NCBI RefSeq assembly: GCF_000016825.1
Contig: NC_009513.1
Span: 441,501-505,500 of the forward strand
From: Limosilactobacillus reuteri subsp. reuteri
Lineage (GTDB): Bacteria > Bacillota > Bacilli > Lactobacillales > Lactobacillaceae
Length of the DNA: 64,000 nucleotides
Reading direction: 5' to 3'
The translations under genes were made by a program, and so were the position numbers. This document shows, in pieces, positions 1 through 64,000 of this stretch; positions within the stretch are counted from its first letter, which is position 1, and every line of letters begins with the position of its first letter. The notes under the pieces are model-generated. The model made no database searches, was not told the origin of the DNA, and was given only the letters and a program-made list of their open reading frames with translations.

Positions 1-36
1 CCTCAAAGGTTTTATTTTATCTTCTTTAAGTGAAAT

Positions 37-150
37 TTATTTCTTATTTATACTTTCACTAATTAGCGCTAATTCAGCTGCTGCACATTCTTGATCTAAT
101 TCGTTCCAGTTAGCGGTAACGTTAAAAACGTTTAATTTATTTACTGACAT
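37..150 (-). CDS. short peptide, 37 aa, unknown function
   Basis: Reads ATG to TAA on the minus strand with an excellent Shine-Dalgarno (AAGGAGG, 8 bases before the ATG) and a consensus-like promoter upstream (203-230), so it looks expressed despite its size. The peptide starts MSVNKLNVFNVTANWNELDQ and has one Cys, one Trp and an Ala/Leu-rich C-terminal half; there is no signal peptide or membrane segment. Whatever follows on the minus strand lies beyond the left edge, so it could be a precursor peptide for a downstream enzyme or exporter, or a stand-alone small protein. I do not recognise it. Confidence 0.5.
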   Translation of the reverse strand: MSVNKLNVFNVTANWNELDQECAAAELALISESINKK

Positions 151-202
151 TGTAACATCCTCCTTGACCTTACACCTTTGTTCTCTTTCGTCTACATCTT
201 GT

Positions 203-230
203 ATCATACTATAATTGGTCTAAAAGTCAA
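203..230 (-). promoter_or_regulatory. promoter for the 37-aa peptide gene
   Basis: Minus strand TTGACT (230-225), 16-base spacer, TATGAT (208-203). Transcription would begin near 196, leaving a leader of about 45 bases before the strong ribosome site. Confidence 0.5.
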
Positions 231-398
231 TCATTATAATGTCAATATTTATATAAGTTTTTTTAGAATTGGTATAGTTCAATTGCTAGAAGTACTAATG
301 TAATAACAAAGATAATCGTTTATCAAAGTTAGATAAGATAAATTGTTAAATTATTGGAAATGACATTCACGGGATAGTTGTTTTGGATTAAGGGAGAC

Positions 399-427
399 TT
401 GCTTTTTAAAACAATGACCGGTATAAT
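399..427 (+). promoter_or_regulatory. promoter for the 43-aa ORF
   Basis: TTGCTT (399-404), 17-base spacer, TATAAT (422-427). It precedes the small basic ORF at 475 and is the only promoter-like sequence there. Confidence 0.5.
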
Positions 428-474
428 TGGAACGTTAATTAATTTACGTTTAATATTAAAGGAGGCAAAGTAAC

Positions 475-606
475 ATGCGTAAAGCACACCCATACGGCGT
501 ACAAGGCCGTCGCCCAATCGCTTCAAAGTACAAGCGAGCATTAAAAGAAAAGAAGATCGAAGCTATTCGTAAGTGGGCTAAGGAAAAGCCAGCTGAAGAA
601 AAGTAA
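475..606 (+). CDS. small basic protein, 43 aa, unknown function
   Basis: ATG start with AAAGGAGG 8 bases upstream, own promoter (399-427) and own terminator (617-652), so it is a monocistronic unit. The protein begins MRKAHPYGVQGRRPIASKY and is strongly basic in the first two thirds (Arg/Lys), ending in an acidic KPAEEK. It has no Cys, no membrane segment and no recognisable domain. The charge pattern would suit binding RNA or the ribosome, but that is inference from composition only. Confidence 0.6.
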   Translation: MRKAHPYGVQGRRPIASKYKRALKEKKIEAIRKWAKEKPAEEK

Positions 607-616
607 TTCAGTCTAT

Positions 617-652
617 AAAAGCTATGCAATCCAGTGCATAGCTTTTATTTTT
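617..652 (+). terminator. rho-independent terminator of the 43-aa ORF
   Basis: Twelve-base perfect stem (AAAAGCTATGCA / TGCATAGCTTTT) with a six-base loop and a T-rich tail. Confidence 0.8.
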
Positions 653-768
653 TAATAAAAAGAAAAAACTAAAGCATTAATTAAGAAGAATTTTAGCCTT
701 GTTTTTTTAATTTAATTTATGATAGTCAAAAATATTTTGCAAAAAAATGTTAAATAATAGTTAAAACA

Positions 769-798
769 TTTGACCTTTTTTGACCAATCGAGTATAGT
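769..798 (+). promoter_or_regulatory. clpP promoter with CtsR box
   Basis: The direct repeat TTTGACC-TTT-TTTGACC (769-785) is, on the minus strand, GGTCAAA-AAA-GGTCAAA, a perfect match to the published CtsR heptad consensus. The first copy supplies the -35 (TTGACC, 770-775), followed 17 bases later by TATAGT (793-798). CtsR bound here would block RNA polymerase, giving heat and misfolding induction of clpP. Confidence 0.85.
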
Positions 799-856
799 AT
801 TATTATCCGTTAGCATATAAGACTAACGAGTGCTAATTTATTAAGGAGGCCATATC

Positions 857-1450
857 ATGAATTTAGTACCTACTGTCATTGAGCAATCATCTCGTGGTGA
901 ACGTGCTTATGACATCTACTCACGGCTTCTGAAGGACCGTATTATTATGCTCTCTGGTCCAATTGAAGACGAAATGGCAAATTCAATTGTTGCGCAACTT
1001 TTATTCCTTGATGCGCAAGATTCAACTAAAGATATTTACTTATACATCAATTCACCTGGTGGGGTTGTTACCTCAGGAATGGCAATTTATGACACTATGA
1101 ACTTTATTAAGGCTGATGTTCAAACTATTGTAATCGGAATGGCTGCTTCTATGGCCAGTGTATTAGTATCATCTGGTGCTAAGGGTAAGCGTTTTGGATT
1201 ACCACACTCACAAGTTTTGATTCACCAACCATCTGGTGGAGCTCAAGGTCAACAGACTGAAATCGAAATTGCTGCTACTGAAATTTTGAAAACACGGAAG
1301 ATGCTTAACGGCATTCTTGCTAAGAATTCTGGTCAACCTATCGAAAAGATCCAGGCTGATACTGAACGTGATCATTACTTGACAGCACAAGAAGCAGTAG
1401 ATTACGGCTTACTTGATGGTGTAATGGAAAATAATTCAAAATTAAAGTAA
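857..1450 (+). CDS. clpP: ATP-dependent Clp protease proteolytic subunit ClpP
   Basis: Cytosolic serine peptidase that forms a double-heptamer barrel and degrades proteins fed by Clp ATPases. At 197 aa it has the usual ClpP length. The catalytic triad is visible: Ser98 in GMAASMAS, His123 in LIHQP and Asp172 in ERDHY; the oxyanion-strand motif INSPGG is at 65-70. It starts at ATG 857 behind AAGGAGG and is monocistronic, ending at the terminator at 1462. A CtsR box overlaps the -35, so it belongs to the class III heat-shock regulon. Confidence 0.97.
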
Positions 1451-1461
1451 AGTGATAAATA

Positions 1462-1510
1462 AAAAGATCTCCAATTATTCGATCGTTTTCGAATGATGGA
1501 GATCTTTTTT
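1462..1510 (+). terminator. clpP terminator
   Basis: Long stem (AAAAGATCTCC... / ...GGAGATCTTTT) with a T-run, starting 11 bases after the clpP stop codon. Confidence 0.85.
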
Positions 1511-1573
1511 GAATTATCAAAAAGGTGAGAGGAAATTAACATCTTTGTGGCAATGAGATATCTTAGAAATGAA

Positions 1574-1716
1574 AAAAAGAGGCTGGGAATTAACTATTAA
1601 TTTTTGGTTCTCAAACAGTAAAATCCGGACTATGATTTTTGAACCGATCAAAAATCATAGTCCGGATTTTACTGTTTGAGAACCAAAAATTAATAGTTAA
1701 TTCCCGGCCTCTTTTT
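1574..1716. repeat. giant near-perfect inverted repeat (69-bp arms, 5-base loop)
   Basis: Left arm 1574-1642 and right arm 1648-1716 are reverse complements over 69 bases with one difference (T1584 opposite G1706, a U-G pair in plus-strand RNA). The outermost bases (AAAAAGAGGCTGGG) resemble ordinary lactobacillar bidirectional terminators, but an arm this long is exceptional. It could terminate in both directions, be an RNase III substrate, or be a recent inverted duplication. Confidence 0.9.
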
Positions 1717-1787
1717 AGTTACAAATTATTTAATTAAGATTAAAAACGATTACATCATTTATATTAAAAAATAATGAGAAAGAAGCG

Positions 1788-1816
1788 TTGGAATTTAGTA
1801 TGAAATATAATATAAT
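1788..1816 (+). promoter_or_regulatory. promoter for the amino-acid permease gene
   Basis: TTGGAA (1788-1793), 17-base spacer, TATAAT (1811-1816), about 40 bases before the ATG at 1855. Confidence 0.55.
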
Positions 1817-1854
1817 CTTTAAGAGTTAAATACAATGAAAGGATACTGATACAA

Positions 1855-3237
1855 ATGAAAAAATCGGCACCAGAACTTAATCGTTCGATGACTGCTGGTC
1901 AGATGGAAATGATTTCCCTTGGTGGAGCGATTGGTGTTGGACTGTTTATGGGATCAACATCTACAATCAAGTGGACAGGGCCATCTGTTATCCTCGCATA
2001 TGCGTTTGTTGGCTTAATTTTATATATTGTTATGAGAGCATTAGGAGAGATGATCTACATTAATCCTGGAACAGGTTCTTTTGCAGATTATGCAACTGAG
2101 TATGTTCATCCAGTAGCTGGATATCTTGCTAAATGGGCTAACGTGTTTGAATACATTGTTGTCGGAATGTCCGAAGTAGTGGCTGCAACTGAATATCTTA
2201 AATATTGGTGGCCTCACCTTCATACTTGGGTAGCCGGAGTTGTTATTATTATTTTCCTGGTCCTCGCTAATTTAGCAAGTGCAAAGGCATATGGATCCCT
2301 TGAATTTTGGTTTGCGATGATCAAAGTTGTTACTATTATCTTTATGATCTTACTTGGATTTATGATTATCTTCTTTGGATTTGGTAATGGCGGCCATCCA
2401 ACTGGTTTCAGCAATCTTTGGTCTCATGGTGGATTCTTCACTGGTGGCTGGAGTGGTTTCTTCTTCTCAATGTCAATTATCGTTGGATCTTATGAGGGAA
2501 TTGAATTGCTAGGAATTTCTGCCGGTGAAGTAGCAAATCCGCAAAAAGCAATTGTTAAATCTGTTAAGTCTGTTTTATTCCGGATTTTGATTTTCTACGT
2601 TGGTGCAATTTTTGTAATTGTAACAATTTATCCTTGGAATGAATTAAGCAGTGTTGGATCACCATTTGTATCTACTTTTGCTAAGGTCGGAATTACAGCT
2701 GCAGCCTCAATTATTAACTTTGTGGTTTTAACCGCTGCATTATCAGGTGCTAATTCAGGTATTTATAGTTCAAGTCGAATGCTGTTTAAGTTATCTCATG
2801 AAGGGGATGCTCCTAAGATTTTTGGTCGTCTTTCAAAACGGATCGTTCCCGATGCTGCTATCCTTGGTATTTCCGGTGGTATTTTGATTGGCTTTATTAT
2901 TGATATGATTTCGGCAACTTATAACCACTCAACTGCTGATATGTTCGTGGTTGTCTTCAGTTCTTCTGTTTTACCTGGAATGATTCCATGGTTTGTAATT
3001 TTACTAGCAGAATTACGGTTCCGTCGTAATAATAAAGACTTAATGGTTGATCACCCATTTAAATTACCACTATATCCATTTTCGAATTACTTTGCATTTC
3101 TCATGTTGATTGTGATTGTCATCTTTATGTTTATTAATCCTGACACACGGGTTTCAGTTATTGTTGGTGCTGCAGTATTGATTCTAGCAGTCGCTGTATA
3201 CCTTATTCGTCATGGCTTTACAAACGAGAAAGCATAA
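1855..3237 (+). CDS. amino-acid permease (APC superfamily, AAT type)
   Basis: A 460-aa membrane protein with about 12 predicted hydrophobic helices. The N-terminal pattern MISLGGAIGVGLFMGS is the conserved first-helix substrate loop of amino-acid:H+ symporters of the APC superfamily, and the GEVANPQKAIVKSV loop near residues 223-236 is also typical. It would import amino acids with protons; the sequence does not identify the substrate. It stands alone with its own promoter and terminator. It is not part of the arginine cluster, whose antiporters lie at 58.7-61.6 kb. Confidence 0.88.
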   Translation: MKKSAPELNRSMTAGQMEMISLGGAIGVGLFMGSTSTIKWTGPSVILAYAFVGLILYIVMRALGEMIYINPGTGSFADYATEYVHPVAGYLAKWANVFEYIVVGMSEVVAATEYLKYWWPHLHTWVAGVVIIIFLVLANLASAKAYGSLEFWFAMIKVVTIIFMILLGFMIIFFGFGNGGHPTGFSNLWSHGGFFTGGWSGFFFSMSIIVGSYEGIELLGISAGEVANPQKAIVKSVKSVLFRILIFYVGAIFVIVTIYPWNELSSVGSPFVSTFAKVGITAAASIINFVVLTAALSGANSGIYSSSRMLFKLSHEGDAPKIFGRLSKRIVPDAAILGISGGILIGFIIDMISATYNHSTADMFVVVFSSSVLPGMIPWFVILLAELRFRRNNKDLMVDHPFKLPLYPFSNYFAFLMLIVIVIFMFINPDTRVSVIVGAAVLILAVAVYLIRHGFTNEKA

Positions 3238-3245
3238 GATAAATA

Positions 3246-3278
3246 AGAAGCTAGGAAAAATCCCTGGCTTCTATTTTA
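3246..3278 (+). terminator. terminator after the permease gene
   Basis: Stem AGAAGCTAGG / CCTGGCTTCT with a T-rich tail, 8 bases after the stop codon. Confidence 0.65.
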
Positions 3279-3354
3279 TTTTAAAATTAATTTCGTCTCA
3301 CTAAGCTCATGTAGTACAATGGCATGTAGACTTTTAATAAATTGGAGAAAAACA

Positions 3355-4905
3355 ATGGAGAGTAGAAAAGAGGCATTTCATCGCTATAATCAGTTCAATC
3401 AACTAATTCGGGCGATCATTATTGGAATATTAACTGGTTTAGTAGTTAGTGTATTTAGACTCATAATTCAACACTTTTTACAATTAGTAACAGCAAGTTT
3501 TGCATATTTTCATTCTCATCCATTATGGCTAATACCATGGACGATTGGATCAATTATTTTAGCATTATTATTAGGATGGTTAGCCCAATCCTATCCTGAT
3601 ATAAAAGGTTCAGGGATTCCACAGGTTGAAGGACAATTGACTAATCAGTTTGATGAAAAATGGTGGCCAGTGTTATGGCGGAAATTTCTTGGTGGAATTT
3701 TCGCCATTGGATCCGGATTATATCTCGGACGTGAAGGACCATCAATTCAACTTGGGGCAACAATTGGGCAAGGAGTAGAGGAAAAGGCCAAAGTAGGGCA
3801 CCTTAATCGTCAAATAGGGATTGCAAGTGGAGCCGCAGCAGGATTATCTGCAGCCTTTAATGCACCAATCGCTGCGACTATCTTTATTTTGGAAGAAGTG
3901 TATCATAATTTTTCACCGGTAATTTGGTTGGCAACATTTGTGAGTTCGCTTTGTTCTAATATGGTTTCGATGCAGTTTTTTGGCTTACGACCGGTTTTGA
4001 ATGTTCCCTATAATCATATGCTTCCTAATAATCTTTATTGGCACTTGATTGCGCTTGGTATTTTATTAGGTATCTTAGGGCGTCTTTACCAAATTGTTAT
4101 TTTGCATTTGAATGGTTGGACAGCACGGATTCCTAAACTTTCCCCGATCGCCTACCCAATTATTCCGTTTTTGCTGGTTATTCCCATTGCCTGGTATTTT
4201 CCAATCACACTGGGCGGAGGAAATGAATTAATTATTATTTTGCGCTCCTTACCATTTTCTTTAGCACTTTTTGTGGGGCTTTTTGTCCTTCGCTTTGTAT
4301 TTTCAATGATTAGTTATGGTTCGCAATTACCAGGTGGGATATTCTTGCCAATTTTAACTCTTGGTGCTATTTTAGGCGCAGTTTATTGTGCGTTAATGGT
4401 TCGCTTGGGATTAATGCCAGTTCGATATTTGCCGAATTTTATTATCTATGGAATGGCAGGTTACTTTGCATGTATTAGCAAGGCGCCATTTACTGCTATT
4501 TTATTAATTACTGAAATGGTTGGCTCACTTGCGCATTTAATGCCATTAGCCTTGGTAGCTGTGGTAGCTTATCTTGTTGTAGATGCGTTACATGGTGAAC
4601 CAGTATATACAGCGATGTTTAATGCTTTTATTGGCAACAATCCACAACCAGCACGCCATAAAGAGGATGTTACAATGTCGATTACCATTTATGCTGGAGC
4701 ACGGTTGGATGGTTGTAAAATAAAAGATTTTCCGTGGCCAACTGATTGTATTGTGATGGTTATTTATCGAGGAGAAGAAAAAATTATTCCGAATGGCCAA
4801 ACAAAGCTGCAAGCGGGCGATACATTAATTTTACGTGCTAATTCAGCGACTACTAGACAAGCTTACCATGAGATAAGTCGAGCCGCGCATTATGCACAAG
4901 GATAG
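3355..4905 (+). CDS. ClC-family chloride/proton transporter with C-terminal TrkA-C domain
   Basis: A 516-aa integral membrane protein. The three ClC selectivity signatures are present: GSGIPQ (85-90), GREGP (125-129, containing the gating Glu127) and GGIFLP in the second half. A Glu pair in ILEEVY matches the inner proton-transfer Glu of exchangers. GREGP rather than GREGT argues against the fluoride-specific branch. The last ~80 residues form a TrkA-C-like cytosolic domain. An upstream in-frame ATG (3319) lacks a ribosome site and overlaps a possible -10 (TACAAT, 3315-3320); ATG 3355 has GGAG 8 bases before it and is preferred. Confidence 0.9.
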   Translation: MESRKEAFHRYNQFNQLIRAIIIGILTGLVVSVFRLIIQHFLQLVTASFAYFHSHPLWLIPWTIGSIILALLLGWLAQSYPDIKGSGIPQVEGQLTNQFDEKWWPVLWRKFLGGIFAIGSGLYLGREGPSIQLGATIGQGVEEKAKVGHLNRQIGIASGAAAGLSAAFNAPIAATIFILEEVYHNFSPVIWLATFVSSLCSNMVSMQFFGLRPVLNVPYNHMLPNNLYWHLIALGILLGILGRLYQIVILHLNGWTARIPKLSPIAYPIIPFLLVIPIAWYFPITLGGGNELIIILRSLPFSLALFVGLFVLRFVFSMISYGSQLPGGIFLPILTLGAILGAVYCALMVRLGLMPVRYLPNFIIYGMAGYFACISKAPFTAILLITEMVGSLAHLMPLALVAVVAYLVVDALHGEPVYTAMFNAFIGNNPQPARHKEDVTMSITIYAGARLDGCKIKDFPWPTDCIVMVIYRGEEKIIPNGQTKLQAGDTLILRANSATTRQAYHEISRAAHYAQG

Positions 4906-4971
4906 CAATAGAACAATAAATATGATATGATAATTAGGATAAAAGCGTGAAAGTATTAGGAGGAAAAATCC

Positions 4972-5211
4972 TTGTATAACACATTAATGACTTTATTCTT
5001 AATTGATTGCGTTGTATTAATTGCGTGTGTAATGATGCAACCAGCAAAAAACGATAATGATGCAATGTCAGCTTTGACAGGTGGTGCGGGTGACTTATTC
5101 TCACGTCGTAAAGCGCGGGGATTTGAAGCTGTTATGCAGATTGTTACAACAATTTGTGGAGCACTCTTCTTTATTCTGGCATTAGCGATGATTTACGTTT
5201 CGTCACATTAA
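4972..5211 (+). CDS. secG: preprotein translocase subunit SecG
   Basis: Auxiliary membrane subunit of the SecYEG channel. It has 79 residues with two hydrophobic helices (about 5-22 and 55-75) separated by the conserved loop with LTGGAGDLFSRRKARG. The start is TTG at 4972, chosen because AGGAGG lies 7 bases upstream; the next ATG (4987) would shorten the first helix. It heads the order secG-esterase-rnr-smpB known from Bacillus and lactobacilli. A terminator follows, so the downstream genes may have partly separate transcription. Confidence 0.93.
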   Translation: MYNTLMTLFLIDCVVLIACVMMQPAKNDNDAMSALTGGAGDLFSRRKARGFEAVMQIVTTICGALFFILALAMIYVSSH

Positions 5212-5220
5212 ATTTAAAGT

Positions 5221-5257
5221 GCCTCCTGAAATTATTGTGATTCCAGGAGGCTTTTTT
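5221..5257 (+). terminator. terminator after secG
   Basis: GCCTCCTG / CAGGAGGC stem followed by six Ts; it separates secG from the esterase gene, perhaps only partially. Confidence 0.75.
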
Positions 5258-5289
5258 GACGCTACGGTTGGAGTGTAGGGGATGATGTA

Positions 5290-6066
5290 GTGATAACGTA
5301 TACTGGTGAGTCTTTTTTCTTTCCCCATAGTGGACGTCGTGGAGTTATTTTGCTTCATGCATATACAGGAAATACGAATGATGTTCGAATGTTAGGACGT
5401 CAGCTTAATTGGCAAGGGTATACAGTTTTCGCACCGCTTTTGAGTGGGCATGGCGGTGATCCGCGAAAAGTACTAGAAAGCAATGGTCCAGGTGATTGGT
5501 GGGATGATACCCGGATGGCAATCTTTCGTTTACGCGATGCTGGAATTGATCAAATTGCGATTTTTGGTTTATCGCTCGGTGGTTTACTTGCCACCAGGGC
5601 TCTTGAGAATGATCCGCAATTATTAGGTGGTGGTGTTTTTGCATCCCCAATTACCACCTGGGGACAATCAAATGTTCCGGAATACTTTCCTAAAATTGCG
5701 GCAGAGTATTATCGTCGACAAAAAATTACCCCCTTAATTACTAAGGAAAAGGTTGCTAAATTGACTGAACGACTCCCCAAACAACTAGCACAAATTCAAA
5801 CAATGGCGCATCAAATTTGTGACCAATTAGATCAGATTCATCAACCTTTCTTTATTGCACAGGGAGGCGCGGATGAAATGATTGATCCAGTGTCTGGCCT
5901 GCAATTAAAAGCAAGATTACAAGCAAATGGGGTTGTAGTTGATTATCATTACTACCCAACCGCTACTCACTTATTAACAGTTAATACCGCTCATCGTCAA
6001 TTATTTGCCGATGTAGAAAAATATTTACAAAATTTATTCGAGGTGTCTTCTAATGACAACAAATAA
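5290..6066 (+). CDS. alpha/beta-hydrolase carboxylesterase (Est30-like)
   Basis: A cytosolic 258-aa serine hydrolase resembling the Geobacillus Est30 carboxylesterase family. It has the oxyanion segment LLHAYTGNTNDVRMLG, the nucleophile elbow GLSLGG (Ser near residue 95), an acid residue in GGADEMIDP and the catalytic His in YYPTATHLL. The start is GTG at 5290. The 3' end overlaps rnr by 14 bases, so the two are translationally coupled. In other Firmicutes this gene sits at the same place between secG and rnr; its physiological substrate is unknown. Confidence 0.88.
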   Translation: MITYTGESFFFPHSGRRGVILLHAYTGNTNDVRMLGRQLNWQGYTVFAPLLSGHGGDPRKVLESNGPGDWWDDTRMAIFRLRDAGIDQIAIFGLSLGGLLATRALENDPQLLGGGVFASPITTWGQSNVPEYFPKIAAEYYRRQKITPLITKEKVAKLTERLPKQLAQIQTMAHQICDQLDQIHQPFFIAQGGADEMIDPVSGLQLKARLQANGVVVDYHYYPTATHLLTVNTAHRQLFADVEKYLQNLFEVSSNDNK

Positions 6067-8458
6067 TTTAAAAGAAAAAATATTAACACATTTAACAGAT
6101 AATGCAGGTGTGAGTTACTCAGCAGAAAAACTTGCTCATCAATTAGGAATGGATGATGCTGAGCAGTTTACACCGATCGTTCAATCTCTTGCTCAATTGG
6201 AAAGAGAGAAAAAGGTTCAAGTAACTGATCGTGGTGAATTCGAAGCAGTTATTAAACAGCAACCACTTATTGGAACTTTCCATGGTAATGATAAGGGATT
6301 TGGTTTTGTAGACTATGACCCGGATCTTCCAGACATGTATATTAATCCTGATCACACTTTGTATGCATTAAATGGGGACCAGGTAGAAGTTAAAGTATTA
6401 CGTCCAGCAAAAGCAGGTAGTGATCAGGGTCCAGAAGGTCAAGTAACCCGGATTGTTGAACATAAATATGAAAATGTAGTTGGTGAATTTAAGCAAGCGA
6501 CTATCGGCGATGATTACATTGGTGAAATTTTGCTTAAAGATAAGAAATTATCGCAGTATCATTTCTATGTAACGGACAAGGGATTAAAACCACTTGACGG
6601 CCAAGTAGTAACAGCTACTGTTGAGACTTATCCTAGTGATGAGGCACCGGAAGTAATGACGGGTGCCGTTACTGAAGTGATTGGTGATAAGGATGAGCCG
6701 GGTATTGATATTATGTCAGTAATCTATGCTCACGATGTCCCTCATGAATTCCCTAAAGAAGTGATGGAACAAGCTAATAAGATTCCGCTTCATGTTCTCC
6801 CAGAAGAAAAAAAGGGTCGGGTGGATATTACTGACCAACCACTTGTTACCATTGATGCAATTGAATCAAAAGACTTGGATGATGCGGTGGTAGCTTGGAA
6901 GATGGATAATGGGCACTACCACCTTGGGGTTCATATTGCTGATGTTACTCACTATGTAAAGCCAGGTACACCGCTTGATCAAGAAGCATTTAAGCGTGGT
7001 ACATCTGTTTATCTAACTGATCGGGTAGTTCCAATGCTTCCTAAGCGGCTTTCTAATGGAATTTGCTCTTTAAATCCTAATGAAGAACGTCTTGCTATGA
7101 GTTGTGAAATGGAAATTGATGAGCAAGGAAAGATCGTTAATCACCGAATCTTCCAAAGTGTTATGAAATCACATGCCCGAATGACTTATAAAGCAGTTAA
7201 TAAGATTCTGGAGTCGCATGATGCTAAAACGATGAAACAATATGAAGACCTCGTTCCAATGTTTGAAACAATGGGCGAGATTCACAAATTATTGCTTAAA
7301 AATCGGAAAAAACGTGGTGCTATTGACTTTGAAGCTCCTGAAGCAAAGATTATTGTGGATGAAAAGGGGCACCCAACTGATATTCAACTACGGAATCGAG
7401 GACTTTCTGAACGGATGATTGAATCCTTTATGTTAGCTGCTAATGAAACAGTTGCTGAACACTACTTCAAAGAACGTGTTCCATTCCTTTATCGGATCCA
7501 CGAGACACCAGATAGTGACCGGATTAAGTCATTTGTGGACTTTTTGGCTGTGTTTGGGATTGATGTTCATGGTGATATTAAAAATGTTAAACCAGGGATG
7601 CTTCAAAAAGTATTAAAGGATGTGGCTGGTACTCCTGAAGAGCAAATGGTCCAAGTGATGATGTTACGTAGTATGCAACAAGCTAAATACTCGGATGAAG
7701 AGCTAGGTCACTTTGGTTTAGGCGCTAAATACTACACACACTTTACTTCACCAATTCGGCGATACCCTGATGATACAGTTCACCGCTTGATTAAGTGGTA
7801 CGAAGAACATGGTAAAAACGAACCAGCTAAGGATCATTGGCGTGACAAGCTTCCTGAAATTGCTGAACATACTTCCGTTACCGAACGACGGGGAATTGAT
7901 ACAGAACGTGATGTTGACAGTATGAAGAAAGCCGAATACATGGAAGATCATGTTGGTGAAACCTTTGATGCCGTCGTAAGTTCAGTAATGAAGTTTGGTT
8001 TGTTCGTTGAATTACCAAATACAGTTGAAGGGTTAGTTCATATTAGCGTCATGAAGGATGATTATTATGAATATTCAGAAAAACACATGGCTCTAATCGG
8101 ACGAAACTCTCATCGAATTTTCCAAATGGGGCAACCAATTAAGGTTAAGTTAGTTCGAGCAGATAAAGATCTTCGTGAAGTTGACTTTGAAATTGTTAAC
8201 CCTGAAGAGGCACCAAAGACAAAGATTCGGGTTCCACGTAATGATGAGTATCGTGGTCGAGGTCGTGGTCGCAAGGGACGTACCAATAATAATTCCCGTC
8301 ATGAGAATAATAATGGTAACTATTACCGTAATACTCAAGGAAAATGGCGTCGCACTCATCAAGAAAACGGACATCAAAATAATCGTCAAATAAATCGGGG
8401 ACAAACTCGTCACCACAATAATTCACGTGATCATGAAGGCGTTCGTCGCCACCATTAA
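6053..8458 (+). CDS. rnr: ribonuclease R
   Basis: A processive 3'-5' exoribonuclease (801 aa) that digests structured RNA and, with tmRNA/SmpB, non-stop mRNA. In order: an N-terminal winged helix (about 1-70), cold-shock domains containing [12 protein letters not shown], the RNB catalytic domain with the Asp cluster in [10 protein letters not shown] and the motif [10 protein letters not shown], and an S1 domain near 645-725. The tail (about 728-801) is low complexity, rich in Arg, Gly, Asn and His. It starts inside the esterase gene and is followed 17 bases later by smpB, so the rescue factors share an operon. Confidence 0.96.
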
Positions 8459-8475
8459 GAGCGGGGAGGGATATT

Positions 8476-8949
8476 ATGGCAAAAAAATCCCATCAAGAAA
8501 ATAATGACAATTTAATTGCGCAAAATAAAAAAGCACGTCATGATTATTTTGTCACGGATACCGTTGAAGCAGGATTAGTTTTAACGGGGACGGAGATAAA
8601 ATCTGTTCGTGCTCACCGGGTTAATTTGAAAGATGGATTTGCCCAAGTTCGTAACGGTGAAGCTTGGTTAATGAATGTGCATATTAGTGAGTATGATAAT
8701 GGGACTTACTTCAATCAAGATCCATTAAGAAATCGTAAGTTGCTATTGCACAAAAAGGAAATCAATAAGCTTGTAGGAGCCTTACAGGATAAGGGAGTTA
8801 CGCTTATTCCCTTAAAAATGTATATTAAACACGGCTATGCAAAGGTTTTATTAGGACTAGCCAAAGGTAAACACCAGTACGATAAACGTGAAGCAATTAA
8901 GCGTCGTGAACAAAACCGTGAAATTGAACGAGTTATGAAACATTATTAA
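8476..8949 (+). CDS. smpB: SsrA-binding protein SmpB
   Basis: A small basic RNA-binding protein (157 aa) that binds tmRNA and delivers it to stalled ribosomes. Conserved family segments are [24 protein letters not shown] near the start and the basic tail [23 protein letters not shown] 8476 follows GGGGAGGG. It is 17 bases after rnr, and a strong terminator closes the operon. Its RNA partner ssrA is at 27.7 kb in the same window. Confidence 0.97.
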
Positions 8950-8952
8950 AAC

Positions 8953-8999
8953 GAAAGGCCTAGGTGAAAATCACAAATTTTCACCTAGGCCTTTCACTT
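8953..8999. terminator. bidirectional terminator between smpB and the LURP-one-type gene
   Basis: Perfect 18-base stem (GAAAGGCCTAGGTGAAAA and complement) around a short loop, lying between two convergent genes. Confidence 0.85.
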
Positions 9000-9005
9000 T
9001 AAAAT

Positions 9006-9590
9006 CTATTTGTTTCTGCGTTCTTTACAGTTTAAGTTTAACTGATTGCTAATTGAAAATGACATGCTGGTATTAAGATTAGGGGAACGCTTCATTAATC
9101 GTGCTAATAAAGGTTCTTGTTCACTTCGTCGAGCCCAATGGTTAAGAATACTAGCGATTAGAATTGCTAGAGGTTCATCTTCTTTTTTATTTATCTTTAA
9201 TTCATGACAATATCCGCTTGATAGTTTAACGGGTTGAATTGAAAAAACTAAGTGACTACCGGAAAAAACACGGTAACGGCTTGTTAATGGTGAACCAACA
9301 ACGATCCAGTTAATACCGCGTATATAAATAACCTGTTGAACAAATCCAAGACCTTTCCCAATTGTTCCAACGCGTTGTCGATTAACATATAATGCGAATT
9401 TGGGTAACAGTCCAAGAGTTAATTGCTTTACTTCAGCTAATAAGGCTCCATCAATTGCATACAATGATAGGGCATCGTACCTCATTCCCCACTTACCGAC
9501 AAGAAGATAGCACGATTTACCATTCTTATCGCGAATGACGGTCGTTCCATGTAAATCACTTGAACGATCGCGAATATATAATTGTCGCAC
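9006..9590 (-). CDS. LURP-one-related / YxjI family protein
   Basis: A 194-aa protein with the tubby-C-terminal-like beta-barrel pattern of the LURP-one-related family: an N-terminal MRQLYIRDRS, then short strands with a TVIRDKNGKSCYLLVGKWG turn, and a strand-rich middle ending near residue 140. There are no catalytic residues or membrane segments. It is convergent with smpB and divergent from ung. Bacterial members have no settled function; phospholipid or membrane association is only an analogy to tubby-like scramblases. Confidence 0.65.
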   Translation of the reverse strand: MRQLYIRDRSSDLHGTTVIRDKNGKSCYLLVGKWGMRYDALSLYAIDGALLAEVKQLTLGLLPKFALYVNRQRVGTIGKGLGFVQQVIYIRGINWIVVGSPLTSRYRVFSGSHLVFSIQPVKLSSGYCHELKINKKEDEPLAILIASILNHWARRSEQEPLLARLMKRSPNLNTSMSFSISNQLNLNCKERRNK

Positions 9591-9740
9591 TTTGCCACCA
9601 CCATTCTTTGATAATCTACCTTTTATTTTACCAGCTTCTTAGCAAATTTGGTGAAGAAACTTCTAAGTTAAAAAACGCTTCCAATTTATCCCATGATGAT
9701 GTTTAATTATGCTAAAATAATAGGCGAGGTGCTAATAATC

Positions 9741-10430
9741 GTGAAACAATTAATTCATAACGACTGGTGGGAAGTTTTAAAGCCCCAGTTTGAAAGTGCG
9801 TATTATGCGCAATTGCATAATTTCCTAAAAGAAGAATATACCCATCAAACGATCTATCCAGAAATGCATCATATTTTTGAAGCATTTGAATGGACTCCTT
9901 TTAGTAAGGTTAAAGTTGTTATCCTTGGTCAAGATCCTTATCATGGACCAAACCAAGCTCATGGGTGTAGTTTTTCAGTACTGCCTGGGGTACCGGTCCC
10001 GCCTTCATTACAGAATATTTACAAAGAATTGCAAAGTGATTTAGGTTGTACACCGGTAAATCACGGCTATTTGAAGAAATGGGCTGATCAAGGTGTCCTG
10101 TTGTTAAATTCGGTTTTGACAGTACGAGCAGGGCAAGCATATTCTCACCGTGGACATGGCTGGGAGCAATTAACAGATGCGGCGATTCATGCTTTATCTG
10201 AACGTCCTAAACCAGTGGTGTTCATCTTGTGGGGACGAGCTGCTCGAAATAAGAAACAGTTAATTAATACGAAGACAAATATCGTTCTTGAATCAGCTCA
10301 CCCGAGTCCATTATCTGCTAACCGTGGATTCTTTGGTTCTCGACCATTTTCTAAAACAAACGAAGCACTTCAGGCAATGGGAGAACAGCCAATTGATTGG
10401 CAACTGCCTGCCGAACCAAATTATCGTTAA
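9741..10430 (+). CDS. ung: uracil-DNA glycosylase (family 1)
   Basis: Removes uracil from DNA in base-excision repair. The water-activating loop GQDPYH is at 63-68 with Asp65, and the Leu-intercalation motif [10 protein letters not shown] lies near the C-terminus. GTG at 9741 is chosen because it follows GAGGTG at good spacing and gives 229 aa, the normal family length; an in-frame upstream ATG at 9693 would add 16 non-conserved residues. It is followed 60 bases later by pta, an order common in lactobacilli. Confidence 0.95.
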
Positions 10431-10490
10431 AGATGTGATTGTTAGTCACAACTTTAAAATGTTTAGTGACCATAAGGAGGTACTTGCATT

Positions 10491-11465
10491 ATGGAATTAT
10501 TTGATGAGATTGCTGCAAAGATTAAGGGACAAAACAAGACAATTGTTTTCCCTGAAGGTGAAGATAAGCGGATTTTAGGAGCTGCTGTCCGCTTAAAGAA
10601 AGATAATTTAGTAGAGCCGATTTTACTTGGTGATGAAGAAGCGATTAAAGAAGTTGCAAGTAAAAACGGTTTTGATCTTGCTGGCCTTCAAATTATCGAT
10701 CCAGCAACTTATCCAGAAGACGATAAGCAAGCAATGTTTGACTCATTAATGGAACGGCGCAAAGGGAAGAATACTCCTGAAGAAATTCAAAAGATGCTTG
10801 AAGATGTGAGCTACTTTGGAACGATGCTTGTTTACATGGGAAAGGCTGATGGAATGGTTTCTGGTGCTGTTCATTCAACTGGGGCAACTGTTCGACCTGC
10901 ATTACAAATCATTAAGACTAAGCCTGGTGCCCATCGAATTAGTGGGGCTTTCCTCATGATTAAAGGCGATCAACGTTATATCTTTGCTGATTGTGCGATT
11001 AATATTGAATTGGATGCGCCAACAATGGCTGAAGTGGCAATTCAAAGTGCAGAAACAGCTCGCTTATTTGAAATTGATCCTAAGGTTGCGCTTCTTAGTT
11101 TTTCAACTAAGGGTTCTGCTAAGGGCGAAATGGTTACCAAGGTTGCGGATGCTGCTAAGCTAGTTCATGAATTGGATCCCGACTTACCAGCTGATGGTGA
11201 ACTACAATTTGATGCTGCTGTTGTTCCATCAGTAGGTGAACTTAAAGCCCCTGATTCAAAAGTTGCTGGTCATGCCAATGTCTTTATTTTCCCAAGTCTG
11301 GAAGCAGGTAATATTGGTTACAAGATTGCGCAACGATTTGGCGGGTTTACAGCAGTTGGTCCTATTCTTCAAGGACTTAACGCACCGATTGCAGACCTTT
11401 CACGGGGATGTAGTGAAGATGATGCTTATAAGGTTGCAATGATTACCGCAGCACAAGCATTGTAA
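10491..11465 (+). CDS. pta: phosphate acetyltransferase
   Basis: Interconverts acetyl-CoA and acetyl phosphate. In a heterofermenter it links acetyl phosphate from the phosphoketolase route to acetyl-CoA and ethanol formation. It has 324 aa, the length of the short single-domain Pta class, with characteristic segments VFPEGEDKRIL at the start, DGMVSGAVHSTGATVRPALQ in the middle and GPILQGLNAPIADLSRG near the end. ATG 10491 follows AAGGAGG. A strong terminator follows. Confidence 0.95.
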   Translation: MELFDEIAAKIKGQNKTIVFPEGEDKRILGAAVRLKKDNLVEPILLGDEEAIKEVASKNGFDLAGLQIIDPATYPEDDKQAMFDSLMERRKGKNTPEEIQKMLEDVSYFGTMLVYMGKADGMVSGAVHSTGATVRPALQIIKTKPGAHRISGAFLMIKGDQRYIFADCAINIELDAPTMAEVAIQSAETARLFEIDPKVALLSFSTKGSAKGEMVTKVADAAKLVHELDPDLPADGELQFDAAVVPSVGELKAPDSKVAGHANVFIFPSLEAGNIGYKIAQRFGGFTAVGPILQGLNAPIADLSRGCSEDDAYKVAMITAAQAL

Positions 11466-11474
11466 ATATTGATG

Positions 11475-11527
11475 AAAAGGAAGTGGGACTAAAAACTCGC
11501 AAGCGAGTTTAGTCCCACTTCCTTTGC
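11475..11527 (+). terminator. pta terminator (GTGGGACT-type hairpin)
   Basis: Stem AAGGAAGTGGGACT... paired with ...AGTCCCACTTCCTT around an inner CTCGC/GCGAG stem. The same GTGGGACT hairpin class recurs at 33.99 kb. Confidence 0.85.
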
Positions 11528-11584
11528 TTTTTAAACATGAGATGGGTACAATAAGGCTAGTATTTTAAACTTGGAGAGAGTACT

Positions 11585-12043
11585 ATGGAGAGCTTAACGT
11601 TAACGAATCGGGACGCAACAATTGCCCTTGGAAAGAAAATTGGTCAGCAATTAGTTGCCGGGGATGTGCTAGTCTTAGACGGTGATTTAGGAGCAGGCAA
11701 GACTACTTTTACCAAGGGATTGGCTGCAGGGTTAGAAATTCCTGATATCATTAAAAGTCCTACTTTTACAATTATTCATGAATATCAAGATGGCCGTCTC
11801 CCCTTATATCATATGGATGCATATCGCTTAGAAAATGGGGGAGCAGAAGATCTCGGACTTGAAGAATACTTTGATGGTGATGGAGTTTCAGTTGTTGAAT
11901 GGGCTGAATTTGTTGAAGATGAATTGCCAGCTGACTTTTTAGCTATCCACTTCAAGCGAACAGATGATGATAATACTCGTGTTCTGGAATTTGAACCCCA
12001 TGGACAGCATTTTGACCAAATTGTAAAAAGCGTGGTGGGATAA
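11585..12043 (+). CDS. tsaE: tRNA threonylcarbamoyladenosine biosynthesis ATPase TsaE
   Basis: P-loop ATPase of the TsaBDE complex that makes t6A37 on tRNAs reading ANN codons. At 152 aa it has the Walker A motif GDLGAGKTTF (about 35-44) and the family segment IIKSPTFTIIHEY. Its stop codon overlaps the ATG of the next gene (TAATG), giving tight coupling. The pta-tsaE-GNAT order is usual for the genus. Confidence 0.93.
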   Translation: MESLTLTNRDATIALGKKIGQQLVAGDVLVLDGDLGAGKTTFTKGLAAGLEIPDIIKSPTFTIIHEYQDGRLPLYHMDAYRLENGGAEDLGLEEYFDGDGVSVVEWAEFVEDELPADFLAIHFKRTDDDNTRVLEFEPHGQHFDQIVKSVVG

Positions 12044-12552
12044 TGGCAGATGACATTTCGATAAAGCTAGCAACGAGTGAGGATGCCGGGGCTGTTTTGC
12101 AATTTTTACGGGTAACTGCAACTGAAAGTGACGCGGTATTAGTTCCGCATCTAAATGAGATTAGTGAAAAGACAGAAGCAAAAAATATCGATTTAATAAA
12201 TCAATTTGATGATTGTGTTATTTTACTTGCGATGCTCGGCGAAGAGATTGTGGGGATGGTTACTGTAATGGTATTAGATCATCAACCGACAACCGGTGAA
12301 TTAGGAGTCGTGGTACGGAAAAAGTATTGGCGAAACGGAATCGGTCGCTTATTAGTCGATGAAGCAGAATATTGGTTTAATACTTATAGTAGTTTAGAAA
12401 ATTTGGTCCTGACAGTTTTTGAGGATAATATTCCGGCAATTAATCTTTATCAGCAATTACACTTTGTTACAATAGGAAAAACAGTTGAGCAGGGTCGTAA
12501 TGTCCTGCAAATGCAATACGATAATAAAAAAGAGGAAACAATGGAAAAGTAA
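12043..12552 (+). CDS. GNAT-family N-acetyltransferase
   Basis: A 169-aa protein with the acetyl-CoA binding motif A of GNAT enzymes, GVVVRKKYWRNGIGRLLVDE (about 88-107; the RNGIG turn grips the pyrophosphate), and a C-terminal LTVFEDNIPAINLYQQLHF segment typical of the fold. It is translationally coupled to tsaE. A RimI-like role in protein acetylation would fit beside t6A genes, but the substrate cannot be read from sequence. Confidence 0.8.
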   Translation: MADDISIKLATSEDAGAVLQFLRVTATESDAVLVPHLNEISEKTEAKNIDLINQFDDCVILLAMLGEEIVGMVTVMVLDHQPTTGELGVVVRKKYWRNGIGRLLVDEAEYWFNTYSSLENLVLTVFEDNIPAINLYQQLHFVTIGKTVEQGRNVLQMQYDNKKEETMEK

Positions 12553-12572
12553 GCCATTATTTCCTCTTTCTT
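12529..12572 (+). terminator. terminator overlapping the end of the GNAT gene
   Basis: AGAGGAAACAATGG pairs with CCATTATTTCCTCT; the first arm lies inside the last codons of the acetyltransferase gene and T-rich DNA follows. Confidence 0.65.
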
Positions 12573-12584
12573 TGTATACTAGCT

Positions 12585-13007
12585 TTATTTTTTATGTAGT
12601 ACTTGCATAATGTTTCGCCAAAAGGATCCCTTTGCTTGCTGTTTACTAACGTCTTGCGTTACCTCTACACATCCAAGGTATTTATTTTGATCATCACGTA
12701 AGGCGTAAAAGGCAATATTTACAGGTTGACCATGATGCTTGATCATAATGCTAATTGAATCGCGGTCTCCGCTATGCATATCATGAAGGACTTGTTTAAC
12801 ATGGTTTTGACTATGCCCGGGATGAACCTCAAGCACATGTTTACCTAGATCTGCATCAGTTCGTTTGAATAAACGATGCCGATTGGCTGATGACCAGCGA
12901 ATGATGTCATTTTCATCAACGAAATCGAATTCTACGGGGATGGTTTCAAAAATAGTATTAAGTTGTTCAATACTTAGTTTTCCACCTTTAAGATTAATAT
13001 CTGTCAT
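12585..13007 (-). CDS. PAS-domain protein (DUF438-type PAS)
   Basis: A 140-aa soluble protein consisting essentially of one PAS domain. It matches the C-terminal PAS module of DUF438 proteins: IPVEFDFVDENDIIRWSS, then a conserved HPGHSQNHVKQVL segment, and YLGCVEVTQDVSK at the end. No output domain is attached, so it may sense a small ligand for a partner protein. The gene is convergent with the GNAT gene and its start is 11 bases downstream of the exonuclease gene, so the two are probably co-transcribed. Confidence 0.75.
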   Translation of the reverse strand: MTDINLKGGKLSIEQLNTIFETIPVEFDFVDENDIIRWSSANRHRLFKRTDADLGKHVLEVHPGHSQNHVKQVLHDMHSGDRDSISIMIKHHGQPVNIAFYALRDDQNKYLGCVEVTQDVSKQQAKGSFWRNIMQVLHKK

Positions 13008-13018
13008 GGTTCTCTCCT

Positions 13019-13558
13019 TTAGCCGATTAAATTAATAAAGGGCTGAATTTGTTGCGGGGTAAAATGCTTACTTTGATAAAGCAGAATGTTAGCGCAAGCC
13101 TGGGCATCATCAAGAGCATTATGGTGGTGATGAAGGTCAATATTTAACGCGTCGCAAACAGTATTAAGTTTATAATTTGTTAGTCCTGGAATCAACTGGC
13201 GGCTTGAAGCAACAGTATCGAGTGTCTGGTAGGCGGGGACTTCGATATTGTAATGCTCTAACGTATTTCTTAAAACGCTATTATCAAACCGATTATTATG
13301 GGCAATAACCAGTTTATCAGGAGTGTAGAATTGGTTGATATGTTCCCATACTTCTGGAAAATCAGGCGCATTTTGGACGTCACGCTCATGAATACCGTGG
13401 ATCTGAGTATTACGCCAAAAGAATTTAGTATGAGGATTAATTAGGGTGTAAAATTCGTCGGCAATTTGTCCATTCCGAACGATTGTGAGTGCAAGTGAAC
13501 ATGCACTGTAACGCTTGCCATTAGCAGTCTCAAAGTCCATTGCTATAAAATTCATCAT
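13019..13558 (-). CDS. DEDDh 3'-5' exonuclease (DnaQ/epsilon-like)
   Basis: A 179-aa exonuclease of the DNA polymerase III epsilon superfamily. The DEDDh residues are visible: FIAMDFETANG (D, E), AHNNRFDNSVL (D) and HHNALDDAQACA (H, D). There is no polymerase or helicase domain, so it is a stand-alone proofreading- or RNase T-like nuclease. The start is ATG 13558, directly after AAGGAG; a TTG codon 15 bases earlier is part of the ribosome site region and is not used here. It is divergent from murB. Confidence 0.85.
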   Translation of the reverse strand: MMNFIAMDFETANGKRYSACSLALTIVRNGQIADEFYTLINPHTKFFWRNTQIHGIHERDVQNAPDFPEVWEHINQFYTPDKLVIAHNNRFDNSVLRNTLEHYNIEVPAYQTLDTVASSRQLIPGLTNYKLNTVCDALNIDLHHHHNALDDAQACANILLYQSKHFTPQQIQPFINLIG

Positions 13559-13682
13559 ACATTCTCCTTGCAAAAGTCGATAATTTTATTTTACAATCAA
13601 CTAATCATTTTTCAAAACTTTTACTTTTGAAAAATGATACAATAGCTCTTGAAAGTAAATACAAAAAAGGAAGAAATAGAGA

Positions 13683-14579
13683 ATGGCTAATTTGATGAAC
13701 GAATTTCCTGATATTGAAATTAAACAAGATGAACCATTAATGAATTACACCTATACTAAAACAGGAGGTCCAGCTGACTGGTTGGCTTTTCCCGAAACGA
13801 TTGACCAGGTAAAAGAATTGGTTGATTATGTTCGTGAGCATGAAATGGGCTTAACAGTTTTAGGAAACGCCAGTAATTTAATTGTTGGCGATGGCGGTAT
13901 AGATGATTTAACAATTATTCTTACGCGGCTTAATAAAATTGAAGTTCATGATAATAAGGTAACTGCACAGGCAGGGGCATCTTATATTGCAACAACCGAG
14001 GCAGCTCGTGATAGTGAACTTACTGGATTAGAATTTGCTGCTGGTATTCCGGGCAGTATTGGTGGAGCTGTCTTCATGAATGCCGGTGCATATGGTGGTG
14101 AAACTAAAAATGTTGTTTCTGAGGCAACCGTAATGTTGCCCGATGGAACGATCAAACACCTTACTAATGAAGAATTGGACTTTGGTTATCGGCATAGCAG
14201 TATTCAAGATAATAATGGCGTCGTGTTAGATGCTACGTTTGCTTTGGAACCGGGTAAGTATGATGAGATCAAAGCAAGGATGGACGATCTGAATGAACGG
14301 CGAGAAGCTAAGCAGCCATTAGATCTCCCATCTTGCGGAAGTGTATTTAAACGGCCAGAAGGATATTATGCCGGAAAGTTGATTCATGATGCTGGATTAC
14401 AAGGTTATACTTCAGGTGGGGCGCAAGTTTCGACTAAGCATGCTGGCTTTATCGTTAATATTGACCATGGAACCGCAGCAGACTACGTAAATGTTATCCA
14501 TCATGTCCAAAAGACAGTTAAAGAAAAATTTGGTGTTGATCTTGAAACCGAAGTACGGATTATCGGTCGGCAAGATTAA
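13683..14579 (+). CDS. murB: UDP-N-acetylenolpyruvoylglucosamine reductase MurB
   Basis: FAD enzyme that makes UDP-N-acetylmuramate in the cytosol. At 298 aa it is the type II (Gram-positive) form. The FAD-binding segments [29 protein letters not shown] and [20 protein letters not shown] are present, as are the catalytic Ser in [10 protein letters not shown] and the C-terminal Glu in LETEVRIIG. Its own terminator follows. Confidence 0.96.
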
Positions 14580-14585
14580 AAATAT

Positions 14586-14632
14586 AAAGTGTAAGTTTAT
14601 TAAAAGATTATTAATAAGCTTGCACTTTTATT
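14586..14632 (+). terminator. murB terminator
   Basis: AAAGTGTAAGTTTATTA pairs with TAATAAGCTTGCACTTT, followed by a T-rich tract. Confidence 0.75.
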
Positions 14633-14836
14633 ATTTTAAAGATAGTGAAGCGATGAATGAATTTAACCTAATAGTTAGGTACCGTTAAAAAGGGAAAAAA
14701 TAATTTAATTCATCTTATTATTTGTTAATTATGAAAAAATCTCACAAATTGCTCATTGAAAAATTATTATTATGGATGAAAAGCGATTTCAAAGGATTTT
14801 GAAGTATACCGATTCACTGACTGATAAAAATAACTT

Positions 14837-14864
14837 TGTAATCACTTTCAAAATATGATAGGAT
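14837..14864 (+). promoter_or_regulatory. ribose-operon promoter region with LacI/CcpA-like operator
   Basis: TGTAATCACTTTCAA (14837-14851) is, on the minus strand, one mismatch from the cre consensus (TG instead of the central CG) and also fits a LacI-family RbsR half-palindrome. It lies in the spacer between TTGTAA (14836-14841) and TAGGAT (14859-14864), an ideal position for a repressor of rbsK. The remaining 14633-14836 stretch is AT-rich with no gene that I can support. Confidence 0.45.
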
Positions 14865-14911
14865 ATTTAAGTCTCATTTTTGAAAAAATTCACAAAGTAA
14901 GGAGTATATTT

Positions 14912-15835
14912 ATGAGCAATAATGTAGTTGTTTTAGGAAGTATTAACGTTGATACTACTTATCATGTTGATCGCTTCCCTCAACCTGGTGAAACTATTTC
15001 AGCAGTAAGTAAGAGTTCTGCTCCTGGTGGTAAGGGTGCCAATCAAGCAGTTGCAGCAGCCCGCTCTGGTGCCAAAACGGCCTTTATTGGGGCAGTTGGT
15101 TCTGATAAAGAAGGAGCTTACATGCTTGAATCATTGGCTGATGACCATATTGATACACGCCACATCATGACTGATGAGTTACACGGTACTGGTAGTGCTG
15201 CGATTACTTTAGATGCTAATGGTCAAAATGACATTATGGTATATGGCGGTGCCAACCAAGCAATGGCCACTGATGTTCTTAATGGCATTGATGATGTTTT
15301 AGAAGATGCTGACTTTTTAATTAGTCAATTTGAAACACCACAAGAAGTTGCTTTAAATGCATTTAAGCAAGCTAAAAAATACGGTGTTACTACTCTTTTA
15401 AATCCAGCACCAGCTCATGAGATTTTACCAGAGTTATTAAAATATACAGATGTTATTACGCCTAATGAAAGTGAATGCGCCTTATTAACAGGTATTGAAA
15501 TTACTGATGAAGAATCAATGTTAAAGAGTGCTGATTACTTCCGTGAACGGGGAGTTAAACACCTTTTAATTACTTTAGGCTCAAAAGGAGTATTTTACTC
15601 CACACCTACAGCTCATGGATTAGTTCCAGCATTTAAGGTTAAGGCAGTTGATACTACAGCAGCTGGTGATACATTCCTTGGGGCATTAAGTTCACAATTA
15701 GAAAAGGACTTATCAAATGTTGACAAGGCACTTGTCTACGCACAACGAGCATCTAGTTTGACTGTTCAACAAATGGGAGCAATGCCTTCTATTCCAAACC
15801 ATGATGCGGTTATAAAAGCATTAGCAGAAAATTAA
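14912..15835 (+). CDS. rbsK: ribokinase
   Basis: PfkB-family kinase (307 aa) that phosphorylates D-ribose to ribose 5-phosphate. It has the N-terminal [20 protein letters not shown], the substrate-binding [16 protein letters not shown] and the C-terminal catalytic motif [12 protein letters not shown] with the base Asp. ATG 14912 follows AAGGAG; the longer in-frame reading from 14855 has no ribosome site and encodes promoter DNA. It is first in an rbsK-rbsD-permease operon, which feeds ribose into the phosphoketolase pathway. Confidence 0.95.
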
Positions 15836-15846
15836 GGAGTACTATC

Positions 15847-16242
15847 ATGAAGAAAACAGGGATTATTAATTCAGAAGTTTCAGCTGTCGTGGCTAATATG
15901 GGACATATGGATTGGTTATCAATTGGTGATGCCGGAATGCCCGTTCCATTTGGTACTAAGAAGATTGATTTGGCTGTTGATAAGGAATTGCCAAGCTTTA
16001 TGGACGTATTGAATAATGTTCTTAAGGAAATGAAGGTTCAAAAGATTTACTTAGCTGAAGAAATCAAGGACCAAAATCCAGCACAACTTGAAAATATTAA
16101 GAAGGCATTACCAGATGTTGAGGTTGCATTTATGCCTCACAGTGAGCTTAAGAAGAGTCTTACCAAGACACATGCCTTCATTCGGACAGGGGAAATGACG
16201 CCATACTCAAACATTATCCTTGAATCAGGCGTAACATTTTAA
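15847..16242 (+). CDS. rbsD: D-ribose pyranase
   Basis: Converts the pyranose form of ribose to the furanose form that ribokinase uses. At 131 aa it has the conserved [20 protein letters not shown] start (catalytic His in GH), GDAGMPVP and the C-terminal [15 protein letters not shown]. It is 11 bases after rbsK with its own ribosome site (AAGGAG). Confidence 0.96.
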
Positions 16243-16260
16243 TATTAGGGGTTAGTTTTT

Positions 16261-17616
16261 ATGGAAAATGAAGTAAAAAAAGAGAATGGACAAAGTTGGG
16301 TTCAACTTTCAGACGGTTATTTAAGTCGGACACCAATGTTCCAATTTGTTATTTTATGTTTAATCTTCCCATTATGGGGAGCAGCGGCCAGTCTTAATGA
16401 TATTTTGATTACACAATTTAAGACGGTTTTCACCTTAAATGATACTGCAACAGCCTTTGTTCAAAGTGCCTTTTACGGTGGTTATTTCTTAATGGCAATT
16501 CCAGCTTCAATTCTTATTAAGAAGACATCATATAAGTTAGCAATTCTTATTGGGCTATTATTTTATATTATTGGTTGTGGAATGTTTTTCCCAGCTTCAC
16601 ATGTTGCTACTTATAGTATGTTTTTAGTTGCTATTTTTGCTATTGCTATTGGTTTGAGTTTTCTTGAAACTAGTTGTGATACGTATGCAACGATGTTTGG
16701 ACCAAAAGAAACTGCTAACAAACGGTTAAACGTTGCTAATGTTTTGATTCCTCTTGGTGATATCATGGGAATCGTTCTTGGTAAGTACCTTATTTTCGGT
16801 GAAGGTGGAAACATTGCCGACAAGGTTGCTAAGATGTCAAAATCTGAGGCAGAAGCTTACAATGAACACTTGCTTCAATTGACTTTGCAGCCTTATAAGT
16901 ATATTTTGATTGTTTTAATCATCATCTTTATCGTTTTGGCAGTTACTAAAATGCCTCGCGCTAAGGCCTTCTCAACTGGTTCTGAAACTAAAGAAGACCA
17001 ACCATCACTTGGCGAAACTTTCAACTACTTATTCCACAATAAGCGGTACATGAAAGGGGTTCTCTGTCAGTTTATTTATGCTGGTATGCAAACGACTGTA
17101 TGGTCATTCACTATTCGGTTAGCATTACGCCTTGATTCTCATATTTCTGATGCAGCTGCTTCAACTTTCATGATCTATAGTTACATCGCTTGGTTCTTTG
17201 GTAAGTTAGTTGCAAACTGGTTCCTTGACCGTTACTCAATTACTAAGGTATTAACTTGGTTCTCATTACTTGGAACAATTTCATTAGTAATTACCTTTAC
17301 TGTTCCTAACATCACAGCGGTAATTGCGGCAATTGCAACTAGTTTCTTCTTTGGACCAGAATGGCCAACGATCTATGCTCATACCCTTGATCAAATTCAT
17401 GAAAAGAAGTACACCGAAACTGGTGGTGCATTTATCGTTATGTCCTTAATTGGTGGTGCAATTGTTCCAACAATTCAAGGACGGGTATCAGATTTAACTG
17501 GTTCAATGCAGTTATCATTCATTGTCCCAGCAATTTGTTTCGCACTTATCACTATTTACTTCTGGACTGAGCACCGTTGGGAAAAGGCTCATCCAAATGA
17601 AGTGCAAGAACACTAA
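16261..17616 (+). CDS. sugar:proton symporter, FucP (FHS) family of MFS
   Basis: A 451-aa, 12-helix MFS protein. The segment FPLWGAAASLNDILITQF is the first-helix signature of FucP-type fucose/glucose-galactose/ribose symporters, and GLSFLETSCDTYATMFGP is the conserved fourth-to-fifth helix stretch. It lies 18 bases after rbsD, which makes ribose the likely substrate (inference from context). No ABC-type rbsABC genes are present, so this carrier probably replaces them. Confidence 0.85.
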   Translation: MENEVKKENGQSWVQLSDGYLSRTPMFQFVILCLIFPLWGAAASLNDILITQFKTVFTLNDTATAFVQSAFYGGYFLMAIPASILIKKTSYKLAILIGLLFYIIGCGMFFPASHVATYSMFLVAIFAIAIGLSFLETSCDTYATMFGPKETANKRLNVANVLIPLGDIMGIVLGKYLIFGEGGNIADKVAKMSKSEAEAYNEHLLQLTLQPYKYILIVLIIIFIVLAVTKMPRAKAFSTGSETKEDQPSLGETFNYLFHNKRYMKGVLCQFIYAGMQTTVWSFTIRLALRLDSHISDAAASTFMIYSYIAWFFGKLVANWFLDRYSITKVLTWFSLLGTISLVITFTVPNITAVIAAIATSFFFGPEWPTIYAHTLDQIHEKKYTETGGAFIVMSLIGGAIVPTIQGRVSDLTGSMQLSFIVPAICFALITIYFWTEHRWEKAHPNEVQEH

Positions 17617-17642
17617 AATTTCCCAGGAAATAATTTAATATT

Positions 17643-17685
17643 AAAGGCCCAGCGGTTATTTAATCAGCTGAGCCTTTATTTATTT
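17643..17685 (+). terminator. terminator of the ribose operon
   Basis: AAAGGCCCAGC pairs with GCTGAGCCTTT (one wobble), followed by a T-rich tail. Confidence 0.75.
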
Positions 17686-17775
17686 CCAAAACTTTAAAGT
17701 AATTTTTTTCTAGATTAAGCTAAACACGAAATGAAATGATATAATATGAACGTGATTTAGAGGATGGTGAATGCG

Positions 17776-18627
17776 ATGCAATTTATAATTTCGCTTCTAA
17801 CATGGCAGAATCTGATTCACTTAATTGATATCTTAGTAATTTGGTTTTTAATCTACGAGTTATTAATGTTAATTCGTGGTACAAGAGCTGTCCAACTATT
17901 TCGTGGTATTCTGATCATTATTTTGGTTAAGATTGTTAGTTGGTATGTTGGTTTAAGTACTGTTTCGTGGGTAATGGACCAGATTATCAACTGGGGTGTT
18001 ATTGCAATTGTCATTATCTTCCAGCCAGAGATTCGGCGCGGACTGGAACACCTTGGTCGAGGAACTTTCTTTACTCATAATCAAACAGCAAATGAGAAAG
18101 AAGAAGATATGATTAAGCAATTAGACCAAGCGATTCAGTACATGTCAAAGCGAAGAATTGGTGCTTTAATGAGTATTCAAATGAAGACTGGTCTAGAAGA
18201 GTATATTGAAACAGGTATTCCACTCGATGCTGATATTTCAGGGGCATTACTTATTAATACTTTTATTCCTAATACGCCCTTGCATGATGGAGCAGTGATT
18301 ATAAAAAATAATCGGATTGCAGTAGCGGCTGCTTATCTTCCTTTGTCTGATAGTAAATTGATTCCTAAAGAATTAGGGACACGACATCGGGCTGCTGTCG
18401 GAATTAGTGAAGTGACAGATGCATTGACAATTGTTATTTCAGAAGAAACCGGCGAAGTTTCAATTACGAAAGATAATGAATTAATTCGAAACATGTCGCG
18501 AGATGAATACCTAAAGTTCTTACGTGCTCAGTTGTATACGCATGAGCCTCAACACGAAAACTTGGTAACAGAACTTTATGCTAAGTTTCAACGTAAAGGA
18601 GGTGGCCGTCATGGGCAAGGACACTAA
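17776..18627 (+). CDS. cdaA: diadenylate cyclase CdaA
   Basis: Membrane-bound enzyme that makes the second messenger c-di-AMP from two ATP. It has three N-terminal helices (about 4-85) followed by the DAC domain with the catalytic DGA (171-173) and RHR (203-205) motifs. ATG 17776 gives 283 aa; the upstream ATG at 17764 directly abuts its only ribosome-site-like sequence and is less likely. It is the first gene of the canonical cdaA-cdaR-glmM operon, which links c-di-AMP to cell-wall precursors and osmolyte control. Confidence 0.95.
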   Translation: MQFIISLLTWQNLIHLIDILVIWFLIYELLMLIRGTRAVQLFRGILIIILVKIVSWYVGLSTVSWVMDQIINWGVIAIVIIFQPEIRRGLEHLGRGTFFTHNQTANEKEEDMIKQLDQAIQYMSKRRIGALMSIQMKTGLEEYIETGIPLDADISGALLINTFIPNTPLHDGAVIIKNNRIAVAAAYLPLSDSKLIPKELGTRHRAAVGISEVTDALTIVISEETGEVSITKDNELIRNMSRDEYLKFLRAQLYTHEPQHENLVTELYAKFQRKGGGRHGQGH

Positions 18628-19510
18628 AGGCTTCTTTCGCCGGAAATGGTTTTTGAGAATTATTTCGTTAATCCTAGCACTCTTTCTATTCATGTATGTA
18701 AATGGGAGCAAAAGCGGCTTCCTTCGTCAAAATACTCGGAATAATAACCAGAGTAGTGCTTTAATGTCGAATAAATCCGTTACCCTTCGAATGCCCCTTG
18801 ATGTGACAATTGATAATAATAAGTATATTGTCAGCGGGTATCCTCAATATGTTAAGGTTAAGGTAACCGGTCCTTCCGCATTGGTTACAACTACCTCTAA
18901 TACTCAAAATTTTAAGGTGTATGCGGATTTGTCTGACTTGACTCCTGGTAAACACCGAGTAAAGTTAAAAACGAGTGGGTTAAATTCAGAATTAACTTCT
19001 AAAATTGAGCCACAATATATTAATGTTAATATTCAACCACGCAAGACGATTACAATGAAAGTAACTATTCGTTTGAGTACTAGAGATTTGGATAATGGCT
19101 ATAAGCTTGGACGTCCACATAGTGATATTCAGACTGTCCAAGTTACTGGTTCACGAGATGAAGTTAATAAAGTAAATCGAATTGTTGCTTTTGTAGCAAT
19201 TCCGCACGATGCAAAGGATAATATTGCACGACAGGTAACACTACAAGCAATTGATCGGAATGGTCAAACACTTAATGTTGTGACTTCACCAACTACTACT
19301 AATGTTTCTATTCCTATTTCTGCGGGTTCACAAAGCAGCAGTTCAAATGATAGTTCATCAAGTAGTAGTGGTAGTGAAGAGAGTGAAGAAGCAAAGAGTA
19401 ATTCAAGAGCAACATCGCGAAATGACTCTTCAGATTCTTCATCTGAAACATCCCAATCTTCAAGTAGTATAAGCAATGAAGATTCAAGTTCAAGTAGTCG
19501 AAATCAATAA
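18611..19510 (+). CDS. cdaR: CdaA regulator CdaR (YbbR-domain protein)
   Basis: Membrane-anchored modulator of CdaA (299 aa). One N-terminal helix (about 14-28) is followed by extracellular YbbR repeats (about 50-230). The C-terminus is an unusually long Ser-rich tail (about 235-299, runs of Ser with Asp/Glu/Asn) that probably spans or sits in the wall. ATG 18611 follows AAAGGAGG and overlaps the end of cdaA by 17 bases, so the two are translationally coupled. Confidence 0.92.
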   Translation: MGKDTKGFFRRKWFLRIISLILALFLFMYVNGSKSGFLRQNTRNNNQSSALMSNKSVTLRMPLDVTIDNNKYIVSGYPQYVKVKVTGPSALVTTTSNTQNFKVYADLSDLTPGKHRVKLKTSGLNSELTSKIEPQYINVNIQPRKTITMKVTIRLSTRDLDNGYKLGRPHSDIQTVQVTGSRDEVNKVNRIVAFVAIPHDAKDNIARQVTLQAIDRNGQTLNVVTSPTTTNVSIPISAGSQSSSSNDSSSSSSGSEESEEAKSNSRATSRNDSSDSSSETSQSSSSISNEDSSSSSRNQ

Positions 19511-19537
19511 TAAAGATACACATAGAGGAGAAGTGAA

Positions 19538-20893
19538 ATGAAGTTAAAATATTTTGGAACTGATGGAGTTCGTGGAGTTGCAAATCAAGATTTAAGTCCA
19601 GAATTGGCGTTCCGTGTTGGTCGCGCAGGTGGATATGTCCTTACTCGGCACTCAGAACGAAAACAACCTCAAGTATTAGTTGCTCGTGATACACGAATTT
19701 CAGGTGAAATGCTAGAAAATGCATTGATTGCTGGATTATTATCCGTTGGTATTGAAGTTTTACGGCTAGGGGTTGTCACTACTCCCGGGGTTGCTTACCT
19801 TGTTCGGGCACAAGAAGCTGATGCTGGAGTTATGATTACTGCTAGTCATAACCCAATTAAATATAACGGGATTAAATATTTTGGTGGTAATGGATTTAAA
19901 TTATCAGATGAATTGGAATATGAAATTGAACAATTACTAGATGCTGAAGAAGATACGTTGCCACGACCATCTGATGCAGGCTTAGGAACAGTTGCTGATT
20001 ATCATGAGGGAGCATTAAAGTACACTTCATTCTTGGAACAAACTGTTTCAAGTGATCTTGAAGGATTAAAAGTGGTAGTTGATGCTGCTAATGGTGCAAC
20101 AAGTGGCTTTATCTCTAATCTTTTTGCTGATATGAATGTGGACTTTATTCCAATTAATGATCAACCAGATGGCTTAAATACTAACCTAAATTGTGGATCA
20201 ACTCACCCAGAGAGCCTCCAAAAAGCGGTTGTGGAAAATAATGCTGATCTTGGAGTAGCATTTGATGGTGATGGTGACCGTTGCATTGCTGTTGATAATG
20301 AGGGAAATATTGTTGACGGTGATAAGATTATGTATATCTGTGGTAAGTACATGGATAAGAAGGGATTACTTAAGAAAGATACAGTAGTTACAACTGTGAT
20401 GAGTAATCTGGGAATGTACAAAGCTTTAGAAGCACACAACTTAAAGAGTGTTAAGACTAAGGTTGGTGACCGGTATGTTGTTGAGGAAATGCTGAAAAAT
20501 GGTTATAACCTTGGTGGTGAACAATCAGGACATATTATTTTCTTAGATCACAATACAACTGGGGATGGAATGCTTACCGCACTGCAACTCTTGTCTGTAG
20601 TTAAAGACTCTGGGAAGACACTCGCTGAATTGGCAAATGATGTAACAACTTATCCACAAGAGCTATTGAATATTAAGGTAGCAGATAAAACTACTGCAAT
20701 GGAGAATCAAAAATTAAAGGAAATTATTGCGCAAGTCGAGAAAGAAATGAACGGGGATGGACGGGTTCTTGTTCGTCCTAGTGGAACTGAACCTCTTTTG
20801 CGCATTATGGCTGAAGCAGCTACGCCAGAATTAGTTCATGAATACGTTGAACGGATCGGTGATGTTGCCCGCGCGGAATTAGAAGTAGAATAA
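19538..20893 (+). CDS. glmM: phosphoglucosamine mutase
   Basis: Interconverts glucosamine 6- and 1-phosphate on the route to UDP-GlcNAc. It has 451 aa; the phosphoserine loop TASHNP is at 101-106 (Ser103), the metal-binding DGDGDR near 240, and the phosphate-binding [12 protein letters not shown] near the C-terminus. It is the third gene of the cdaA operon; its partner glmS follows as a separate unit. GlmM inhibits CdaA in relatives, so operon sharing fits a regulatory complex. Confidence 0.96.
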
Positions 20894-20904
20894 CTTGAGA
20901 AGTG

Positions 20905-20950
20905 AAAAAGCGAGGCTGGAAGAAAATTTATTCTTCTAGTCTCGCTTTTT
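20905..20950 (+). terminator. terminator of the cdaA-cdaR-glmM operon
   Basis: AAAAAGCGAGGCTGGAAGAA pairs with TTCTTCTAGTCTCGCTTTTT, with wobble pairs inside. Confidence 0.8.
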
Positions 20951-20975
20951 AATCTTTTAATAAATTTTAAATCAT

Positions 20976-21076
20976 ATAGACCAATCTAATAAAATAATTG
21001 ACAAGATAATCTAAAAACTGTACTATACAATACAGTTGATTAGATTTAGTGATAATCACTAGTTATCTATACCAAT
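20976..21076 (+). promoter_or_regulatory. glmS promoter flanked by NagR/YvoA-like operator sequences
   Basis: The promoter is TTGACA (20998-21003), 17 bases, TACTAT (21021-21026). ATAGACCAAT at 20976-20985 and AGTTATCTATACCAAT at 21061-21076 are both inverted forms of ATTGGTNTA, the core of GntR-family NagR (YvoA) sites. A separate palindrome, ACTGTA-N8-TACAGT (21017-21036), overlaps the -10. This suggests glmS is repressed by a regulator that senses amino-sugar phosphate. Confidence 0.55.
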
Positions 21077-21101
21077 TTTATTTAAAGGATGGAATTTAAT
21101 T

Positions 21102-22922
21102 ATGTGTGGAATTGTTGGAGTTACAGGAACTGACAAGAGTTTGTCAATTCTAATTGATGGATTAAAGCGGCTTGAATATCGTGGATATGACTCTGCAGGA
21201 GTTTACGTTAATGATCAACAAGGACATGATTACCTTGTAAAGCGGCCAGGTCGGATTGCTAATCTAGAAGCGGCCCTTGGAGAAGAAGTTCATGGTTTAG
21301 CCGGTATTGGTCATACCCGGTGGGCTACTCATGGTGAACCAAACGAAGCCAATGCTCACCCTCAATACTCTCAAGACGAACGGTTCTACTTAGTTCATAA
21401 CGGTGTAATTGAAAATTATGCTGATTTAAAGAAAGAATACTTATCTGACATTAACTTTGTTAGTCAAACTGATACAGAAGTAATTGTTCAATTAGTTGAT
21501 AAATTTGTAGTTGAATCTGGAATGTCAACAGAAGCAGCCCTCCTTAAGGTTCTTCGTTTAATCAGCCCAGATTCTTCATATGCATTTGTATTGATGGATA
21601 AAGAACAACCAGATACATTATTTGTTGCTAAAAATAAGAGTCCATTACTAGTCGGTATTGCTGATGGTTACAACATGGTTGGTTCTGATGCAATGTCAAT
21701 GATTAAAGAAACTAATACCTTTATGGAAATCGGTGACCACGAGTTGGTAATCGTTAAGCCAGATCACGTTACTGTTAAAGACTTTGATGGTAATGAGATT
21801 GATCGGCCAACATTTAAGGTTGATATGGATGCTAATGCCGCAGATAAAGGTGCGTACCCATACTACATGTTAAAGGAAATTGACGAGCAACCAGCTGTTA
21901 TGCGGAAGTTAGTTCAAGAATACTTTGGCGACAATGATATAGCACAAATTAATGAAGAGATGTTAAAAGATATGGCAAATGCCGACCATCTTTACATCGT
22001 TGGTGCCGGTACAAGTTATCATGCCGGTTTAGTAGGTGCGCGTATTTTCGAAAAACTTTGTGGAATTCCTACATCTGTTCATATTTCATCAGAATTTGCT
22101 TATGAACAACCACTTCTTTCTAAGAAGCCATTCTTTATCTTCTTAAGTCAAAGTGGGGAAACTGCTGATAGTCGTGAAGTGCTTGTTAATGTTAATAAGC
22201 ATAATTGGCCAAGTTTAACAATTACGAATGTTGATAAGTCAACGCTTTCTCGTGAAGCAACTTACACTGAATTACTTTACGCTGGTCCAGAAATTGCCGT
22301 AGCTTCAACAAAGGCTTACACTGCCCAAATTGCTGTCGAAGCTATTCTTGCTCAAGCATTGGGTGTCTACATGGATAAGCAAGCAGCTAAAGACTTTGAC
22401 GTTAAGCACCAATTAGGATTAGTTGCTAATGGTATGCAATCAATTACTGATAGCAAGAAGAAAGTAGAAGAAATTGCTTCTCGTTATCTCTCTAAATCTC
22501 CAAGCGCCTTCTACATTGGCCGGGGAATGGATTGGTCAGTATCACTTGAAGCTGCTTTGAAGTTAAAGGAAATTTCATACGTTCAAGCGGAAGGTTTTGC
22601 ATCTGGTGAATTAAAGCATGGAACAATTGCTTTAATTGAAGATCAAACTCCAGTGATTGGGATCATTACCCAAGATCGGACTGCTGGTTTAACACGGAGT
22701 AATCTTGAAGAAACACAAGCTCGTGGGGCCAATGCAATTACAATTGTTTCACGGCATCTTGCAAAAGAAGACGATACATTCGTTCTTCCCGATGTCGATG
22801 AAGTTTTGACGCCACTTCTTAGCGTAATTCCAGCACAATTGTTGGCTTACTACACTAGTCTTGGTAAGGGACTTGATGTTGATAAGCCACGTAACCTCGC
22901 AAAGTCTGTTACAGTTCAATAA
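21102..22922 (+). CDS. glmS: glutamine-fructose-6-phosphate aminotransferase
   Basis: Makes glucosamine 6-phosphate from fructose 6-phosphate and glutamine. At 606 aa it has the N-terminal nucleophile Cys2 in MCGIVG, the glutaminase segment IGHTRWATHGEPN, a first SIS domain with GAGTSYHAG, a second SIS domain with GRGMDWSVSLEAALKLKE, and the C-terminal KPRNLAKSVTV. It is transcribed separately from glmM, with operator-like sites in its promoter. The leader (about 70 bases) is too short for a glmS ribozyme. Confidence 0.97.
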   Translation: MCGIVGVTGTDKSLSILIDGLKRLEYRGYDSAGVYVNDQQGHDYLVKRPGRIANLEAALGEEVHGLAGIGHTRWATHGEPNEANAHPQYSQDERFYLVHNGVIENYADLKKEYLSDINFVSQTDTEVIVQLVDKFVVESGMSTEAALLKVLRLISPDSSYAFVLMDKEQPDTLFVAKNKSPLLVGIADGYNMVGSDAMSMIKETNTFMEIGDHELVIVKPDHVTVKDFDGNEIDRPTFKVDMDANAADKGAYPYYMLKEIDEQPAVMRKLVQEYFGDNDIAQINEEMLKDMANADHLYIVGAGTSYHAGLVGARIFEKLCGIPTSVHISSEFAYEQPLLSKKPFFIFLSQSGETADSREVLVNVNKHNWPSLTITNVDKSTLSREATYTELLYAGPEIAVASTKAYTAQIAVEAILAQALGVYMDKQAAKDFDVKHQLGLVANGMQSITDSKKKVEEIASRYLSKSPSAFYIGRGMDWSVSLEAALKLKEISYVQAEGFASGELKHGTIALIEDQTPVIGIITQDRTAGLTRSNLEETQARGANAITIVSRHLAKEDDTFVLPDVDEVLTPLLSVIPAQLLAYYTSLGKGLDVDKPRNLAKSVTVQ

Positions 22923-22928
22923 AATTAT

Positions 22929-22975
22929 AAAGGAAGTTAGAAATGCCTTAGTTGGTTTTTCAACTTCTTTTTATT
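22929..22975 (+). terminator. glmS terminator
   Basis: AAGGAAGTTAGAAA pairs with TTTTTCAACTTCTT (wobble-containing) before a T-tract; moderately strong. Confidence 0.55.
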
Positions 22976-23020
22976 TTTAAAGTAATTTGATGTTTTCTTT
23001 GAATTTGTTTAATAAAAGGG

Positions 23021-23049
23021 TTGACTTACATTTATGGAAACGCTATCAT
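23021..23049 (+). promoter_or_regulatory. promoter overlapped by a cre site
   Basis: TTGACT (23021-23026), 17 bases, TATCAT (23044-23049). TGGAAACGCTATCA (23035-23048) is a full match to the CcpA cre consensus and covers the spacer and -10, a repressing position. It drives only the short terminated unit at 23056-23137. Confidence 0.7.
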
Positions 23050-23055
23050 AATAGT

Positions 23056-23137
23056 TGCAAGGTATAAAGTAATTACCTTCTAATCAATTCTCTTTCTCTC
23101 TTATGCCGATCATCGTCTTTTAGACGGTGATTTTTTT
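23056..23137 (+). ncRNA. putative CcpA-repressed small RNA, about 82 nt
   Basis: It starts about 7 bases after a near-consensus promoter and ends at a 9-bp stem (ATCATCGTC / GACGGTGAT, 23109-23131) with a seven-T tail. It contains no usable ORF. The middle (about 23080-23105) is an unpaired pyrimidine-rich stretch with TCTCTTTCTCTC, able to pair with purine-rich ribosome-binding sites. The layout (cre-controlled promoter, C/U-rich seed, terminator) resembles S. aureus RsaI in logic, not in sequence. The next gene has its own -10 (TATAAT, 23150-23155), so this is not simply a leader. Confidence 0.5.
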
Positions 23138-23182
23138 ATTTAAACTCGCTATAATGATAAGGGTTGAAAGGGGAATAACAAC

Positions 23183-23494
23183 GTGGAAGAACAACACGAA
23201 ACGTTAACATTAATTGAGGAAATTACCCGTAATGACGGCTCAAAATATTATGAAATTGGTAATATGGTTCAAAATGGGCGTGCAGAATTAGCAGCTGAAC
23301 GGGGTTTTATTAAAGAGGTTCGTATTTTAGAACTAAATATCCCTCATTCTAAAAATGTTATTAAATATGAACACTTTATAAATACTCACTATAAGATGCA
23401 GACTGAAGCAATGGATCATTGGGAAGAATGGAAACGTCCCCCAGAGATTGAAGAGGTTGTTCAAACGATCTTAAAAGAAAATCATATTGGGTAA
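23183..23494 (+). CDS. conserved-looking hypothetical protein, 103 aa
   Basis: A soluble acidic protein starting at GTG 23183 after AAAGGGG; no domain that I recognise. It has a strand-turn start (TLTLIEEITRNDGSKYYEIG) and a charged helical C-terminus with WEEWKRPPEIEEVVQTIL. It lies 61 bases before the O-acetyltransferase gene and may be co-transcribed with it. The ORF has a sound ribosome site and codon use like its neighbours, so it is likely real. Confidence 0.65.
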   Translation: MEEQHETLTLIEEITRNDGSKYYEIGNMVQNGRAELAAERGFIKEVRILELNIPHSKNVIKYEHFINTHYKMQTEAMDHWEEWKRPPEIEEVVQTILKENHIG

Positions 23495-23555
23495 AACAGG
23501 AAGCTGAATTATTTGGTAGTACTAAAAATGGATATAAAAATGTGGAGGTTAGGCA

Positions 23556-25421
23556 ATGAAGCCAAATTTTAATCCATCACAGGGGATGAAGTCGCACTAT
23601 TTCGTTACAGGGATAGACGGCTTACGAACATTAGCTGTCTTAGGAGTTATTATTTACCACCTATTGCCCAATGTTTTAATGGGTGGTTATTTAGGAGTGC
23701 CGCTTTTTCTATTAGTCTCTGGATATTTTGTAACCTATCAATTTAGTCGGCAGCTTAAGTATGGTGGTCATATTAATTTAGGGCATTTTTATCTAAAAAG
23801 GTTTCGGAGACTATATCCGACATTAATTGCGATGCTAATTTTAACGGCAGCGTATATTACATTATTTGCGCGAGAATTACTCCATAACATTCGAGCGGTA
23901 ATTGTTACTAATTTAACGTGGGTATATAATTGGTGGGAAATAAGTCACGGGCAGTCCTATTTTGATCAATTTGGTGGCGTTTCACCTTTTACCCATCTTT
24001 GGACATTAGGGGTTGAAGCACAATTTTATCTTCTGTGGCCCTTGATTATTACGTTGTTATTTGTGATTTTTAAGAAACTACAGAATGTGCGGCGGGTAGT
24101 TTTTATATTGGCTGTATTGTCAGCAATAGAAATGGCTGTTCTTTACGACCCGGCAAATATCAATCGGGTTTATTATGGAACTGATACACGGGCCTTTTCA
24201 CTTTTGCTTGGATCGTGGTTAGGGCTTGCCTGGCCATTAAATCGACTTCGACCTAATTTACAGGCAAATAGTCGCCGTTTACTTAATACTATAGGAATTA
24301 TTGCAACAGTATTAACCATTGTTGGCTTTTTATCATTGAATGGACAGTCATCTTTTACTTACCGCGGGGGAATGTTTCTCTATAGCTTTATTGGAATGAT
24401 ATTAATGGCTACTATTATTCACCCAGGTGCGGGGATGAATAAATGGTTTACAAATCCGGTTTTTCATTGGGTTGGGCAGCGTTCTTATGGGATTTATGTT
24501 TATCAATATCCCGTTATGGTCTTTTATGAACGATTGATCAATGTCGGCAATCATCCACTTCTCAATGCATTCGTGGAAATTATTATTATTTTAGTAGTAA
24601 GTGAAGTTTCTTACCGGTTAATTGAACGCCCATTTGCCCAGTATCAGTGGTCAAAATTACCAGCTGATCTTCAGCATGTGTTAGAAACGCATCACTTTAG
24701 TTGGCAAAGCGGGGCTAAAATGATGGTAAGTGCATTAGTTGTTGTTATTGCATTTATCGGTTTTTGTCAGCCAAACCGTGCACCAAAGAAAACAGCGGTT
24801 CAGCAACGGATAGAGCAAAATCATCAAGCTGCTGAAGAACACAATAAGAAGATTGCAAAGGGTGATAATGTTGCAGAAGCTAGTGGTAATACTTCTAAGC
24901 TTCAGAAACAGTATGATTTAACTCCGGCGCAAATAAAAGCAGCGCAGAAGTTAAAGGTAACGGCCATCGGTGATTCGGTGATGGCTGATGCCGCAGATAG
25001 TATTCAGAAATTAATGCCAAATGCTTATGTTGATGCACAAGTTGGGCGTCAAGGTTCTGCGGCTCCTGATGTTATCAAACAATTAAAGGCAGATGGGCAT
25101 TTAAACAAGATTGTTATCTTAAATTTGGGAACAAATGGTCCGATGACTCAAGATACGTTGGATAATATTTTAAGTGCAATTGGCTCTGGACACCAAATCT
25201 ATTGGGTAACTGCCCATGTTCCAACAAAGCCATGGCAGCAAACAGTTAATAATGAAATTAAAGATTTAGCCAAGAAGCATAAGAATATCCATGTGGTCGA
25301 TTGGAATAAGGCAAGTCAAGGGCACTCTGATTGGTTTGCAAGTGACAATGTACATATGGGACCAAGCGGAAATGATCATTTTGCACGGTTAATTGCAAAA
25401 ACGATCTTGACAAAAAAATAG
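23556..25421 (+). CDS. OatA-like peptidoglycan O-acetyltransferase
   Basis: A 621-aa two-domain protein. Residues about 15-420 form an acyltransferase-3 membrane domain (GIDGLRTLAVLGVIIYHL start, about 10-11 helices). Residues about 465-621 form an extracellular SGNH hydrolase-type domain with GDSVMADA (Ser), NLGTNG (Asn) and DNVHMGPSG (Asp-x-x-His). This layout moves acetyl groups across the membrane onto MurNAc O-6, giving lysozyme resistance in OatA. It is followed 10 bases later by a MarR gene, then a HAD gene. Confidence 0.88.
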   Translation: MKPNFNPSQGMKSHYFVTGIDGLRTLAVLGVIIYHLLPNVLMGGYLGVPLFLLVSGYFVTYQFSRQLKYGGHINLGHFYLKRFRRLYPTLIAMLILTAAYITLFARELLHNIRAVIVTNLTWVYNWWEISHGQSYFDQFGGVSPFTHLWTLGVEAQFYLLWPLIITLLFVIFKKLQNVRRVVFILAVLSAIEMAVLYDPANINRVYYGTDTRAFSLLLGSWLGLAWPLNRLRPNLQANSRRLLNTIGIIATVLTIVGFLSLNGQSSFTYRGGMFLYSFIGMILMATIIHPGAGMNKWFTNPVFHWVGQRSYGIYVYQYPVMVFYERLINVGNHPLLNAFVEIIIILVVSEVSYRLIERPFAQYQWSKLPADLQHVLETHHFSWQSGAKMMVSALVVVIAFIGFCQPNRAPKKTAVQQRIEQNHQAAEEHNKKIAKGDNVAEASGNTSKLQKQYDLTPAQIKAAQKLKVTAIGDSVMADAADSIQKLMPNAYVDAQVGRQGSAAPDVIKQLKADGHLNKIVILNLGTNGPMTQDTLDNILSAIGSGHQIYWVTAHVPTKPWQQTVNNEIKDLAKKHKNIHVVDWNKASQGHSDWFASDNVHMGPSGNDHFARLIAKTILTKK

Positions 25422-25431
25422 GAGGTTAGTA

Positions 25432-25887
25432 ATGACACACGAAGGTCAATTATTAGACAAAGCTATCAATATTTACTTAACGGGACTAAAGGGCATCGAA
25501 AGCTTTATTTCTGAACCGGCGAGTGAATATAATTTATCTTTTGAACAATTTTTGATTTTACGAAAAATCATTAACCATCCTAATATCAAACTAATGGATA
25601 TCGCCGAGCAACGGCAAGTAACAAGGAGTGCCGTCTCTCGCCAATTAAAAGTCCTTTTTCAGCAAAAATATGTTGAACAAAAAGCTGATCCAGCTGATCG
25701 ACGTCGGATGTTTTTAGTTGCAACAAAAAAAGGCAAAGATGCTGAAAGTGAGATTTGGCAAAGGATTAATCACCGCTTTGCCAATTGGGTTCAGATTTAT
25801 GGTGAAGATCGTGCTGATCAGTTTTTAACACTTTTTGAAGACTTTAATCAACAAATAATTCAGGGGAATATCCGAAAGAAGGAATAA
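25432..25887 (+). CDS. MarR-family transcriptional regulator
   Basis: A 151-aa winged-helix regulator. The recognition helix and wing are in LMDIAEQRQVTRSAVSRQLKVLFQQKYVEQKADPADRRRMFL, the typical MarR DPADRR wing. Ten bases separate it from the acyltransferase gene and 4 from the HAD gene, so it probably regulates this operon or itself; no operator palindrome was identified with confidence. Confidence 0.9.
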   Translation: MTHEGQLLDKAINIYLTGLKGIESFISEPASEYNLSFEQFLILRKIINHPNIKLMDIAEQRQVTRSAVSRQLKVLFQQKYVEQKADPADRRRMFLVATKKGKDAESEIWQRINHRFANWVQIYGEDRADQFLTLFEDFNQQIIQGNIRKKE

Positions 25888-25891
25888 GAAA

Positions 25892-26698
25892 ATGATTAAG
25901 ATGATTGCGCTAGACCTAGATAATACGCTTTTAAATAGTAATAAAGAAATTAGTCAACGTAATGAACATGTCCTAAAGCAATTACATCAAGAGGGAATTA
26001 AGGTAGTGCTTTGTACTGGCCGCCCAATCAATGCAATTTGGCCATATATTGAACAGCTTGGTTTAACTGATTCAGATGATTACACAATTACGTTTAATGG
26101 CGGATTAGTTATTAATAATGAATCACGTGAACATCTTTTTGAATTAGGGATGAAAAAGAGTGATTTACTGCCACTATTTTCTTATGTTAAACGAAAAAAG
26201 ATTCCCCTCAATGTTTTAGACTTTGAACGGGTATACGAATTAAATGATTATCCAGGATCTATTTATCGGACAGTGTTAAAGAATATTGAATTCCAATCTT
26301 TGCCAATGAGTGATATGCCGGAAAAAACTTATAGTAAAGCTGTAATGGCAATCACCCCTGAAAAATTGTCTACTATTATAGGAGAACTTCCAGCTAATCT
26401 TAAAGCGCAGTATCATGCAGTTCAATCCCAACCGATGATAATGGAATTTTTACCTAAAAAATTAAATAAGGCGGTTGGATTGAAGGCCTTACTGGATCAT
26501 TTTGGTGATGATTTTAGTAATTTAATGACATTTGGGGATGCTGATAATGATCTTGAAATGATCAAAGCTGCGGCTCAAGGAATTGTAATGGAAAATGGTC
26601 TTCCTAACGTTAAGGCAGTGGCGACAGCAATCACAGATACAAATGATAATGATGGAGTTGCAAGGTATTGTGAACGTTATTTTGCAACACTTTTGTAA
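25892..26698 (+). CDS. HAD-superfamily phosphatase (Cof/YidA type)
   Basis: A cytosolic 268-aa phosphatase. Motif I is LDLDNTLLNSN (nucleophile Asp8 and acid Asp10), motif II CTGRP, motif III the Lys in KLNKAVGLK, and motif IV GDADNDLEMIKAA; the C2B cap lies in the middle. Members dephosphorylate sugar phosphates, FMN or PLP; the substrate here is not evident. It is the last gene of the operon. Confidence 0.9.
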   Translation: MIKMIALDLDNTLLNSNKEISQRNEHVLKQLHQEGIKVVLCTGRPINAIWPYIEQLGLTDSDDYTITFNGGLVINNESREHLFELGMKKSDLLPLFSYVKRKKIPLNVLDFERVYELNDYPGSIYRTVLKNIEFQSLPMSDMPEKTYSKAVMAITPEKLSTIIGELPANLKAQYHAVQSQPMIMEFLPKKLNKAVGLKALLDHFGDDFSNLMTFGDADNDLEMIKAAAQGIVMENGLPNVKAVATAITDTNDNDGVARYCERYFATLL

Positions 26699-26723
26699 TA
26701 AAGATTGTTATAAAAAGTAAAAT

Positions 26724-26778
26724 AAAGAGTGTTTTTGGCGCAAATATGAAACTTTTGCTAAAAAAATACTCTTTTTTA
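26724..26778 (+). terminator. terminator after the HAD gene
   Basis: AAGAGTGTTTTTGGC pairs with GCTAAAAAAATACTCTT with bulges, then a run of Ts. Confidence 0.65.
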
Positions 26779-27020
26779 TTTATTATTTAATGAATTTTCG
26801 ATAAAAGTTATGGCTCCCTAAAAGCTAACTAGCACAAGGGATTGCAAATTTTATAATCATATTAATTGACAACTTATATTACAAAATATTACAAAAAGCC
26901 AACGGAGAGTAGTAAATAGAAATGGTGCTGTTACAGCTTAGTAATATTAAGAGTGTAATATATAAGGTGTTGAAACGTAAAAGATAATTTGCTAAATAAT
27001 AAAGGATGGTTGTTTAATTT
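26779..27020 (+). promoter_or_regulatory. long leader/promoter region of the LysM gene
   Basis: A gene-free stretch containing the direct repeat ATTACA-AAAT-ATTACA (about 26878-26893). This resembles a WalR box on the minus strand, but its spacing is one base short. AT-rich promoter-like DNA (GTAATATTAAGAGTGTAATATA) follows. Cell-wall-stress control of the LysM protein is possible but not proven by sequence. Confidence 0.3.
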
Positions 27021-27632
27021 ATGATTTCTAAGAAAAACTTTGCTAAAGTATCTGCTACTCTTGGTGCAGTGGCCTTAGGTGTTAGTGCAACGGCTACTGC
27101 TGCTAATGCCGACACTATCTACACCGTGCAAAGTGGTGACACACTTTCAGGTATTTCTTACAAATTCGCAAAAGACAACAGTATGGTCAATGATCTTGCT
27201 AAGAAGAACAATATTCAAGATATTAACAAGATTTACGTTGGTCAAAAGTTAATCATCAAGAGCGATGGTGAAATTCAAGAATACAACGCTCAAAACGCAG
27301 CTAATGCAAATGTAGCTGACAATAATACTCAAGCTACTCAACAACAAACTGCACAACCTCAACAAGCTCAAAGTCAAGCTAGCCAAAGTTATACTTCAAA
27401 TGCTTCAGGTTCAGAAGCTGCTGCTAAGGCTTGGATTGCCGCTCGTGAATCTGGTGGTAACTACGGTGCTACTAACGGTCAATACATTGGTAAGTACCAA
27501 TTATCAGCATCATACCTTAACGGTGACTACTCGGCAGCTAACCAAGAACGGGTTGCTGACCAATACGTTGCAAGTCGTTACGGTTCATGGCAAAATGCTC
27601 AGGCTCACTGGCAAGCTAATGGCTGGTACTAA
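27021..27632 (+). CDS. secreted LysM protein with Apf/transglycosylase-like C-terminus
   Basis: A 203-aa exported protein. It has a signal peptide (about 1-31, KK start, Ala-rich core, cleavage after ANA), a LysM peptidoglycan-binding domain (about 32-76, YTVQSGDTLSGISYKF), a Gln/Ala/Asn/Ser-rich linker, and a C-terminal domain (about 135-203) with AWIAARESGGNYGATNGQYI and the GSWQNAQAHWQANGWY end seen in aggregation-promoting factors and Rpf-like lytic transglycosylases. The Glu in ARESGG is the likely catalytic residue. It is preceded by a long leader and has its own terminator. Confidence 0.88.
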   Translation: MISKKNFAKVSATLGAVALGVSATATAANADTIYTVQSGDTLSGISYKFAKDNSMVNDLAKKNNIQDINKIYVGQKLIIKSDGEIQEYNAQNAANANVADNNTQATQQQTAQPQQAQSQASQSYTSNASGSEAAAKAWIAARESGGNYGATNGQYIGKYQLSASYLNGDYSAANQERVADQYVASRYGSWQNAQAHWQANGWY

Positions 27633-27649
27633 AATTTAAACTAACAAGC

Positions 27650-27692
27650 AAAAGCGAGACTAAGAAGCTGATCTTCATAGTCTCGCTTTTTT
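27650..27692 (+). terminator. terminator of the LysM gene
   Basis: AAAAGCGAGACTA pairs with TAGTCTCGCTTTT, then Ts; the tmRNA promoter begins immediately after. Confidence 0.8.
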
Positions 27693-27725
27693 GTACAAAT
27701 GTGGTATAATAAGTATACCTCTTAT

Positions 27726-28096
27726 GGGGATGTTTATGGATTCGACAGGTATAGGTCGAGTTTCAATTGCGTTTCGAAGGTTGCGTCTTCGTAAAAACGC
27801 TCAGTTTTAAATTATAACTGCAAACAATAATTCAAACTCTTACGCATACGCTGCCTAACAAGTAGCGCGCGTAGATCCATTCCGGGTTCGTCCATGATGC
27901 GGCAATGGGTTTTATACTTAGTGGACTACGCTTATTACTCCCGTTTGAAGTAATAAGAAGAGATTAATCAAGCTAGCTAACCATGGTTGCCCTGATCAAC
28001 GGCGTTTTGGTTAGTGAAATCTAAATAGTTGAGATATGAACGTAGAGATTGAAATGGCGATATGCTTGGACACGGGTTCGACTCCCGTCATCTCCA
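27726..28096 (+). ncRNA. ssrA: transfer-messenger RNA (tmRNA)
   Basis: The 5' end GGGGATG pairs with the 3' CATCTCC, and the tRNA-like T-arm GGTTCGACTCC is at the 3' end; the CCA is not encoded. The tag reading frame runs from GCA 27820 to TAA 27856-27858 and encodes ANNNSNSYAYAA, which with the charged Ala gives AANNNSNSYAYAA, a typical lactobacillar degradation tag ending YAYAA. The promoter has an extended -10 (TGGTATAAT, ending 27710). It works with SmpB (8.5 kb) and RNase R (6.1 kb). Confidence 0.96.
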
Positions 28097-28111
28097 CTAT
28101 ATGCCTATAAG

Positions 28112-28142
28112 GACTGCCATTGGTTTATGGCAGTCTTTTTTA
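28112..28142 (+). terminator. ssrA terminator
   Basis: Perfect GACTGCCA / TGGCAGTC stem and a seven-T tail. Confidence 0.9.
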
Positions 28143-28241
28143 ATGCTAAATATTAGGATAATTAGTGGGGTTTCATAAGAAGATATTCTCATGTAAAAAT
28201 CAGTAAATAGAGTTCAGATAAAATATAAAGGAATGAATTAA

Positions 28242-28961
28242 ATGGAAATATTAATGATTGAGGATAATCATTCTGTCTGTGAAATGATGGCAATGTTTTT
28301 TAAGAAAGAAAAATGGCACTGTGAATTTGCTTATGATGGCGTGGAAGCAGAAGAAAAGTTTAACGCTGACCCTCATAAATGGGATATTATTTTGCTAGAC
28401 CTCAATCTTCCTAAAAAGGATGGAATGCAGGTTGCAGCTGATATTCGACGGGTATCACCAACAGTTCCCTTAATTATGTTGACAGCCCGTGATACTGAAA
28501 GTGATCAGGTATTGGGATTGGAAATTGGTGCTGATGATTATGTAACCAAACCATTTAGTACAATTACTTTAATTGCGCGGATCAAGGCCCTTTATCGGCG
28601 AACACATTTAAACAAACTTGAGGATGTTCAAGATACTGATAGTGATGATACATTCGATATTCAAACAAAGAACTTTAAGATGAATACTAAGACAAGAGAA
28701 GTATTCTTATATGGAAAACCGGTCGGTGACTTGACACCGAAAGAATTTGACTTATTAAAGACGCTTGCCTCTAAACCACGTCAAGTATTCACCCGTTCAC
28801 AACTTTTACAATTAGTATGGGATTATGAATATTATGGTGATGAGCGAACTGTTGATGCTCATATTAAAAAGTTACGGCAAAAGTTAGAAAATATTGGACC
28901 TCAAGTAATTAAGACTGTATGGGGGGTCGGCTATAAGTTTGATGACGAGGGTAACGACTAA
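28242..28961 (+). CDS. OmpR/PhoB-family response regulator
   Basis: A 239-aa regulator. The receiver domain (about 1-120) has acidic residues MIEDNHS, phospho-acceptor Asp in ILLDLNLPKKDG, Thr in MLTARD and Lys in VTKPF; the C-terminal winged helix (about 140-237) has LTPKEFDLLKTLASKP and DERTVDAHIKKLRQKL. It overlaps the kinase gene by one base (TAATG). The target genes and signal are not evident. Confidence 0.92.
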   Translation: MEILMIEDNHSVCEMMAMFFKKEKWHCEFAYDGVEAEEKFNADPHKWDIILLDLNLPKKDGMQVAADIRRVSPTVPLIMLTARDTESDQVLGLEIGADDYVTKPFSTITLIARIKALYRRTHLNKLEDVQDTDSDDTFDIQTKNFKMNTKTREVFLYGKPVGDLTPKEFDLLKTLASKPRQVFTRSQLLQLVWDYEYYGDERTVDAHIKKLRQKLENIGPQVIKTVWGVGYKFDDEGND

Positions 28962-30448
28962 TGAAATTAATGTATCGGTTGATGCTTTCATTTTTTGCGA
29001 TTATTTTGACGCTAATGGTGATTGTTAGTATTTCGTTTATCAATGTGACTAACAACACTATGTATCACAATACGTGGCAACAATTGAAAAGTTATTCTGA
29101 TAGTTTAATTCAGGATTCTATTCGTTACAATATGGCAACCCAAAGTTTTGAAGGGTTTGCTACAGAATCATTAAATAGCAATGCCAATCTTTTAACACGT
29201 CAAAATGTCCACTTTGCGATTTACGATACAACTCACCGGAAAATCTTTGCCAGTAATGGATTTGCTCCTAGTATGAGTAAAAGTGATTGGAAAAAATTAA
29301 AAAAAGGAGAAACCGTTTGTACTAAGCTAATTACTCCTAAAATTAATTCACGAGTATCGAAGGGTGCTTCTCCACGAATGACCGAAGTTTCACGACCATA
29401 TTTCTATAAGGGGAAGATGATTGCGGTAGTATCAATTGCAACCTTTGTATCGACGATTGAGCAAAATATGCATCAAATAAAGATTAACTTAATAATGGCA
29501 TTACTGACTGCTAGTCTTGTAACGCTTGCAGTTAGCTACTTCTTGGCACGGTCAATTACCAAACGAATTGATCGATTGCGGATGGCTACTCACCAAATTG
29601 CGCAAGGAAATTACAATGTTGAAGTGGACGATAATGGGCGTGATGAAGTGGCAGACCTTGGTCGGAGTTTTAACCAAATGACCGCTTCGTTACGTGAATC
29701 GCAACAAGAAATTCGCCGGCAAGAGGAGCGGAGACGCCAATTTATGGCTAATGCAGCCCATGAAATGCGGACGCCATTAACAACCATTAATGGAATTCTT
29801 GAAGGATTACAGTATGATGCGATTCCAGAAGAGGATAAAAAGCATAGTATCCAGTTAATGCAAAATGATACGCGGCGTTTAATTCGCTTGGTCAATGATA
29901 ATTTGGATTATGAAAAGATTCGCACTAACCAAATTGCGATGGAACGGAAAGTATTTGATGCATCGGCAGTACTCGAAAATTTACGAGAGCAGTTAGCGAA
30001 AAAGGCAAAAGAGAAAAAGGATACTCTGCACTTGGATGTAGAAAAGAATTTACGGGTATATGCAGACTATGATCGGTTTGTACAGATTATGTTCAATATC
30101 ATTCAAAACGCAATCCAATTCACTGATAACGGAATTATTGACATTCGAGGAAAACGTGTGGAAAAGGGAAGTCAATTTGAAGTTCAAGATAATGGAATTG
30201 GGATGACTCCTGAACAACTTGAAAATATCTGGGAACGATACTATAAAGCTGATCGTTCACGGATGAATACTAAGTACGGAGAATCTGGCTTAGGACTCGC
30301 AATTGTGCGGCAGTTAGTTCTTCTTCATGGCGGAAAAATTGACGTAAAAAGTCAGTATGGTAAGGGGACGACATTTACAATCTTTTTCCCTGATCGTGAA
30401 TACGCTCCGCATAATATTCAACCTACAAATAATAAAGACAAAAAGTAA
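28961..30448 (+). CDS. membrane sensor histidine kinase with HAMP domain
   Basis: A 495-aa kinase. TM1 (about 6-27), an extracytoplasmic sensor (about 28-170), TM2 (about 173-195), HAMP (about 196-248), an H-box with NAAHEMRTPL (phospho-His), then N, D/F and G boxes (NIIQNAIQFTDNG, VQDNGIGMTPEQ, GLGLAIVRQL). It is co-translated with the regulator upstream. The topology is like that of envelope-stress or cation-sensing kinases, but the stimulus is unknown. Confidence 0.92.
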   Translation: MKLMYRLMLSFFAIILTLMVIVSISFINVTNNTMYHNTWQQLKSYSDSLIQDSIRYNMATQSFEGFATESLNSNANLLTRQNVHFAIYDTTHRKIFASNGFAPSMSKSDWKKLKKGETVCTKLITPKINSRVSKGASPRMTEVSRPYFYKGKMIAVVSIATFVSTIEQNMHQIKINLIMALLTASLVTLAVSYFLARSITKRIDRLRMATHQIAQGNYNVEVDDNGRDEVADLGRSFNQMTASLRESQQEIRRQEERRRQFMANAAHEMRTPLTTINGILEGLQYDAIPEEDKKHSIQLMQNDTRRLIRLVNDNLDYEKIRTNQIAMERKVFDASAVLENLREQLAKKAKEKKDTLHLDVEKNLRVYADYDRFVQIMFNIIQNAIQFTDNGIIDIRGKRVEKGSQFEVQDNGIGMTPEQLENIWERYYKADRSRMNTKYGESGLGLAIVRQLVLLHGGKIDVKSQYGKGTTFTIFFPDREYAPHNIQPTNNKDKK

Positions 30449-30463
30449 GCCAATAATTTGAGC

Positions 30464-30501
30464 GAGACGCTTTAACTGTGATAATAAAGCGTTTCTTTTT
30501 T
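30464..30501 (+). terminator. terminator of the two-component operon
   Basis: GAGACGCTTTA pairs with TAAAGCGTTTC, then Ts. Confidence 0.75.
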
Positions 30502-30543
30502 GTAGACCAATTTTTATAATCTAAAGAAATTTAAAGAAAGCGC

Positions 30544-30572
30544 TTGTGAAAGCGTTTACCATATGATACACT
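30544..30572 (+). promoter_or_regulatory. cre site and promoter of the glucose-type permease gene
   Basis: TGAAAGCGTTTACC (30547-30560) matches the CcpA cre consensus except for the last base. It overlaps TTGTGA (30544-30549), which is spaced 17 bases from TACACT (30567-30572). An additional CG-centred half-site (AAAGCGCTT) lies just upstream. This predicts carbon-catabolite control of the downstream gene. Confidence 0.6.
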
Positions 30573-30616
30573 TATATCTCGTAATAATATTACGGATTGA
30601 TAGGAGAGAATTTTTT

Positions 30617-31477
30617 ATGAACTACTTACTTGCTTTAATCCCTGCGATTGGTTGGGGGATTATGCCGCTGATCACTGGTAAGATCGGTGGTTCAACGATT
30701 AACCAAATGTTTGGTATTGGTGCCGGTGCTACGATTGTTGGGTTGGTTGCGTTTATTATCGGTCATCCAACTGTTACAACGACTGGATTCTGGTTCTCAG
30801 TACTGTGTGGGGCTTTGTGGACAATTGGTCAAATTGGACAATTCGTTTCATTTAAGCGGATGGGTGTTTCAAACACTATTCCACTATCGACAGTATTTCA
30901 ATTAGTTGGTAACTCTTTGATTGGGGTTATTATCTTTGGAGAATGGCGTGGAGCACGTGCCCTTACTATTGGTTTCATCGCCTTAGCAATTGTTATTGTT
31001 GGTGCTTTGATGACCTCTGTTACTGATCAGAGCAGCGGAAAGAAAGTTACTGTCCAGAATTTCCTTTTTCTATTAATTACTTCTATTGGTTACTGGGTTT
31101 ACTCAGCATTCCCAAAGATGCCAATGGTTGCTAATGACAGTTCTTTAGGAATTTTCCTTCCAGAAATGCTTGGTATTTTACTTGGATCTGTTATTTATGC
31201 TATTTGTTCAGGAAATATTGATTCCTTCAAGCAAAAGGAACAATACCTCAATATCTGGGGTGGTATTTCTTGGGGAATTGCGGCCTTAGCTTATATCTTT
31301 GCTGGACGGGCATTAGGAATTAATACGGCCTTTGTCTTCACGCAAATGAACGTTATCATTGCAACAATTGGTGGTATCTTAGTTCTTCATGAACACAAGA
31401 CTCGGCGGGAAATGTCATTTACAATTGCCGGAATCATCTTTATTGTTGCCGGAAGTATTTTAACTATTTTTGCTTAA
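30617..31477 (+). CDS. sugar uptake protein, GRP/GlcU-RbsU family
   Basis: A 286-aa membrane protein with 10 hydrophobic helices and the family segments ALIPAIGWGIMPLITGKIGG at the start, a central GALWTIGQIGQFVSFKRMGVS and NVIIATIGGILVLHEHKT near the end. Members (GlcU, RbsU) are proton-coupled glucose or ribose carriers. ATG 30617 follows TAGGAGAG; the reading from 30563 has no ribosome site. The cre box supports a sugar role. Pgi lies 0.9 kb downstream, consistent with non-PTS glucose use, but the exact sugar is not decided. Confidence 0.85.
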   Translation: MNYLLALIPAIGWGIMPLITGKIGGSTINQMFGIGAGATIVGLVAFIIGHPTVTTTGFWFSVLCGALWTIGQIGQFVSFKRMGVSNTIPLSTVFQLVGNSLIGVIIFGEWRGARALTIGFIALAIVIVGALMTSVTDQSSGKKVTVQNFLFLLITSIGYWVYSAFPKMPMVANDSSLGIFLPEMLGILLGSVIYAICSGNIDSFKQKEQYLNIWGGISWGIAALAYIFAGRALGINTAFVFTQMNVIIATIGGILVLHEHKTRREMSFTIAGIIFIVAGSILTIFA

Positions 31478-31497
31478 ATTATATTAAAACTAAACTT

Positions 31498-31535
31498 AAA
31501 AAGACCTTCATCGGATTTTTGATGAAGGTCTTTTA
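31498..31535. terminator. terminator between convergent permease and acetyltransferase genes
   Basis: AAAAAGACCTTCATC pairs with GATGAAGGTCTTTTA, a strong symmetrical hairpin usable in both directions. Confidence 0.85.
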
Positions 31536-31551
31536 ATATCGACATTATTAT

Positions 31552-32166
31552 TTAATAAGGGAAATTTTCCAAGCGATCTTTTTCAGTAATGGGACGAATT
31601 ACTTTGCCTGGAACTCCAAGGACAAGGGAGTTATCAGGAATATCTTTAGTAACGACTGTACCTGCTCCGATAACGCAACCATTGCCGATTGTTACGCCCG
31701 GACAAACTGTTACATTGCTTGCAAGCCAACAGTTATCGCCAATTGTAACTGGTTTGCCATATTCAACGTCATCGAACTGACCGTCAGCTTGCTGCCGAAT
31801 ATTACGCTGCTGATACATGAGGGGATGCATGGCTGTAATGATCGAGACGTTTGGACCGCACATTACGTTATCTCCAATAGTAACAGGGCATGTATCTAAA
31901 ATGGTAAAGTTAAAATTAGCATAGAAATTCTTACCTATTTTGGTAAAACGACCGTAATCAATATGAATAGGTCCTTGAAGATATATTCCGTCATCATGCT
32001 GAGGAAATAGGCGATCAATAATCATTCCTCGTTCAACAGTATCTTCATCAGTTGTTAAGTTATAGTCACGACAAAGACGATGAGCAAGGTGAGAAAACTT
32101 ATTGAGTTCCGGTGTTCCAGGACGATAAGGCTTCCCAGCTAACATATTTTCAGTATTTTTATCCAT
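31552..32166 (-). CDS. sugar O-acetyltransferase (maltose/galactoside acetyltransferase type)
   Basis: A 204-aa left-handed beta-helix enzyme of the LacA/Maa group. An N-terminal Mac domain (MLAGKPYRPGTPELNKF) is followed by hexapeptide repeats (IGDNVMCGPNVSIIT, VTIGDNCWLASNVTVCPGVTIG, GAGTVVTKDIP). The catalytic His is in TAMHPLM. It transfers acetyl from acetyl-CoA to sugars, perhaps for detoxification. A cre-like site (32190-32203, TGTAAGCGGATACG) lies just upstream of its start. Confidence 0.9.
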   Translation of the reverse strand: MDKNTENMLAGKPYRPGTPELNKFSHLAHRLCRDYNLTTDEDTVERGMIIDRLFPQHDDGIYLQGPIHIDYGRFTKIGKNFYANFNFTILDTCPVTIGDNVMCGPNVSIITAMHPLMYQQRNIRQQADGQFDDVEYGKPVTIGDNCWLASNVTVCPGVTIGNGCVIGAGTVVTKDIPDNSLVLGVPGKVIRPITEKDRLENFPY

Positions 32167-32189
32167 GAATAATTATTCCCTTCAAATTA

Positions 32190-32203
32190 TGTAAGCGGAT
32201 ACG
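32190..32203 (-). promoter_or_regulatory. cre-like site upstream of the sugar acetyltransferase gene
   Basis: With the flanking A, ATGTAAGCGGATACG matches the broad cre consensus except at the last base. It lies 24 bases upstream of the ATG at 32166, where binding would block transcription or elongation. Confidence 0.4.
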
Positions 32204-32277
32204 CTGTGTATTCCCAGTATGCCTAATTAACCTTAAATTGTCAATTTTCATTAATGAGAAAAAATTGCTAGTTCTGA

Positions 32278-32306
32278 TTGAAACCGACTTCATTATCCGC
32301 TATCAT
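32278..32306 (+). promoter_or_regulatory. pgi promoter
   Basis: TTGAAA (32278-32283), 17-base spacer, TATCAT (32301-32306), 40 bases before the pgi ATG. Confidence 0.65.
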
Positions 32307-32346
32307 TTAAATGTCTAAAAAATAAAAATAGAAAGAAGCTATTGGA

Positions 32347-33705
32347 ATGACACACATTAAATTTGACAGTAGCGCATTAAAGCAATTTGTTCATGAAAAC
32401 GAACTTGGTGAAATGCAAGCAATGGTTAACGCCGCTAATGATGAATTACGGAATGGAACTGGTGCTGGCGCCGACTTCCGTGATTGGCTCCATTTACCAA
32501 CCGAATATGACAAAGAAGAATTTGCCCGTATTAAGAAGGCTGCTGATAAGATTCAACGTGATTCAGATGTTTTAGTTGTTATTGGGATTGGTGGTTCTTA
32601 CCTTGGTGCCCAAATGGCAATTGACTTCTTACACAATACTTTCTATCAAGCTCAAAATGCAAAAGACCGGAAAGCTCCGTTGGTAGTCTTTGCTGGTAAC
32701 TCCTTAAGTTCAACCTATGTTCATGACTTGATCCAATTAATTGGTGACAAAGACTTTTCAATCAATGTTGTTTCAAAGTCAGGAACAACCACTGAACCAT
32801 CAATTGCCTTCCGAATCTTTAAGGGCCTTTTAATTAAGAAGTATGGTGAAAATGAAGCTAATAAGCGGATTTATGCTACTACTGATAAGACTAAGGGTGC
32901 CTTAAAGACTGAAGCAGATGCTCATGGCTATGAAACCTTTGTTATTCCTGATGGGGTTGGAGGACGTTACTCAGTTCTTTCTGCTGTAGGTCTTTTACCA
33001 ATTGCTGCTTCTGGTGCGGACATTGATAAGTTGATGGAAGGGGCTGCACAAGCGGAAAAGGATTATGTTGATCCTGATCTAACCAAGAACGAAGCCTACC
33101 AATACGCTGCTTACCGGAACATTCTTTATCGTAAGGGCTATGAAACAGAATTACTCGAAAACTACGAGCCTAACATGCGGATGTTTGCGGAATGGTGGAA
33201 ACAATTAGCTGGGGAATCAGAAGGAAAAGACCAAAAGGGAATCTATCCTTCTTCAGCTAACTTCACAACCGACCTTCATTCACTTGGTCAATACATCCAA
33301 GAAGGTCGCCGTTTCTTAATGGAAACCGTTGTTAAGCTTGATAAGCCAAATTATGACATGGAAATTCCAACAGAACCAGATAATCTTGATGGTTTAGGCT
33401 ACTTGGAAGGTAAGACAATGGATTACGTTAACACCAAGGCTTATGAAGCGGTGGTTGCTGCTCATACTGATGGTGGAGTACCAGTGATGACTGTTCATAT
33501 CCCACAAGAAGACGAATATACTTTAGGTTACCTTATTTACTTCTTTGAGGTTGCGATGGGAATTTCAGGTTACTTAAACGGTATTAATCCATTTAACCAA
33601 CCAGGTGTTGAAGCTTATAAGACTAACATGTTTGGATTGCTTGGTAAGCCAGGATATGAAGAAATTGGTAAAGAATTACGGGCTAAGATGGATAAGAACG
33701 ATTAG
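32347..33705 (+). CDS. pgi: glucose-6-phosphate isomerase
   Basis: Interconverts glucose 6-phosphate and fructose 6-phosphate. It has 452 aa, the normal Gram-positive length, with the SIS-fold motifs [12 protein letters not shown] and [30 protein letters not shown] in the middle, and the C-terminal [19 protein letters not shown], which contains the conserved Lys. It is monocistronic. In heterofermenters it mainly supplies fructose 6-phosphate for GlmS/GlmM and mannitol-type reactions. Confidence 0.97.
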
Positions 33706-33726
33706 TATAAATTAAATATCATCAAG

Positions 33727-33766
33727 AAGGGGAATAGCTGTTATGACATAGCTATTCTCTCCTTTT
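33727..33766 (+). terminator. pgi terminator
   Basis: AAGGGGAATAGCT pairs with AGCTATTCTCTCCTT, then Ts. Confidence 0.7.
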
Positions 33767-33781
33767 ATCTGGAGTATTTTT

Positions 33782-33988
33782 ATGAAAAAAGAAGAATTAA
33801 TTGAACATCGGGATCGGGTAAAAGATCATTTAGTAGTATGGATTGTTTTAACAATTTGTCTGCAAATATTAACTGTTTTTCATATCTTGGCGTTCTTAAA
33901 ATATGTAGTATGGCTTTCTGCCGCTTATAGTATTTTACTAATTATCTTGTGGTGTTATTTAGAATTTAAGATTTTACATTTAAAATAA
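33782..33988 (+). CDS. small membrane protein, 68 aa
   Basis: Begins MKKEELIEHRDRVKDHLVVW and has two hydrophobic segments (about 17-38 and 42-62) with a short charged N-terminus. No family recognised. It lies just after the pgi terminator with a weak GGAG-like ribosome site and ends at the hairpin at 33996. It may be a real small membrane protein; evidence is reading frame and composition only. Confidence 0.5.
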   Translation: MKKEELIEHRDRVKDHLVVWIVLTICLQILTVFHILAFLKYVVWLSAAYSILLIILWCYLEFKILHLK

Positions 33989-34190
33989 TTTAATAAAGGG
34001 AGTGGGACTATAAACTTGTTTCGAGTTTTTAGTCCCACCCCTGCAAGGATGGCTACGACGCGAAGCTAGCCTATTGGGGCATTATGGACGCTGATTTATC
34101 AACGTTCATAATCAGCCATCTACTGCGTTTTGGCAGTTTACACTTTAAAATAGTAAAGAGGTTGGATTGTTTTCCCAGCCTCTCTTTTCT
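33989..34190. other. structured non-coding intergenic block with several hairpins
   Basis: Contains a GTGGGACT-type terminator hairpin (33999-34038) and a nested structure. GATGGCT (34049-34055) pairs with AGCCATC (about 34114-34120), enclosing ATTATGGACG / CGTTCATAAT, and is followed by an ACTGC / GCAGT stem. A final GAGGTTGGATTG / CCCAGCCTC terminator (34159-34189) serves the minus-strand gene. No ORF with a ribosome site is present in 34039-34158. It looks like a structured RNA or a repeated intergenic element. Confidence 0.45.
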
Positions 34191-34191
34191 A

Positions 34192-34491
34192 TTAAATAAG
34201 ACCAAAACGATTTCTTACAGCTGTATTAATACAGTTTGCTAATTTCTCTTTAACCTTTTTATTTATATCTAAATTATCAGTATCATCTTTAAGATAGGCA
34301 TTAATTATGATTGAAGCCATTACATGTTTAGGAACAGAAAGTATTTTAATGTCCATGTATTTAGGGTTTTCGGCGGGAATATCTTCAAAAGTGAGAACAA
34401 TATCCTTACCATTAACACTAATTGTTGTTTTCCCTCCCTTCCTAACTGTGTAGTCAAGTTCATTAGGGGTACAATTTTTATATGCAATCAT
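34192..34491 (-). CDS. hypothetical protein, 99 aa
   Basis: Soluble protein starting MIAYKNCTPNELDYTVRKGG from ATG 34491 with an AGAAGGGAT ribosome-site-like sequence upstream. A beta-rich N-terminal half (TTISVNGKDIVLTFEDIP) is followed by a helical Lys-rich C-terminus. No domain recognised. It lies near an insertion hotspot and may be accessory. Confidence 0.55.
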   Translation of the reverse strand: MIAYKNCTPNELDYTVRKGGKTTISVNGKDIVLTFEDIPAENPKYMDIKILSVPKHVMASIIINAYLKDDTDNLDINKKVKEKLANCINTAVRNRFGLI

Positions 34492-34628
34492 AATGGTTAT
34501 CCCTTCTTATTATTAATATTATTGTTAGTATAACATAATTTAAGTTATAATCGACGATTGTAAATTGTGAAGAGAAGAATGGTAAGATAATTGAAAATAA
34601 AATTGGTTAAGAAGGGAATGAAATTATA

Positions 34629-34835
34629 ATGAACGAATATGTAATTGGGGTTGACCTAGGCACAAGTGCAGTTAAGGTTTCAGCGATGGACCGTGATGGC
34701 AAGATTGTTGCGCAACAAAGCTATGGCTATGATCTCCATCAGCCTTATCCTGGCTACAGCGAACAAGATCCGCGAGATTGGCTTTATGAAACAACGATTG
34801 TAATTGATCGATTAATTTTAAAAGAACTTAGATAA
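34629..34835 (+). pseudogene. FGGY carbohydrate kinase, N-terminal remnant (gluconate/xylulose kinase type)
   Basis: The first 60-65 residues match the start of FGGY kinases: [20 protein letters not shown] is the ATP-phosphate loop and [17 protein letters not shown] the conserved next segment. The frame then ends at the edge of an IS200/IS605 element. Full kinases have about 500 aa, and no remaining part is found beyond the insertion, so the 3' part was deleted as well as interrupted. An AAGAAGGGA ribosome site is intact, so a short peptide might still be made, but no kinase activity is possible. Confidence 0.85.
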
Positions 34836-35590
34836 TCATAACCACCCGTCAAACGGGTGGTTTGCACATCGGCTATAAGCCGATAATAAAAGCCGGCGTC
34901 TCAAGGCGCTGGCTTTCGCTTTGCTCAAGCCAAAATGCTCTGACTACTTTGCCACCGCTTTAAGCGGTGTTTGTACTACCTCACTTACCCTTAAAAGGGT
35001 CCGAATATTCCACACTTGTTAGCTTATCCATTGCTATATCATGTTTCTCTTGATCTCGGATATACTTCTTTATCGTGGATTCATTTAATCCAACTGTACT
35101 CACATAGTAGCCTTCAGCCCAAAAATGTCGGTTCCCATATTTGTATTTTAAGTTTGCATGTCGATCAAACATCATTAATGCACTTTTCCCTTTTAAGTAT
35201 CCCATAAACTGCGATACACTTAGTTTCGGCGAAATACTTACTAACAAGTGCACATGATCTGGCATCATATGACCTTCAATTATTTCTACTCCCTTATATT
35301 TGCACAATAAACGAATATAATCTCTTAGGTCTCTTCGGTATTGATTGAAGATCGCTTTACGTCTATACTTTGGTATGAATACGATGTGATACTTACATAA
35401 CCACTTCGTATGGGCTAAGCTATTTAATTTATTAGCCATATTTATATAACCTCTTTTCTCTTATTGACTTTGGCTTGAACACCTACATCTTAAGGCAAAA
35501 GAGGCCTTTTTTATATAATTTTTATCGCCCACCCGCATAGCAGGTGGTTTTTTGTTTCGTGCATTCGCTCTGCTCACGCACTCAACTAGG
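34836..35590 (-). mobile_element. IS200/IS605-family element (TnpA only)
   Basis: Encodes a Y1 transposase on the minus strand, with no TnpB. Each end carries an imperfect subterminal palindrome as expected for the family: CCACCCGTC-AAA-CGGGTGG at 34842-34858 and CCACCCGC-N3-GCAGGTGG at 35529-35547. Further hairpins (GCCGGCG..., CACCGCTTTAAGCGGTG) lie between the right palindrome and tnpA. Such elements have no terminal inverted repeats or target duplications, so the outer limits given are approximate. Confidence 0.85.
34981..35439 (-). CDS. tnpA: IS200/IS605 transposase TnpA (HUH, Y1 type)
   Basis: A 152-aa single-strand DNA transposase. The HUH metal motif is HVHLL (His-Val-His) at about residue 62-64, and the catalytic Tyr is in the C-terminal helix KKYIRDQEKHD. 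The start has KYHIVFIPKYRRKAIF, a family hallmark. The length is normal, so the enzyme looks intact. Confidence 0.95.
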   Translation of the reverse strand: MANKLNSLAHTKWLCKYHIVFIPKYRRKAIFNQYRRDLRDYIRLLCKYKGVEIIEGHMMPDHVHLLVSISPKLSVSQFMGYLKGKSALMMFDRHANLKYKYGNRHFWAEGYYVSTVGLNESTIKKYIRDQEKHDIAMDKLTSVEYSDPFKGK

Positions 35591-35608
35591 TCTAAAGACA
35601 TTAATGTA

Positions 35609-35655
35609 AATAACGGAGAAAATAACCGTCTTAAGGTCATTTTCTCCGTTATTTT
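35609..35655 (-). terminator. terminator of the YcbB-type regulator gene
   Basis: AATAACGGAGAAAAT pairs with ATTTTCTCCGTTATT; it lies directly after the minus-strand stop codon. Confidence 0.8.
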
Positions 35656-35659
35656 ATTG

Positions 35660-36499
35660 TTAATTTATTTCTTGAATCAATCCATTAAAGAAGTGTTTTA
35701 GTGACACTTGCCCACCATTAGTACGCTCTCCTTTGAGAAATGAAATTTCATTGTGGACATTTTTATATTCATATAAGTTATTCGCATATTCCAAAATAAT
35801 GTCGTTTTCTGGATAATCCATACACATATGTGCGAGATTATTAAGACCAGTTTTTATATCGCGCCGAATTCGTTGGAAAATTATCTTTTTACCATGCTCA
35901 TCACATTGGAAAAATTCTTCAAAATTAACCTCATCAAAACTAATTTCCCGTTCAATCATCGTATTAACAAGTTTATTAATTGCAGGAGCACCATTTCCGG
36001 CTGTAATCCCAAGAAAACGTAAGATGGACTGAGCGTTTTCTTTTTTCTTGGTTTTCCCGCTAATCGTAACTGTATTATTATTCGTCGCAGCACCACTTAC
36101 AAGGTCCAAAACTTGAAGAAGACGGTTAGACATATTAATATTTTGCGCTGCTAGTTTAATCACTGACTTAACTTCTGCAATGTTTAGTGGTTTTTCAATA
36201 AAAAAATCAATCCCATGTTGATATGCACTTGTTTTGACAGAAGGCAGAATTGCTTGAGCAGTCATAATGAAGTGTGGATAATGATGACTGTCCTGAATTT
36301 TTTGAATAAGTTGGACCCCATCCATCGTTGGCATTGCATAATCGATAAACATGATATCAATTCCTAGGCGCATTGCATCATCGTAGGCCTGTTGCGGATT
36401 AGAAGTTGTTCCGACGACAGTATTATTGAAATCATTTTCAATAATATTGGATAATAAATGAATAATTTTACTATCATTATCTAAAATATAAAAATTCAT
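35660..36499 (-). CDS. response regulator with YcbB (GlnL-type) output domain, orphan
   Basis: A 279-aa protein. The receiver (about 1-120) has DNDS, phospho-acceptor Asp in IMFIDYAMPTMDG, Thr in IMTAQ and Lys in FIEKPL. The C-terminal part (about 155-279) matches the YcbB DNA-binding domain of B. subtilis GlnL, regulator of glutamine utilisation (SILRFLGITAGNGAPAINKL). No histidine kinase is adjacent. It is divergent from arcB, so a role in nitrogen or arginine control is an attractive inference. Confidence 0.8.
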   Translation of the reverse strand: MNFYILDNDSKIIHLLSNIIENDFNNTVVGTTSNPQQAYDDAMRLGIDIMFIDYAMPTMDGVQLIQKIQDSHHYPHFIMTAQAILPSVKTSAYQHGIDFFIEKPLNIAEVKSVIKLAAQNINMSNRLLQVLDLVSGAATNNNTVTISGKTKKKENAQSILRFLGITAGNGAPAINKLVNTMIEREISFDEVNFEEFFQCDEHGKKIIFQRIRRDIKTGLNNLAHMCMDYPENDIILEYANNLYEYKNVHNEISFLKGERTNGGQVSLKHFFNGLIQEIN

Positions 36500-36608
36500 G
36501 TATTTTCACCGATTTCTTGATGTTGTTTGAAGTATTTTGAAACACTATTTAATTTTACTCTTTGTGAAGATAATAGACAATAGAGCTGCTATTTTACAAA
36601 TGTGTAGT

Positions 36609-36623
36609 TGTTTCCGCTTACAT
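36609..36623 (-). promoter_or_regulatory. cre site between the YcbB regulator gene and arcB
   Basis: On the minus strand ATGTAAGCGGAAACA fits every fixed position of the broad cre consensus (WTGNAANCGNWNNCW). It lies 65 bases upstream of the arcB -35 and 110 bases upstream of the divergent regulator, so CcpA could affect either. Confidence 0.5.
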
Positions 36624-36687
36624 CCTTGTGAATAAAGAGATTGTTGCAAAAAAACGCTGAATTTTTTCTGTTATTTATGGAGCCTTT

Positions 36688-36717
36688 TTGAAGTATTATG
36701 AAACTTTAGCCTATTAT
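36688..36717 (+). promoter_or_regulatory. arcB-arcC promoter
   Basis: TTGAAG (36688-36693), 18-base spacer, TATTAT (36712-36717), 35 bases before the arcB ATG, which follows AGGAGG. Confidence 0.55.
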
Positions 36718-36751
36718 AGTACTTGTATTAAGACCTTAGGAGGAAATAAAA

Positions 36752-37759
36752 ATGGCTTTTAATTTACGTAATCGTAGTTTCTTAACTCTTGCAGATTTTA
36801 ACACTCGGGAAATGGAATACATGCTTGATCTTGCTGAAGATTTAAAGAAGGCAAAATATGCTGGTTATGAAGGCAAGAATCTTAAAGGTAAGAACATTGC
36901 TTTAATTTTTGAAAAGAGTTCTACTCGTACTCGTTGTTCTTTTGAAGTTGGTGCTAAGGATGAAGGTGCTCATGTAACTTACCTTGGCCCATCAGGTTCA
37001 CACATCGGTCACAAGGAATCTGTTAAGGATACTGCACGAGTTCTTGGTGGAATGTTTGATGGTATCGAATACCGTGGATTCTCACAACGCAATGTTGAAA
37101 TTTTAGCTAAGTACTCTGGTGTACCAGTTTGGAATGGTTTAACTGACGAAGACCACCCAACACAAGTACTTGCTGACTTCTTAACCGCTCACGAAGTATT
37201 GAAGAAGCCTTACAAGGACATCAAGTTTGCCTTTGTAGGTGACGGTCAAGACAATGTTTCAAATGCATTGATGCTTGGTGCCGCTGTAATGGGGATGGAA
37301 TACCACGTTGTTACTCCTAAGGAATTGGAACCAACTAAGGAAACTCTAGATAAGGCTAATGAAATTGCTGCCAAGACTGGTGCTAAGATTGTTGTTACTA
37401 ATGACATCAAAGAAGGTGTCAAAGGTATGGACGTAATCTATGCTGATGTTTGGGTATCAATGGGTGAATCTGATGATATGTGGGAAAAGCGGATCAACCT
37501 TCTTAAGCCTTACCAAGTAACAATGGATGTTATGAAGGCTACTGAAAACCCTAATGTTCTCTTTGAACACTGTCTTCCTGCATTCCACAACCTCGACACT
37601 GAAGTTGGTAAGGAAATTGAAAAGAAGTTTGGCTTAAAGGAAATGGAAGTTACTGACGAAGTATTCGAAAGTGAACATTCAGTTGTCTTCCGTGAAGCCG
37701 AAAACCGGATGCACACTATCAAGGCTGTAATGGTTGCAACTTTGGGTGAACAAAACTAA
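36752..37759 (+). CDS. arcB: ornithine carbamoyltransferase (catabolic)
   Basis: Second step of the arginine deiminase pathway: citrulline plus phosphate to ornithine and carbamoyl phosphate. It has 335 aa with the carbamoyl-phosphate loop SSTRTR (56-61), [12 protein letters not shown], the ornithine-binding segment DVWVSMGE and HCLPAFHN. Arginine biosynthesis genes are absent and arcC follows 16 bases later, which supports the catabolic assignment. arcA is about 20 kb away, so the pathway is split. Confidence 0.95.
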
Positions 37760-37775
37760 TTAGGAGGCATTTGCC

Positions 37776-38708
37776 ATGGCTAAAGTAGTCGTTGCTCTAG
37801 GGGGAAATGCATTAGGCAAATCACCTGAAGAACAATTAAAGTTAGTAAAGAATACTGCTTCCTCATTAATTGGGCTAATTGCTGCAGGAAATCAAGTAGT
37901 TATTAGTCACGGTAATGGTCCACAAGTGGGTGCCATTAATTTAGGGATGAATTTCGCTGCTGAACACGGTAAAACTGCTGCTTTTCCTTTCCCAGAATGT
38001 GGTGCAATGAGTCAAGGTTATATTGGCTACCATTTGCAACAAAGTTTAGAAAATGAATTACACCGTCGTTGGATGAATAAGAGTGTGGCAACGATTGTAA
38101 CGCAAATTGCAGTTGACCCTAATGATCCTGCTTTTGAAAATCCATCAAAGCCGGTTGGTGACTTCTACACTAAAGAACAAGCTGATGAAATTGCCAAAGA
38201 AAAGGGCTACACTTTTAAAGAAGATGCGGGCCGTGGATACCGTCAAGTTGTTCCTTCTCCACTACCGATGAAGATTATGGAACTTGATAGCATCAAAACA
38301 TTGATTGACGCTGACAAGCTTGTTATTGCCGGTGGTGGTGGTGGTGTACCTGTAATCATCACTGATAAAGGACTTGAAGGAGTTCCAGCGGTTATTGATA
38401 AGGACCGTTCAAGTGCCTTGCTAGCTGACAAGATCGATGCCGATAAGTTGATTATTTTAACTGCCGTTGATCATGTTTATGTTAACTATGGAAAGCCAGA
38501 TGAAAAAGCCCTTAAGACGTTAAACGTTGCAGAAGCTCAAAAATACATGAAGGAAGGACAATTTGCTGCTGGTAGTATGCTACCTAAGATTGAAGCATGT
38601 CTTTCATTTGTTGAAGGTCATCCAGAACGAGAAGCATTAATTACTTCATTAGATGGTCTTGATGATGCTCTTGCCGGTAAAGTCGGGACAGTTATTCGTG
38701 ATAACTAA
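37776..38708 (+). CDS. arcC: carbamate kinase
   Basis: Transfers phosphate from carbamoyl phosphate to ADP, the ATP-yielding step of arginine catabolism. It has 310 aa with the amino-acid kinase fold motifs [37 protein letters not shown] and [13 protein letters not shown]. It is co-transcribed with arcB (16-base gap, AGGAGG ribosome site). Confidence 0.96.
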
Positions 38709-38710
38709 AA

Positions 38711-38752
38711 AGAAGATGGTTAGGAAAATAAAATCCTGACCACCTTCTTTTT
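38711..38752. terminator. terminator between arcC and the EamA gene
   Basis: AGAAGATGGTTAGGA pairs with TCCTGACCACCTTCT, with A- and T-runs on both sides; it serves convergent genes. Confidence 0.8.
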
Positions 38753-39666
38753 TAGTTACTCTTTAATTTTTTCTGTGGAATGCGAATGTTAATCGCAAGT
38801 ACTGCAACGATAACTAAAATCGAACCAAGGATATCTGCTCCCGTCATTTGTAAATGAAAAATTAGGACTGAACCGATTGTTGCTGATAAAGGTTCAAATG
38901 CATCCATTAAACTAAATGTAGTTGCATCGATATATTTTAATGAATTATTAGCTAGCTGAAAGGGAATTAAGGTCCCAATTACTAGAATGCCTAACACATA
39001 TAACCAAACTGAAGGAACGTTAGGAATATGTGGTTGACTAGGGTGAATAAGCACTAAGGTTAATCCGGCAAATAATAGCCCCCACCCCGTAATAATTAAT
39101 GAGGGAACTCGACCTTCGCGAAGCATATTTTGTGGAATTAAGGTATTTGTTGCAACACCAATTGCAGAAATTAATCCCCATATTAGAACACTAAGCGTCA
39201 TTGCTAAATGGTTAAATTGGCCATGAGTTGCGATAATAAAAACACCTAAAAAGGCGATAATTGCACTAATAATTTCAATTCGTCGTGGTGGCAGGTGTCG
39301 AAACATAGCTTGATAAGCAATGATGAAAAAGGGCCCGATGAATTGGAGAATGGTTGCGATCGAAGCATTCCCATATTGGACAGCCATAAAGTAAGCATAC
39401 TGAACCGGAACTAACCCAAAAACACCATATGCAAAGATAATCCATGCAGAATGAAGGTCCTTAAAAATTTGAAAGGGATGCTTCCCACGAATTTGGCTTA
39501 ATAAGACTAAAATAATTCCAGCTGAAACCATTCGAACCTGCGTTAACCACATTGATGTAATTGAACTACTAACATTAAAAAGGGCCTTCGCAAAAAGCCC
39601 TGAAATACCCCAAAAGGTACAGGCAGTAATAATCATCGCTGTACCTAAAACTTTTTTATTTGACAT
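38752..39666 (-). CDS. EamA/DMT-superfamily transporter
   Basis: A 304-aa protein with ten hydrophobic helices arranged as two EamA repeats (about 7-140 and 153-295). The start ITACTFWGISGLFAKALF and the segment TLIPFQLANNSLKYIDATT are typical of metabolite/drug exporters of the DMT superfamily. The substrate is unknown. It is convergent with arcC, so not part of the arginine operon. Confidence 0.85.
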   Translation of the reverse strand: MSNKKVLGTAMIITACTFWGISGLFAKALFNVSSSITSMWLTQVRMVSAGIILVLLSQIRGKHPFQIFKDLHSAWIIFAYGVFGLVPVQYAYFMAVQYGNASIATILQFIGPFFIIAYQAMFRHLPPRRIEIISAIIAFLGVFIIATHGQFNHLAMTLSVLIWGLISAIGVATNTLIPQNMLREGRVPSLIITGWGLLFAGLTLVLIHPSQPHIPNVPSVWLYVLGILVIGTLIPFQLANNSLKYIDATTFSLMDAFEPLSATIGSVLIFHLQMTGADILGSILVIVAVLAINIRIPQKKLKSN

Positions 39667-39749
39667 AAAAATACTCTTTCCAATTAGATTTGCTATTTTA
39701 TTTTACCATACCAATTCTGTGAAGAGTGAGCTCGACTTTTTAATTATGA

Positions 39750-40454
39750 CTATCTGTTGGAATTGTTTTCGGCGATGATTGGTTGTGGAGTTCGTGAATA
39801 TAAAGCCTTCACAGCCTCTATGTCTCGTGATTGAATGGGATAATATGATCCAGCTGGCTGCATCACAGAAATCTTGTTCGTGTGCTGTAGACCAATTGCA
39901 TGCCCTAATTCATGCTCAGCAGTATTTACGATTCGTTCTTGTGAGTAGCCAAAGGCAGGATTTAATAGGTAATAAGAATTTAGCTCTACTGTTGCGTGCA
40001 GATAATATCCAGTTGCGGAATTCATGCTTGTATTGGTAAGTCCCGCTGCCCCGTTATTTGGATCATTAACAGCGGAAACACTAATATTTGCATTCTTATC
40101 ATTAACGATTTTAAATGTGAATGCCTTCGTGTTATTCCATTGGGCAATTGCGGTTTCTGTTGCATTCTTTAATACTGGATTACTGATATTAACATAGATC
40201 GTTGCAGAGTTTTGTTCCCAGCGTGCATCAGCGGGTGTATCTTGTGCCCCAGTTTGTTGGTCAGCGTTTTGTTTAGTTGGGGTTGCAACTTCTTTACCGG
40301 TTATTCGGTGTAGCCACGATTGAGTAAGCACCTGAGCATTATGAATGCCAATATTAAATTGTTCTTGAAAGGTAGAATTATTTTGATAAAACCAAATAAT
40401 TCCGCCAAAGAGTAATAAATAAAATAAGGTTAATAAGAAATTGGACTTCTTAAT
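39750..40454 (-). CDS. matrixin-like zinc metalloprotease, membrane-anchored (probable ATT start)
   Basis: A 234-aa protease. The extended zinc motif HELGHAIGLQH and a downstream Met-turn (ISVMQPAGSYYP) identify the matrixin/astacin-like metzincin fold. The frame stays open upstream to ATT at 40454, which sits 6 bases after GGGGGTG, right behind an in-frame TGA. This adds KKSNFLLTLFYLLLFGG, a textbook signal anchor. The first ordinary start (GTG 40331) would remove the anchor and has no ribosome site. A rare ATT start is thus the best reading; a sequence error or mutation at the start codon is the alternative. Confidence 0.75.
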   Translation of the reverse strand: MKKSNFLLTLFYLLLFGGIIWFYQNNSTFQEQFNIGIHNAQVLTQSWLHRITGKEVATPTKQNADQQTGAQDTPADARWEQNSATIYVNISNPVLKNATETAIAQWNNTKAFTFKIVNDKNANISVSAVNDPNNGAAGLTNTSMNSATGYYLHATVELNSYYLLNPAFGYSQERIVNTAEHELGHAIGLQHTNKISVMQPAGSYYPIQSRDIEAVKALYSRTPQPIIAENNSNR

Positions 40455-40530
40455 CGGTCACACCCCCTAGTATTCAAATTCTAATTAAAAAAGAGTAAAA
40501 CGTCCATTATTTAATATTTTTTCTTTATTG

Positions 40531-40587
40531 TTGACAACTGTAAACTTTGATAGTATGCTGTACCTATAATATGATTACAATTGTAAA
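40531..40587 (+). promoter_or_regulatory. copper-operon promoter with two CopY boxes
   Basis: GACAACTGTAAA (40533-40544) and TACAATTGTAAA (40576-40587) both match the CopY/BlaI-family cop box KACANNTGTAMA exactly. The first overlaps the -35 TTGACA (40531-40536); TATGCT (40554-40559) is the -10 at 17 bases; the second sits at the start of the transcript. This predicts copper-inducible expression. No copY gene is in the operon. Confidence 0.88.
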
Positions 40588-40606
40588 CTAAAAGAAGGTG
40601 GAAATA

Positions 40607-40975
40607 TTGAGAATTGCCGTTATAATTATTGCCCTGCTTTTGATTGCATTTATTGTTTGGTGGTTCTTCGGAAAGCATACAGAGTCGGCGGGAAAATCAA
40701 CTATTGTTAATGATGAGCAAACTGCAACGATTGTCGTTAATGGTGGTTATTCTCCATCAACCGTTATCTTGAAAAAGGGAATTCCGGCTCAAGTTAACTT
40801 TGATATGCATGACTCGACGGCTTGTTTATCACATGTAGTATTTGAACAGCTAGGAGTTAATAAGGACTTAACAAAGCAAAAGATTACGACGATTAATATT
40901 CCAACAGATAAAGCCCAGACTTTTAACTTTGCTTGTGGGATGGATATGTTTCATGGAAAGGTGATTGTTAAATAA
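40607..40975 (+). CDS. membrane-anchored cupredoxin-like copper protein
   Basis: A 122-aa protein. TTG 40607 is chosen as start, 5 bases after AAGGTGG; it begins MRIAVIIIALLLIAFIVWWF, an N-terminal helix anchoring the domain outside. The rest is a cupredoxin-like fold with TACLSHVVFEQLG and a C-terminal [14 protein letters not shown], whose Cys, Met and His residues can bind copper. It is first in the operon and overlaps the next gene by one base. It probably chaperones copper at the membrane. Confidence 0.8.
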   Translation: MRIAVIIIALLLIAFIVWWFFGKHTESAGKSTIVNDEQTATIVVNGGYSPSTVILKKGIPAQVNFDMHDSTACLSHVVFEQLGVNKDLTKQKITTINIPTDKAQTFNFACGMDMFHGKVIVK

Positions 40976-41262
40976 TGAGTATTTTTTCAAAAGATCAAAC
41001 TAAAAAAGTTGTTGTTAATGCAGAAAATCATGGCTACAAACCAGAAACGGTTACTTTCAAACAAGGAAAGCCAGCGCAATTAAAATTTATCCCCTCCGAT
41101 AACATGGGATGTATGAATGAAGTCGTCTTTAAGGAACTTGGGATTGATGAGAAGTTAGACGGTAAAAAAGAAGTTACTGTTGATATTCCAACTGACAAGC
41201 CGGGAACTTATAACTATGCTTGCGGAATGGATATGTTTCATGGAAAGGTTGTTGTAAAGTAA
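40975..41262 (+). CDS. soluble cupredoxin-like copper-binding protein
   Basis: A 95-aa paralogue of the preceding protein without the membrane helix. It shares [15 protein letters not shown] and the ending [17 protein letters not shown], so the pair arose by duplication. The putative copper ligands are Cys, Met and His in both conserved motifs. ATG 40975 overlaps the upstream stop, and its own stop overlaps the ATPase start (TAATG), so the three are translationally coupled. It may deliver copper to the ATPase from the cytosol. Confidence 0.82.
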
Positions 41263-43199
41263 TGAAGCTCACAAACATTCAGCGATTTTGGATTTCATTT
41301 GTATTATCAATTCCGATGTTAATACAAATGCTTGCGATGCCTTTTCACTGGATGATGCCAGCCTATAATTGGATAGCATTAATTACTACCACTATTATTA
41401 TGGCAATTTCAGCATTTCCATATTGGAAAAGTGCGATCGCTGCATTTAAAAAACATAGTGCAAATATGAATACCCTAGTCGCCACAGGAACAGCTGTCGC
41501 TTATTTTTATAGTATTTTTGCGATGATAACTGATAGGGCGGTTTATTTTGAAAGTGCTGCTTTTGTTACTGTCTTTGTTTTACTGGGGGATGCGATGGAA
41601 GAGAAAATGCATAACAATGCTTCCAATGCTCTTGGTAAGTTGATGGGCCTTCAAGCAAAAGATGCTGAAGTCTTAAAAGATGGTAAATTTGTCAAAGTAC
41701 CACTCGATCAAGTTCAAGTTGGCGACCTTATTCGGGTCAAGCCGGGTGAAAAAGTACCCGTAGACGGAACAATTCTGGAAGGGGTAACTTCTCTGGATGA
41801 GTCGATGGTTACTGGTGAAAGTATGCCGGTAATGAAAAAAGTTGGCGATACTGTTGTTGGTTCAACAATTAATAATAATGGGACGATTACTTTTAAAGCC
41901 ACAAAGGTTGGAGCGGATACAATGCTTGCCCAAATTGTTGACCTAGTAAAAAAAGCGCAAACCAGTCATGCTCCTATCCAGAACTTAACAGATAAGATTT
42001 CAAATGTGTTTGTCCCAGCAGTAATGATTATTGCTATTTTGACATTTATGATTTGGTATTCCTTTGTTGGCGCAACATTTGTTCAAGCATTATTATTTGC
42101 TGTTTCAGTAATTGTCATTGCTTGTCCGTGCGCATTAGGTTTAGCAACTCCAACAGCATTAATGGTTGGTACTGCAAGAAGTGCTAAGATGGGTGTCCTT
42201 ATTAAGAATGGTGAAGTCCTTCAAGAAGTAAGTAATATTGATACTGTTGTGTTTGATAAAACAGGGACAATTACGGTCGGCAAACCAGTTGTAACTGATA
42301 TTGTTGGCGATGCTAAAAAAGTATTAACAATCGCTGCTAGTCTTGAGGAATCGTCTGAGCACCCGTTAGCATCTGCAATTCTTCAAAAGGCAAAAAATAA
42401 AGAGATCTCACCAGTAAAGGTAGATAAATTTGAAGCAATTGAAGGTAAGGGTGTGCGTGCAGATTATAATGGACAAGTAGCATTTGTTGGTAGCAATCGG
42501 CTTTTGGTTGATGTAAATATTTCCCGGGAAATGGCATCACGTGCGGAAAAATTACAGAACGAAGCTAAAACAGTTGTTTATGTTGGTCTTGATGGGGAAA
42601 TAATCGGCTTAGTTGCCATTCAAGATGTTCCGAAGTCGAGTTCAAAAGATGCAATTGCGGAGCTAAAAGCACGTGGATTAATGACTGTGATGTTAACTGG
42701 GGATAACAAACGGGTAGCTCAAGCAATAGCTGATGAAGTTGGTATCGATAGGGTAATTGCTGAAGTAATGCCGAATGATAAGGCTCAACAAATCAAAGAA
42801 CTTCAGGACAAGGGTAAAAAGGTTGCTTTTGTTGGTGATGGAATTAATGATGCCCCTGCTTTGTCGACAGCTGATGTTGGAATTGCAATGGGATCTGGAA
42901 CTGATATCGCAATTGACTCTGGTGGAATCGTTCTCGTTCAAAACGATTTGCGAGGAGTTGTCCGGGCACTTGATATTTCTAAGAAGACCTTTAACCGAAT
43001 TAAATTAAATCTCTTCTGGGCGCTCATTTACAATGTCATTGGTATTCCAATCGCTGCAGGGCTATTTGCATTTATGGGCTTTACTCTTAGTCCGGAGCTT
43101 GCCGGCCTAGCAATGGCCTTTAGTTCTGTTTCTGTTGTTAGTTCTTCTCTGCTGTTAAATAAAGCTAAGATTGCGGGAGAGCATGTTGTTCAAGCTTAA
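41262..43199 (+). CDS. copper-translocating P1B-type ATPase lacking the N-terminal metal-binding domain
   Basis: A 645-aa pump. The CPC translocation motif is at 288-290 ([12 protein letters not shown]), the phosphorylation site DKTGT starts at Asp332, the SEHPLA nucleotide motif is near 370, and [10 protein letters not shown] precedes the last helices. It starts directly in TM helices ([13 protein letters not shown]); the usual HMA or His-rich N-terminal domain is absent, its place taken by the two separate cupredoxin genes. The family exports Cu+ (CopA/CopB type). Confidence 0.92.
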
Positions 43200-43210
43200 A
43201 CTAAGATTAT

Positions 43211-43248
43211 AAGGAGTTAAGAAATATAATTCTTAGCTTCTTTTTTTG
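43211..43248 (+). terminator. terminator of the copper operon
   Basis: AAGGAGTTAAGAA pairs with TTCTTAGCTTCTT, then seven Ts. Confidence 0.75.
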
Positions 43249-43317
43249 TTATATTTTGCACAAAGTAAAAGGATTTTGCGGTAAAATATTAATAAAAGTG
43301 ATGGAGGAGTATTTAAA

Positions 43318-43794
43318 ATGGCAACAGCATTTTTGGTTCACACTCAACTAAACTGGGGAAAAACATGTGATTATTTAATTGCTAATGATGTTGAGCCGGG
43401 GTTAATGCATCGTTATGAGACACGAGAAGATTGGCAAGAGGTGATTCTTGATGCATTGATCAATGTTCCCTTAGCGCCATACTTGCCAAGTGGTCAGCCC
43501 ATTCCGCCAATTGGAACGGCAAAAGTAATAGGGGTAGAAGCAGTTGATCCGGCACGGGTTAAAAAAACTGTGCAACGGACACGAAGCCAATTTATAATGG
43601 CAACTATCTGGAAAAAGCAGTCAGCCTTAAAAAACTATAATTTCTTACATCATGATTATGACAAGTGGACGCAAAAACAAATTTGGGCCGATGTTGATTA
43701 TTGGTGTGACTCTAAAAAACATCCCGTTATCGATTTGATTACAAAATGGCGTTGTGTCCGTCAACACCAACGATTACGTGCTGAAGAGAAATGA
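43318..43794 (+). CDS. hypothetical protein, 158 aa
   Basis: Starts at ATG 43318 after GGAGGAG. It is a soluble, Trp- and basic-rich protein with no family that I recognise; internal segments include LAPYLPSGQPIPPIGTAKV and IWADVDYWCDSKKHPVIDL. It lies between the copper operon and tRNA-Gln with its own ribosome site and normal codon use, so it is probably expressed. Confidence 0.65.
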   Translation: MATAFLVHTQLNWGKTCDYLIANDVEPGLMHRYETREDWQEVILDALINVPLAPYLPSGQPIPPIGTAKVIGVEAVDPARVKKTVQRTRSQFIMATIWKKQSALKNYNFLHHDYDKWTQKQIWADVDYWCDSKKHPVIDLITKWRCVRQHQRLRAEEK

Positions 43795-43858
43795 TAAAAA
43801 AGAGTTGACTATTAAGCCACTTCCATGTATAGTATATATCGTTATAAGTTTATCTTAT

Positions 43859-43931
43859 TGGGCATTCGCCAAACTGGTAAGGCAGTGGACTCTGAATCCA
43901 TAATTTACTGGTTCGAGACCAGTATGCCCAA
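43859..43931 (+). tRNA. tRNA-Gln (anticodon CTG)
   Basis: Acceptor TGGGCAT pairs with ATGCCCA, the anticodon loop is CTCTGAA (anticodon CTG, codon CAG), and the T-arm ACTGG-TTCGAGA-CCAGT is intact. CCA is not encoded. The promoter is near consensus (TTGACT 43805-43810, 17 bases, TATAGT 43828-43833). A terminator follows at 43940. Confidence 0.92.
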
Positions 43932-43939
43932 CTTCTAAC

Positions 43940-43972
43940 AAAAGGCCTGCTAGATTAGCTAGCAGGTCTTTT
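43940..43972 (+). terminator. tRNA-Gln terminator
   Basis: AAAAGGCCTGCTA pairs with TAGCAGGTCTTTT around a short AT loop. Confidence 0.85.
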
Positions 43973-44022
43973 GTTGATAAAAAAGTTATTTGTTATAATT
44001 ACAGTCAAGTGAGGGGACGAAT

Positions 44023-44352
44023 ATGGCTAGTAATTCTGATTCAATTTATTATGTTTTAACAAAACTAAAGCACCATCCAGAGTTAATCAAAAGCATTAGA
44101 CCACGTTATACTAATACGGTTCTGATTCTTTTTGATGACTCCTTAAAGATAGCCGATGCTTCATTTTATTTTCCTGTTGATCGTTTTATGGTCAATCGTT
44201 TGTCAAATGATTTTGTGGCAAAGAATGGTGACCTTCTTGATAGTTATTTTTCAATGACCAATGGAACAAAGAAAAATTACCATGATGTTTGGGCGACGAC
44301 CTGTCATATTCCAGAAAAGAAAGTATATTTATTAGAATTATCATTTGAATAA
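44023..44352 (+). CDS. hypothetical protein, 109 aa
   Basis: ATG 44023 follows GAGGGGA. It is a soluble protein with no recognised domain and an alternating strand pattern (NTVLILFDDSLKIADASFYF, then KKVYLLELSFE at the end). It is followed by a hairpin (44361-44387, AAGCTGCGACA / TGTCACAGCTT) and then the antiporter gene, so it seems to be a separate unit. Confidence 0.6.
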   Translation: MASNSDSIYYVLTKLKHHPELIKSIRPRYTNTVLILFDDSLKIADASFYFPVDRFMVNRLSNDFVAKNGDLLDSYFSMTNGTKKNYHDVWATTCHIPEKKVYLLELSFE

Positions 44353-44413
44353 CGCGATTTAAGCTGCGACAAAAGGTGTCACAGCTTATTTGCTATAAAG
44401 AGAGAGTTTTATA

Positions 44414-45971
44414 GTGCTTGTTTCAACGATTGTTTTAATGGTAGCGGCAGTTTTAAGTAGTATTATTTCCAGCTTCTTTCCGCACTTCTCAATTAATTAT
44501 ATTAGTATTTTCGTCGGCTTAATTATTGGTTCAGTTCCTTTTTTGAATGGTCGGATTTCCTCCCTTCCACAAAGAAATATTTATGTATATAGTAGCTCCA
44601 CTGATTTATTTTGAGAGGCAATCAACGAGAATTAATCTGATTGGAAAAAGATTACGACAAATTCTTGAAACGGCTGTTCTTTTAGTAATTGTCGGAACGG
44701 TATTTGCGGGTTTTAGTGTATCGCTTTTGGGAATTCTGCTAGCCCTGGCATTTCTGATGGGTGCCTTAAGTACTCCGACCGATGCTACTGCAACTGAATC
44801 TGTTTTGGAGGGGTTGATTGTCCCTGAAAGACAAGAAAATATTCTAAAAATGGAGTCATTATTTAATGATGCTTCTGGTATTATCCTGGTTACTGCAATG
44901 GCGCTGTGGGTAAAAAACGGACAGTTCAACTATCAACAAACGTTTTTTGACTTTTTGCGTTCAGCTGGTGGCGGGATAATTATTGGCATTATGGCAGCCC
45001 TTGTAATGATCAGTTTTCGTCAATTTTTAGGGCGAATTAACCATGATGCTTATAATGCGCAAATATTATTATTTGTTAGTACGCCATTCTTTATTTACTT
45101 TATAGCTGAAGAATTAAAAGTATCTGGGATTATTGCCGTGGTTTGTGCTGGTTTAATGCAGAATAGCGAAAGCGTTCGAAGTCGTTTTATAACGCCTCGC
45201 CAATTTCATAATGGGCTAGTGCTTTTAAGGTTGCTGCGGGAACTCTTAAATAATACCATTTTTGTTATTTTAGGATTATTGGTTGTCAGGATCATTCGTG
45301 ATGACTTGATTATTGGGAATACAAATTCGCAATGGATTGTGATTGGTATTTTACTTTATATTACTAATCTCCTTGTTCGTTATCTCTATGGACTATTTTC
45401 AAAGATGGGTAATAAAGGAAGTATAATTTTTGCTCTTGGGGGAGTCCGTGGCGCAGTAACACTTGCCTTAGTATATATGATTATTAACAATGTAAGCTCT
45501 GCACAGTTTGATATGATTGTGTTGGCAGAAATGCTTGTTATTATTTTGAGTATGGTGGTGCCTTCAATCGTATTTCGCTTTATTCTTAACTATGATATGT
45601 CAAGGAGGGAGGCCGGCAAACAAGTTCAGCGTTTACGGCAAGAAATGGTTAAAGAGGGATTGAAAGCAGTAGAAAAAATATATCTTCCAGAAAAAATTAG
45701 AGAAAGTGTTGTTTATGATTTGCGGGATCAAAAGAGTACCAATTCATTTGCAGATTTTTGGCATCAATGGGCTAAAGCAAGTCGCTATCCAGAATTCAAT
45801 GAGCAGGAAAAGGAACTGGAGCAACGAGCCTTATTATGGGCATTCCAAGCTGAAAGACAGTACCTTGATATGGTATCTCAAAAGGAAAATCATCGTGACT
45901 ATCTTTTTGAGTTTTACAACGAAATTCTATTGGCAGAGTCAATTTTACTTAACACTGAAAATGAATATTAA
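44414..45971 (+). pseudogene. Na+/H+ antiporter (CPA1/NhaP type), frameshifted
   Basis: The first frame (GTG 44414) gives a normal antiporter start (VSTIVLMVAAVLSSIISSFF, GLIIGSVPF). Homology then continues in the +1 frame from about 44550 (PPFHKEIFMYIVAPLIYFE, ALSTPTDATATESVLEG, GGVRGAVTLALVY) to the stop at 45971. One extra base would explain the break, and TTTTTT at 44540-44545 is the likely site. The C-terminal part is a cytosolic acidic domain. It may be a true pseudogene, a phase-variable tract or a sequencing error. Confidence 0.85.
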
Positions 45972-46033
45972 ATTAATTTGATTTTAAGTTGACGAAAAAT
46001 TGAAATTAACGTATACTTTTAATTGTACGTTAT

Positions 46034-46106
46034 TGCCCGCTGGTCAAATTGGTTAAGACGTCGCCCTCTCAAGGCGGAGTTACGGGTTCGATTCCCGTGC
46101 GGGTGA
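46034..46106 (+). tRNA. tRNA-Glu (anticodon CTC)
   Basis: The anticodon loop CTCTCAA gives CTC (codon GAG), and the T-arm ACGGG-TTCGATT-CCCGT is intact. The acceptor TGCCCGC pairs with GCGGGTG with two G-U pairs at the outer end, weaker than usual. The promoter is strong (TTGACG 45989-45994, 17 bases, TATACT 46012-46017). The accessory element begins right after, so its 3' end may have been the attachment site. Confidence 0.85.
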
Positions 46107-46207
46107 TTTTTTTATTTTAAACTAATTTAATATAGCGTCTAAATCATTGATAAATCAGCATTCTTGATTTTAGGTTTACACTATAAAACGTTATTTTTAA
46201 TCAATTC

Positions 46208-46228
46208 TGCGGAAAAATTGCGGAAAAA
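46208..46228. repeat. TGCGGAAAAA direct repeat near the tRNA-Glu 3' side
   Basis: TGCGGAAAAA occurs twice, at 46208-46217 and 46219-46228, 100 bases after the tRNA. Short repeats of this kind act as arm-type integrase sites in elements that insert into tRNA genes. The rest of 46107-46490 holds a terminator-like hairpin at 46252-46276 and a CATCCCC/GGGGATG hairpin (46307-46342), and no gene that I can support. Confidence 0.4.
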
Positions 46229-46251
46229 ATAATTCAACTTGTCAGCATGGT

Positions 46252-46276
46252 GGACTACTAATCTAGTAGTCTTTTT
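46252..46276 (+). terminator. terminator-like hairpin in the accessory element
   Basis: GGACTACT pairs with AGTAGTC around a short loop, followed by five Ts. Confidence 0.6.
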
Positions 46277-46503
46277 ATTTTTGCTGTCAGAATTTTTAGG
46301 ATTAAACATCCCCAACAATATTTTTTGTCTAAAACGGGGATGATTTAATTATTCTAGTTAATGTAATTGCTTATATATCAACAACCAATTAAAATAGCCC
46401 CCCTACCTAAAAAGTTTCAAAACAGCCTTTGCAAATAAAAATACGGTAATGTGTGCCGCTCTCTTCTCAACAATGCAGGGCGGGGGGATGTTATAATAGT
46501 TTT

Positions 46504-46553
46504 GCTTATTTTTATATCGAAGGGGCGCTCTCGCAGCAGGGCACTTTTTTTAG
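46504..46553 (+). ncRNA. short promoter-terminator unit, copy 1 (about 50 nt)
   Basis: Extended -10 TG-T-TATAAT (46489-46497) is followed by a segment containing ATATCGAAGGGGCGCTCTC and a GC hairpin with seven Ts. The same unit, including promoter, recurs at 49262-49308. There is no start codon inside, so a tiny RNA is the simplest reading. No function recognised. Confidence 0.4.
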
Positions 46554-46616
46554 TGCAATTTAAGCAGTTTTTGCAGCGTAAATAAAAAGACAACTAACAT
46601 ATTTCGCCAGCTGTCC

Positions 46617-46799
46617 TCAGTCGTTTAATTTTTCTTGTCGTTGTTTGATACAGCCTAATAGCATATCAAGGTCTTCTTGCGTTGCACTCTTTAAGATAAA
46701 GTTCTTAGCAACTGAACGGCGGTTAATATACTGTACCTGCGCCTTGTTCTTGCTACGGTATTTGTTAATTGCTTTGTGCTGTGACTCTGTAAGTGCCAT
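46617..46799 (-). CDS. small basic protein, 60 aa (accessory element)
   Basis: Starts MALTESQHKAINKYRSKNKA after GAGGAAAT; an in-frame ATG 27 bases upstream lies inside the preceding gene and lacks a ribosome site. It is rich in Lys/Arg/Gln and mostly helical, with RRSVAKNFILKSATQEDLD. A decayed relative exists at 49077-49220. Proteins of this pattern are common on lactobacillar mobile elements; the function is unknown. Confidence 0.65.
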   Translation of the reverse strand: MALTESQHKAINKYRSKNKAQVQYINRRSVAKNFILKSATQEDLDMLLGCIKQRQEKLND

Positions 46800-46800
46800 C

Positions 46801-46977
46801 TTATTTCCTCTCAATCTTAAATTCAAATAGCTTCTTGCGTTTGTCTTTTGGTGTGTGAAGCCACGTCTTGAACTTCCTAACGTCTTGTTTCCACATTGCT
46901 AGCGTTTCACGTGGAGAGTAGACATCTAGGGAAATAGTAACGTGTTTATTCTTTGACTGGTATTTAAGGCGCTTCAT
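46801..46977 (-). CDS. small basic protein, 58 aa (accessory element)
   Basis: An ORF of 58 residues that begins MKRLKYQSKNKHVTISLDVY after GAGGGATG and ends one base before the next ATG, so it is coupled to the 60-aa gene. It is very basic (about one third Lys/Arg) with three Trp. No domain recognised. Confidence 0.6.
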   Translation of the reverse strand: MKRLKYQSKNKHVTISLDVYSPRETLAMWKQDVRKFKTWLHTPKDKRKKLFEFKIERK

Positions 46978-47033
46978 ATTTCATCCCTCACTTTTGCTAA
47001 TTATTCTTGATTTAAAGAACGTCTAAGCCATGC

Positions 47034-47039
47034 TATAAT
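47034..47039 (+). promoter_or_regulatory. extended -10 of the hydrophobic-peptide transcript
   Basis: TGCTATAAT (47031-47039) is an extended -10; TTTAAA at 47011-47016 is a weak -35 at 17 bases. The bases after it (TATAATATAC... AGCCCCTAAG) recur in inverted orientation at 48664-48685. Confidence 0.5.
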
Positions 47040-47093
47040 ATACATATGAAAAGCCCCTAAGAGTTGAGCTACCAACTTGCAACTCTTAGGGCG

Positions 47094-47210
47094 GTGATTA
47101 ATCACCACTTGATTTCAAGTTTTAAGTCTAGCGATATAAAGATTTTGAGCTTTAATCTAATCTTTATTTTGCTAGGCTTTTTCTGGATATCTGTCAACTG
47201 GTATGGTTGA
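47094..47210 (+). CDS. 38-aa hydrophobic peptide (possible type I toxin-like)
   Basis: GTG to TGA in a highly structured transcript starting near 47046. The peptide has a polar start (INHHLISSFKSSDIKI) and one hydrophobic segment (LSFNLIFILLGFFWISV), the size and layout of type I toxins. The 5' leader folds as GCCCCTAAGAGTTG / CAACTCTTAGGG, immediately ahead of the start, and could hide it. A strong hairpin (47213-47246) terminates it. No sequence match to Fst, TxpA or Ldr was recognised. The start codon is uncertain (TTG 47109 is an alternative). Confidence 0.4.
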   Translation: MINHHLISSFKSSDIKILSFNLIFILLGFFWISVNWYG

Positions 47211-47212
47211 CT

Positions 47213-47250
47213 AAAAATACTTCCTACGAAAATGTAGGGGGTATTTTTTT
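47213..47250. terminator. hairpin shared by the peptide transcript and the ISL3 transposase gene
   Basis: AAAATACTTCCTAC pairs with GTAGGGGGTATTTT (G-U pairs) and is flanked by T-runs on both strands, so it can stop the plus-strand peptide RNA and the minus-strand transposase RNA. Confidence 0.75.
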
Positions 47251-48496
47251 ACGAAAAAATACAATCGATTCTTAAAAAGAAAAATTTTTGATTGGCAAAA
47301 CCATAACAAGTTCGTTTTAGAGTTTTGATTTTGCGATTGATGCCTTCTAAAGGACCATTAGAGTATTCAAACTTAGCACTATTTAAGACATATTTTCTGT
47401 TTTGACGAAGGGTTTGGATAGCGGTATCCATTTCTGTATTGGTTTTTTGGTAGTCTAAGATGGTTGACTCTAGTAATTCACTATTGCGCTCGTTTAGGGC
47501 TTTCGTGATATCTTGGTAAGTTTGGTATACTTCAGCAAACTTGGAAAATTTACTAGTAATGAGATCAACAGCATTTTGGCGAGTCATATATTGCTTAACG
47601 CCGCGAAGAAAAACTACTTCTTCAGGGTGAAGATCTTCAGCTTTTTTATGGAATAGCTTCCAATGTGACTTCATAATTTTATATTCTCGGCTCTGTTTAT
47701 CAAGTTGTTTTAGGATAGAAATACGACAATTGTCCAAAGCGCGACCAGCTAATTGCACAAGATGGAAACGATCAATAATAATGCTGGCATTAGGGAAAAG
47801 GCGATAGATAAAGCTTTGATATTGAGCATTTAAATCAATCACAACTGATTGGACGCATTCGCGTTCGGCTTTTGAATAACGACTTTCAAAATAATCAATA
47901 ATGGTAGGTGATAGACGATCCTGTAACTTTGTGACAATTTGGTGGGTTTCAGCGTCACAACAGATAAAGGACATCACAGACTTAGTTGAACGAAACTCGT
48001 CAAAACATAGATGCTTAGGCAACTTAGCTACACGATAGTGTGGTTCCATGCGCTCTAAAATTGTTCGACGAACACTGCTAGGAGAGCAGTGACACATTTC
48101 AGCAATTAGCTGACCAGATAGTCCTTTACGAGCTAAAAGCATGATTTGATTTTTGAGATTACTGGATAGGGTTTGATTTTCTTTGGTTAAATTAGTAATA
48201 GCACCAAACGTAGTATGGCACGATTTACATTTATAGCGTTGTTTACGAAGCTCTAGTTCATATCTTCTCCCGTTTAAACTAGCCAGTCGTACATGAGTTT
48301 TGCGAAAGCCATCCTTATTAACTGTGGGAAAGCCACAGTTACGACAACGATTAATCGGATAAGAAAGAGTAGCCGTTATTAGTGTTATATACTCTTTAAC
48401 AGAGTCATCGTTGTGTTCAGCTTCTTCAACAGAAATAATTTTAATATTTTTATCTTTAATTCCAAGAATATTTAGGATAGAATCATTATGGGACAT
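47249..48496 (-). CDS. ISL3-family transposase
   Basis: A 415-aa DDE transposase. The N-terminal zinc finger has CRNCGFP and YKCKSCH, followed by a helix-turn-helix (GLSGQLIAEMCHCSPSSVRRT) and the catalytic core with LCFDEFRS and VVIDLNAQYQS (Asp residues) and SNGPLEGINRKIKTLKR near the end (Glu). The C-terminal FFFLRIDCIFS is usual for the family, so it looks complete. Its stop codon seems to lie in the flanking target repeat. Confidence 0.93.
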   Translation of the reverse strand: MSHNDSILNILGIKDKNIKIISVEEAEHNDDSVKEYITLITATLSYPINRCRNCGFPTVNKDGFRKTHVRLASLNGRRYELELRKQRYKCKSCHTTFGAITNLTKENQTLSSNLKNQIMLLARKGLSGQLIAEMCHCSPSSVRRTILERMEPHYRVAKLPKHLCFDEFRSTKSVMSFICCDAETHQIVTKLQDRLSPTIIDYFESRYSKAERECVQSVVIDLNAQYQSFIYRLFPNASIIIDRFHLVQLAGRALDNCRISILKQLDKQSREYKIMKSHWKLFHKKAEDLHPEEVVFLRGVKQYMTRQNAVDLITSKFSKFAEVYQTYQDITKALNERNSELLESTILDYQKTNTEMDTAIQTLRQNRKYVLNSAKFEYSNGPLEGINRKIKTLKRTCYGFANQKFFFLRIDCIFS

Positions 48497-48563
48497 TTGT
48501 TTAACCTTCTTTCATGATTTTTGTGGTGAATTGATTGTATAACGAGGGGACAGCAAATGTCTC
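47252..48563 (-). mobile_element. ISL3-family insertion sequence (limits approximate)
   Basis: The limits are taken from an 8-base direct repeat TTTTTTTA at 47244-47251 and 48564-48571, the target-duplication length of ISL3 elements. It is a low-complexity word, and clear terminal inverted repeats were not found, so the ends are provisional. The transposase frame fills almost the whole element. It lies between two convergent small transcription units. Confidence 0.65.
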
Positions 48564-48568
48564 TTTTT

Positions 48569-48646
48569 TTATACAAAAAAATCTGGCATGGAATCTCCAT
48601 CCATACCAGAAAGTGTATACCCCTTTTTCTTTACTTTCAAAAGCAA
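48569..48646 (-). CDS. 25-aa basic peptide, doubtful
   Basis: TTG to TAA behind GGGGGTGG on the minus strand; the peptide is LLKVKKKGYTLSGMDGDSMP followed by DFFV. It is carried by a short transcript from the strong promoter at 48680-48708, and its 3' half coincides with a terminator-type hairpin (TCTGGCATGGA / TCCATACCAGA plus Ts). It may equally be a non-coding antisense-type RNA. Confidence 0.25.
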   Translation of the reverse strand: MLLKVKKKGYTLSGMDGDSMPDFFV

Positions 48647-48679
48647 TTTAACCACCCCCTTTCCTTAGGGGCTAAGTAT

Positions 48680-48708
48680 ATTATATACATATGTATCAAC
48701 GGTGACAA
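48680..48708 (-). promoter_or_regulatory. promoter of the minus-strand small transcript
   Basis: TTGTCA (48708-48703), exactly 17 bases, TATAAT (48685-48680). The transcript would begin near 48674 with CUUAGCCCCUAAGG and run about 100 nt to the hairpin at 48581-48610. Its 5' CCCCU/AGGGG stem covers the ribosome site. Confidence 0.65.
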
Positions 48709-48737
48709 TAGGGAATACTAAAATATTTGAAAAATAT

Positions 48738-48837
48738 GCTAGCATTTGCAAGCATTAGATACCTATAAAATCCGAGCATTTCTGAGCATTTTAACACTAA
48801 TAAAATCCTAGGATTTCCTAGGCTTTAACCATAAAGC
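48738..48837. repeat. iteron-like tandem repeats (three units, about 35 bp)
   Basis: AGCATTT-N3-AGCATT starts at 48741 and 48775, and a degenerate copy (AGGATTT-CCT-AGGCTT) at 48810. The first two units end in the same TAAAATC, giving a 34-35 bp period. Spaced direct repeats in AT-rich DNA next to a promoter are typical of Rep-binding iterons at plasmid or satellite origins. Two GCATACTTTTT repeats (48889-48925) and the palindrome GGTGCGCACC follow. Confidence 0.6.
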
Positions 48838-48973
48838 TAGAGGCTTTCAAGTGCTATCAAAATAGGGTGCAACCTTTTTGTTTTTGTATGCATACTTTTT
48901 TTGGAAAGTACGCATACTTTTTAATGAGGGTGCGCACCAAATTATACTCAAGATAATATGCTAAAATACCTAT

Positions 48974-49044
48974 GGGGCGTGAAAAGTAAAGTTGCTAATT
49001 TTTCGACAATACCAAGAGTAGCTTGTGAGGGCTACTCTTTTTTT
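48974..49044 (+). ncRNA. short promoter-terminator unit, about 71 nt
   Basis: Extended -10 TG-C-TAAAAT (48959-48967) is followed by 70 bases ending in AAGAGTAGC / GCTACTCTT plus six Ts. It contains no ORF. It lies 130 bases from the iterons, a usual place for a counter-transcribed copy-number RNA, but the function is inferred from position only. Confidence 0.35.
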
Positions 49045-49076
49045 GTGCTACCATTTGCAACCATTTCTCAACTGGG

Positions 49077-49220
49077 TTAAGCGATTTTTTGCTCTTGTGC
49101 TAGTGATATTAATTTGTCTAGGTCGTCTTTATCTGCATAGTGTTTAATAAACGTTTTAGCATTTGAGCGATATTGATATAGTTTGTTTTTCTCTGGGTGT
49201 CGTTTCTTGTATCGTTTATG
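49077..49220 (-). pseudogene. start-less relative of the 60-aa accessory protein
   Basis: Forty-seven codons open to TAA without a start codon (preceded by TAA). The sequence (KRYKKRHPEKNKLYQYRS, then AKTFIKHYADKDDLDKLISL) aligns along its length with the 60-aa protein at 46617-46799. It therefore looks like a truncated duplicate gene. Confidence 0.5.
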
Positions 49221-49261
49221 TTATGCTCACTGCCCTACTCCCCTTGTGATATAATATATTT

Positions 49262-49308
49262 GCTATTTTTTATATCGAAGGGGCGCTCTCACAGTAGAGC
49301 GTCTTTTT
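49262..49308 (+). ncRNA. short promoter-terminator unit, copy 2 (about 47 nt)
   Basis: Extended -10 TG-A-TATAAT (ending 49255), then the ATATCGAAGGGGCGCTCTC core shared with 46504-46553 and a hairpin GCTCT / AGAGC with seven Ts. Its stem is better paired than that of copy 1. Confidence 0.4.
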
Positions 49309-49367
49309 TTGTTGGAATTTATCGTGCAAAAAAGTCGATGTGCGTTCCTAAAGTATCAATAAACTAA

Positions 49368-49397
49368 CCCCCGTTGAAAGAAAACGGGGGCTTTTTT
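49368..49397 (+). terminator. isolated terminator
   Basis: CCCCCGTT / AACGGGGG stem and six Ts. The rest of 49309-49671 contains no ORF that I can support. Confidence 0.75.
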
Positions 49398-49671
49398 AGT
49401 ATGGTCTATTTTAATAGCAAAAGAGGGGCGAATATTGCTCTTTCTTGCTTCTTGTTTTGACGTTAAATGTGATTATATCAATGATTACAGCTAATCACTC
49501 ATAAGCAATAATAATTAACTACGAATTAGCTAACGAGTATAAGTTTTTCCGATATTGTTTTAACTACAAACATCCCCGATAATGTCCAATTTTGGGCAAT
49601 GATTTCTAATTAAGATTGCTGTTATATCAACCTTTTAGATGAATTGATAAATTGCACATTACATGGAACAT

Positions 49672-50037
49672 TTACTGTTTCACAATTCCAATGTTTTTAT
49701 ATGCGGTTGTTACCTTGTTCTGGTAGTAACCAGTATAAAAGCGATGGTGCTTTTGATAAACAAAGCCTAACAATTCCATATTGTGCTTGAATTGGCGGTT
49801 GCTTAATGGAATTATGGCTTGCTGTTGGCAATATTCCTTGTAATGGTTATATAGGACACGGCAAGCACAATAAAATCTGCGGTCTTTTTTTACCCCGTCA
49901 GAGAAAACAAAACTAACAACCGTTGGGTCTGCTTTGCCTTTATTTCTAACTCTGAAATGATAATCTTTCTTACTTTCAGCCATCCACTGTGCTAATGATC
50001 GCTTACTAAATACATAACGCCCACGATACCAACTCAT
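49672..50037 (-). CDS. primase C-terminal-like protein, 121 aa
   Basis: The second half (CRVLYNHYKEYCQQQAIIPL, then SNRQFKHNMELLGFVY) resembles the winged-helix C-terminal domain of phage and satellite D5-type primase-helicases. The helicase part is absent. It starts at ATG 50037 after AAAGGGG and overlaps the upstream small gene (ATGA), so it is an independent gene, not a simple fragment. It is probably a DNA-binding accessory factor for replication. Confidence 0.55.
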   Translation of the reverse strand: MSWYRGRYVFSKRSLAQWMAESKKDYHFRVRNKGKADPTVVSFVFSDGVKKDRRFYCACRVLYNHYKEYCQQQAIIPLSNRQFKHNMELLGFVYQKHHRFYTGYYQNKVTTAYKNIGIVKQ

Positions 50038-50165
50038 TTAGAACCATCCCCTTTGTACTGGTCTTTCATGTAGTGGGTGAATAGCCATATAACTGCAATA
50101 TCAGCGATAAGACTAGCTAAACCACAAGCAATAGCAACAATCAATAAACACGATACAGCGAACAT
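50034..50165 (-). CDS. 43-aa single-span membrane protein
   Basis: Begins MFAVSCLLIVAIACGLASLI with one hydrophobic helix (about 3-30) and a short charged tail (HYMKDQYKGDGSK). GGAG lies about 10 bases upstream, and its TGA overlaps the next ATG. Function unknown. The gene-free stretch 50166-50588 holds small palindromes (TGTCGA/TCGACA, GCTGAA/TTCAGC) and a bidirectional terminator. Confidence 0.5.
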   Translation of the reverse strand: MFAVSCLLIVAIACGLASLIADIAVIWLFTHYMKDQYKGDGSK

Positions 50166-50482
50166 TTAAATCAACTCCATTTCTCTATACTCTAATTTTC
50201 ATTTTAAAGCCGTCTAAGCCGTTTTAACTTGCAAATGAATAATTATATTAAACAGACGCTATCGGCTTTAAAACTGCTGATTATTTTTAAATAAGCAGGG
50301 TTCTAATTTAATACGTTATATATTTTTCACTGTCGAGTTTTCGACAATGAGTTTTCGTGGCTGAATTTTCAGCAGTCAAACTTTATACAAGTTCCTTTTC
50401 CGTCCAATTGATAATGAAAAATTACAGTTGAACTATTGATATATCAGCATTTGGGCTAGTAAAGCATTGCACGCTTTTAAAT

Positions 50483-50537
50483 AAAAAGCATCCCCTTTAT
50501 ATCGCTGTATTAACAGTAAATAGGGGATGTTATTTTT
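50483..50537. terminator. bidirectional terminator in the accessory element
   Basis: AGCATCCCCTTTAT pairs with AAATAGGGGATGTT, with A- and T-runs outside; it closes the minus-strand gene run above it. Confidence 0.7.
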
Positions 50538-50588
50538 CGTAGGTCATACTTTTTTAAGACAGACGATAATGCTAAAAATGATTGTTAA

Positions 50589-50990
50589 TTAGTGCCACTC
50601 GTTATGGTCTAGGCTGTTCACCTTATCCAATAGACTTTGGGCGTTTTCTTTCTGTTCCTGTGGTGCTGTAGGGTCATTTAGTATTGTAGTGGCTGCCACT
50701 CTTACAGCGTAACAGTCCATGAGCACTTGATTACCTTGTACTTTGAAATGTTCATCTGGAATATGAGCCACAAGAGGATTTTCAGCCTTAAAGCGTTCAA
50801 TTGGATTGTTCCCAGCTACTTCTACTAAGCCCTCGTTAATTGCTCGCTGAGTAGGATTGCCTAACTCGTCAATCATCCCCTCATCAACTAGCATTTTATA
50901 GAGTTTGTCCTTGTTAGGACGCAAGCCAATAGAAAGAAAATGACTGTAGGCTTGCTCAACTAACGGTGGGTATTTGATGTTAAAATTCAT
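50589..50990 (-). CDS. accessory-element protein, 133 aa, unknown
   Basis: ATG 50990 follows AAAGGA; an earlier in-frame ATG lies inside the neighbouring gene without a good site. The N-terminal half (NIKYPPLVEQAYSHFLSIGL, KLYKMLVDEGMID) is helical and resembles small phage-type DNA-binding proteins; the middle contains GNPTQRAINEGLVEVAGN. A phage- or satellite-related role is inferred from context only. Confidence 0.55.
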   Translation of the reverse strand: MNFNIKYPPLVEQAYSHFLSIGLRPNKDKLYKMLVDEGMIDELGNPTQRAINEGLVEVAGNNPIERFKAENPLVAHIPDEHFKVQGNQVLMDCYAVRVAATTILNDPTAPQEQKENAQSLLDKVNSLDHNEWH

Positions 50991-51006
50991 TGTTTGTCCT
51001 TTCTTT

Positions 51007-51417
51007 TTAAGGGTGTCTAATCTGCCCAAACTGCTTCAAATATTTATTAGCTAATTTATCTTTTGCTTTGCTTTCCTCGCTATTGCTTCTTAGATAATCG
51101 CTTCTAATGGTCTTTAATTGCTTTTGAAGCGAACTAGAAAGTTTCTTGGCTTTTATTAGCTTTCGATTGTATTTAATTATTAATTGCCTGTTTTGTTTGA
51201 GCAGGGTAGGCGTTTGATGTTTGAAGATACCTAGACCATCAACAAAATACAAGTGGGTAAATGGTATCTTGATTAAGCTATCGTTTAATTGCTTCTCGTT
51301 GGCTTGTATTAGGTTGTCTAATCGTTTAATATCACTCATCAATTTAGTATAGGTCTCATATCCAGTACTAAAATCAGAAAGACTTCTCTCAAATTCTGTT
51401 AGATTCATGAAGATCAC
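51007..51417 (-). CDS. coiled-coil protein, 136 aa, unknown
   Basis: Strongly helical and Lys/Leu/Gln-rich, with heptad-like stretches (KLMSDIKRLDNLIQANEKQL, KKLSSSLQKQLKTIRSDYLR). No catalytic motif. It lies in the minus-strand replication-like cluster with a GGAGTG ribosome site; the 3' end overlaps the upstream reading of the 133-aa gene. Confidence 0.55.
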   Translation of the reverse strand: MIFMNLTEFERSLSDFSTGYETYTKLMSDIKRLDNLIQANEKQLNDSLIKIPFTHLYFVDGLGIFKHQTPTLLKQNRQLIIKYNRKLIKAKKLSSSLQKQLKTIRSDYLRSNSEESKAKDKLANKYLKQFGQIRHP

Positions 51418-51456
51418 TCCTTAGAAAGGTAATTCATCATCAATGTTCTTCTCTTT

Positions 51457-52431
51457 TTATTTAGGATACTCATTCTTGATGTAGGACAAACATAAATTAT
51501 CGGTTTCTGGAGTAATACTTGATTTTTCTTTTATCACTGTGAGGGTATCTTTTATTTCGTCAATAGATGATACTTTTAATTCATTTGAGAGAAAGTAAAT
51601 CAATTGATCGTTATTTGTACTAAATGTTGTTTTGAATTTTGAATTAATGAATTTGATTAGTTGCTCAATTTCTTTTTGATTAACAGTAGAAGATTCTTGT
51701 GGAAGGCTTTCTTTTTCTTTATTTATATTCTCTTTATTTATATTATATTTATTTATATTGGAGGCGGATTTAGTACTTAAAAAGGCTGTTTTAGGCTTTT
51801 CCCGCCTATTTCCGCCTGCTTCGTTAGAATGTGTGTCAATCCCTTGTCGCTCTAGGGCTTGAACGTCATTATTTTGGGGTGAGGCTTTTTCCGCCTTTTT
51901 AAGCCTATTTTCGCCTATTTTATCCTCCATAACTAAGGCGGGTTTAGGACTATTTGAGGCGGATTCCGCCTTTATCAATTTATTTCTTGTTTCTTTTAAA
52001 TTTTCAAGGTCAATACCTGTCTTTTTGCTATTATATTTGTGGAGAAAATCATTAAGTGTCATTGCGACATTCTCATCGTTTAAATTTGTTGTGTATCTCC
52101 AGTCTGTTCTAATATAAGTGATTTTAGTTAGTTCTATTTGTTGAGTGTTGGTGTGGTTTTTGAGGTCTTGATTATTTAACCAATCAACAATAATGACAAC
52201 ACTATCGGATACAATGATAAGACCAGCTTTTTCTAGTTCTTGGTAATTCTTTTCAGTGAAGTGATTGAGTACATTAATCATTGTTAGTTCAGAACAAAAG
52301 CCGTCATCATCCGCATACAAGACTAATTCATCGTATAAGTAGCGGTCTTCCACTGATAATTGGAGAAATTTATTACTTTGATGAATACTCTTTGAAATTA
52401 ATCTTCTATTTGCCAATTTAAGATACCTCAC
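51457..52431 (-). CDS. phage-type replication initiator (replisome organizer-like)
   Basis: A 324-aa protein. Residues about 1-110 form a winged-helix N-domain like phage replisome organizers and RepA_N-like initiators (QLSVEDRYLYDELVLYADDD, then GFCSELTMINVLNHF). A long polar linker with a run of Asn/Lys follows, then a C-terminal helical domain (EIEQLIKFINSKFKTTFSTN) found in phage DnaD-like proteins. It probably starts replication of the element, with the iterons at 48.74 kb as a candidate origin. Confidence 0.6.
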   Translation of the reverse strand: MRYLKLANRRLISKSIHQSNKFLQLSVEDRYLYDELVLYADDDGFCSELTMINVLNHFTEKNYQELEKAGLIIVSDSVVIIVDWLNNQDLKNHTNTQQIELTKITYIRTDWRYTTNLNDENVAMTLNDFLHKYNSKKTGIDLENLKETRNKLIKAESASNSPKPALVMEDKIGENRLKKAEKASPQNNDVQALERQGIDTHSNEAGGNRREKPKTAFLSTKSASNINKYNINKENINKEKESLPQESSTVNQKEIEQLIKFINSKFKTTFSTNNDQLIYFLSNELKVSSIDEIKDTLTVIKEKSSITPETDNLCLSYIKNEYPK

Positions 52432-52432
52432 T

Positions 52433-52657
52433 TTACATAACTGTTATTGGTTCATCAAACTCGCTAATTTTTATTAGACCAGCATCAGCAAGTTGAGAAA
52501 ATTCTTCACCATTTACATGTAAAACATCGCATATAAGCTCACTACAATAGACAAGGTTGTCAGTGTTCTTATATGCTAAAAGATACAGATACAGTAATTT
52601 AGCGTCATTGCTAAGATTGTAAAAATCATCCGTTTCTAGGAAGTCTTTTAATTCCAT
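52433..52657 (-). CDS. small winged-helix-like protein, 74 aa
   Basis: Resembles the N-terminal domain of the next protein (FYNLSNDAKLLYLYLLAYKN, then LVYCSELICDVLH, ending with GLIKISEFDEPITVM). It may be a paralogous DNA-binding module. It is separated by one base from the genes on either side of it, so the three are coupled. Confidence 0.55.
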   Translation of the reverse strand: MELKDFLETDDFYNLSNDAKLLYLYLLAYKNTDNLVYCSELICDVLHVNGEEFSQLADAGLIKISEFDEPITVM

Positions 52658-53127
52658 TACTTACATACCTCCATGTTCTTATAACTTAATTGCCCGTCAA
52701 TAAATAGCTTTGTTAAAGCGATAAGTCGTTTAAGCATTTCAACATCGTTATTTGTGACTTGTTCAATGCGTTCAACAATCTTTTGGCGTTCTCGCTCTTC
52801 TCGCTTGTTGTGCGCTAAGTAATTTGGATTGTTAAGCGACTTCATAATGAAATAAAGGCGAGTGGTGTTTTTATCATCGTTGTTCGTTAGCAAGGACAAT
52901 TTAGAATATAAGTCACCATTGAAGCCGTCTAAGTAAACTAAAAAGGTGTGAACTTGCTTAATATCATCCCCAACGAACTTACTAATACGGGTGGCGAGTT
53001 CCGTTGGTTTTTTGCTGTTCTCGGTGTCTTTAAGATATGAATACCACGAGAGCAGGGCGAGGTAAGTAGTTTTCATGTCCCAACGTTCACGGTGTCCGTC
53101 TGGGGCTGTAAGAGTAACTAGTTGCAT
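52657..53127 (-). CDS. accessory-element protein, 156 aa, unknown
   Basis: Begins MQLVTLTAPDGHRERWDMKT from ATG 53127 inside the end of the preceding reading frame. It is helical and acidic/basic mixed, with ELATRISKFVGDDIKQVHTF and LNNPNYLAHNKREERERQKI. No recognised family; it is part of the minus-strand replication-like cluster. Confidence 0.5.
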   Translation of the reverse strand: MQLVTLTAPDGHRERWDMKTTYLALLSWYSYLKDTENSKKPTELATRISKFVGDDIKQVHTFLVYLDGFNGDLYSKLSLLTNNDDKNTTRLYFIMKSLNNPNYLAHNKREERERQKIVERIEQVTNNDVEMLKRLIALTKLFIDGQLSYKNMEVCK

Positions 53128-53288
53128 TCTGTATCACCGCCTTTGAGTTCAAGGGTTGCTAATTGTTGTAGTACTTCTAAATCATTATCATTTAGGCGCT
53201 CTAAGCACTCATGTAAAGCGCTGATAATATCTTGCTGATACTTAACTGTTAAGACTAGGCTAATTAAATCATTGTGAGTGTAATCATC
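53118..53288 (-). pseudogene. 3' remnant of an accessory gene cut by an IS3 element
   Basis: An open frame without start enters from the IS junction and ends at TAG 53118-53120, overlapping the next gene by 10 bases. It encodes a helical C-terminus (YTHNDLISLVLTVKYQQDII, then LHECLERLNDNDLEVLQQL). The 5' part is missing, so the insertion or a following deletion removed it. Confidence 0.55.
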
Positions 53289-54048
53289 CTTCAGCCACTA
53301 GTGTTTGAAGTTCATCAAGTGTTTGTGGCTTAGATGAATGCGCTAGCCAAATTGCTTTAAAGTCGGCCCACCAGTGCTCGATAACTGCGTTATCTGCTGG
53401 TGTACCAGGAGCTGAATAGCTATGTTGACTATTATTGCTAGTTAAATATTGATTGAACGCCTTAGAAGTATAAGCAGCTCCGCGATCAGTATGAATAAGT
53501 GGGGCTAATACACCTTCTTGTTTCTGAGCTTTCTTGAATACTTGAATTGCTCCCTCACTAGTTTCTGTTGGGGTAATTAGCCAGCTAATTGGAAATTGAC
53601 CATATAAATCAAGAACCACATGTAAACGAACTTTATAATTATGAATATTGTAGGCGAGTTCTGTTGTATCAGTTACCCAAACCTGATTAGCTGCTTCCTG
53701 TTTAAATTGACGATTAAGTATATTTTCAGCTTGATAGGTTTGACGTTCCTTGTCGCGTTTTCTTTTAGCTTGACGATAGTCAGCTTTAATCCCATGTTCC
53801 TTCATAATTCTAATAACTCGTTTTTTGTTGACCAAATATCCAAGACCTGCACGCTTAATAAGACGAGTCATTTTCCCATAGCCAATACTTTGCTTATTAG
53901 TTTTCTCAATTTCTTTAATCAAATTAAGGATCTCTTGATCCTGGATATCCTTAGTAGTTAATTCTCGTTTTAGCCACTTATAGTAGGCTTGCCGGCTTAC
54001 TTTAGCCGCTTTAACTAGTTCTGATACTGTATAACCGTCTTTAATCAT
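53284..54048 (-). pseudogene. IS3-family transposase OrfB, C-terminally truncated
   Basis: A 254-aa retroviral-type integrase core. The DDE residues are in VWVTDTTELA, IHTDRGAAYTS and PADNAVIEHWW. The frame ends shortly after (DELQTLVAEG), about 30 residues before the usual end, which carries the conserved NGLTP-type motif. The ATG overlaps the orfA stop (ATGA). The core is intact but the protein is probably not functional. Confidence 0.8.
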
Positions 54049-54761
54049 TTCTTGAATCGCTTGATATCGTCCGGTCGATGCACCTCCCGATTGCGTATTT
54101 CGACTAATTTTTTTGCGAACGCAATTTGTACCTCGCTTTCTCGTTTCTCAGCTTCTAATTCACGTACTCGTTTTCTCAACCGTTCGAGCTCATTTGTCGG
54201 TTCTTTATCTTTATTTCTGCCACGATTATCTTTTAGTACTTCCCAATTATGATCGTGCAAATATTTACGTACCCACGAATAAACCCGCTGATAACTAATA
54301 TCATACTTACTAGCTGCTTCTTTATAGTTGTTCTGGTGGTTAATCGTCCACTGCACAATCTGCTTTTTCTCATCAAAGGATACTTTCCGGCCCATTTTCT
54401 TAACTCGCTTTCTTGTTGCGTAAGCAACAGTTAGTTTGTCACTATTGTACTGGATAATCCATTGTTTTAGTTGAGAAATATGGCGTATTTTGTACTTAAT
54501 TAAAACCTCACGACTAGCCAGTCCGTTAAGCTGATAATCTTTCACCGCGGCAATCTTTGTCTTAAGTGAATATTTTTGGTTATGTTTAGGACGAATTAAT
54601 CCTGCCAGTCCTGCTAATAAAAATTGTTTAATCCATTTAGTCATGTTCGCTGTTCTCACTTCGTGATAGTCAGCGAATACTCCTAATGAGCAATCTGAAT
54701 CCTGATAATTACTTAGTAATCTTAATTTTTCTGTTGTGGAATAACTAGAAACGAAAAACAC
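54045..54761 (-). CDS. IS3-family transposase OrfA (IS150 group)
   Basis: A 238-aa DNA-binding subunit with two helix-turn-helix regions (about 20-60 and 130-175; YKEAASKYDISYQRVYSWVR) and a C-terminal Leu/Glu/Arg coiled coil (NELERLRKRVRELEAEKRES). Full length. The stop overlaps the OrfB start; there is no clear poly-A slippery site, so coupling by re-initiation is likely. Confidence 0.88.
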   Translation of the reverse strand: MFFVSSYSTTEKLRLLSNYQDSDCSLGVFADYHEVRTANMTKWIKQFLLAGLAGLIRPKHNQKYSLKTKIAAVKDYQLNGLASREVLIKYKIRHISQLKQWIIQYNSDKLTVAYATRKRVKKMGRKVSFDEKKQIVQWTINHQNNYKEAASKYDISYQRVYSWVRKYLHDHNWEVLKDNRGRNKDKEPTNELERLRKRVRELEAEKRESEVQIAFAKKLVEIRNREVHRPDDIKRFKK

Positions 54762-54869
54762 CCCCTAGAATTGGCACTTTTATTATTTAAAGTGTCAACC
54801 CTAAAGGGTATTGTACGAATTTACCATTAGCGGTTTATTCCTTCTGTACTCCTTTTTGCGTTAAAAATA

Positions 54870-55463
54870 TTAATTATCATAATTGCCGGTGATTGGGTTC
54901 ATTTCATGGATTTGGTTTGTAGTGGGGTCATATTGATAGGTACCAGTAAGATGAGCTACATTTGGATCGCCGCCTTGGTTATTGCGAACTTCAATTTGAT
55001 AATTATTGTTTTGATTATTCTTAGTCATGTAATAATGATTGCCATCTTGTTGAATGCCACTTGTCTTCACAAAACTTGTTAGGACTTGTTGATCATTTTG
55101 TGATGAGGAAGTAGTAGTTGCTGATTGGCTGCTAGGATTACTAGTTACTGATGAACTAGGAGCTTTTACCGTTTGATTAGTTGATTTTGCTGAACTGTTA
55201 GTTACCTTTGAATTTGCGCTTGTTGAGCTTGTATTTGTTGAAGAAGTGGACTGTACACTAGTAGGTGTAGATGTGGAGGCTTGACCCTTTGCTTTTTCGC
55301 TACTAGTAGAGGAGGCCGCCTTCTTACTTGTTTGTTGACTTACTTTTGTCGCGGAAGTAGATGTTTTTGTTGGGGCTGCTGCACTATTCGTACACCCAGC
55401 TAGTCCTAGGGCGGCTAAAATTACTAACGAACTTGCTAAAACTTTATTTGTCATCTTCATCAT
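54870..55463 (-). CDS. surface lipoprotein with Ser/Thr-rich linker
   Basis: A 197-aa exported lipoprotein. The signal peptide ends in the lipobox LAGC (Cys24). Residues about 25-120 are a low-complexity Ser/Thr/Ala/Gln linker, and the C-terminal domain (about 125-197) contains DGNHYYMTKNNQNNNYQIEV and YQYDPTTNQIHEMNP, probably a small beta domain. Such linkers carry domains through the wall. Function unknown. Confidence 0.8.
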   Translation of the reverse strand: MMKMTNKVLASSLVILAALGLAGCTNSAAAPTKTSTSATKVSQQTSKKAASSTSSEKAKGQASTSTPTSVQSTSSTNTSSTSANSKVTNSSAKSTNQTVKAPSSSVTSNPSSQSATTTSSSQNDQQVLTSFVKTSGIQQDGNHYYMTKNNQNNNYQIEVRNNQGGDPNVAHLTGTYQYDPTTNQIHEMNPITGNYDN

Positions 55464-55653
55464 TTTAATGCCCCCCTCAACTTCTCTTTTTTATAAAATT
55501 CTTATAACTATATTATACCGTCTTTTGAAATGATTTTGTAATATTTTTAACTTATTTGTCACAATTAACCAATTATGTTTAATAATTTCTTAGATATTTT
55601 TCCTTTGTCTGATTTACGTTAAAATAAACTCTATTGAGGAAGTGAATTAAACG

Positions 55654-56673
55654 ATGAATAAATACGATTTAACAATTACCAAATTACATCAAATGGTTAA
55701 AGAAGGAATTGTTCCGGGAGTTAGCTATGTGATTTTTGACCGTCAACATACGATTAAGGAAGTAACGGGGATGGCTCAAGTGTACCCTGAGACTGAATTA
55801 TTAAAACCTGGTATGCTCTATGATGTGGCCTCATTAACAAAAGTAATAGGGACAGTTCCAGTTATTGCCATGCTTATTCAAAAAGGAGCATTGTCTTTAG
55901 ATGATCCGATAAAGAAGTATTTACCTGAATTTAATGATAACCGACCAACTATTCGAAATCTTCTTACCCATACTTCTGGGATAGCTGGTTATATTCCACA
56001 TCGTAATGAGTTAACTGCCTCTGAACTAAAGACGGCTTTTTTGACAAGAATGCAGGTGGAGGATAGTTTGAACCATCAAATCAAATATGCGGATGTGAAC
56101 TATTTGTATTTGGGATGGATTATTGAACGAATTTATAATCAGCCGGTTCAAAAAGTTATTGCAGAACAGGTTCTTAAACCATTAAATATGCCAACTGCGA
56201 CATTTAATCCTCATCCAGCTAACTGTGTACCAACAGAAGTACAAGAAAAACGTGGCTTGATTAGGGGAGAAACTCATGATCCTAAGGGGTATATTTTAGG
56301 AGAAAGTTGTGGATGTGCAGGCCTCTTTGCATCGTTGAAAGATTTGGAGATTTTTAGTCATGCGCTGATTGAAAATAATTTAAATGGTCTTCTTACTTCT
56401 GAAACAATTGATCTTTTTTTTACAGATCAAACACGAATTCCTGGTCCGCATAGCCGTTCGCTGGGATGGAAACTATTTCATGCTAAAGATCATCACCTTT
56501 TGATTAGCCATACTGGGTTTACGGGAACTTGGATGGTGTTAGATCGTCAAACTGACCAAGGCTTTATTGTATTAACTAATCGTGTTCATCCAAGTGCCAA
56601 AAACCAAGAATTTTTAGCTGCTCGTGACCAACTTTTTGCAATTTATTTAACAGAAAAAGAAAAAACTTTGTGA
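55654..56673 (+). CDS. serine hydrolase of the beta-lactamase / class C PBP family
   Basis: A 339-aa protein. The SxxK motif SLTK (about 68-71) holds the nucleophile Ser, the second motif is YADVN (Tyr-x-Asn type), and the third HTG occurs in ISHTGFTGTW. No signal peptide is evident, so it is probably cytosolic or released, an esterase/peptidase rather than a true beta-lactamase. It precedes arcA but is transcribed separately. Confidence 0.85.
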   Translation: MNKYDLTITKLHQMVKEGIVPGVSYVIFDRQHTIKEVTGMAQVYPETELLKPGMLYDVASLTKVIGTVPVIAMLIQKGALSLDDPIKKYLPEFNDNRPTIRNLLTHTSGIAGYIPHRNELTASELKTAFLTRMQVEDSLNHQIKYADVNYLYLGWIIERIYNQPVQKVIAEQVLKPLNMPTATFNPHPANCVPTEVQEKRGLIRGETHDPKGYILGESCGCAGLFASLKDLEIFSHALIENNLNGLLTSETIDLFFTDQTRIPGPHSRSLGWKLFHAKDHHLLISHTGFTGTWMVLDRQTDQGFIVLTNRVHPSAKNQEFLAARDQLFAIYLTEKEKTL

Positions 56674-56808
56674 AATTTATATGCAATCAATTGAATAACC
56701 GCTTTCACAGAATATGCGCTTTAGGGGTAAAAAATGTATAAAGACTGTTGATAATTTATATTAATAACTTCTTTTTATATAATTCACTAAATATTGATTT
56801 GACGGCAT

Positions 56809-56837
56809 TTGACAACGTTTACATAAACTAATATGAT
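56809..56837 (+). promoter_or_regulatory. arcA promoter with overlapping cre site
   Basis: TTGACA (56809-56814), 17 bases, TATGAT (56832-56837) is a near-consensus promoter. TTGACAACGTTTACA (56809-56823) matches the cre consensus with one mismatch and covers the -35, so CcpA would repress arcA in good sugar supply. Confidence 0.7.
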
Positions 56838-56880
56838 GTAGTTGTAGTCAAGTGATACTTCAAAAAAGGAGTGATATTGT

Positions 56881-58113
56881 ATGCAAAGTCCAATTCATGT
56901 TACATCAGAAATTGGGAAGCTTAAGACAGTTATGTTGCATCGACCAGGTAAGGAAATCGAAAATGTTTATCCTGAAATTCTTCACCGGATGCTTGTAGAT
57001 GATATTCCATACTTACCGATCGCTCAAGAAGAACATGACCTTTTTGCGCAAACATTACGTGATAACGGCGCAGAAGTCTTGTATCTTGAAGATTTATTAA
57101 CAGACGCACTGGCAGATGATAATATCAAAGATGAATTCCTTGAAAAGATCATCGCTGAATCTGGTTATGCTGCTGGAGCAATCCATGACGGCTTAAAGGA
57201 ATTCTTGCTTAGTTTCAGTACTAAGGATATGGTTAACAAGATTATTGCTGGTGTACGTAAAGATGAAATTAAAACAAAGTATGCTTCGCTTGCCGAATTA
57301 GCAGAAGATAAGGATTACCCATTCTATATGGATCCAATGCCAAATGCATACTTTACGCGTGACCAACAGGCATGTATCGGGGATGGAATTACCATTAATC
57401 ACATGACCTTTAAGGCACGTCAACGCGAATCTCTCTTTACTGAGTACATCATTAAGCACAATAAGCGTTTTGCTGACAAGGGTGTTGAAGTATGGCGAAA
57501 CCGTTATCCTGAAGGCCGGATTGAAGGTGGAGATGAATTAGTTCTCAGCGATCATGTATTAGCAATTGGTATTTCTCAACGAACATCTGCAAAGGCTATT
57601 ACAGAATTAGCTGAAAGTCTCTTTGAAAAGTCTGATTACGATACAGTAATTGCTATCCATATTCCTCACAATCACGCAATGATGCACCTTGATACTGTGT
57701 TTACAATGATTAACTATGATCAATTTACAGTTCATCCAGCAATCTTACGTGATGGTGGACATGTTGATGCATACATTATGCACCCAGGTAATAATGGTGA
57801 AATTTCAATTACTCATGAAACAAATCTTAAAGAAATTTTGAAGAAGGCACTTGATAAGCCGGAAATTGATTTAATTCCTACTGGTGGCGGTGATCCAATT
57901 ATTGCCCCACGTGAACAGTGGAATGACGGTTCTAACACGCTAGCAATTGCCCCTGGTGTAGTTGTAACTTATGATCGGAACTATGTCTCAAACGATTTGC
58001 TGCGTAAGCATGGCATTCTCGTTCACGAGGTTCGTTCAAGCGAATTATCACGGGGTCGTGGTGGCCCACGGTGCATGTCATGTCCAATTGTTCGTGAAGA
58101 TCTCAAGAAATAA
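56881..58113 (+). CDS. arcA: arginine deiminase
   Basis: Hydrolyses arginine to citrulline and ammonia, raising cytosolic pH. It has 410 aa with the family start [17 protein letters not shown], the active-site segments [20 protein letters not shown] and [13 protein letters not shown], and the nucleophile Cys398 in GGPRCMSCP. It begins the cluster arcA-argR-arcD-APC; arcB and arcC are 20 kb away. Confidence 0.97.
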
Positions 58114-58122
58114 ATAAGATAA

Positions 58123-58178
58123 TGAAAGCAGCAAATTTATCTGAGTAATCTAGAAAGGGTATAATTTTGCTGCTTTTT
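58123..58178 (+). terminator. arcA terminator or attenuator
   Basis: AAAGCAGCAAA pairs with TTTTGCTGCTTT around a long AT loop, followed by Ts. Confidence 0.6.
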
Positions 58179-58223
58179 CTTGTATCATTTTAGTGTAATC
58201 AACATGATAAGAAGGGAACACGA

Positions 58224-58685
58224 ATGGATCGAAAGGCAAGAAGAAAATATATTGAACAAGTGGTTAATGATCGTAAAATTGAAACGCAAGAAGAATTGCT
58301 TAAGTTTTTAACTGAGGCGGGTTTCGAGACGACACAAGCAACAATTTCAAGAGATATTCATGCGTTGAATATCGTTAAAGCAAATGATGGCGATGGTCAT
58401 ACCCATTATGTTCAACTTCATGTGACACCCGAACATAATTTTGAACGATTATATCAAGGAATTCATGATAATGTGCGGACAATTGAAACTGTTCAATTTA
58501 TGAACGTGATCAAAACTGCACTAAATTCTAGTTATGCGACGATTTTGGCTGGAATGTTTGATGAACTTGATATTCCGGAAGTTGTGGGCACACTTGCTGG
58601 AAATGACACCTTGATTATCATTAGTAAAGATAATGATGATGCTAAAATGGTTTATGACTTAATCATTCAACACATGCATTCATAA
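58224..58685 (+). CDS. argR: ArgR/ArcR-family arginine regulator
   Basis: A 153-aa regulator. The N-terminal winged helix has TQEELLKFLTEAGFETTQAT with the ISRDIHALNIVK recognition stretch, and the C-terminal oligomerisation/arginine-binding domain has the conserved GTLAGNDTLIIISKD ending. Position inside the arc cluster suggests an activator of the arginine deiminase genes as in other lactobacilli, not a biosynthesis repressor. It lies 20 bases before arcD. Confidence 0.93.
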   Translation: MDRKARRKYIEQVVNDRKIETQEELLKFLTEAGFETTQATISRDIHALNIVKANDGDGHTHYVQLHVTPEHNFERLYQGIHDNVRTIETVQFMNVIKTALNSSYATILAGMFDELDIPEVVGTLAGNDTLIIISKDNDDAKMVYDLIIQHMHS

Positions 58686-58705
58686 ACTGCATAGGAGGGA
58701 TATTT

Positions 58706-60127
58706 ATGGATGAACAAAAGAAAGGTATTGGTAGAGGCGAATTGATCGCCTTAATTGTAAGTTCATGTATCGGTACCGGAATATTTGGTATTACTAGTGA
58801 TGTGGCAGCGGCGGCGGCACCAGGTCCTGCCCTGTTAGCTTGGATTTTTGTTGGAATTGGTTTTTTGATGTTAGTTCTCTCGCTAAATAATTTATCTGAA
58901 AAGCGACCAGATCTTACTTCAGGGATTTTCTCATATGCTGGTGCCGGTTTTGGGCCATTAGGTGAATTTATTTCTGGATGGTCTTACTGGTTATCCGCAT
59001 GGCTGGGAAATATTGCTTTTGCCACCATGTTGATGAGTTCAATTGGAACGTTCTTCCCAACCTTTAAAGGTGGTCAAAATTTACCATCGATTATTATTGC
59101 CATCATCTTCTGTTGGCTATTAACAATCTTAGTTAACAATGGTGTTGAAAGTGCATCTTTTGTTAACATGATTGGAACAATCTGCAAGGTTTTACCATTA
59201 GTTATCTTTATTATTATGATGGTTGTTTGCTTCAAGGCTGGGATGTTCACAGCAGATTTCTGGGGCCGAGTTGCCAATAATGCTTCTCACGGCACTACAA
59301 CTGGGTCTGTTTGGGAACAAATGAAAGGTACCCTAATGACCTTAATTTGGGTATTTATCGGTGTTGAAGGTGCTTCTGTTATGGCAAGTCGGGCAAAGTC
59401 CCTTACAGCCGCTCGTGAAGCTTCTCTCATCAGTTTTGGTCTTTTAGTAGTTATCTATGTATTAATTTCAATTTTACCTTATGGTGCATTAACTCGGGCA
59501 GAATTAGCCGGCATGGGACAACCAGCTATTGGTCATGTTCTTCAAGCAACCGTTGGTAGTTGGGGCTCAATTTTAATCAATGTTGGTTTAATCATCTCAA
59601 CAATTGTTTCCTGGCTTTCTTGGACAATGCTCCCAGCCGAAACAACAATGTTAGTTGCCGATGATAAGGCAATGCCAAAAATCTGGGGAAAGGTTAATGC
59701 CAAAAAAGCACCAACTGCTTCCTTGATGATTACAGCGGTATTGCAAACAATCTTCTTGTTCTCATTGCTTTTCACTGATAAAGCCTATGAATTCGCATAT
59801 TCCTTATGTAGTGCAGCAATTTTATTCTCATACTTATTTGTTGGACTTTACCAAATGAAATACAGTTCTGCACACCAAGAATGGGGACAATTTACAATTG
59901 GTTTGCTCTCTGCTGCATTCATGTTCGCATGTATGTTCCTTGCTGGATGGCAAGAAGTCTTATTAGTTTCAATTAGTTTTATTCCTGGATTCTACATTTA
60001 CTACTTAGCATGTAAAGAAAATAATCGTAAAGTTACAACTGCTGAAAAGTGGACAATGGCGCTAATTTTAATCCTAAGTGTTATTGCAATTTGGCTTGTT
60101 GCTAATGGAACTATTGCCATCGGCTAG
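58706..60127 (+). CDS. arcD: arginine:ornithine antiporter (ArcD type)
   Basis: A 473-aa APC-superfamily carrier with about 12-13 helices. The first-helix loop IVSSCIGTGIFGITSDVA and the GVEGASVMASRAKS motif (about 219-232) are characteristic of the basic amino-acid/polyamine antiporter family that includes ArcD. It takes up arginine against ornithine without net energy cost, completing the pathway with arcA, arcB and arcC. ATG 58706 follows AGGAGGG. Confidence 0.9.
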   Translation: MDEQKKGIGRGELIALIVSSCIGTGIFGITSDVAAAAAPGPALLAWIFVGIGFLMLVLSLNNLSEKRPDLTSGIFSYAGAGFGPLGEFISGWSYWLSAWLGNIAFATMLMSSIGTFFPTFKGGQNLPSIIIAIIFCWLLTILVNNGVESASFVNMIGTICKVLPLVIFIIMMVVCFKAGMFTADFWGRVANNASHGTTTGSVWEQMKGTLMTLIWVFIGVEGASVMASRAKSLTAAREASLISFGLLVVIYVLISILPYGALTRAELAGMGQPAIGHVLQATVGSWGSILINVGLIISTIVSWLSWTMLPAETTMLVADDKAMPKIWGKVNAKKAPTASLMITAVLQTIFLFSLLFTDKAYEFAYSLCSAAILFSYLFVGLYQMKYSSAHQEWGQFTIGLLSAAFMFACMFLAGWQEVLLVSISFIPGFYIYYLACKENNRKVTTAEKWTMALILILSVIAIWLVANGTIAIG

Positions 60128-60184
60128 GTAAATAATGTATAATTATTCCACATTTCAAGAATATTTATAAGTGAGGTGATTAAG

Positions 60185-61582
60185 GTGAAGGAAAAGAAGT
60201 TAAATCTCTTCCTCTTAATCACCTTAATTGTAGGAACGATTATTGGTGGTGGGATTTTTAATAGTCCGACCGATTTAATTTTGAAAGCAAATCCAATGGC
60301 TGCATTAGTTACCTGGTTAATTGGTGGCTTCGGGATTTTGATGCTAGTACTAGTTTTTTACAAGCTTTCTGTTATTAAGCCGGAGATGAACGGTGGAATT
60401 TATACTTATGCAAAAGAAGGCTTTGGTAACTATATTGGTTTTAACTCCTTTTGGGGATATTGGATGGGAGCAGTTTTTGGTAACATTGCCTTTATCTCGC
60501 TCTTTTTTAAGACCTTAAATAGTATGCTCGGGACGCATCAACTTTCGCCATTAATGTGTTTTATCGGGGGCTCAATTATTCTGTGGGGATACACTGCGAT
60601 TACATGGTTTGGTGTCCGCGAGGCAAGTATCCTTAATGCCGTCATTACGATTATTAAGATCTTACCGCTTTTATTAGTTGTTATTGTTGGTGTCTTTGCA
60701 TTCCAGCCGCATATTTTTAATGTTCCTGATTGGACAAACATTCTTGCCGTTAATCAAACGCAAGTCCCATTTAAAGACCAGATTAGTGGTGCGATGAGTA
60801 CTATTGTGTGGTGTTTTGTTGGGATTGAAGCAGCTGTTTCAATGTCACGTCGGGCAAAGCAGCCACGTGATGTGGGGTTAGCAACGATTATTAGCTTTGT
60901 AATTGTATTGGTCCTCTATATTTCAATCTCTATTATTCCAATGGGGATTCTACCTGCTAAAGAACTTAGCCAGACTTCAGTTCCACTGGCAGCAGCGCTT
61001 AGTCATACAGCATTAGGAATAGTAGGGAGTCTTATTATTAAAATTGGCTTACTGATTTCTCTATTAGGGGCATTATTAAGTTGGTTTATGATTGGACCAG
61101 AAATTGCATACGTAACCAGTTATGATCGGGATATGCCGCGAGCATTTAAACTTGTTAATCGCCATGGTGTTCCTGGCTTTGCATTAATTGTATATACAAT
61201 TATTATGCAAGTATGTTTACTAGTTTTACTGCTTCCACAGCTTCAAATGGCCTATACAATTGCATATACTTTAGCTGCGACGATGACCTTAGTTGCTTAC
61301 CTGCTCTCTGCGTTATATGGGTTGAAGCTAGCAATTAGCGAAAAAATGGGCCTTGGCTTTAAGATTATTGCTACGTTAGCTTCTCTTTATTCCGTCTATA
61401 TGTTAGTTGCTTCGGGACTTGAATATGTATTTGCAAGTGCGATTATTTTTGCGCTAGGAATACCATTATTTGCCGGGGCTCCTAATAAAATGAGTAAGAA
61501 AGAAAGGTGGTTAGCAACAATTATTGCCTTAGCAGCTGTGATTGCGCTGATGTTGATTATTACTGGAAAGATTAATTTTTAA
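60185..61582 (+). CDS. second basic amino-acid APC antiporter
   Basis: A 465-aa paralogue of the preceding carrier with the same motifs (LIVGTIIGGGIFNSPTD, GIEAAVSMSRRAKQ). GTG 60185 is chosen, 6 bases after GAGGTG; the upstream GTG at 60176 is part of that ribosome site. It could move another pair (for example arginine/citrulline or agmatine/putrescine) or be a second arginine/ornithine exchanger; sequence alone cannot separate these. Confidence 0.85.
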   Translation: MKEKKLNLFLLITLIVGTIIGGGIFNSPTDLILKANPMAALVTWLIGGFGILMLVLVFYKLSVIKPEMNGGIYTYAKEGFGNYIGFNSFWGYWMGAVFGNIAFISLFFKTLNSMLGTHQLSPLMCFIGGSIILWGYTAITWFGVREASILNAVITIIKILPLLLVVIVGVFAFQPHIFNVPDWTNILAVNQTQVPFKDQISGAMSTIVWCFVGIEAAVSMSRRAKQPRDVGLATIISFVIVLVLYISISIIPMGILPAKELSQTSVPLAAALSHTALGIVGSLIIKIGLLISLLGALLSWFMIGPEIAYVTSYDRDMPRAFKLVNRHGVPGFALIVYTIIMQVCLLVLLLPQLQMAYTIAYTLAATMTLVAYLLSALYGLKLAISEKMGLGFKIIATLASLYSVYMLVASGLEYVFASAIIFALGIPLFAGAPNKMSKKERWLATIIALAAVIALMLIITGKINF

Positions 61583-61587
61583 AAATT

Positions 61588-61641
61588 AAAAGGGATGAGG
61601 TTAGAAGGAATTTTTACTTTCCTTCAATCTCATCCCTTTTT
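61588..61641. terminator. terminator between convergent APC and membrane-protein genes
   Basis: AAAAGGGATGAGGTTAGAAGG pairs with CCTTCAATCTCATCCCTTTT; symmetrical, probably bidirectional. Confidence 0.8.
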
Positions 61642-61646
61642 GTATT

Positions 61647-61949
61647 CTAATCTTCGCTAGTCATCTTACTTTTCATGTTATCCATTCGCCAGACAACATA
61701 GGTTTCAATCAATGTGATTAGGCTTACCCATAAAATCGTGAAATTTGATGAAGTAAGAAATAGTAAGATGATTAAAATCCAAGATATCCAGTTCCAACGA
61801 CGCTCCAGACGGATAACTTTGGCAAAGCGTGGTGGGATTCTAGTTGGATTTTGAATGGCTAGTGCTTGTAGTTGGGAGAAAAGACGGACTTCCCAAAAAC
61901 TTTCTAGCAAAAAAATAATGGTAAATACAAATGTTATGGTTTGGTTCAC
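61647..61949 (-). CDS. small membrane protein, 100 aa
   Basis: Three hydrophobic segments (about 4-20, 52-66 and 69-88) with basic loops (QNPTRIPPRFAKVIRLERRW). No recognised family. It starts 15 bases after gatD and ends at the shared terminator, so it is probably the last gene of the murT-gatD operon and may act at the membrane in the same process. Confidence 0.6.
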   Translation of the reverse strand: MNQTITFVFTIIFLLESFWEVRLFSQLQALAIQNPTRIPPRFAKVIRLERRWNWISWILIILLFLTSSNFTILWVSLITLIETYVVWRMDNMKSKMTSED

Positions 61950-61964
61950 TGTTTGTCACCTTAA

Positions 61965-62672
61965 TTAAAATGTAGGTTTAATTTTTAGGGCTTTTTGACT
62001 GCTTAAGTCGGCATCGGGGTATTTATGCTCAAGAGCTGCTAAAAGAATCTTTTTAGCAATCTCACCATTTCTTGTAAGAATGGGACCGTGGAAATAAGAG
62101 CAATAAGTGTTTTTATAGATTGCTCCTTCGGTATGATCTTCACCGTTATTTCCATTACCAGAAATTACTTTACCAAGCGGACGCTCACCTTTTCCTAAGA
62201 ATGTGCGGCCGTTGTGATTTTCAAAGCCATGGTACTCTTGATTGCTTTCTTCGTTTTTGATGGTAATATCTCCAATGAACCGGTGATTGTCTTGACTTAA
62301 AGTATAGTGATCAAGGATTCCAAGTCCCGGAATCTTTTCGCCATCAGCACCGATATAATAGTGGCCGAGAAGTTGATAACCTCCACAAATAGCAAGCAGC
62401 GGCTTTCCATCATTAATAAACTTGTCAATTCCTGCTTTTTTGTTTGGAAGATCTTTGGAGACAACAAGTTGTTCGTAATCTTGTCCACCGCCGAAAAGAG
62501 CTAAATCAAAATCTTGTGGATTAAAGTCGTTGTCGATACTAATGACTTTGACATCAATATCGGCATCCATCTGTTTAGCGTAATATTGAAGGGCGATAAT
62601 ATTACCGACATCACTATAAGTATTTAATAAATCGCCGTAGAGGTGGGCGAGGTGTAAGTGATATTTTGCCAT
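61965..62672 (-). CDS. gatD: lipid II isoglutaminyl synthase, glutaminase subunit GatD
   Basis: A 235-aa class I (triad) glutaminase of the CobB/CobQ-like type. The nucleophile Cys96 is in LLAICGGYQLLGH and His195 in YFHGPIL. With MurT it amidates the second-position Glu of the lipid II stem peptide to isoglutamine, which is needed for efficient cross-linking. It starts in the murT stop region (one-base overlap), forming the usual murT-gatD operon. Confidence 0.95.
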   Translation of the reverse strand: MAKYHLHLAHLYGDLLNTYSDVGNIIALQYYAKQMDADIDVKVISIDNDFNPQDFDLALFGGGQDYEQLVVSKDLPNKKAGIDKFINDGKPLLAICGGYQLLGHYYIGADGEKIPGLGILDHYTLSQDNHRFIGDITIKNEESNQEYHGFENHNGRTFLGKGERPLGKVISGNGNNGEDHTEGAIYKNTYCSYFHGPILTRNGEIAKKILLAALEHKYPDADLSSQKALKIKPTF

Positions 62673-64000
62673 TAGTCCATTCCTCCTTTAATATAGCCCT
62701 TTTCTGCTAGTTGTTTCCGCAATTGCAGAACGGCTGTATATGTTGCCAGAATATAGACGTGTTCAGTTGGCATTTCCTTGATTTTATCAATTACCTGGGT
62801 AAGGTCCGGTTCATGCCACATATCTTTTACGCCAGCCATTGTTAATCTAGTGGTAATATCTTTATACCGTTCTCCTCCAGTCATGTATTGTGGGATTTGA
62901 TGTTGGGTAAGTTTTTCAAAGTCGCCGTCCCAGATCCAGCTAGTATCAATTCCATCAGCATAGTTAGCATTTAGTAAGAAGGCAAAGCTAAAGGGCTTGT
63001 CATCTGTCTCAATCATATCCAAAACCTGATTAAGGCCAACTGGATTTTTAACTAAGATCAAAGTAACTTGTTTTCCATCTATATTAATGACTTCTTGGCG
63101 GCCAAAAACTCGTTCATCTGATTCAAAAGCATCTTTAATTTGTGCTTGGCTCACTCCGAGAAAACGACCAAGAGAGTAAGCCGCAAGAGCATTATAGATG
63201 TTATATAAACCACCGATTCCGATGGTGTATTTTTGCCCATCAATTTCAAAAGTTGAATGCGTGGGGGTAAGCTTATCAATTTTGGTAACAGCATACGTTA
63301 ATTCTGGTCGATGGAAACCACAATTTGGACAGAAGTAGTTGCCTAGCCCGGCATAAGTTCGCATTCGATACTTTAGAATGTGTTGACATTTAGGACAAAG
63401 GAGACCATCAGTGTTAGCTGGGGCGTTGAAAGGCTCTTTTTCTTCGTGGTTAAAGCCATAATAAATGATTGGGTTAGGCAAGTCTTTGCTGTTAAAGAGC
63501 TGTTCATCCCCGTTAGCAATGATGGTTGCTTTCGGTGCTAATTTAACCCCCTTTAAGATCTTGTTATAAGTGGTGTAAATTTCACCATAACGATCCATTT
63601 GATCACGGAAAATGTTGGTGAAGACAAAGGCAATTGGGGTGATGTATTTACATACTTTAACTACATTGGCTTCATCGACTTCGAGGACGGCCAGCCCTTT
63701 TTTCTTTGGACGGGGGGCCGTAATAAAGGTAGTTACGATTCCTTGCTCCATGTTGGAACCAGTCGGATTAGTAAGAACCTGGTCATACTTTTCTCGTAAA
63801 ACTCGTACGCTTAATGCGGTGGTTAATGTTTTTCCATTGGTCCCTGTTACAATAACAAGGTCGTACTTTTTGCTAAAGGCTTGGAGAATATTTGGATCAA
63901 GCTTTAAGGTTAGTTTTCCTGGAAGGGAACTTCCTCCGTTCATAAAAGTATGGAGGAACCAATAGCTTGACCGCCCGGCAAATTCGGCAAATGAACTTCG
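62672..64000 (-). CDS. murT: lipid II isoglutaminyl synthase, Mur ligase-like subunit MurT (5' end outside the window)
   Basis: ATP-dependent Mur-ligase-type subunit. It shows the P-loop VIVTGTNGKTLTTAL, a Cys4 zinc ribbon (CPKCQH and CPNC) characteristic of MurT, and the DUF1727-like C-terminal domain. The frame continues beyond the internal ATG at 63943: the codons to the window edge read FAGRSSYWFLHTFMNGG, the expected MurT N-terminus. The gene is therefore cut by the edge, and only about 20 residues are missing. Confidence 0.95.
   Translation of the reverse strand, partial: RSSFAEFAGRSSYWFLHTFMNGGSSLPGKLTLKLDPNILQAFSKKYDLVIVTGTNGKTLTTALSVRVLREKYDQVLTNPTGSNMEQGIVTTFITAPRPKKKGLAVLEVDEANVVKVCKYITPIAFVFTNIFRDQMDRYGEIYTTYNKILKGVKLAPKATIIANGDEQLFNSKDLPNPIIYYGFNHEEKEPFNAPANTDGLLCPKCQHILKYRMRTYAGLGNYFCPNCGFHRPELTYAVTKIDKLTPTHSTFEIDGQKYTIGIGGLYNIYNALAAYSLGRFLGVSQAQIKDAFESDERVFGRQEVINIDGKQVTLILVKNPVGLNQVLDMIETDDKPFSFAFLLNANYADGIDTSWIWDGDFEKLTQHQIPQYMTGGERYKDITTRLTMAGVKDMWHEPDLTQVIDKIKEMPTEHVYILATYTAVLQLRKQLAEKGYIKGGMD

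Follow-up and report, generated by a model that had tools for sequence, protein, structure and literature searches.

A predicted CcpA-controlled small RNA of Lactobacillaceae and its candidate pairing with glcU-type translation starts

Known C/U-rich small RNAs and the Limosilactobacillus reuteri locus

LhrC of Listeria is a C/U-rich small RNA (sRNA) that masks Shine-Dalgarno (SD) sequences. RsaI of Staphylococcus aureus, which we take to be the RNA filed in Rfam as RsaOG (RF01775), carries a C/U-rich unpaired segment, and icaR is among its targets. In the sections of the source consulted, RsaI is described as repressed by CcpA and derepressed under glucose starvation, and as repressing glcU_2 (glucose uptake) and fn3K through SD pairing (PMC9266662). 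Within the lactic acid bacteria, the sRNA ArgX of Lactococcus lactis is reported in a publication in which CcpA is mentioned as well (PMC6586332). Unlike the RNA described here, ArgX is derived from a 3'-UTR, belongs by the title of that publication to the arginine deiminase pathway and comes from another bacterial family. We found no published sRNA of such a sort in lactobacilli in the open-access literature searched. The present RNA is itself undescribed in the literature searched; the supplements of a kingdom-wide sRNA prediction of 2008 (PMC2527527) may include it.

In a 64,000-nucleotide stretch of the Limosilactobacillus reuteri subsp. reuteri genome (hereafter the window), the segment 23021-23137 is almost certainly a stand-alone sRNA gene, as judged from its sequence and that of its relatives. 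A reading made from the letters of the window alone (the sequence-only reading) had proposed here a promoter, a cre site, an RNA of about 82 bases and a terminator, and the sequence of this segment bears out these elements, the RNA being a predicted one. The unit sits between glmS (end at 22922) and a 103-aa gene starting at 23183. Its features, with those of the adjoining gene, are as follows.

23021..23049, + strand: promoter TTGACT-17-TATCAT, agreeing with the consensus at 10 of 12 positions
23034..23048, + strand: predicted cre site ATGGAAACGCTATCA (CcpA operator) with 0 mismatches to WTGNAANCGNWNNCW, which we take as the cre consensus for matching; lies over the spacer and the -10 element
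23056..23137, + strand: predicted sRNA of about 82 nt, from fold, conservation and covariance-model matches; start placed from the -10 element
23059..23079, + strand: 5' hairpin AAGGTA...TACCTT, from fold and covariation; 95.2% of cells paired, changes on both sides in 2 of 5 pairs
23082..23107, + strand: unpaired core AATCAATTCTCTTTCTCTCTTATGCC, predicted to be the part that pairs; 23082-23100 is invariant across 49 of 49 sequences
23108..23137, + strand: intrinsic terminator, a hairpin of 11 pairs at 23108-23132 followed by a T run
23183..23494, + strand: conserved 103-aa gene, probably a unit of its own, preceded by its own TATAAT-like box near 23150

The promoter alone is unexceptional, the 2-kb region holding 7 promoter-like sites where 6.1 are expected, and therefore the case must rest on conservation. 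A TTGAC or TTAAC element is present in the promoter stretch of all 48 loci surveyed, in most of them at the same distance from the RNA. The RNA is predicted to fold at -17.8 kcal/mol (z = -3.8) into the 5' hairpin and the terminator as its minimum-energy structure. The pyrimidine-rich segment is single-stranded in this fold, as the sequence-only reading had claimed (the centroid fold differs in the 5' part), and it turned out to belong to a wider element, being extended on both sides by the strongly conserved core AATCAA...TTATGCC (23082-23107), the whole of which takes part in the predicted pairing described below. That the RNA is without an ORF was also confirmed: the ORF list of the window has none of at least 30 aa within it, and the longest ATG frame in this copy is 6 codons by eye.

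No Rfam 15 family matched the sRNA at its gathering score, the only matches in the window being a tmRNA and two tRNAs; below threshold, the best E-value of the sRNA block was 0.29. The RsaOG model, which has 147 positions compared with about 82 nt for the RNA here, gave no match in the genome (control genomes were silent too, so that its sensitivity is undemonstrated) and none for the sRNA block at E-values up to 10. LhrC (RF00616) scored a weak 17.2 bits, far below its gathering score of 110. The highest sub-threshold matches were SpF41 (RF02435, 20.5 bits) and MicF (RF00033, 20.9 bits); both are far below the gathering scores of 52 and 79, and their E-values of 0.35 and 0.5 are at chance level. 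The sequence-only reading had drawn a parallel with RsaI in layout, without sequence similarity. This agrees with the silence of the RsaOG model, and the parallel extends to a predicted target of the same family as glcU_2 (PMC9266662, sections consulted), with a predicted pairing that is moderate in the glcU linked to the sRNA in the window. The likeness is perhaps convergent.

The window contains three perfect cre matches against 1.36 expected from shuffles, and therefore it is the position of the cre that matters. The other two lie at 36609-36623 and 56810-56824, both on the minus strand, about the number expected by chance. The earlier claim of a perfect cre overlapping the sRNA promoter holds for the window and carries over to its relatives. 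Forty-nine sequences were surveyed, of which L041 was dropped because its contig begins too close; in all 48 remaining promoters a cre with at most one mismatch is found (31 are perfect), compared with 1.5% of shuffled promoters. Two placements alternate: 28 promoters have the site over the spacer and -10 element, and 20 have it over the -35 element. A cre that shifts yet always stays inside the promoter suggests that repression is by occlusion. The genome encodes CcpA above the curated cut-off (472.3 against 442.35 bits). CcpA binding is what we infer from this predicted operator, and control of the sRNA by CcpA is very likely. Such control, if borne out, would parallel the CcpA repression described for RsaI (PMC9266662).

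Conservation and spread of the RNA

BLAST matched the sRNA block in 47 of 50 Limosilactobacillus genomes. No match was obtained in the remaining three, namely G011 (88% complete), G022 (75% complete) and G034, the last being an assembly stripped of its intergenic DNA, for which we rejected a natural loss of the sRNA and its target sites. In the stretches seen of this public assembly (L392-L394), the genes are joined end to end, with promoters, sRNA and ribosome sites missing; an assembly of this type would yield false absences in any survey of regulatory RNAs. A covariance search in related lactobacilli, which the sequence-only reading had suggested as a check, gave matches to the RNA for 190 of 396 Lactobacillaceae genomes, from 16 of 40 genera (one match per row listed). 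The same model gave 11 matches in 246 genomes of the order, all of them Lactobacillaceae, and among 398 genomes of the class the genome of the window was the only one matched. Stricter filters, by which weak copies may be missed, applied to every scan covering more than 40 genomes.

The 19-nt unpaired segment AATCAATTCTCTTTCTCTC is identical in all 49 aligned sequences, window included. Changes on both sides were observed in 11 of the 15 pairs, and the covariation score of 0.264 (0.157 in shuffles) was reached by none of 500 shuffles. Cells with double-sided changes number 34 against 10.1 in shuffles, and all measures fall when the partners are slid along. In the main terminator helix, each of the 8 pairs exhibits at least one change on both sides. 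Conservation of the hairpin and the seed in relatives, on which the earlier proposal depended, is well supported by the BLAST matches, the invariant core and the covarying hairpins. Phage carriage was not observed, with 0 viral contigs containing the 19-mer.

As is general for a trans-acting sRNA, the locus has, by sequence, its own promoter, an intrinsic terminator and a conserved unpaired seed. The RNA is best filed as a new, unnamed family of a known kind, so far found only in Lactobacillaceae.

Complementarity to glcU-type starts and other candidate targets

Target prediction with the seed region, another check suggested earlier, brought out the start regions of glcU-type genes as the candidate target. 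The copy in the window is located 7.5 kb from the sRNA (duplex energies are predicted, in kcal/mol, here and below).

30617..31477, + strand: glcU-type gene, predicted target; sugar transport protein by PF06800, scoring under the cut-offs of RhaT and RbsU in NCBIfam
30599..30610, + strand: GATAGGAGAGAA, predicted sRNA binding site over the glcU SD sequence, -15.1
30547..30561, - strand: cre-like site upstream of glcU, 1 mismatch

The string GATAGGAGAGAA recurs in 19 of 36 Limosilactobacillus glcU loci, some of which are repeats of one gene. The start of the other GlcU-type gene of this genome was found in a looser 15-nt scan, in which loci were obtained for 30 of 35 matches.

We compared 40 glcU-family starts from genomes with the sRNA and 40 from genomes without it, chosen from the matches listed by list position and linkage and not by their leaders. 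Median duplex energies with the 26-nt core are -16.5 and -9.2, respectively (p = 5e-9; this and the other glcU p values are overstated, the genomes being related and the computation made without a tree). Against shuffled cores, z averages -2.1 for the former and +0.15 for the latter. The shorter window first used gave -14.2 against -9.15 (p = 1.6e-7). When all glcU starts read are included (57 vs 50, that is, the 40 vs 40 plus 27 starts from 30 automatic loci, mostly weaker-pairing paralogues), the medians are -15.2 and -9.45 (p = 3e-9), and removal of five Limosilactobacillus starts leaves 52 vs 50 with p = 2.5e-8. The earlier claim that the C/U-rich segment is suited to masking ribosome sites is consistent with this predicted pairing, which tracks the presence of the sRNA.

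Under a split by protein type that, like the 50-nt window, was chosen post hoc after a first look at the data, the signal lies in one type with an AWGSIGL-like start ('GSxGL'). The 32 GSxGL starts of sRNA-bearing genomes, from 12 genera, have a mean of -18.1 kcal/mol; 28 of them are at -14.5 or lower and four are weak. Means are -9.5 for 11 GSxGL starts in two genera without the sRNA, -10.2 for eight other glcU paralogues in sRNA-bearing genomes and -10.6 for 347 background starts. By genus medians, the 12 genera with the sRNA (GSxGL) differ from 14 without it (any type) at p = 1.4e-5; the median is low in 10 of the 12, and the two weakest genera (g19, g20) are at about -12. Along the sRNA, the 20-nt windows that outperform their shuffled versions are those with starts at 23080, 23084 and 23088 (z = -3.9, -4.5 and -2.6), and the remaining windows have z between -1.9 and +1.0. 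In G118, none of 359 starts sampled from 400 kb of that genome (minimum -21.6) pairs as strongly as the glcU start (-25.3). Leaders of the g38 type (L328, L330, L345) are predicted at -22 to -25 kcal/mol, and one Limosilactobacillus leader (L279) complements nearly the whole core (-30.9).

Among 27 distinct Limosilactobacillus glcU windows the median is -15.1 (p = 1.6e-10 against background); the G034 locus L254 was excluded from this count and is still in an earlier glcU count of the genus. The linked glcU of the window, at -15.1, is no outlier, and 42 of the 347 background starts reach this value. In L287, from a genome that lacks the sRNA, a gene of the window-glcU type scores -14.5. Paralogues resembling the window copy in sequence are weak in several sRNA-bearing genomes from other genera (L289, -10.3; L291, -8.8; L299, -6.6; L306, -7.2), and therefore the window glcU and the GSxGL type are putative orthologues only. 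The sRNA and glcU lie on one contig within about 8-37 kb, by eye, in 15 genomes of seven other genera. They are far apart in G118, G109 and G164; therefore linkage is not required and may be an old gene order. Taken over the family, these comparisons make glcU a likely ancestral target through SD blocking. For the window's own species alone, its status as a target is somewhat favoured.

A wobble complement of the 12-nt seed occurs at five sites of the genome, of which one is opposite the sRNA, one is elsewhere and three are directly before start codons.

G000:C1:290244-290398 (L223, L089): dltX (PF12459), with GAGAGAAGGAGA over the SD sequence; 13-pair seed match, -20.0
G000:C1:577607-577621 (L091): M16-type peptidase (PF05193) with a GTG start; core complement at the start, -23.6
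G000:C1:1261222-1261233 (L092): YfhO (PF09586); core complement at the start, -22.0

The gene dltX belongs to the D-alanylation of teichoic acids. These three sites pair more strongly than the linked glcU, and glcU is absent from the strict 12-mer matches (own genome and sites read from 15 genomes). Both observations favour a rival explanation, in which the RNA is a real CcpA-controlled sRNA of broad action on many purine-rich ribosome sites, glcU being not special and the main targets being others, such as the three genes above in the reuteri group. We consider this unlikely. The dltX site was seen in no more than 11 of the 30 loci obtained from the genus, all belonging to the species nearest the query, and dltX was rejected as the main target on this count. 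Ten of the other loci have printed starts without the site, reading like 'gcgaaaggagcgatt', eight have no start by motif, and L233 belongs to G034; the dltX scores of L228, L229 and L232 are an artefact of a window placed inside the gene. The strict 12-nt pattern GRGRGRRRGRGR was run on the own genome and on 15 genomes of 12 genera, and 39 sites were read from a longer match list, with poly-G runs, sites opposite the sRNA and some others omitted. The only ones of these 39 sites that recur from the own genome are those of dltX and the M16 peptidase; both come from G005, which belongs to the same genus, and a single universal 12-nt target site was rejected accordingly. The glcU complementarity, in contrast, recurs by median in 10 of the 12 genera.

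A second rival takes this complementarity as a by-product of purine-rich leaders shared within a clade, with the RNA acting otherwise, for example by binding a protein. It gains from the relatedness of the genomes, from the possibility that the sRNA-bearing genera form a clade and from a pyrimidine-rich core that could suit an RNA-binding protein. However, the predicted duplexes, often in two blocks, use a part of the core that differs by genus. In G053 and G149 the SD sequence is matched by the 5' half of the core and an AGAGAGA further upstream by its 3' half, and pairing is through GGCAUGAGAGAAAA in G118 and through GCAGAGAGAAAAAGAGAA in G113. The core also beats shuffles of the same composition on average (the mean z of -2.1 vs +0.15), and the eight other paralogues within sRNA-bearing genomes stay at their average of -10.2. 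We regard this second rival as very unlikely. Pairing by different parts of the core while the target letters change would explain why the core is frozen as a whole.

Proposed circuit and genomic neighbourhood

Our preferred reading, which we hold with good confidence, is that the locus encodes a trans-acting sRNA of about 82 nt, repressed by CcpA and blocking the translation of glcU. The computed elements of this reading are the anatomy of the locus, its conservation and covariation, the placement of the cre, the CcpA gene and the glcU complementarity that tracks the sRNA; transcription, CcpA binding, the direction of regulation and duplex formation in the cell are those that we infer. With the preferred sugar plentiful, CcpA would occupy the cre inside the promoter and the sRNA would be off. 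Upon release of CcpA the sRNA would be made, and its unpaired core would pair with the glcU mRNA in one or two blocks, between the start codon and a point about 50 nt upstream of it. The duplex would cover or flank the SD sequence and so block the translation of the sugar-uptake protein. Individual lineages may have gained further mRNA targets, such as dltX in the reuteri group.

A cre-like site (at most one mismatch) is found at 18 of the 32 GSxGL starts with the sRNA, compared with 4.4% of shuffles, and the second glcU paralogue of the own genome has one with 0 mismatches. Such sites are also common without the sRNA, at 19 of 40 glcU starts (6 of 11 GSxGL, 13 of 29 other). Since glcU and the sRNA both have cre-like sites, CcpA would control both. 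Control of the importer and of its silencer would form an incoherent loop, limiting GlcU once the preferred sugar runs out. We incline, if only slightly, to the view that the same circuit was built twice from unrelated RNAs, RsaI and the Lactobacillaceae RNA, with the incoherent CcpA loop maintained in many genera. If the likeness to RsaI is convergent, evolution has arrived twice at the blocking of glcU upon CcpA release. Lactobacilli are of major importance in the gut and in food, and a core identical in every aligned copy, a spread over 16 genera and a predicted target testable by two-sided mutation provide an entry to post-transcriptional sugar control in Lactobacillaceae.

The sequence-only reading had seen in this RNA a sugar-responsive regulator beside cell-wall genes. 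The cre-controlled sRNA is supported as a prediction; action on the neighbouring cell-wall genes is not supported by the mean duplex energies at their starts (glmS, -6.1; glmM, -11.2; acyltransferase, -10.4), and these genes were rejected as targets. The 103-aa gene at 23183, which matched no Pfam or NCBIfam family, averages -14.4 across the genus, nearly as low as the linked glcU, and is possibly an extra target. Orthologues of the Cof-type HAD phosphatase gene (25892-26698) in six species (L033-L037 and L055) exhibit start complements of -18.1 to -20.3; the value is -11.8 in the window itself and the mean over 38 loci is -12.6.

The 103-aa protein gene sits behind the sRNA in several Lactobacillaceae genera. 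Among 57 loci found through this gene, 48 carry the RNA upstream of it by BLAST: L031-L068 are Limosilactobacillus and close records, and 10 are from other groups (Lactiplantibacillus 4, Lentilactobacillus 2, Pediococcus 2, Secundilactobacillus 1, MAG 1). This order, kept also in a Latilactobacillus record with a 58% identical relative of the protein behind the sRNA, would suit a cis-acting leader or attenuator of the 23183 gene, the 'sRNA' being a terminated leader read through at times, but such a reading, which would also undo the earlier sRNA proposal, is hardly credible because the gap between RNA and gene extends to roughly 490 nt (L078) and 360 nt (L081) and no fixed position directly before the gene was found, because most Limosilactobacillus rows have the gene's own TATAAT-like box after the terminator, because an invariant unpaired core is unexpected for an attenuator, and because in nine of the 57 loci (8 Apilactobacillus, 1 MAG) the gene is present but BLAST gave no match to the RNA.

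In Latilactobacillus curvatus, 60% of the RNA is present in two records that are classed as plasmids. In one of them, the above Latilactobacillus record (L397; NZ_CP016468.1, pL127-1), the core is altered at a single position, the first base. This record is 220 kb long, and in it the sRNA is accompanied by a stretch resembling chromosome-type genes.
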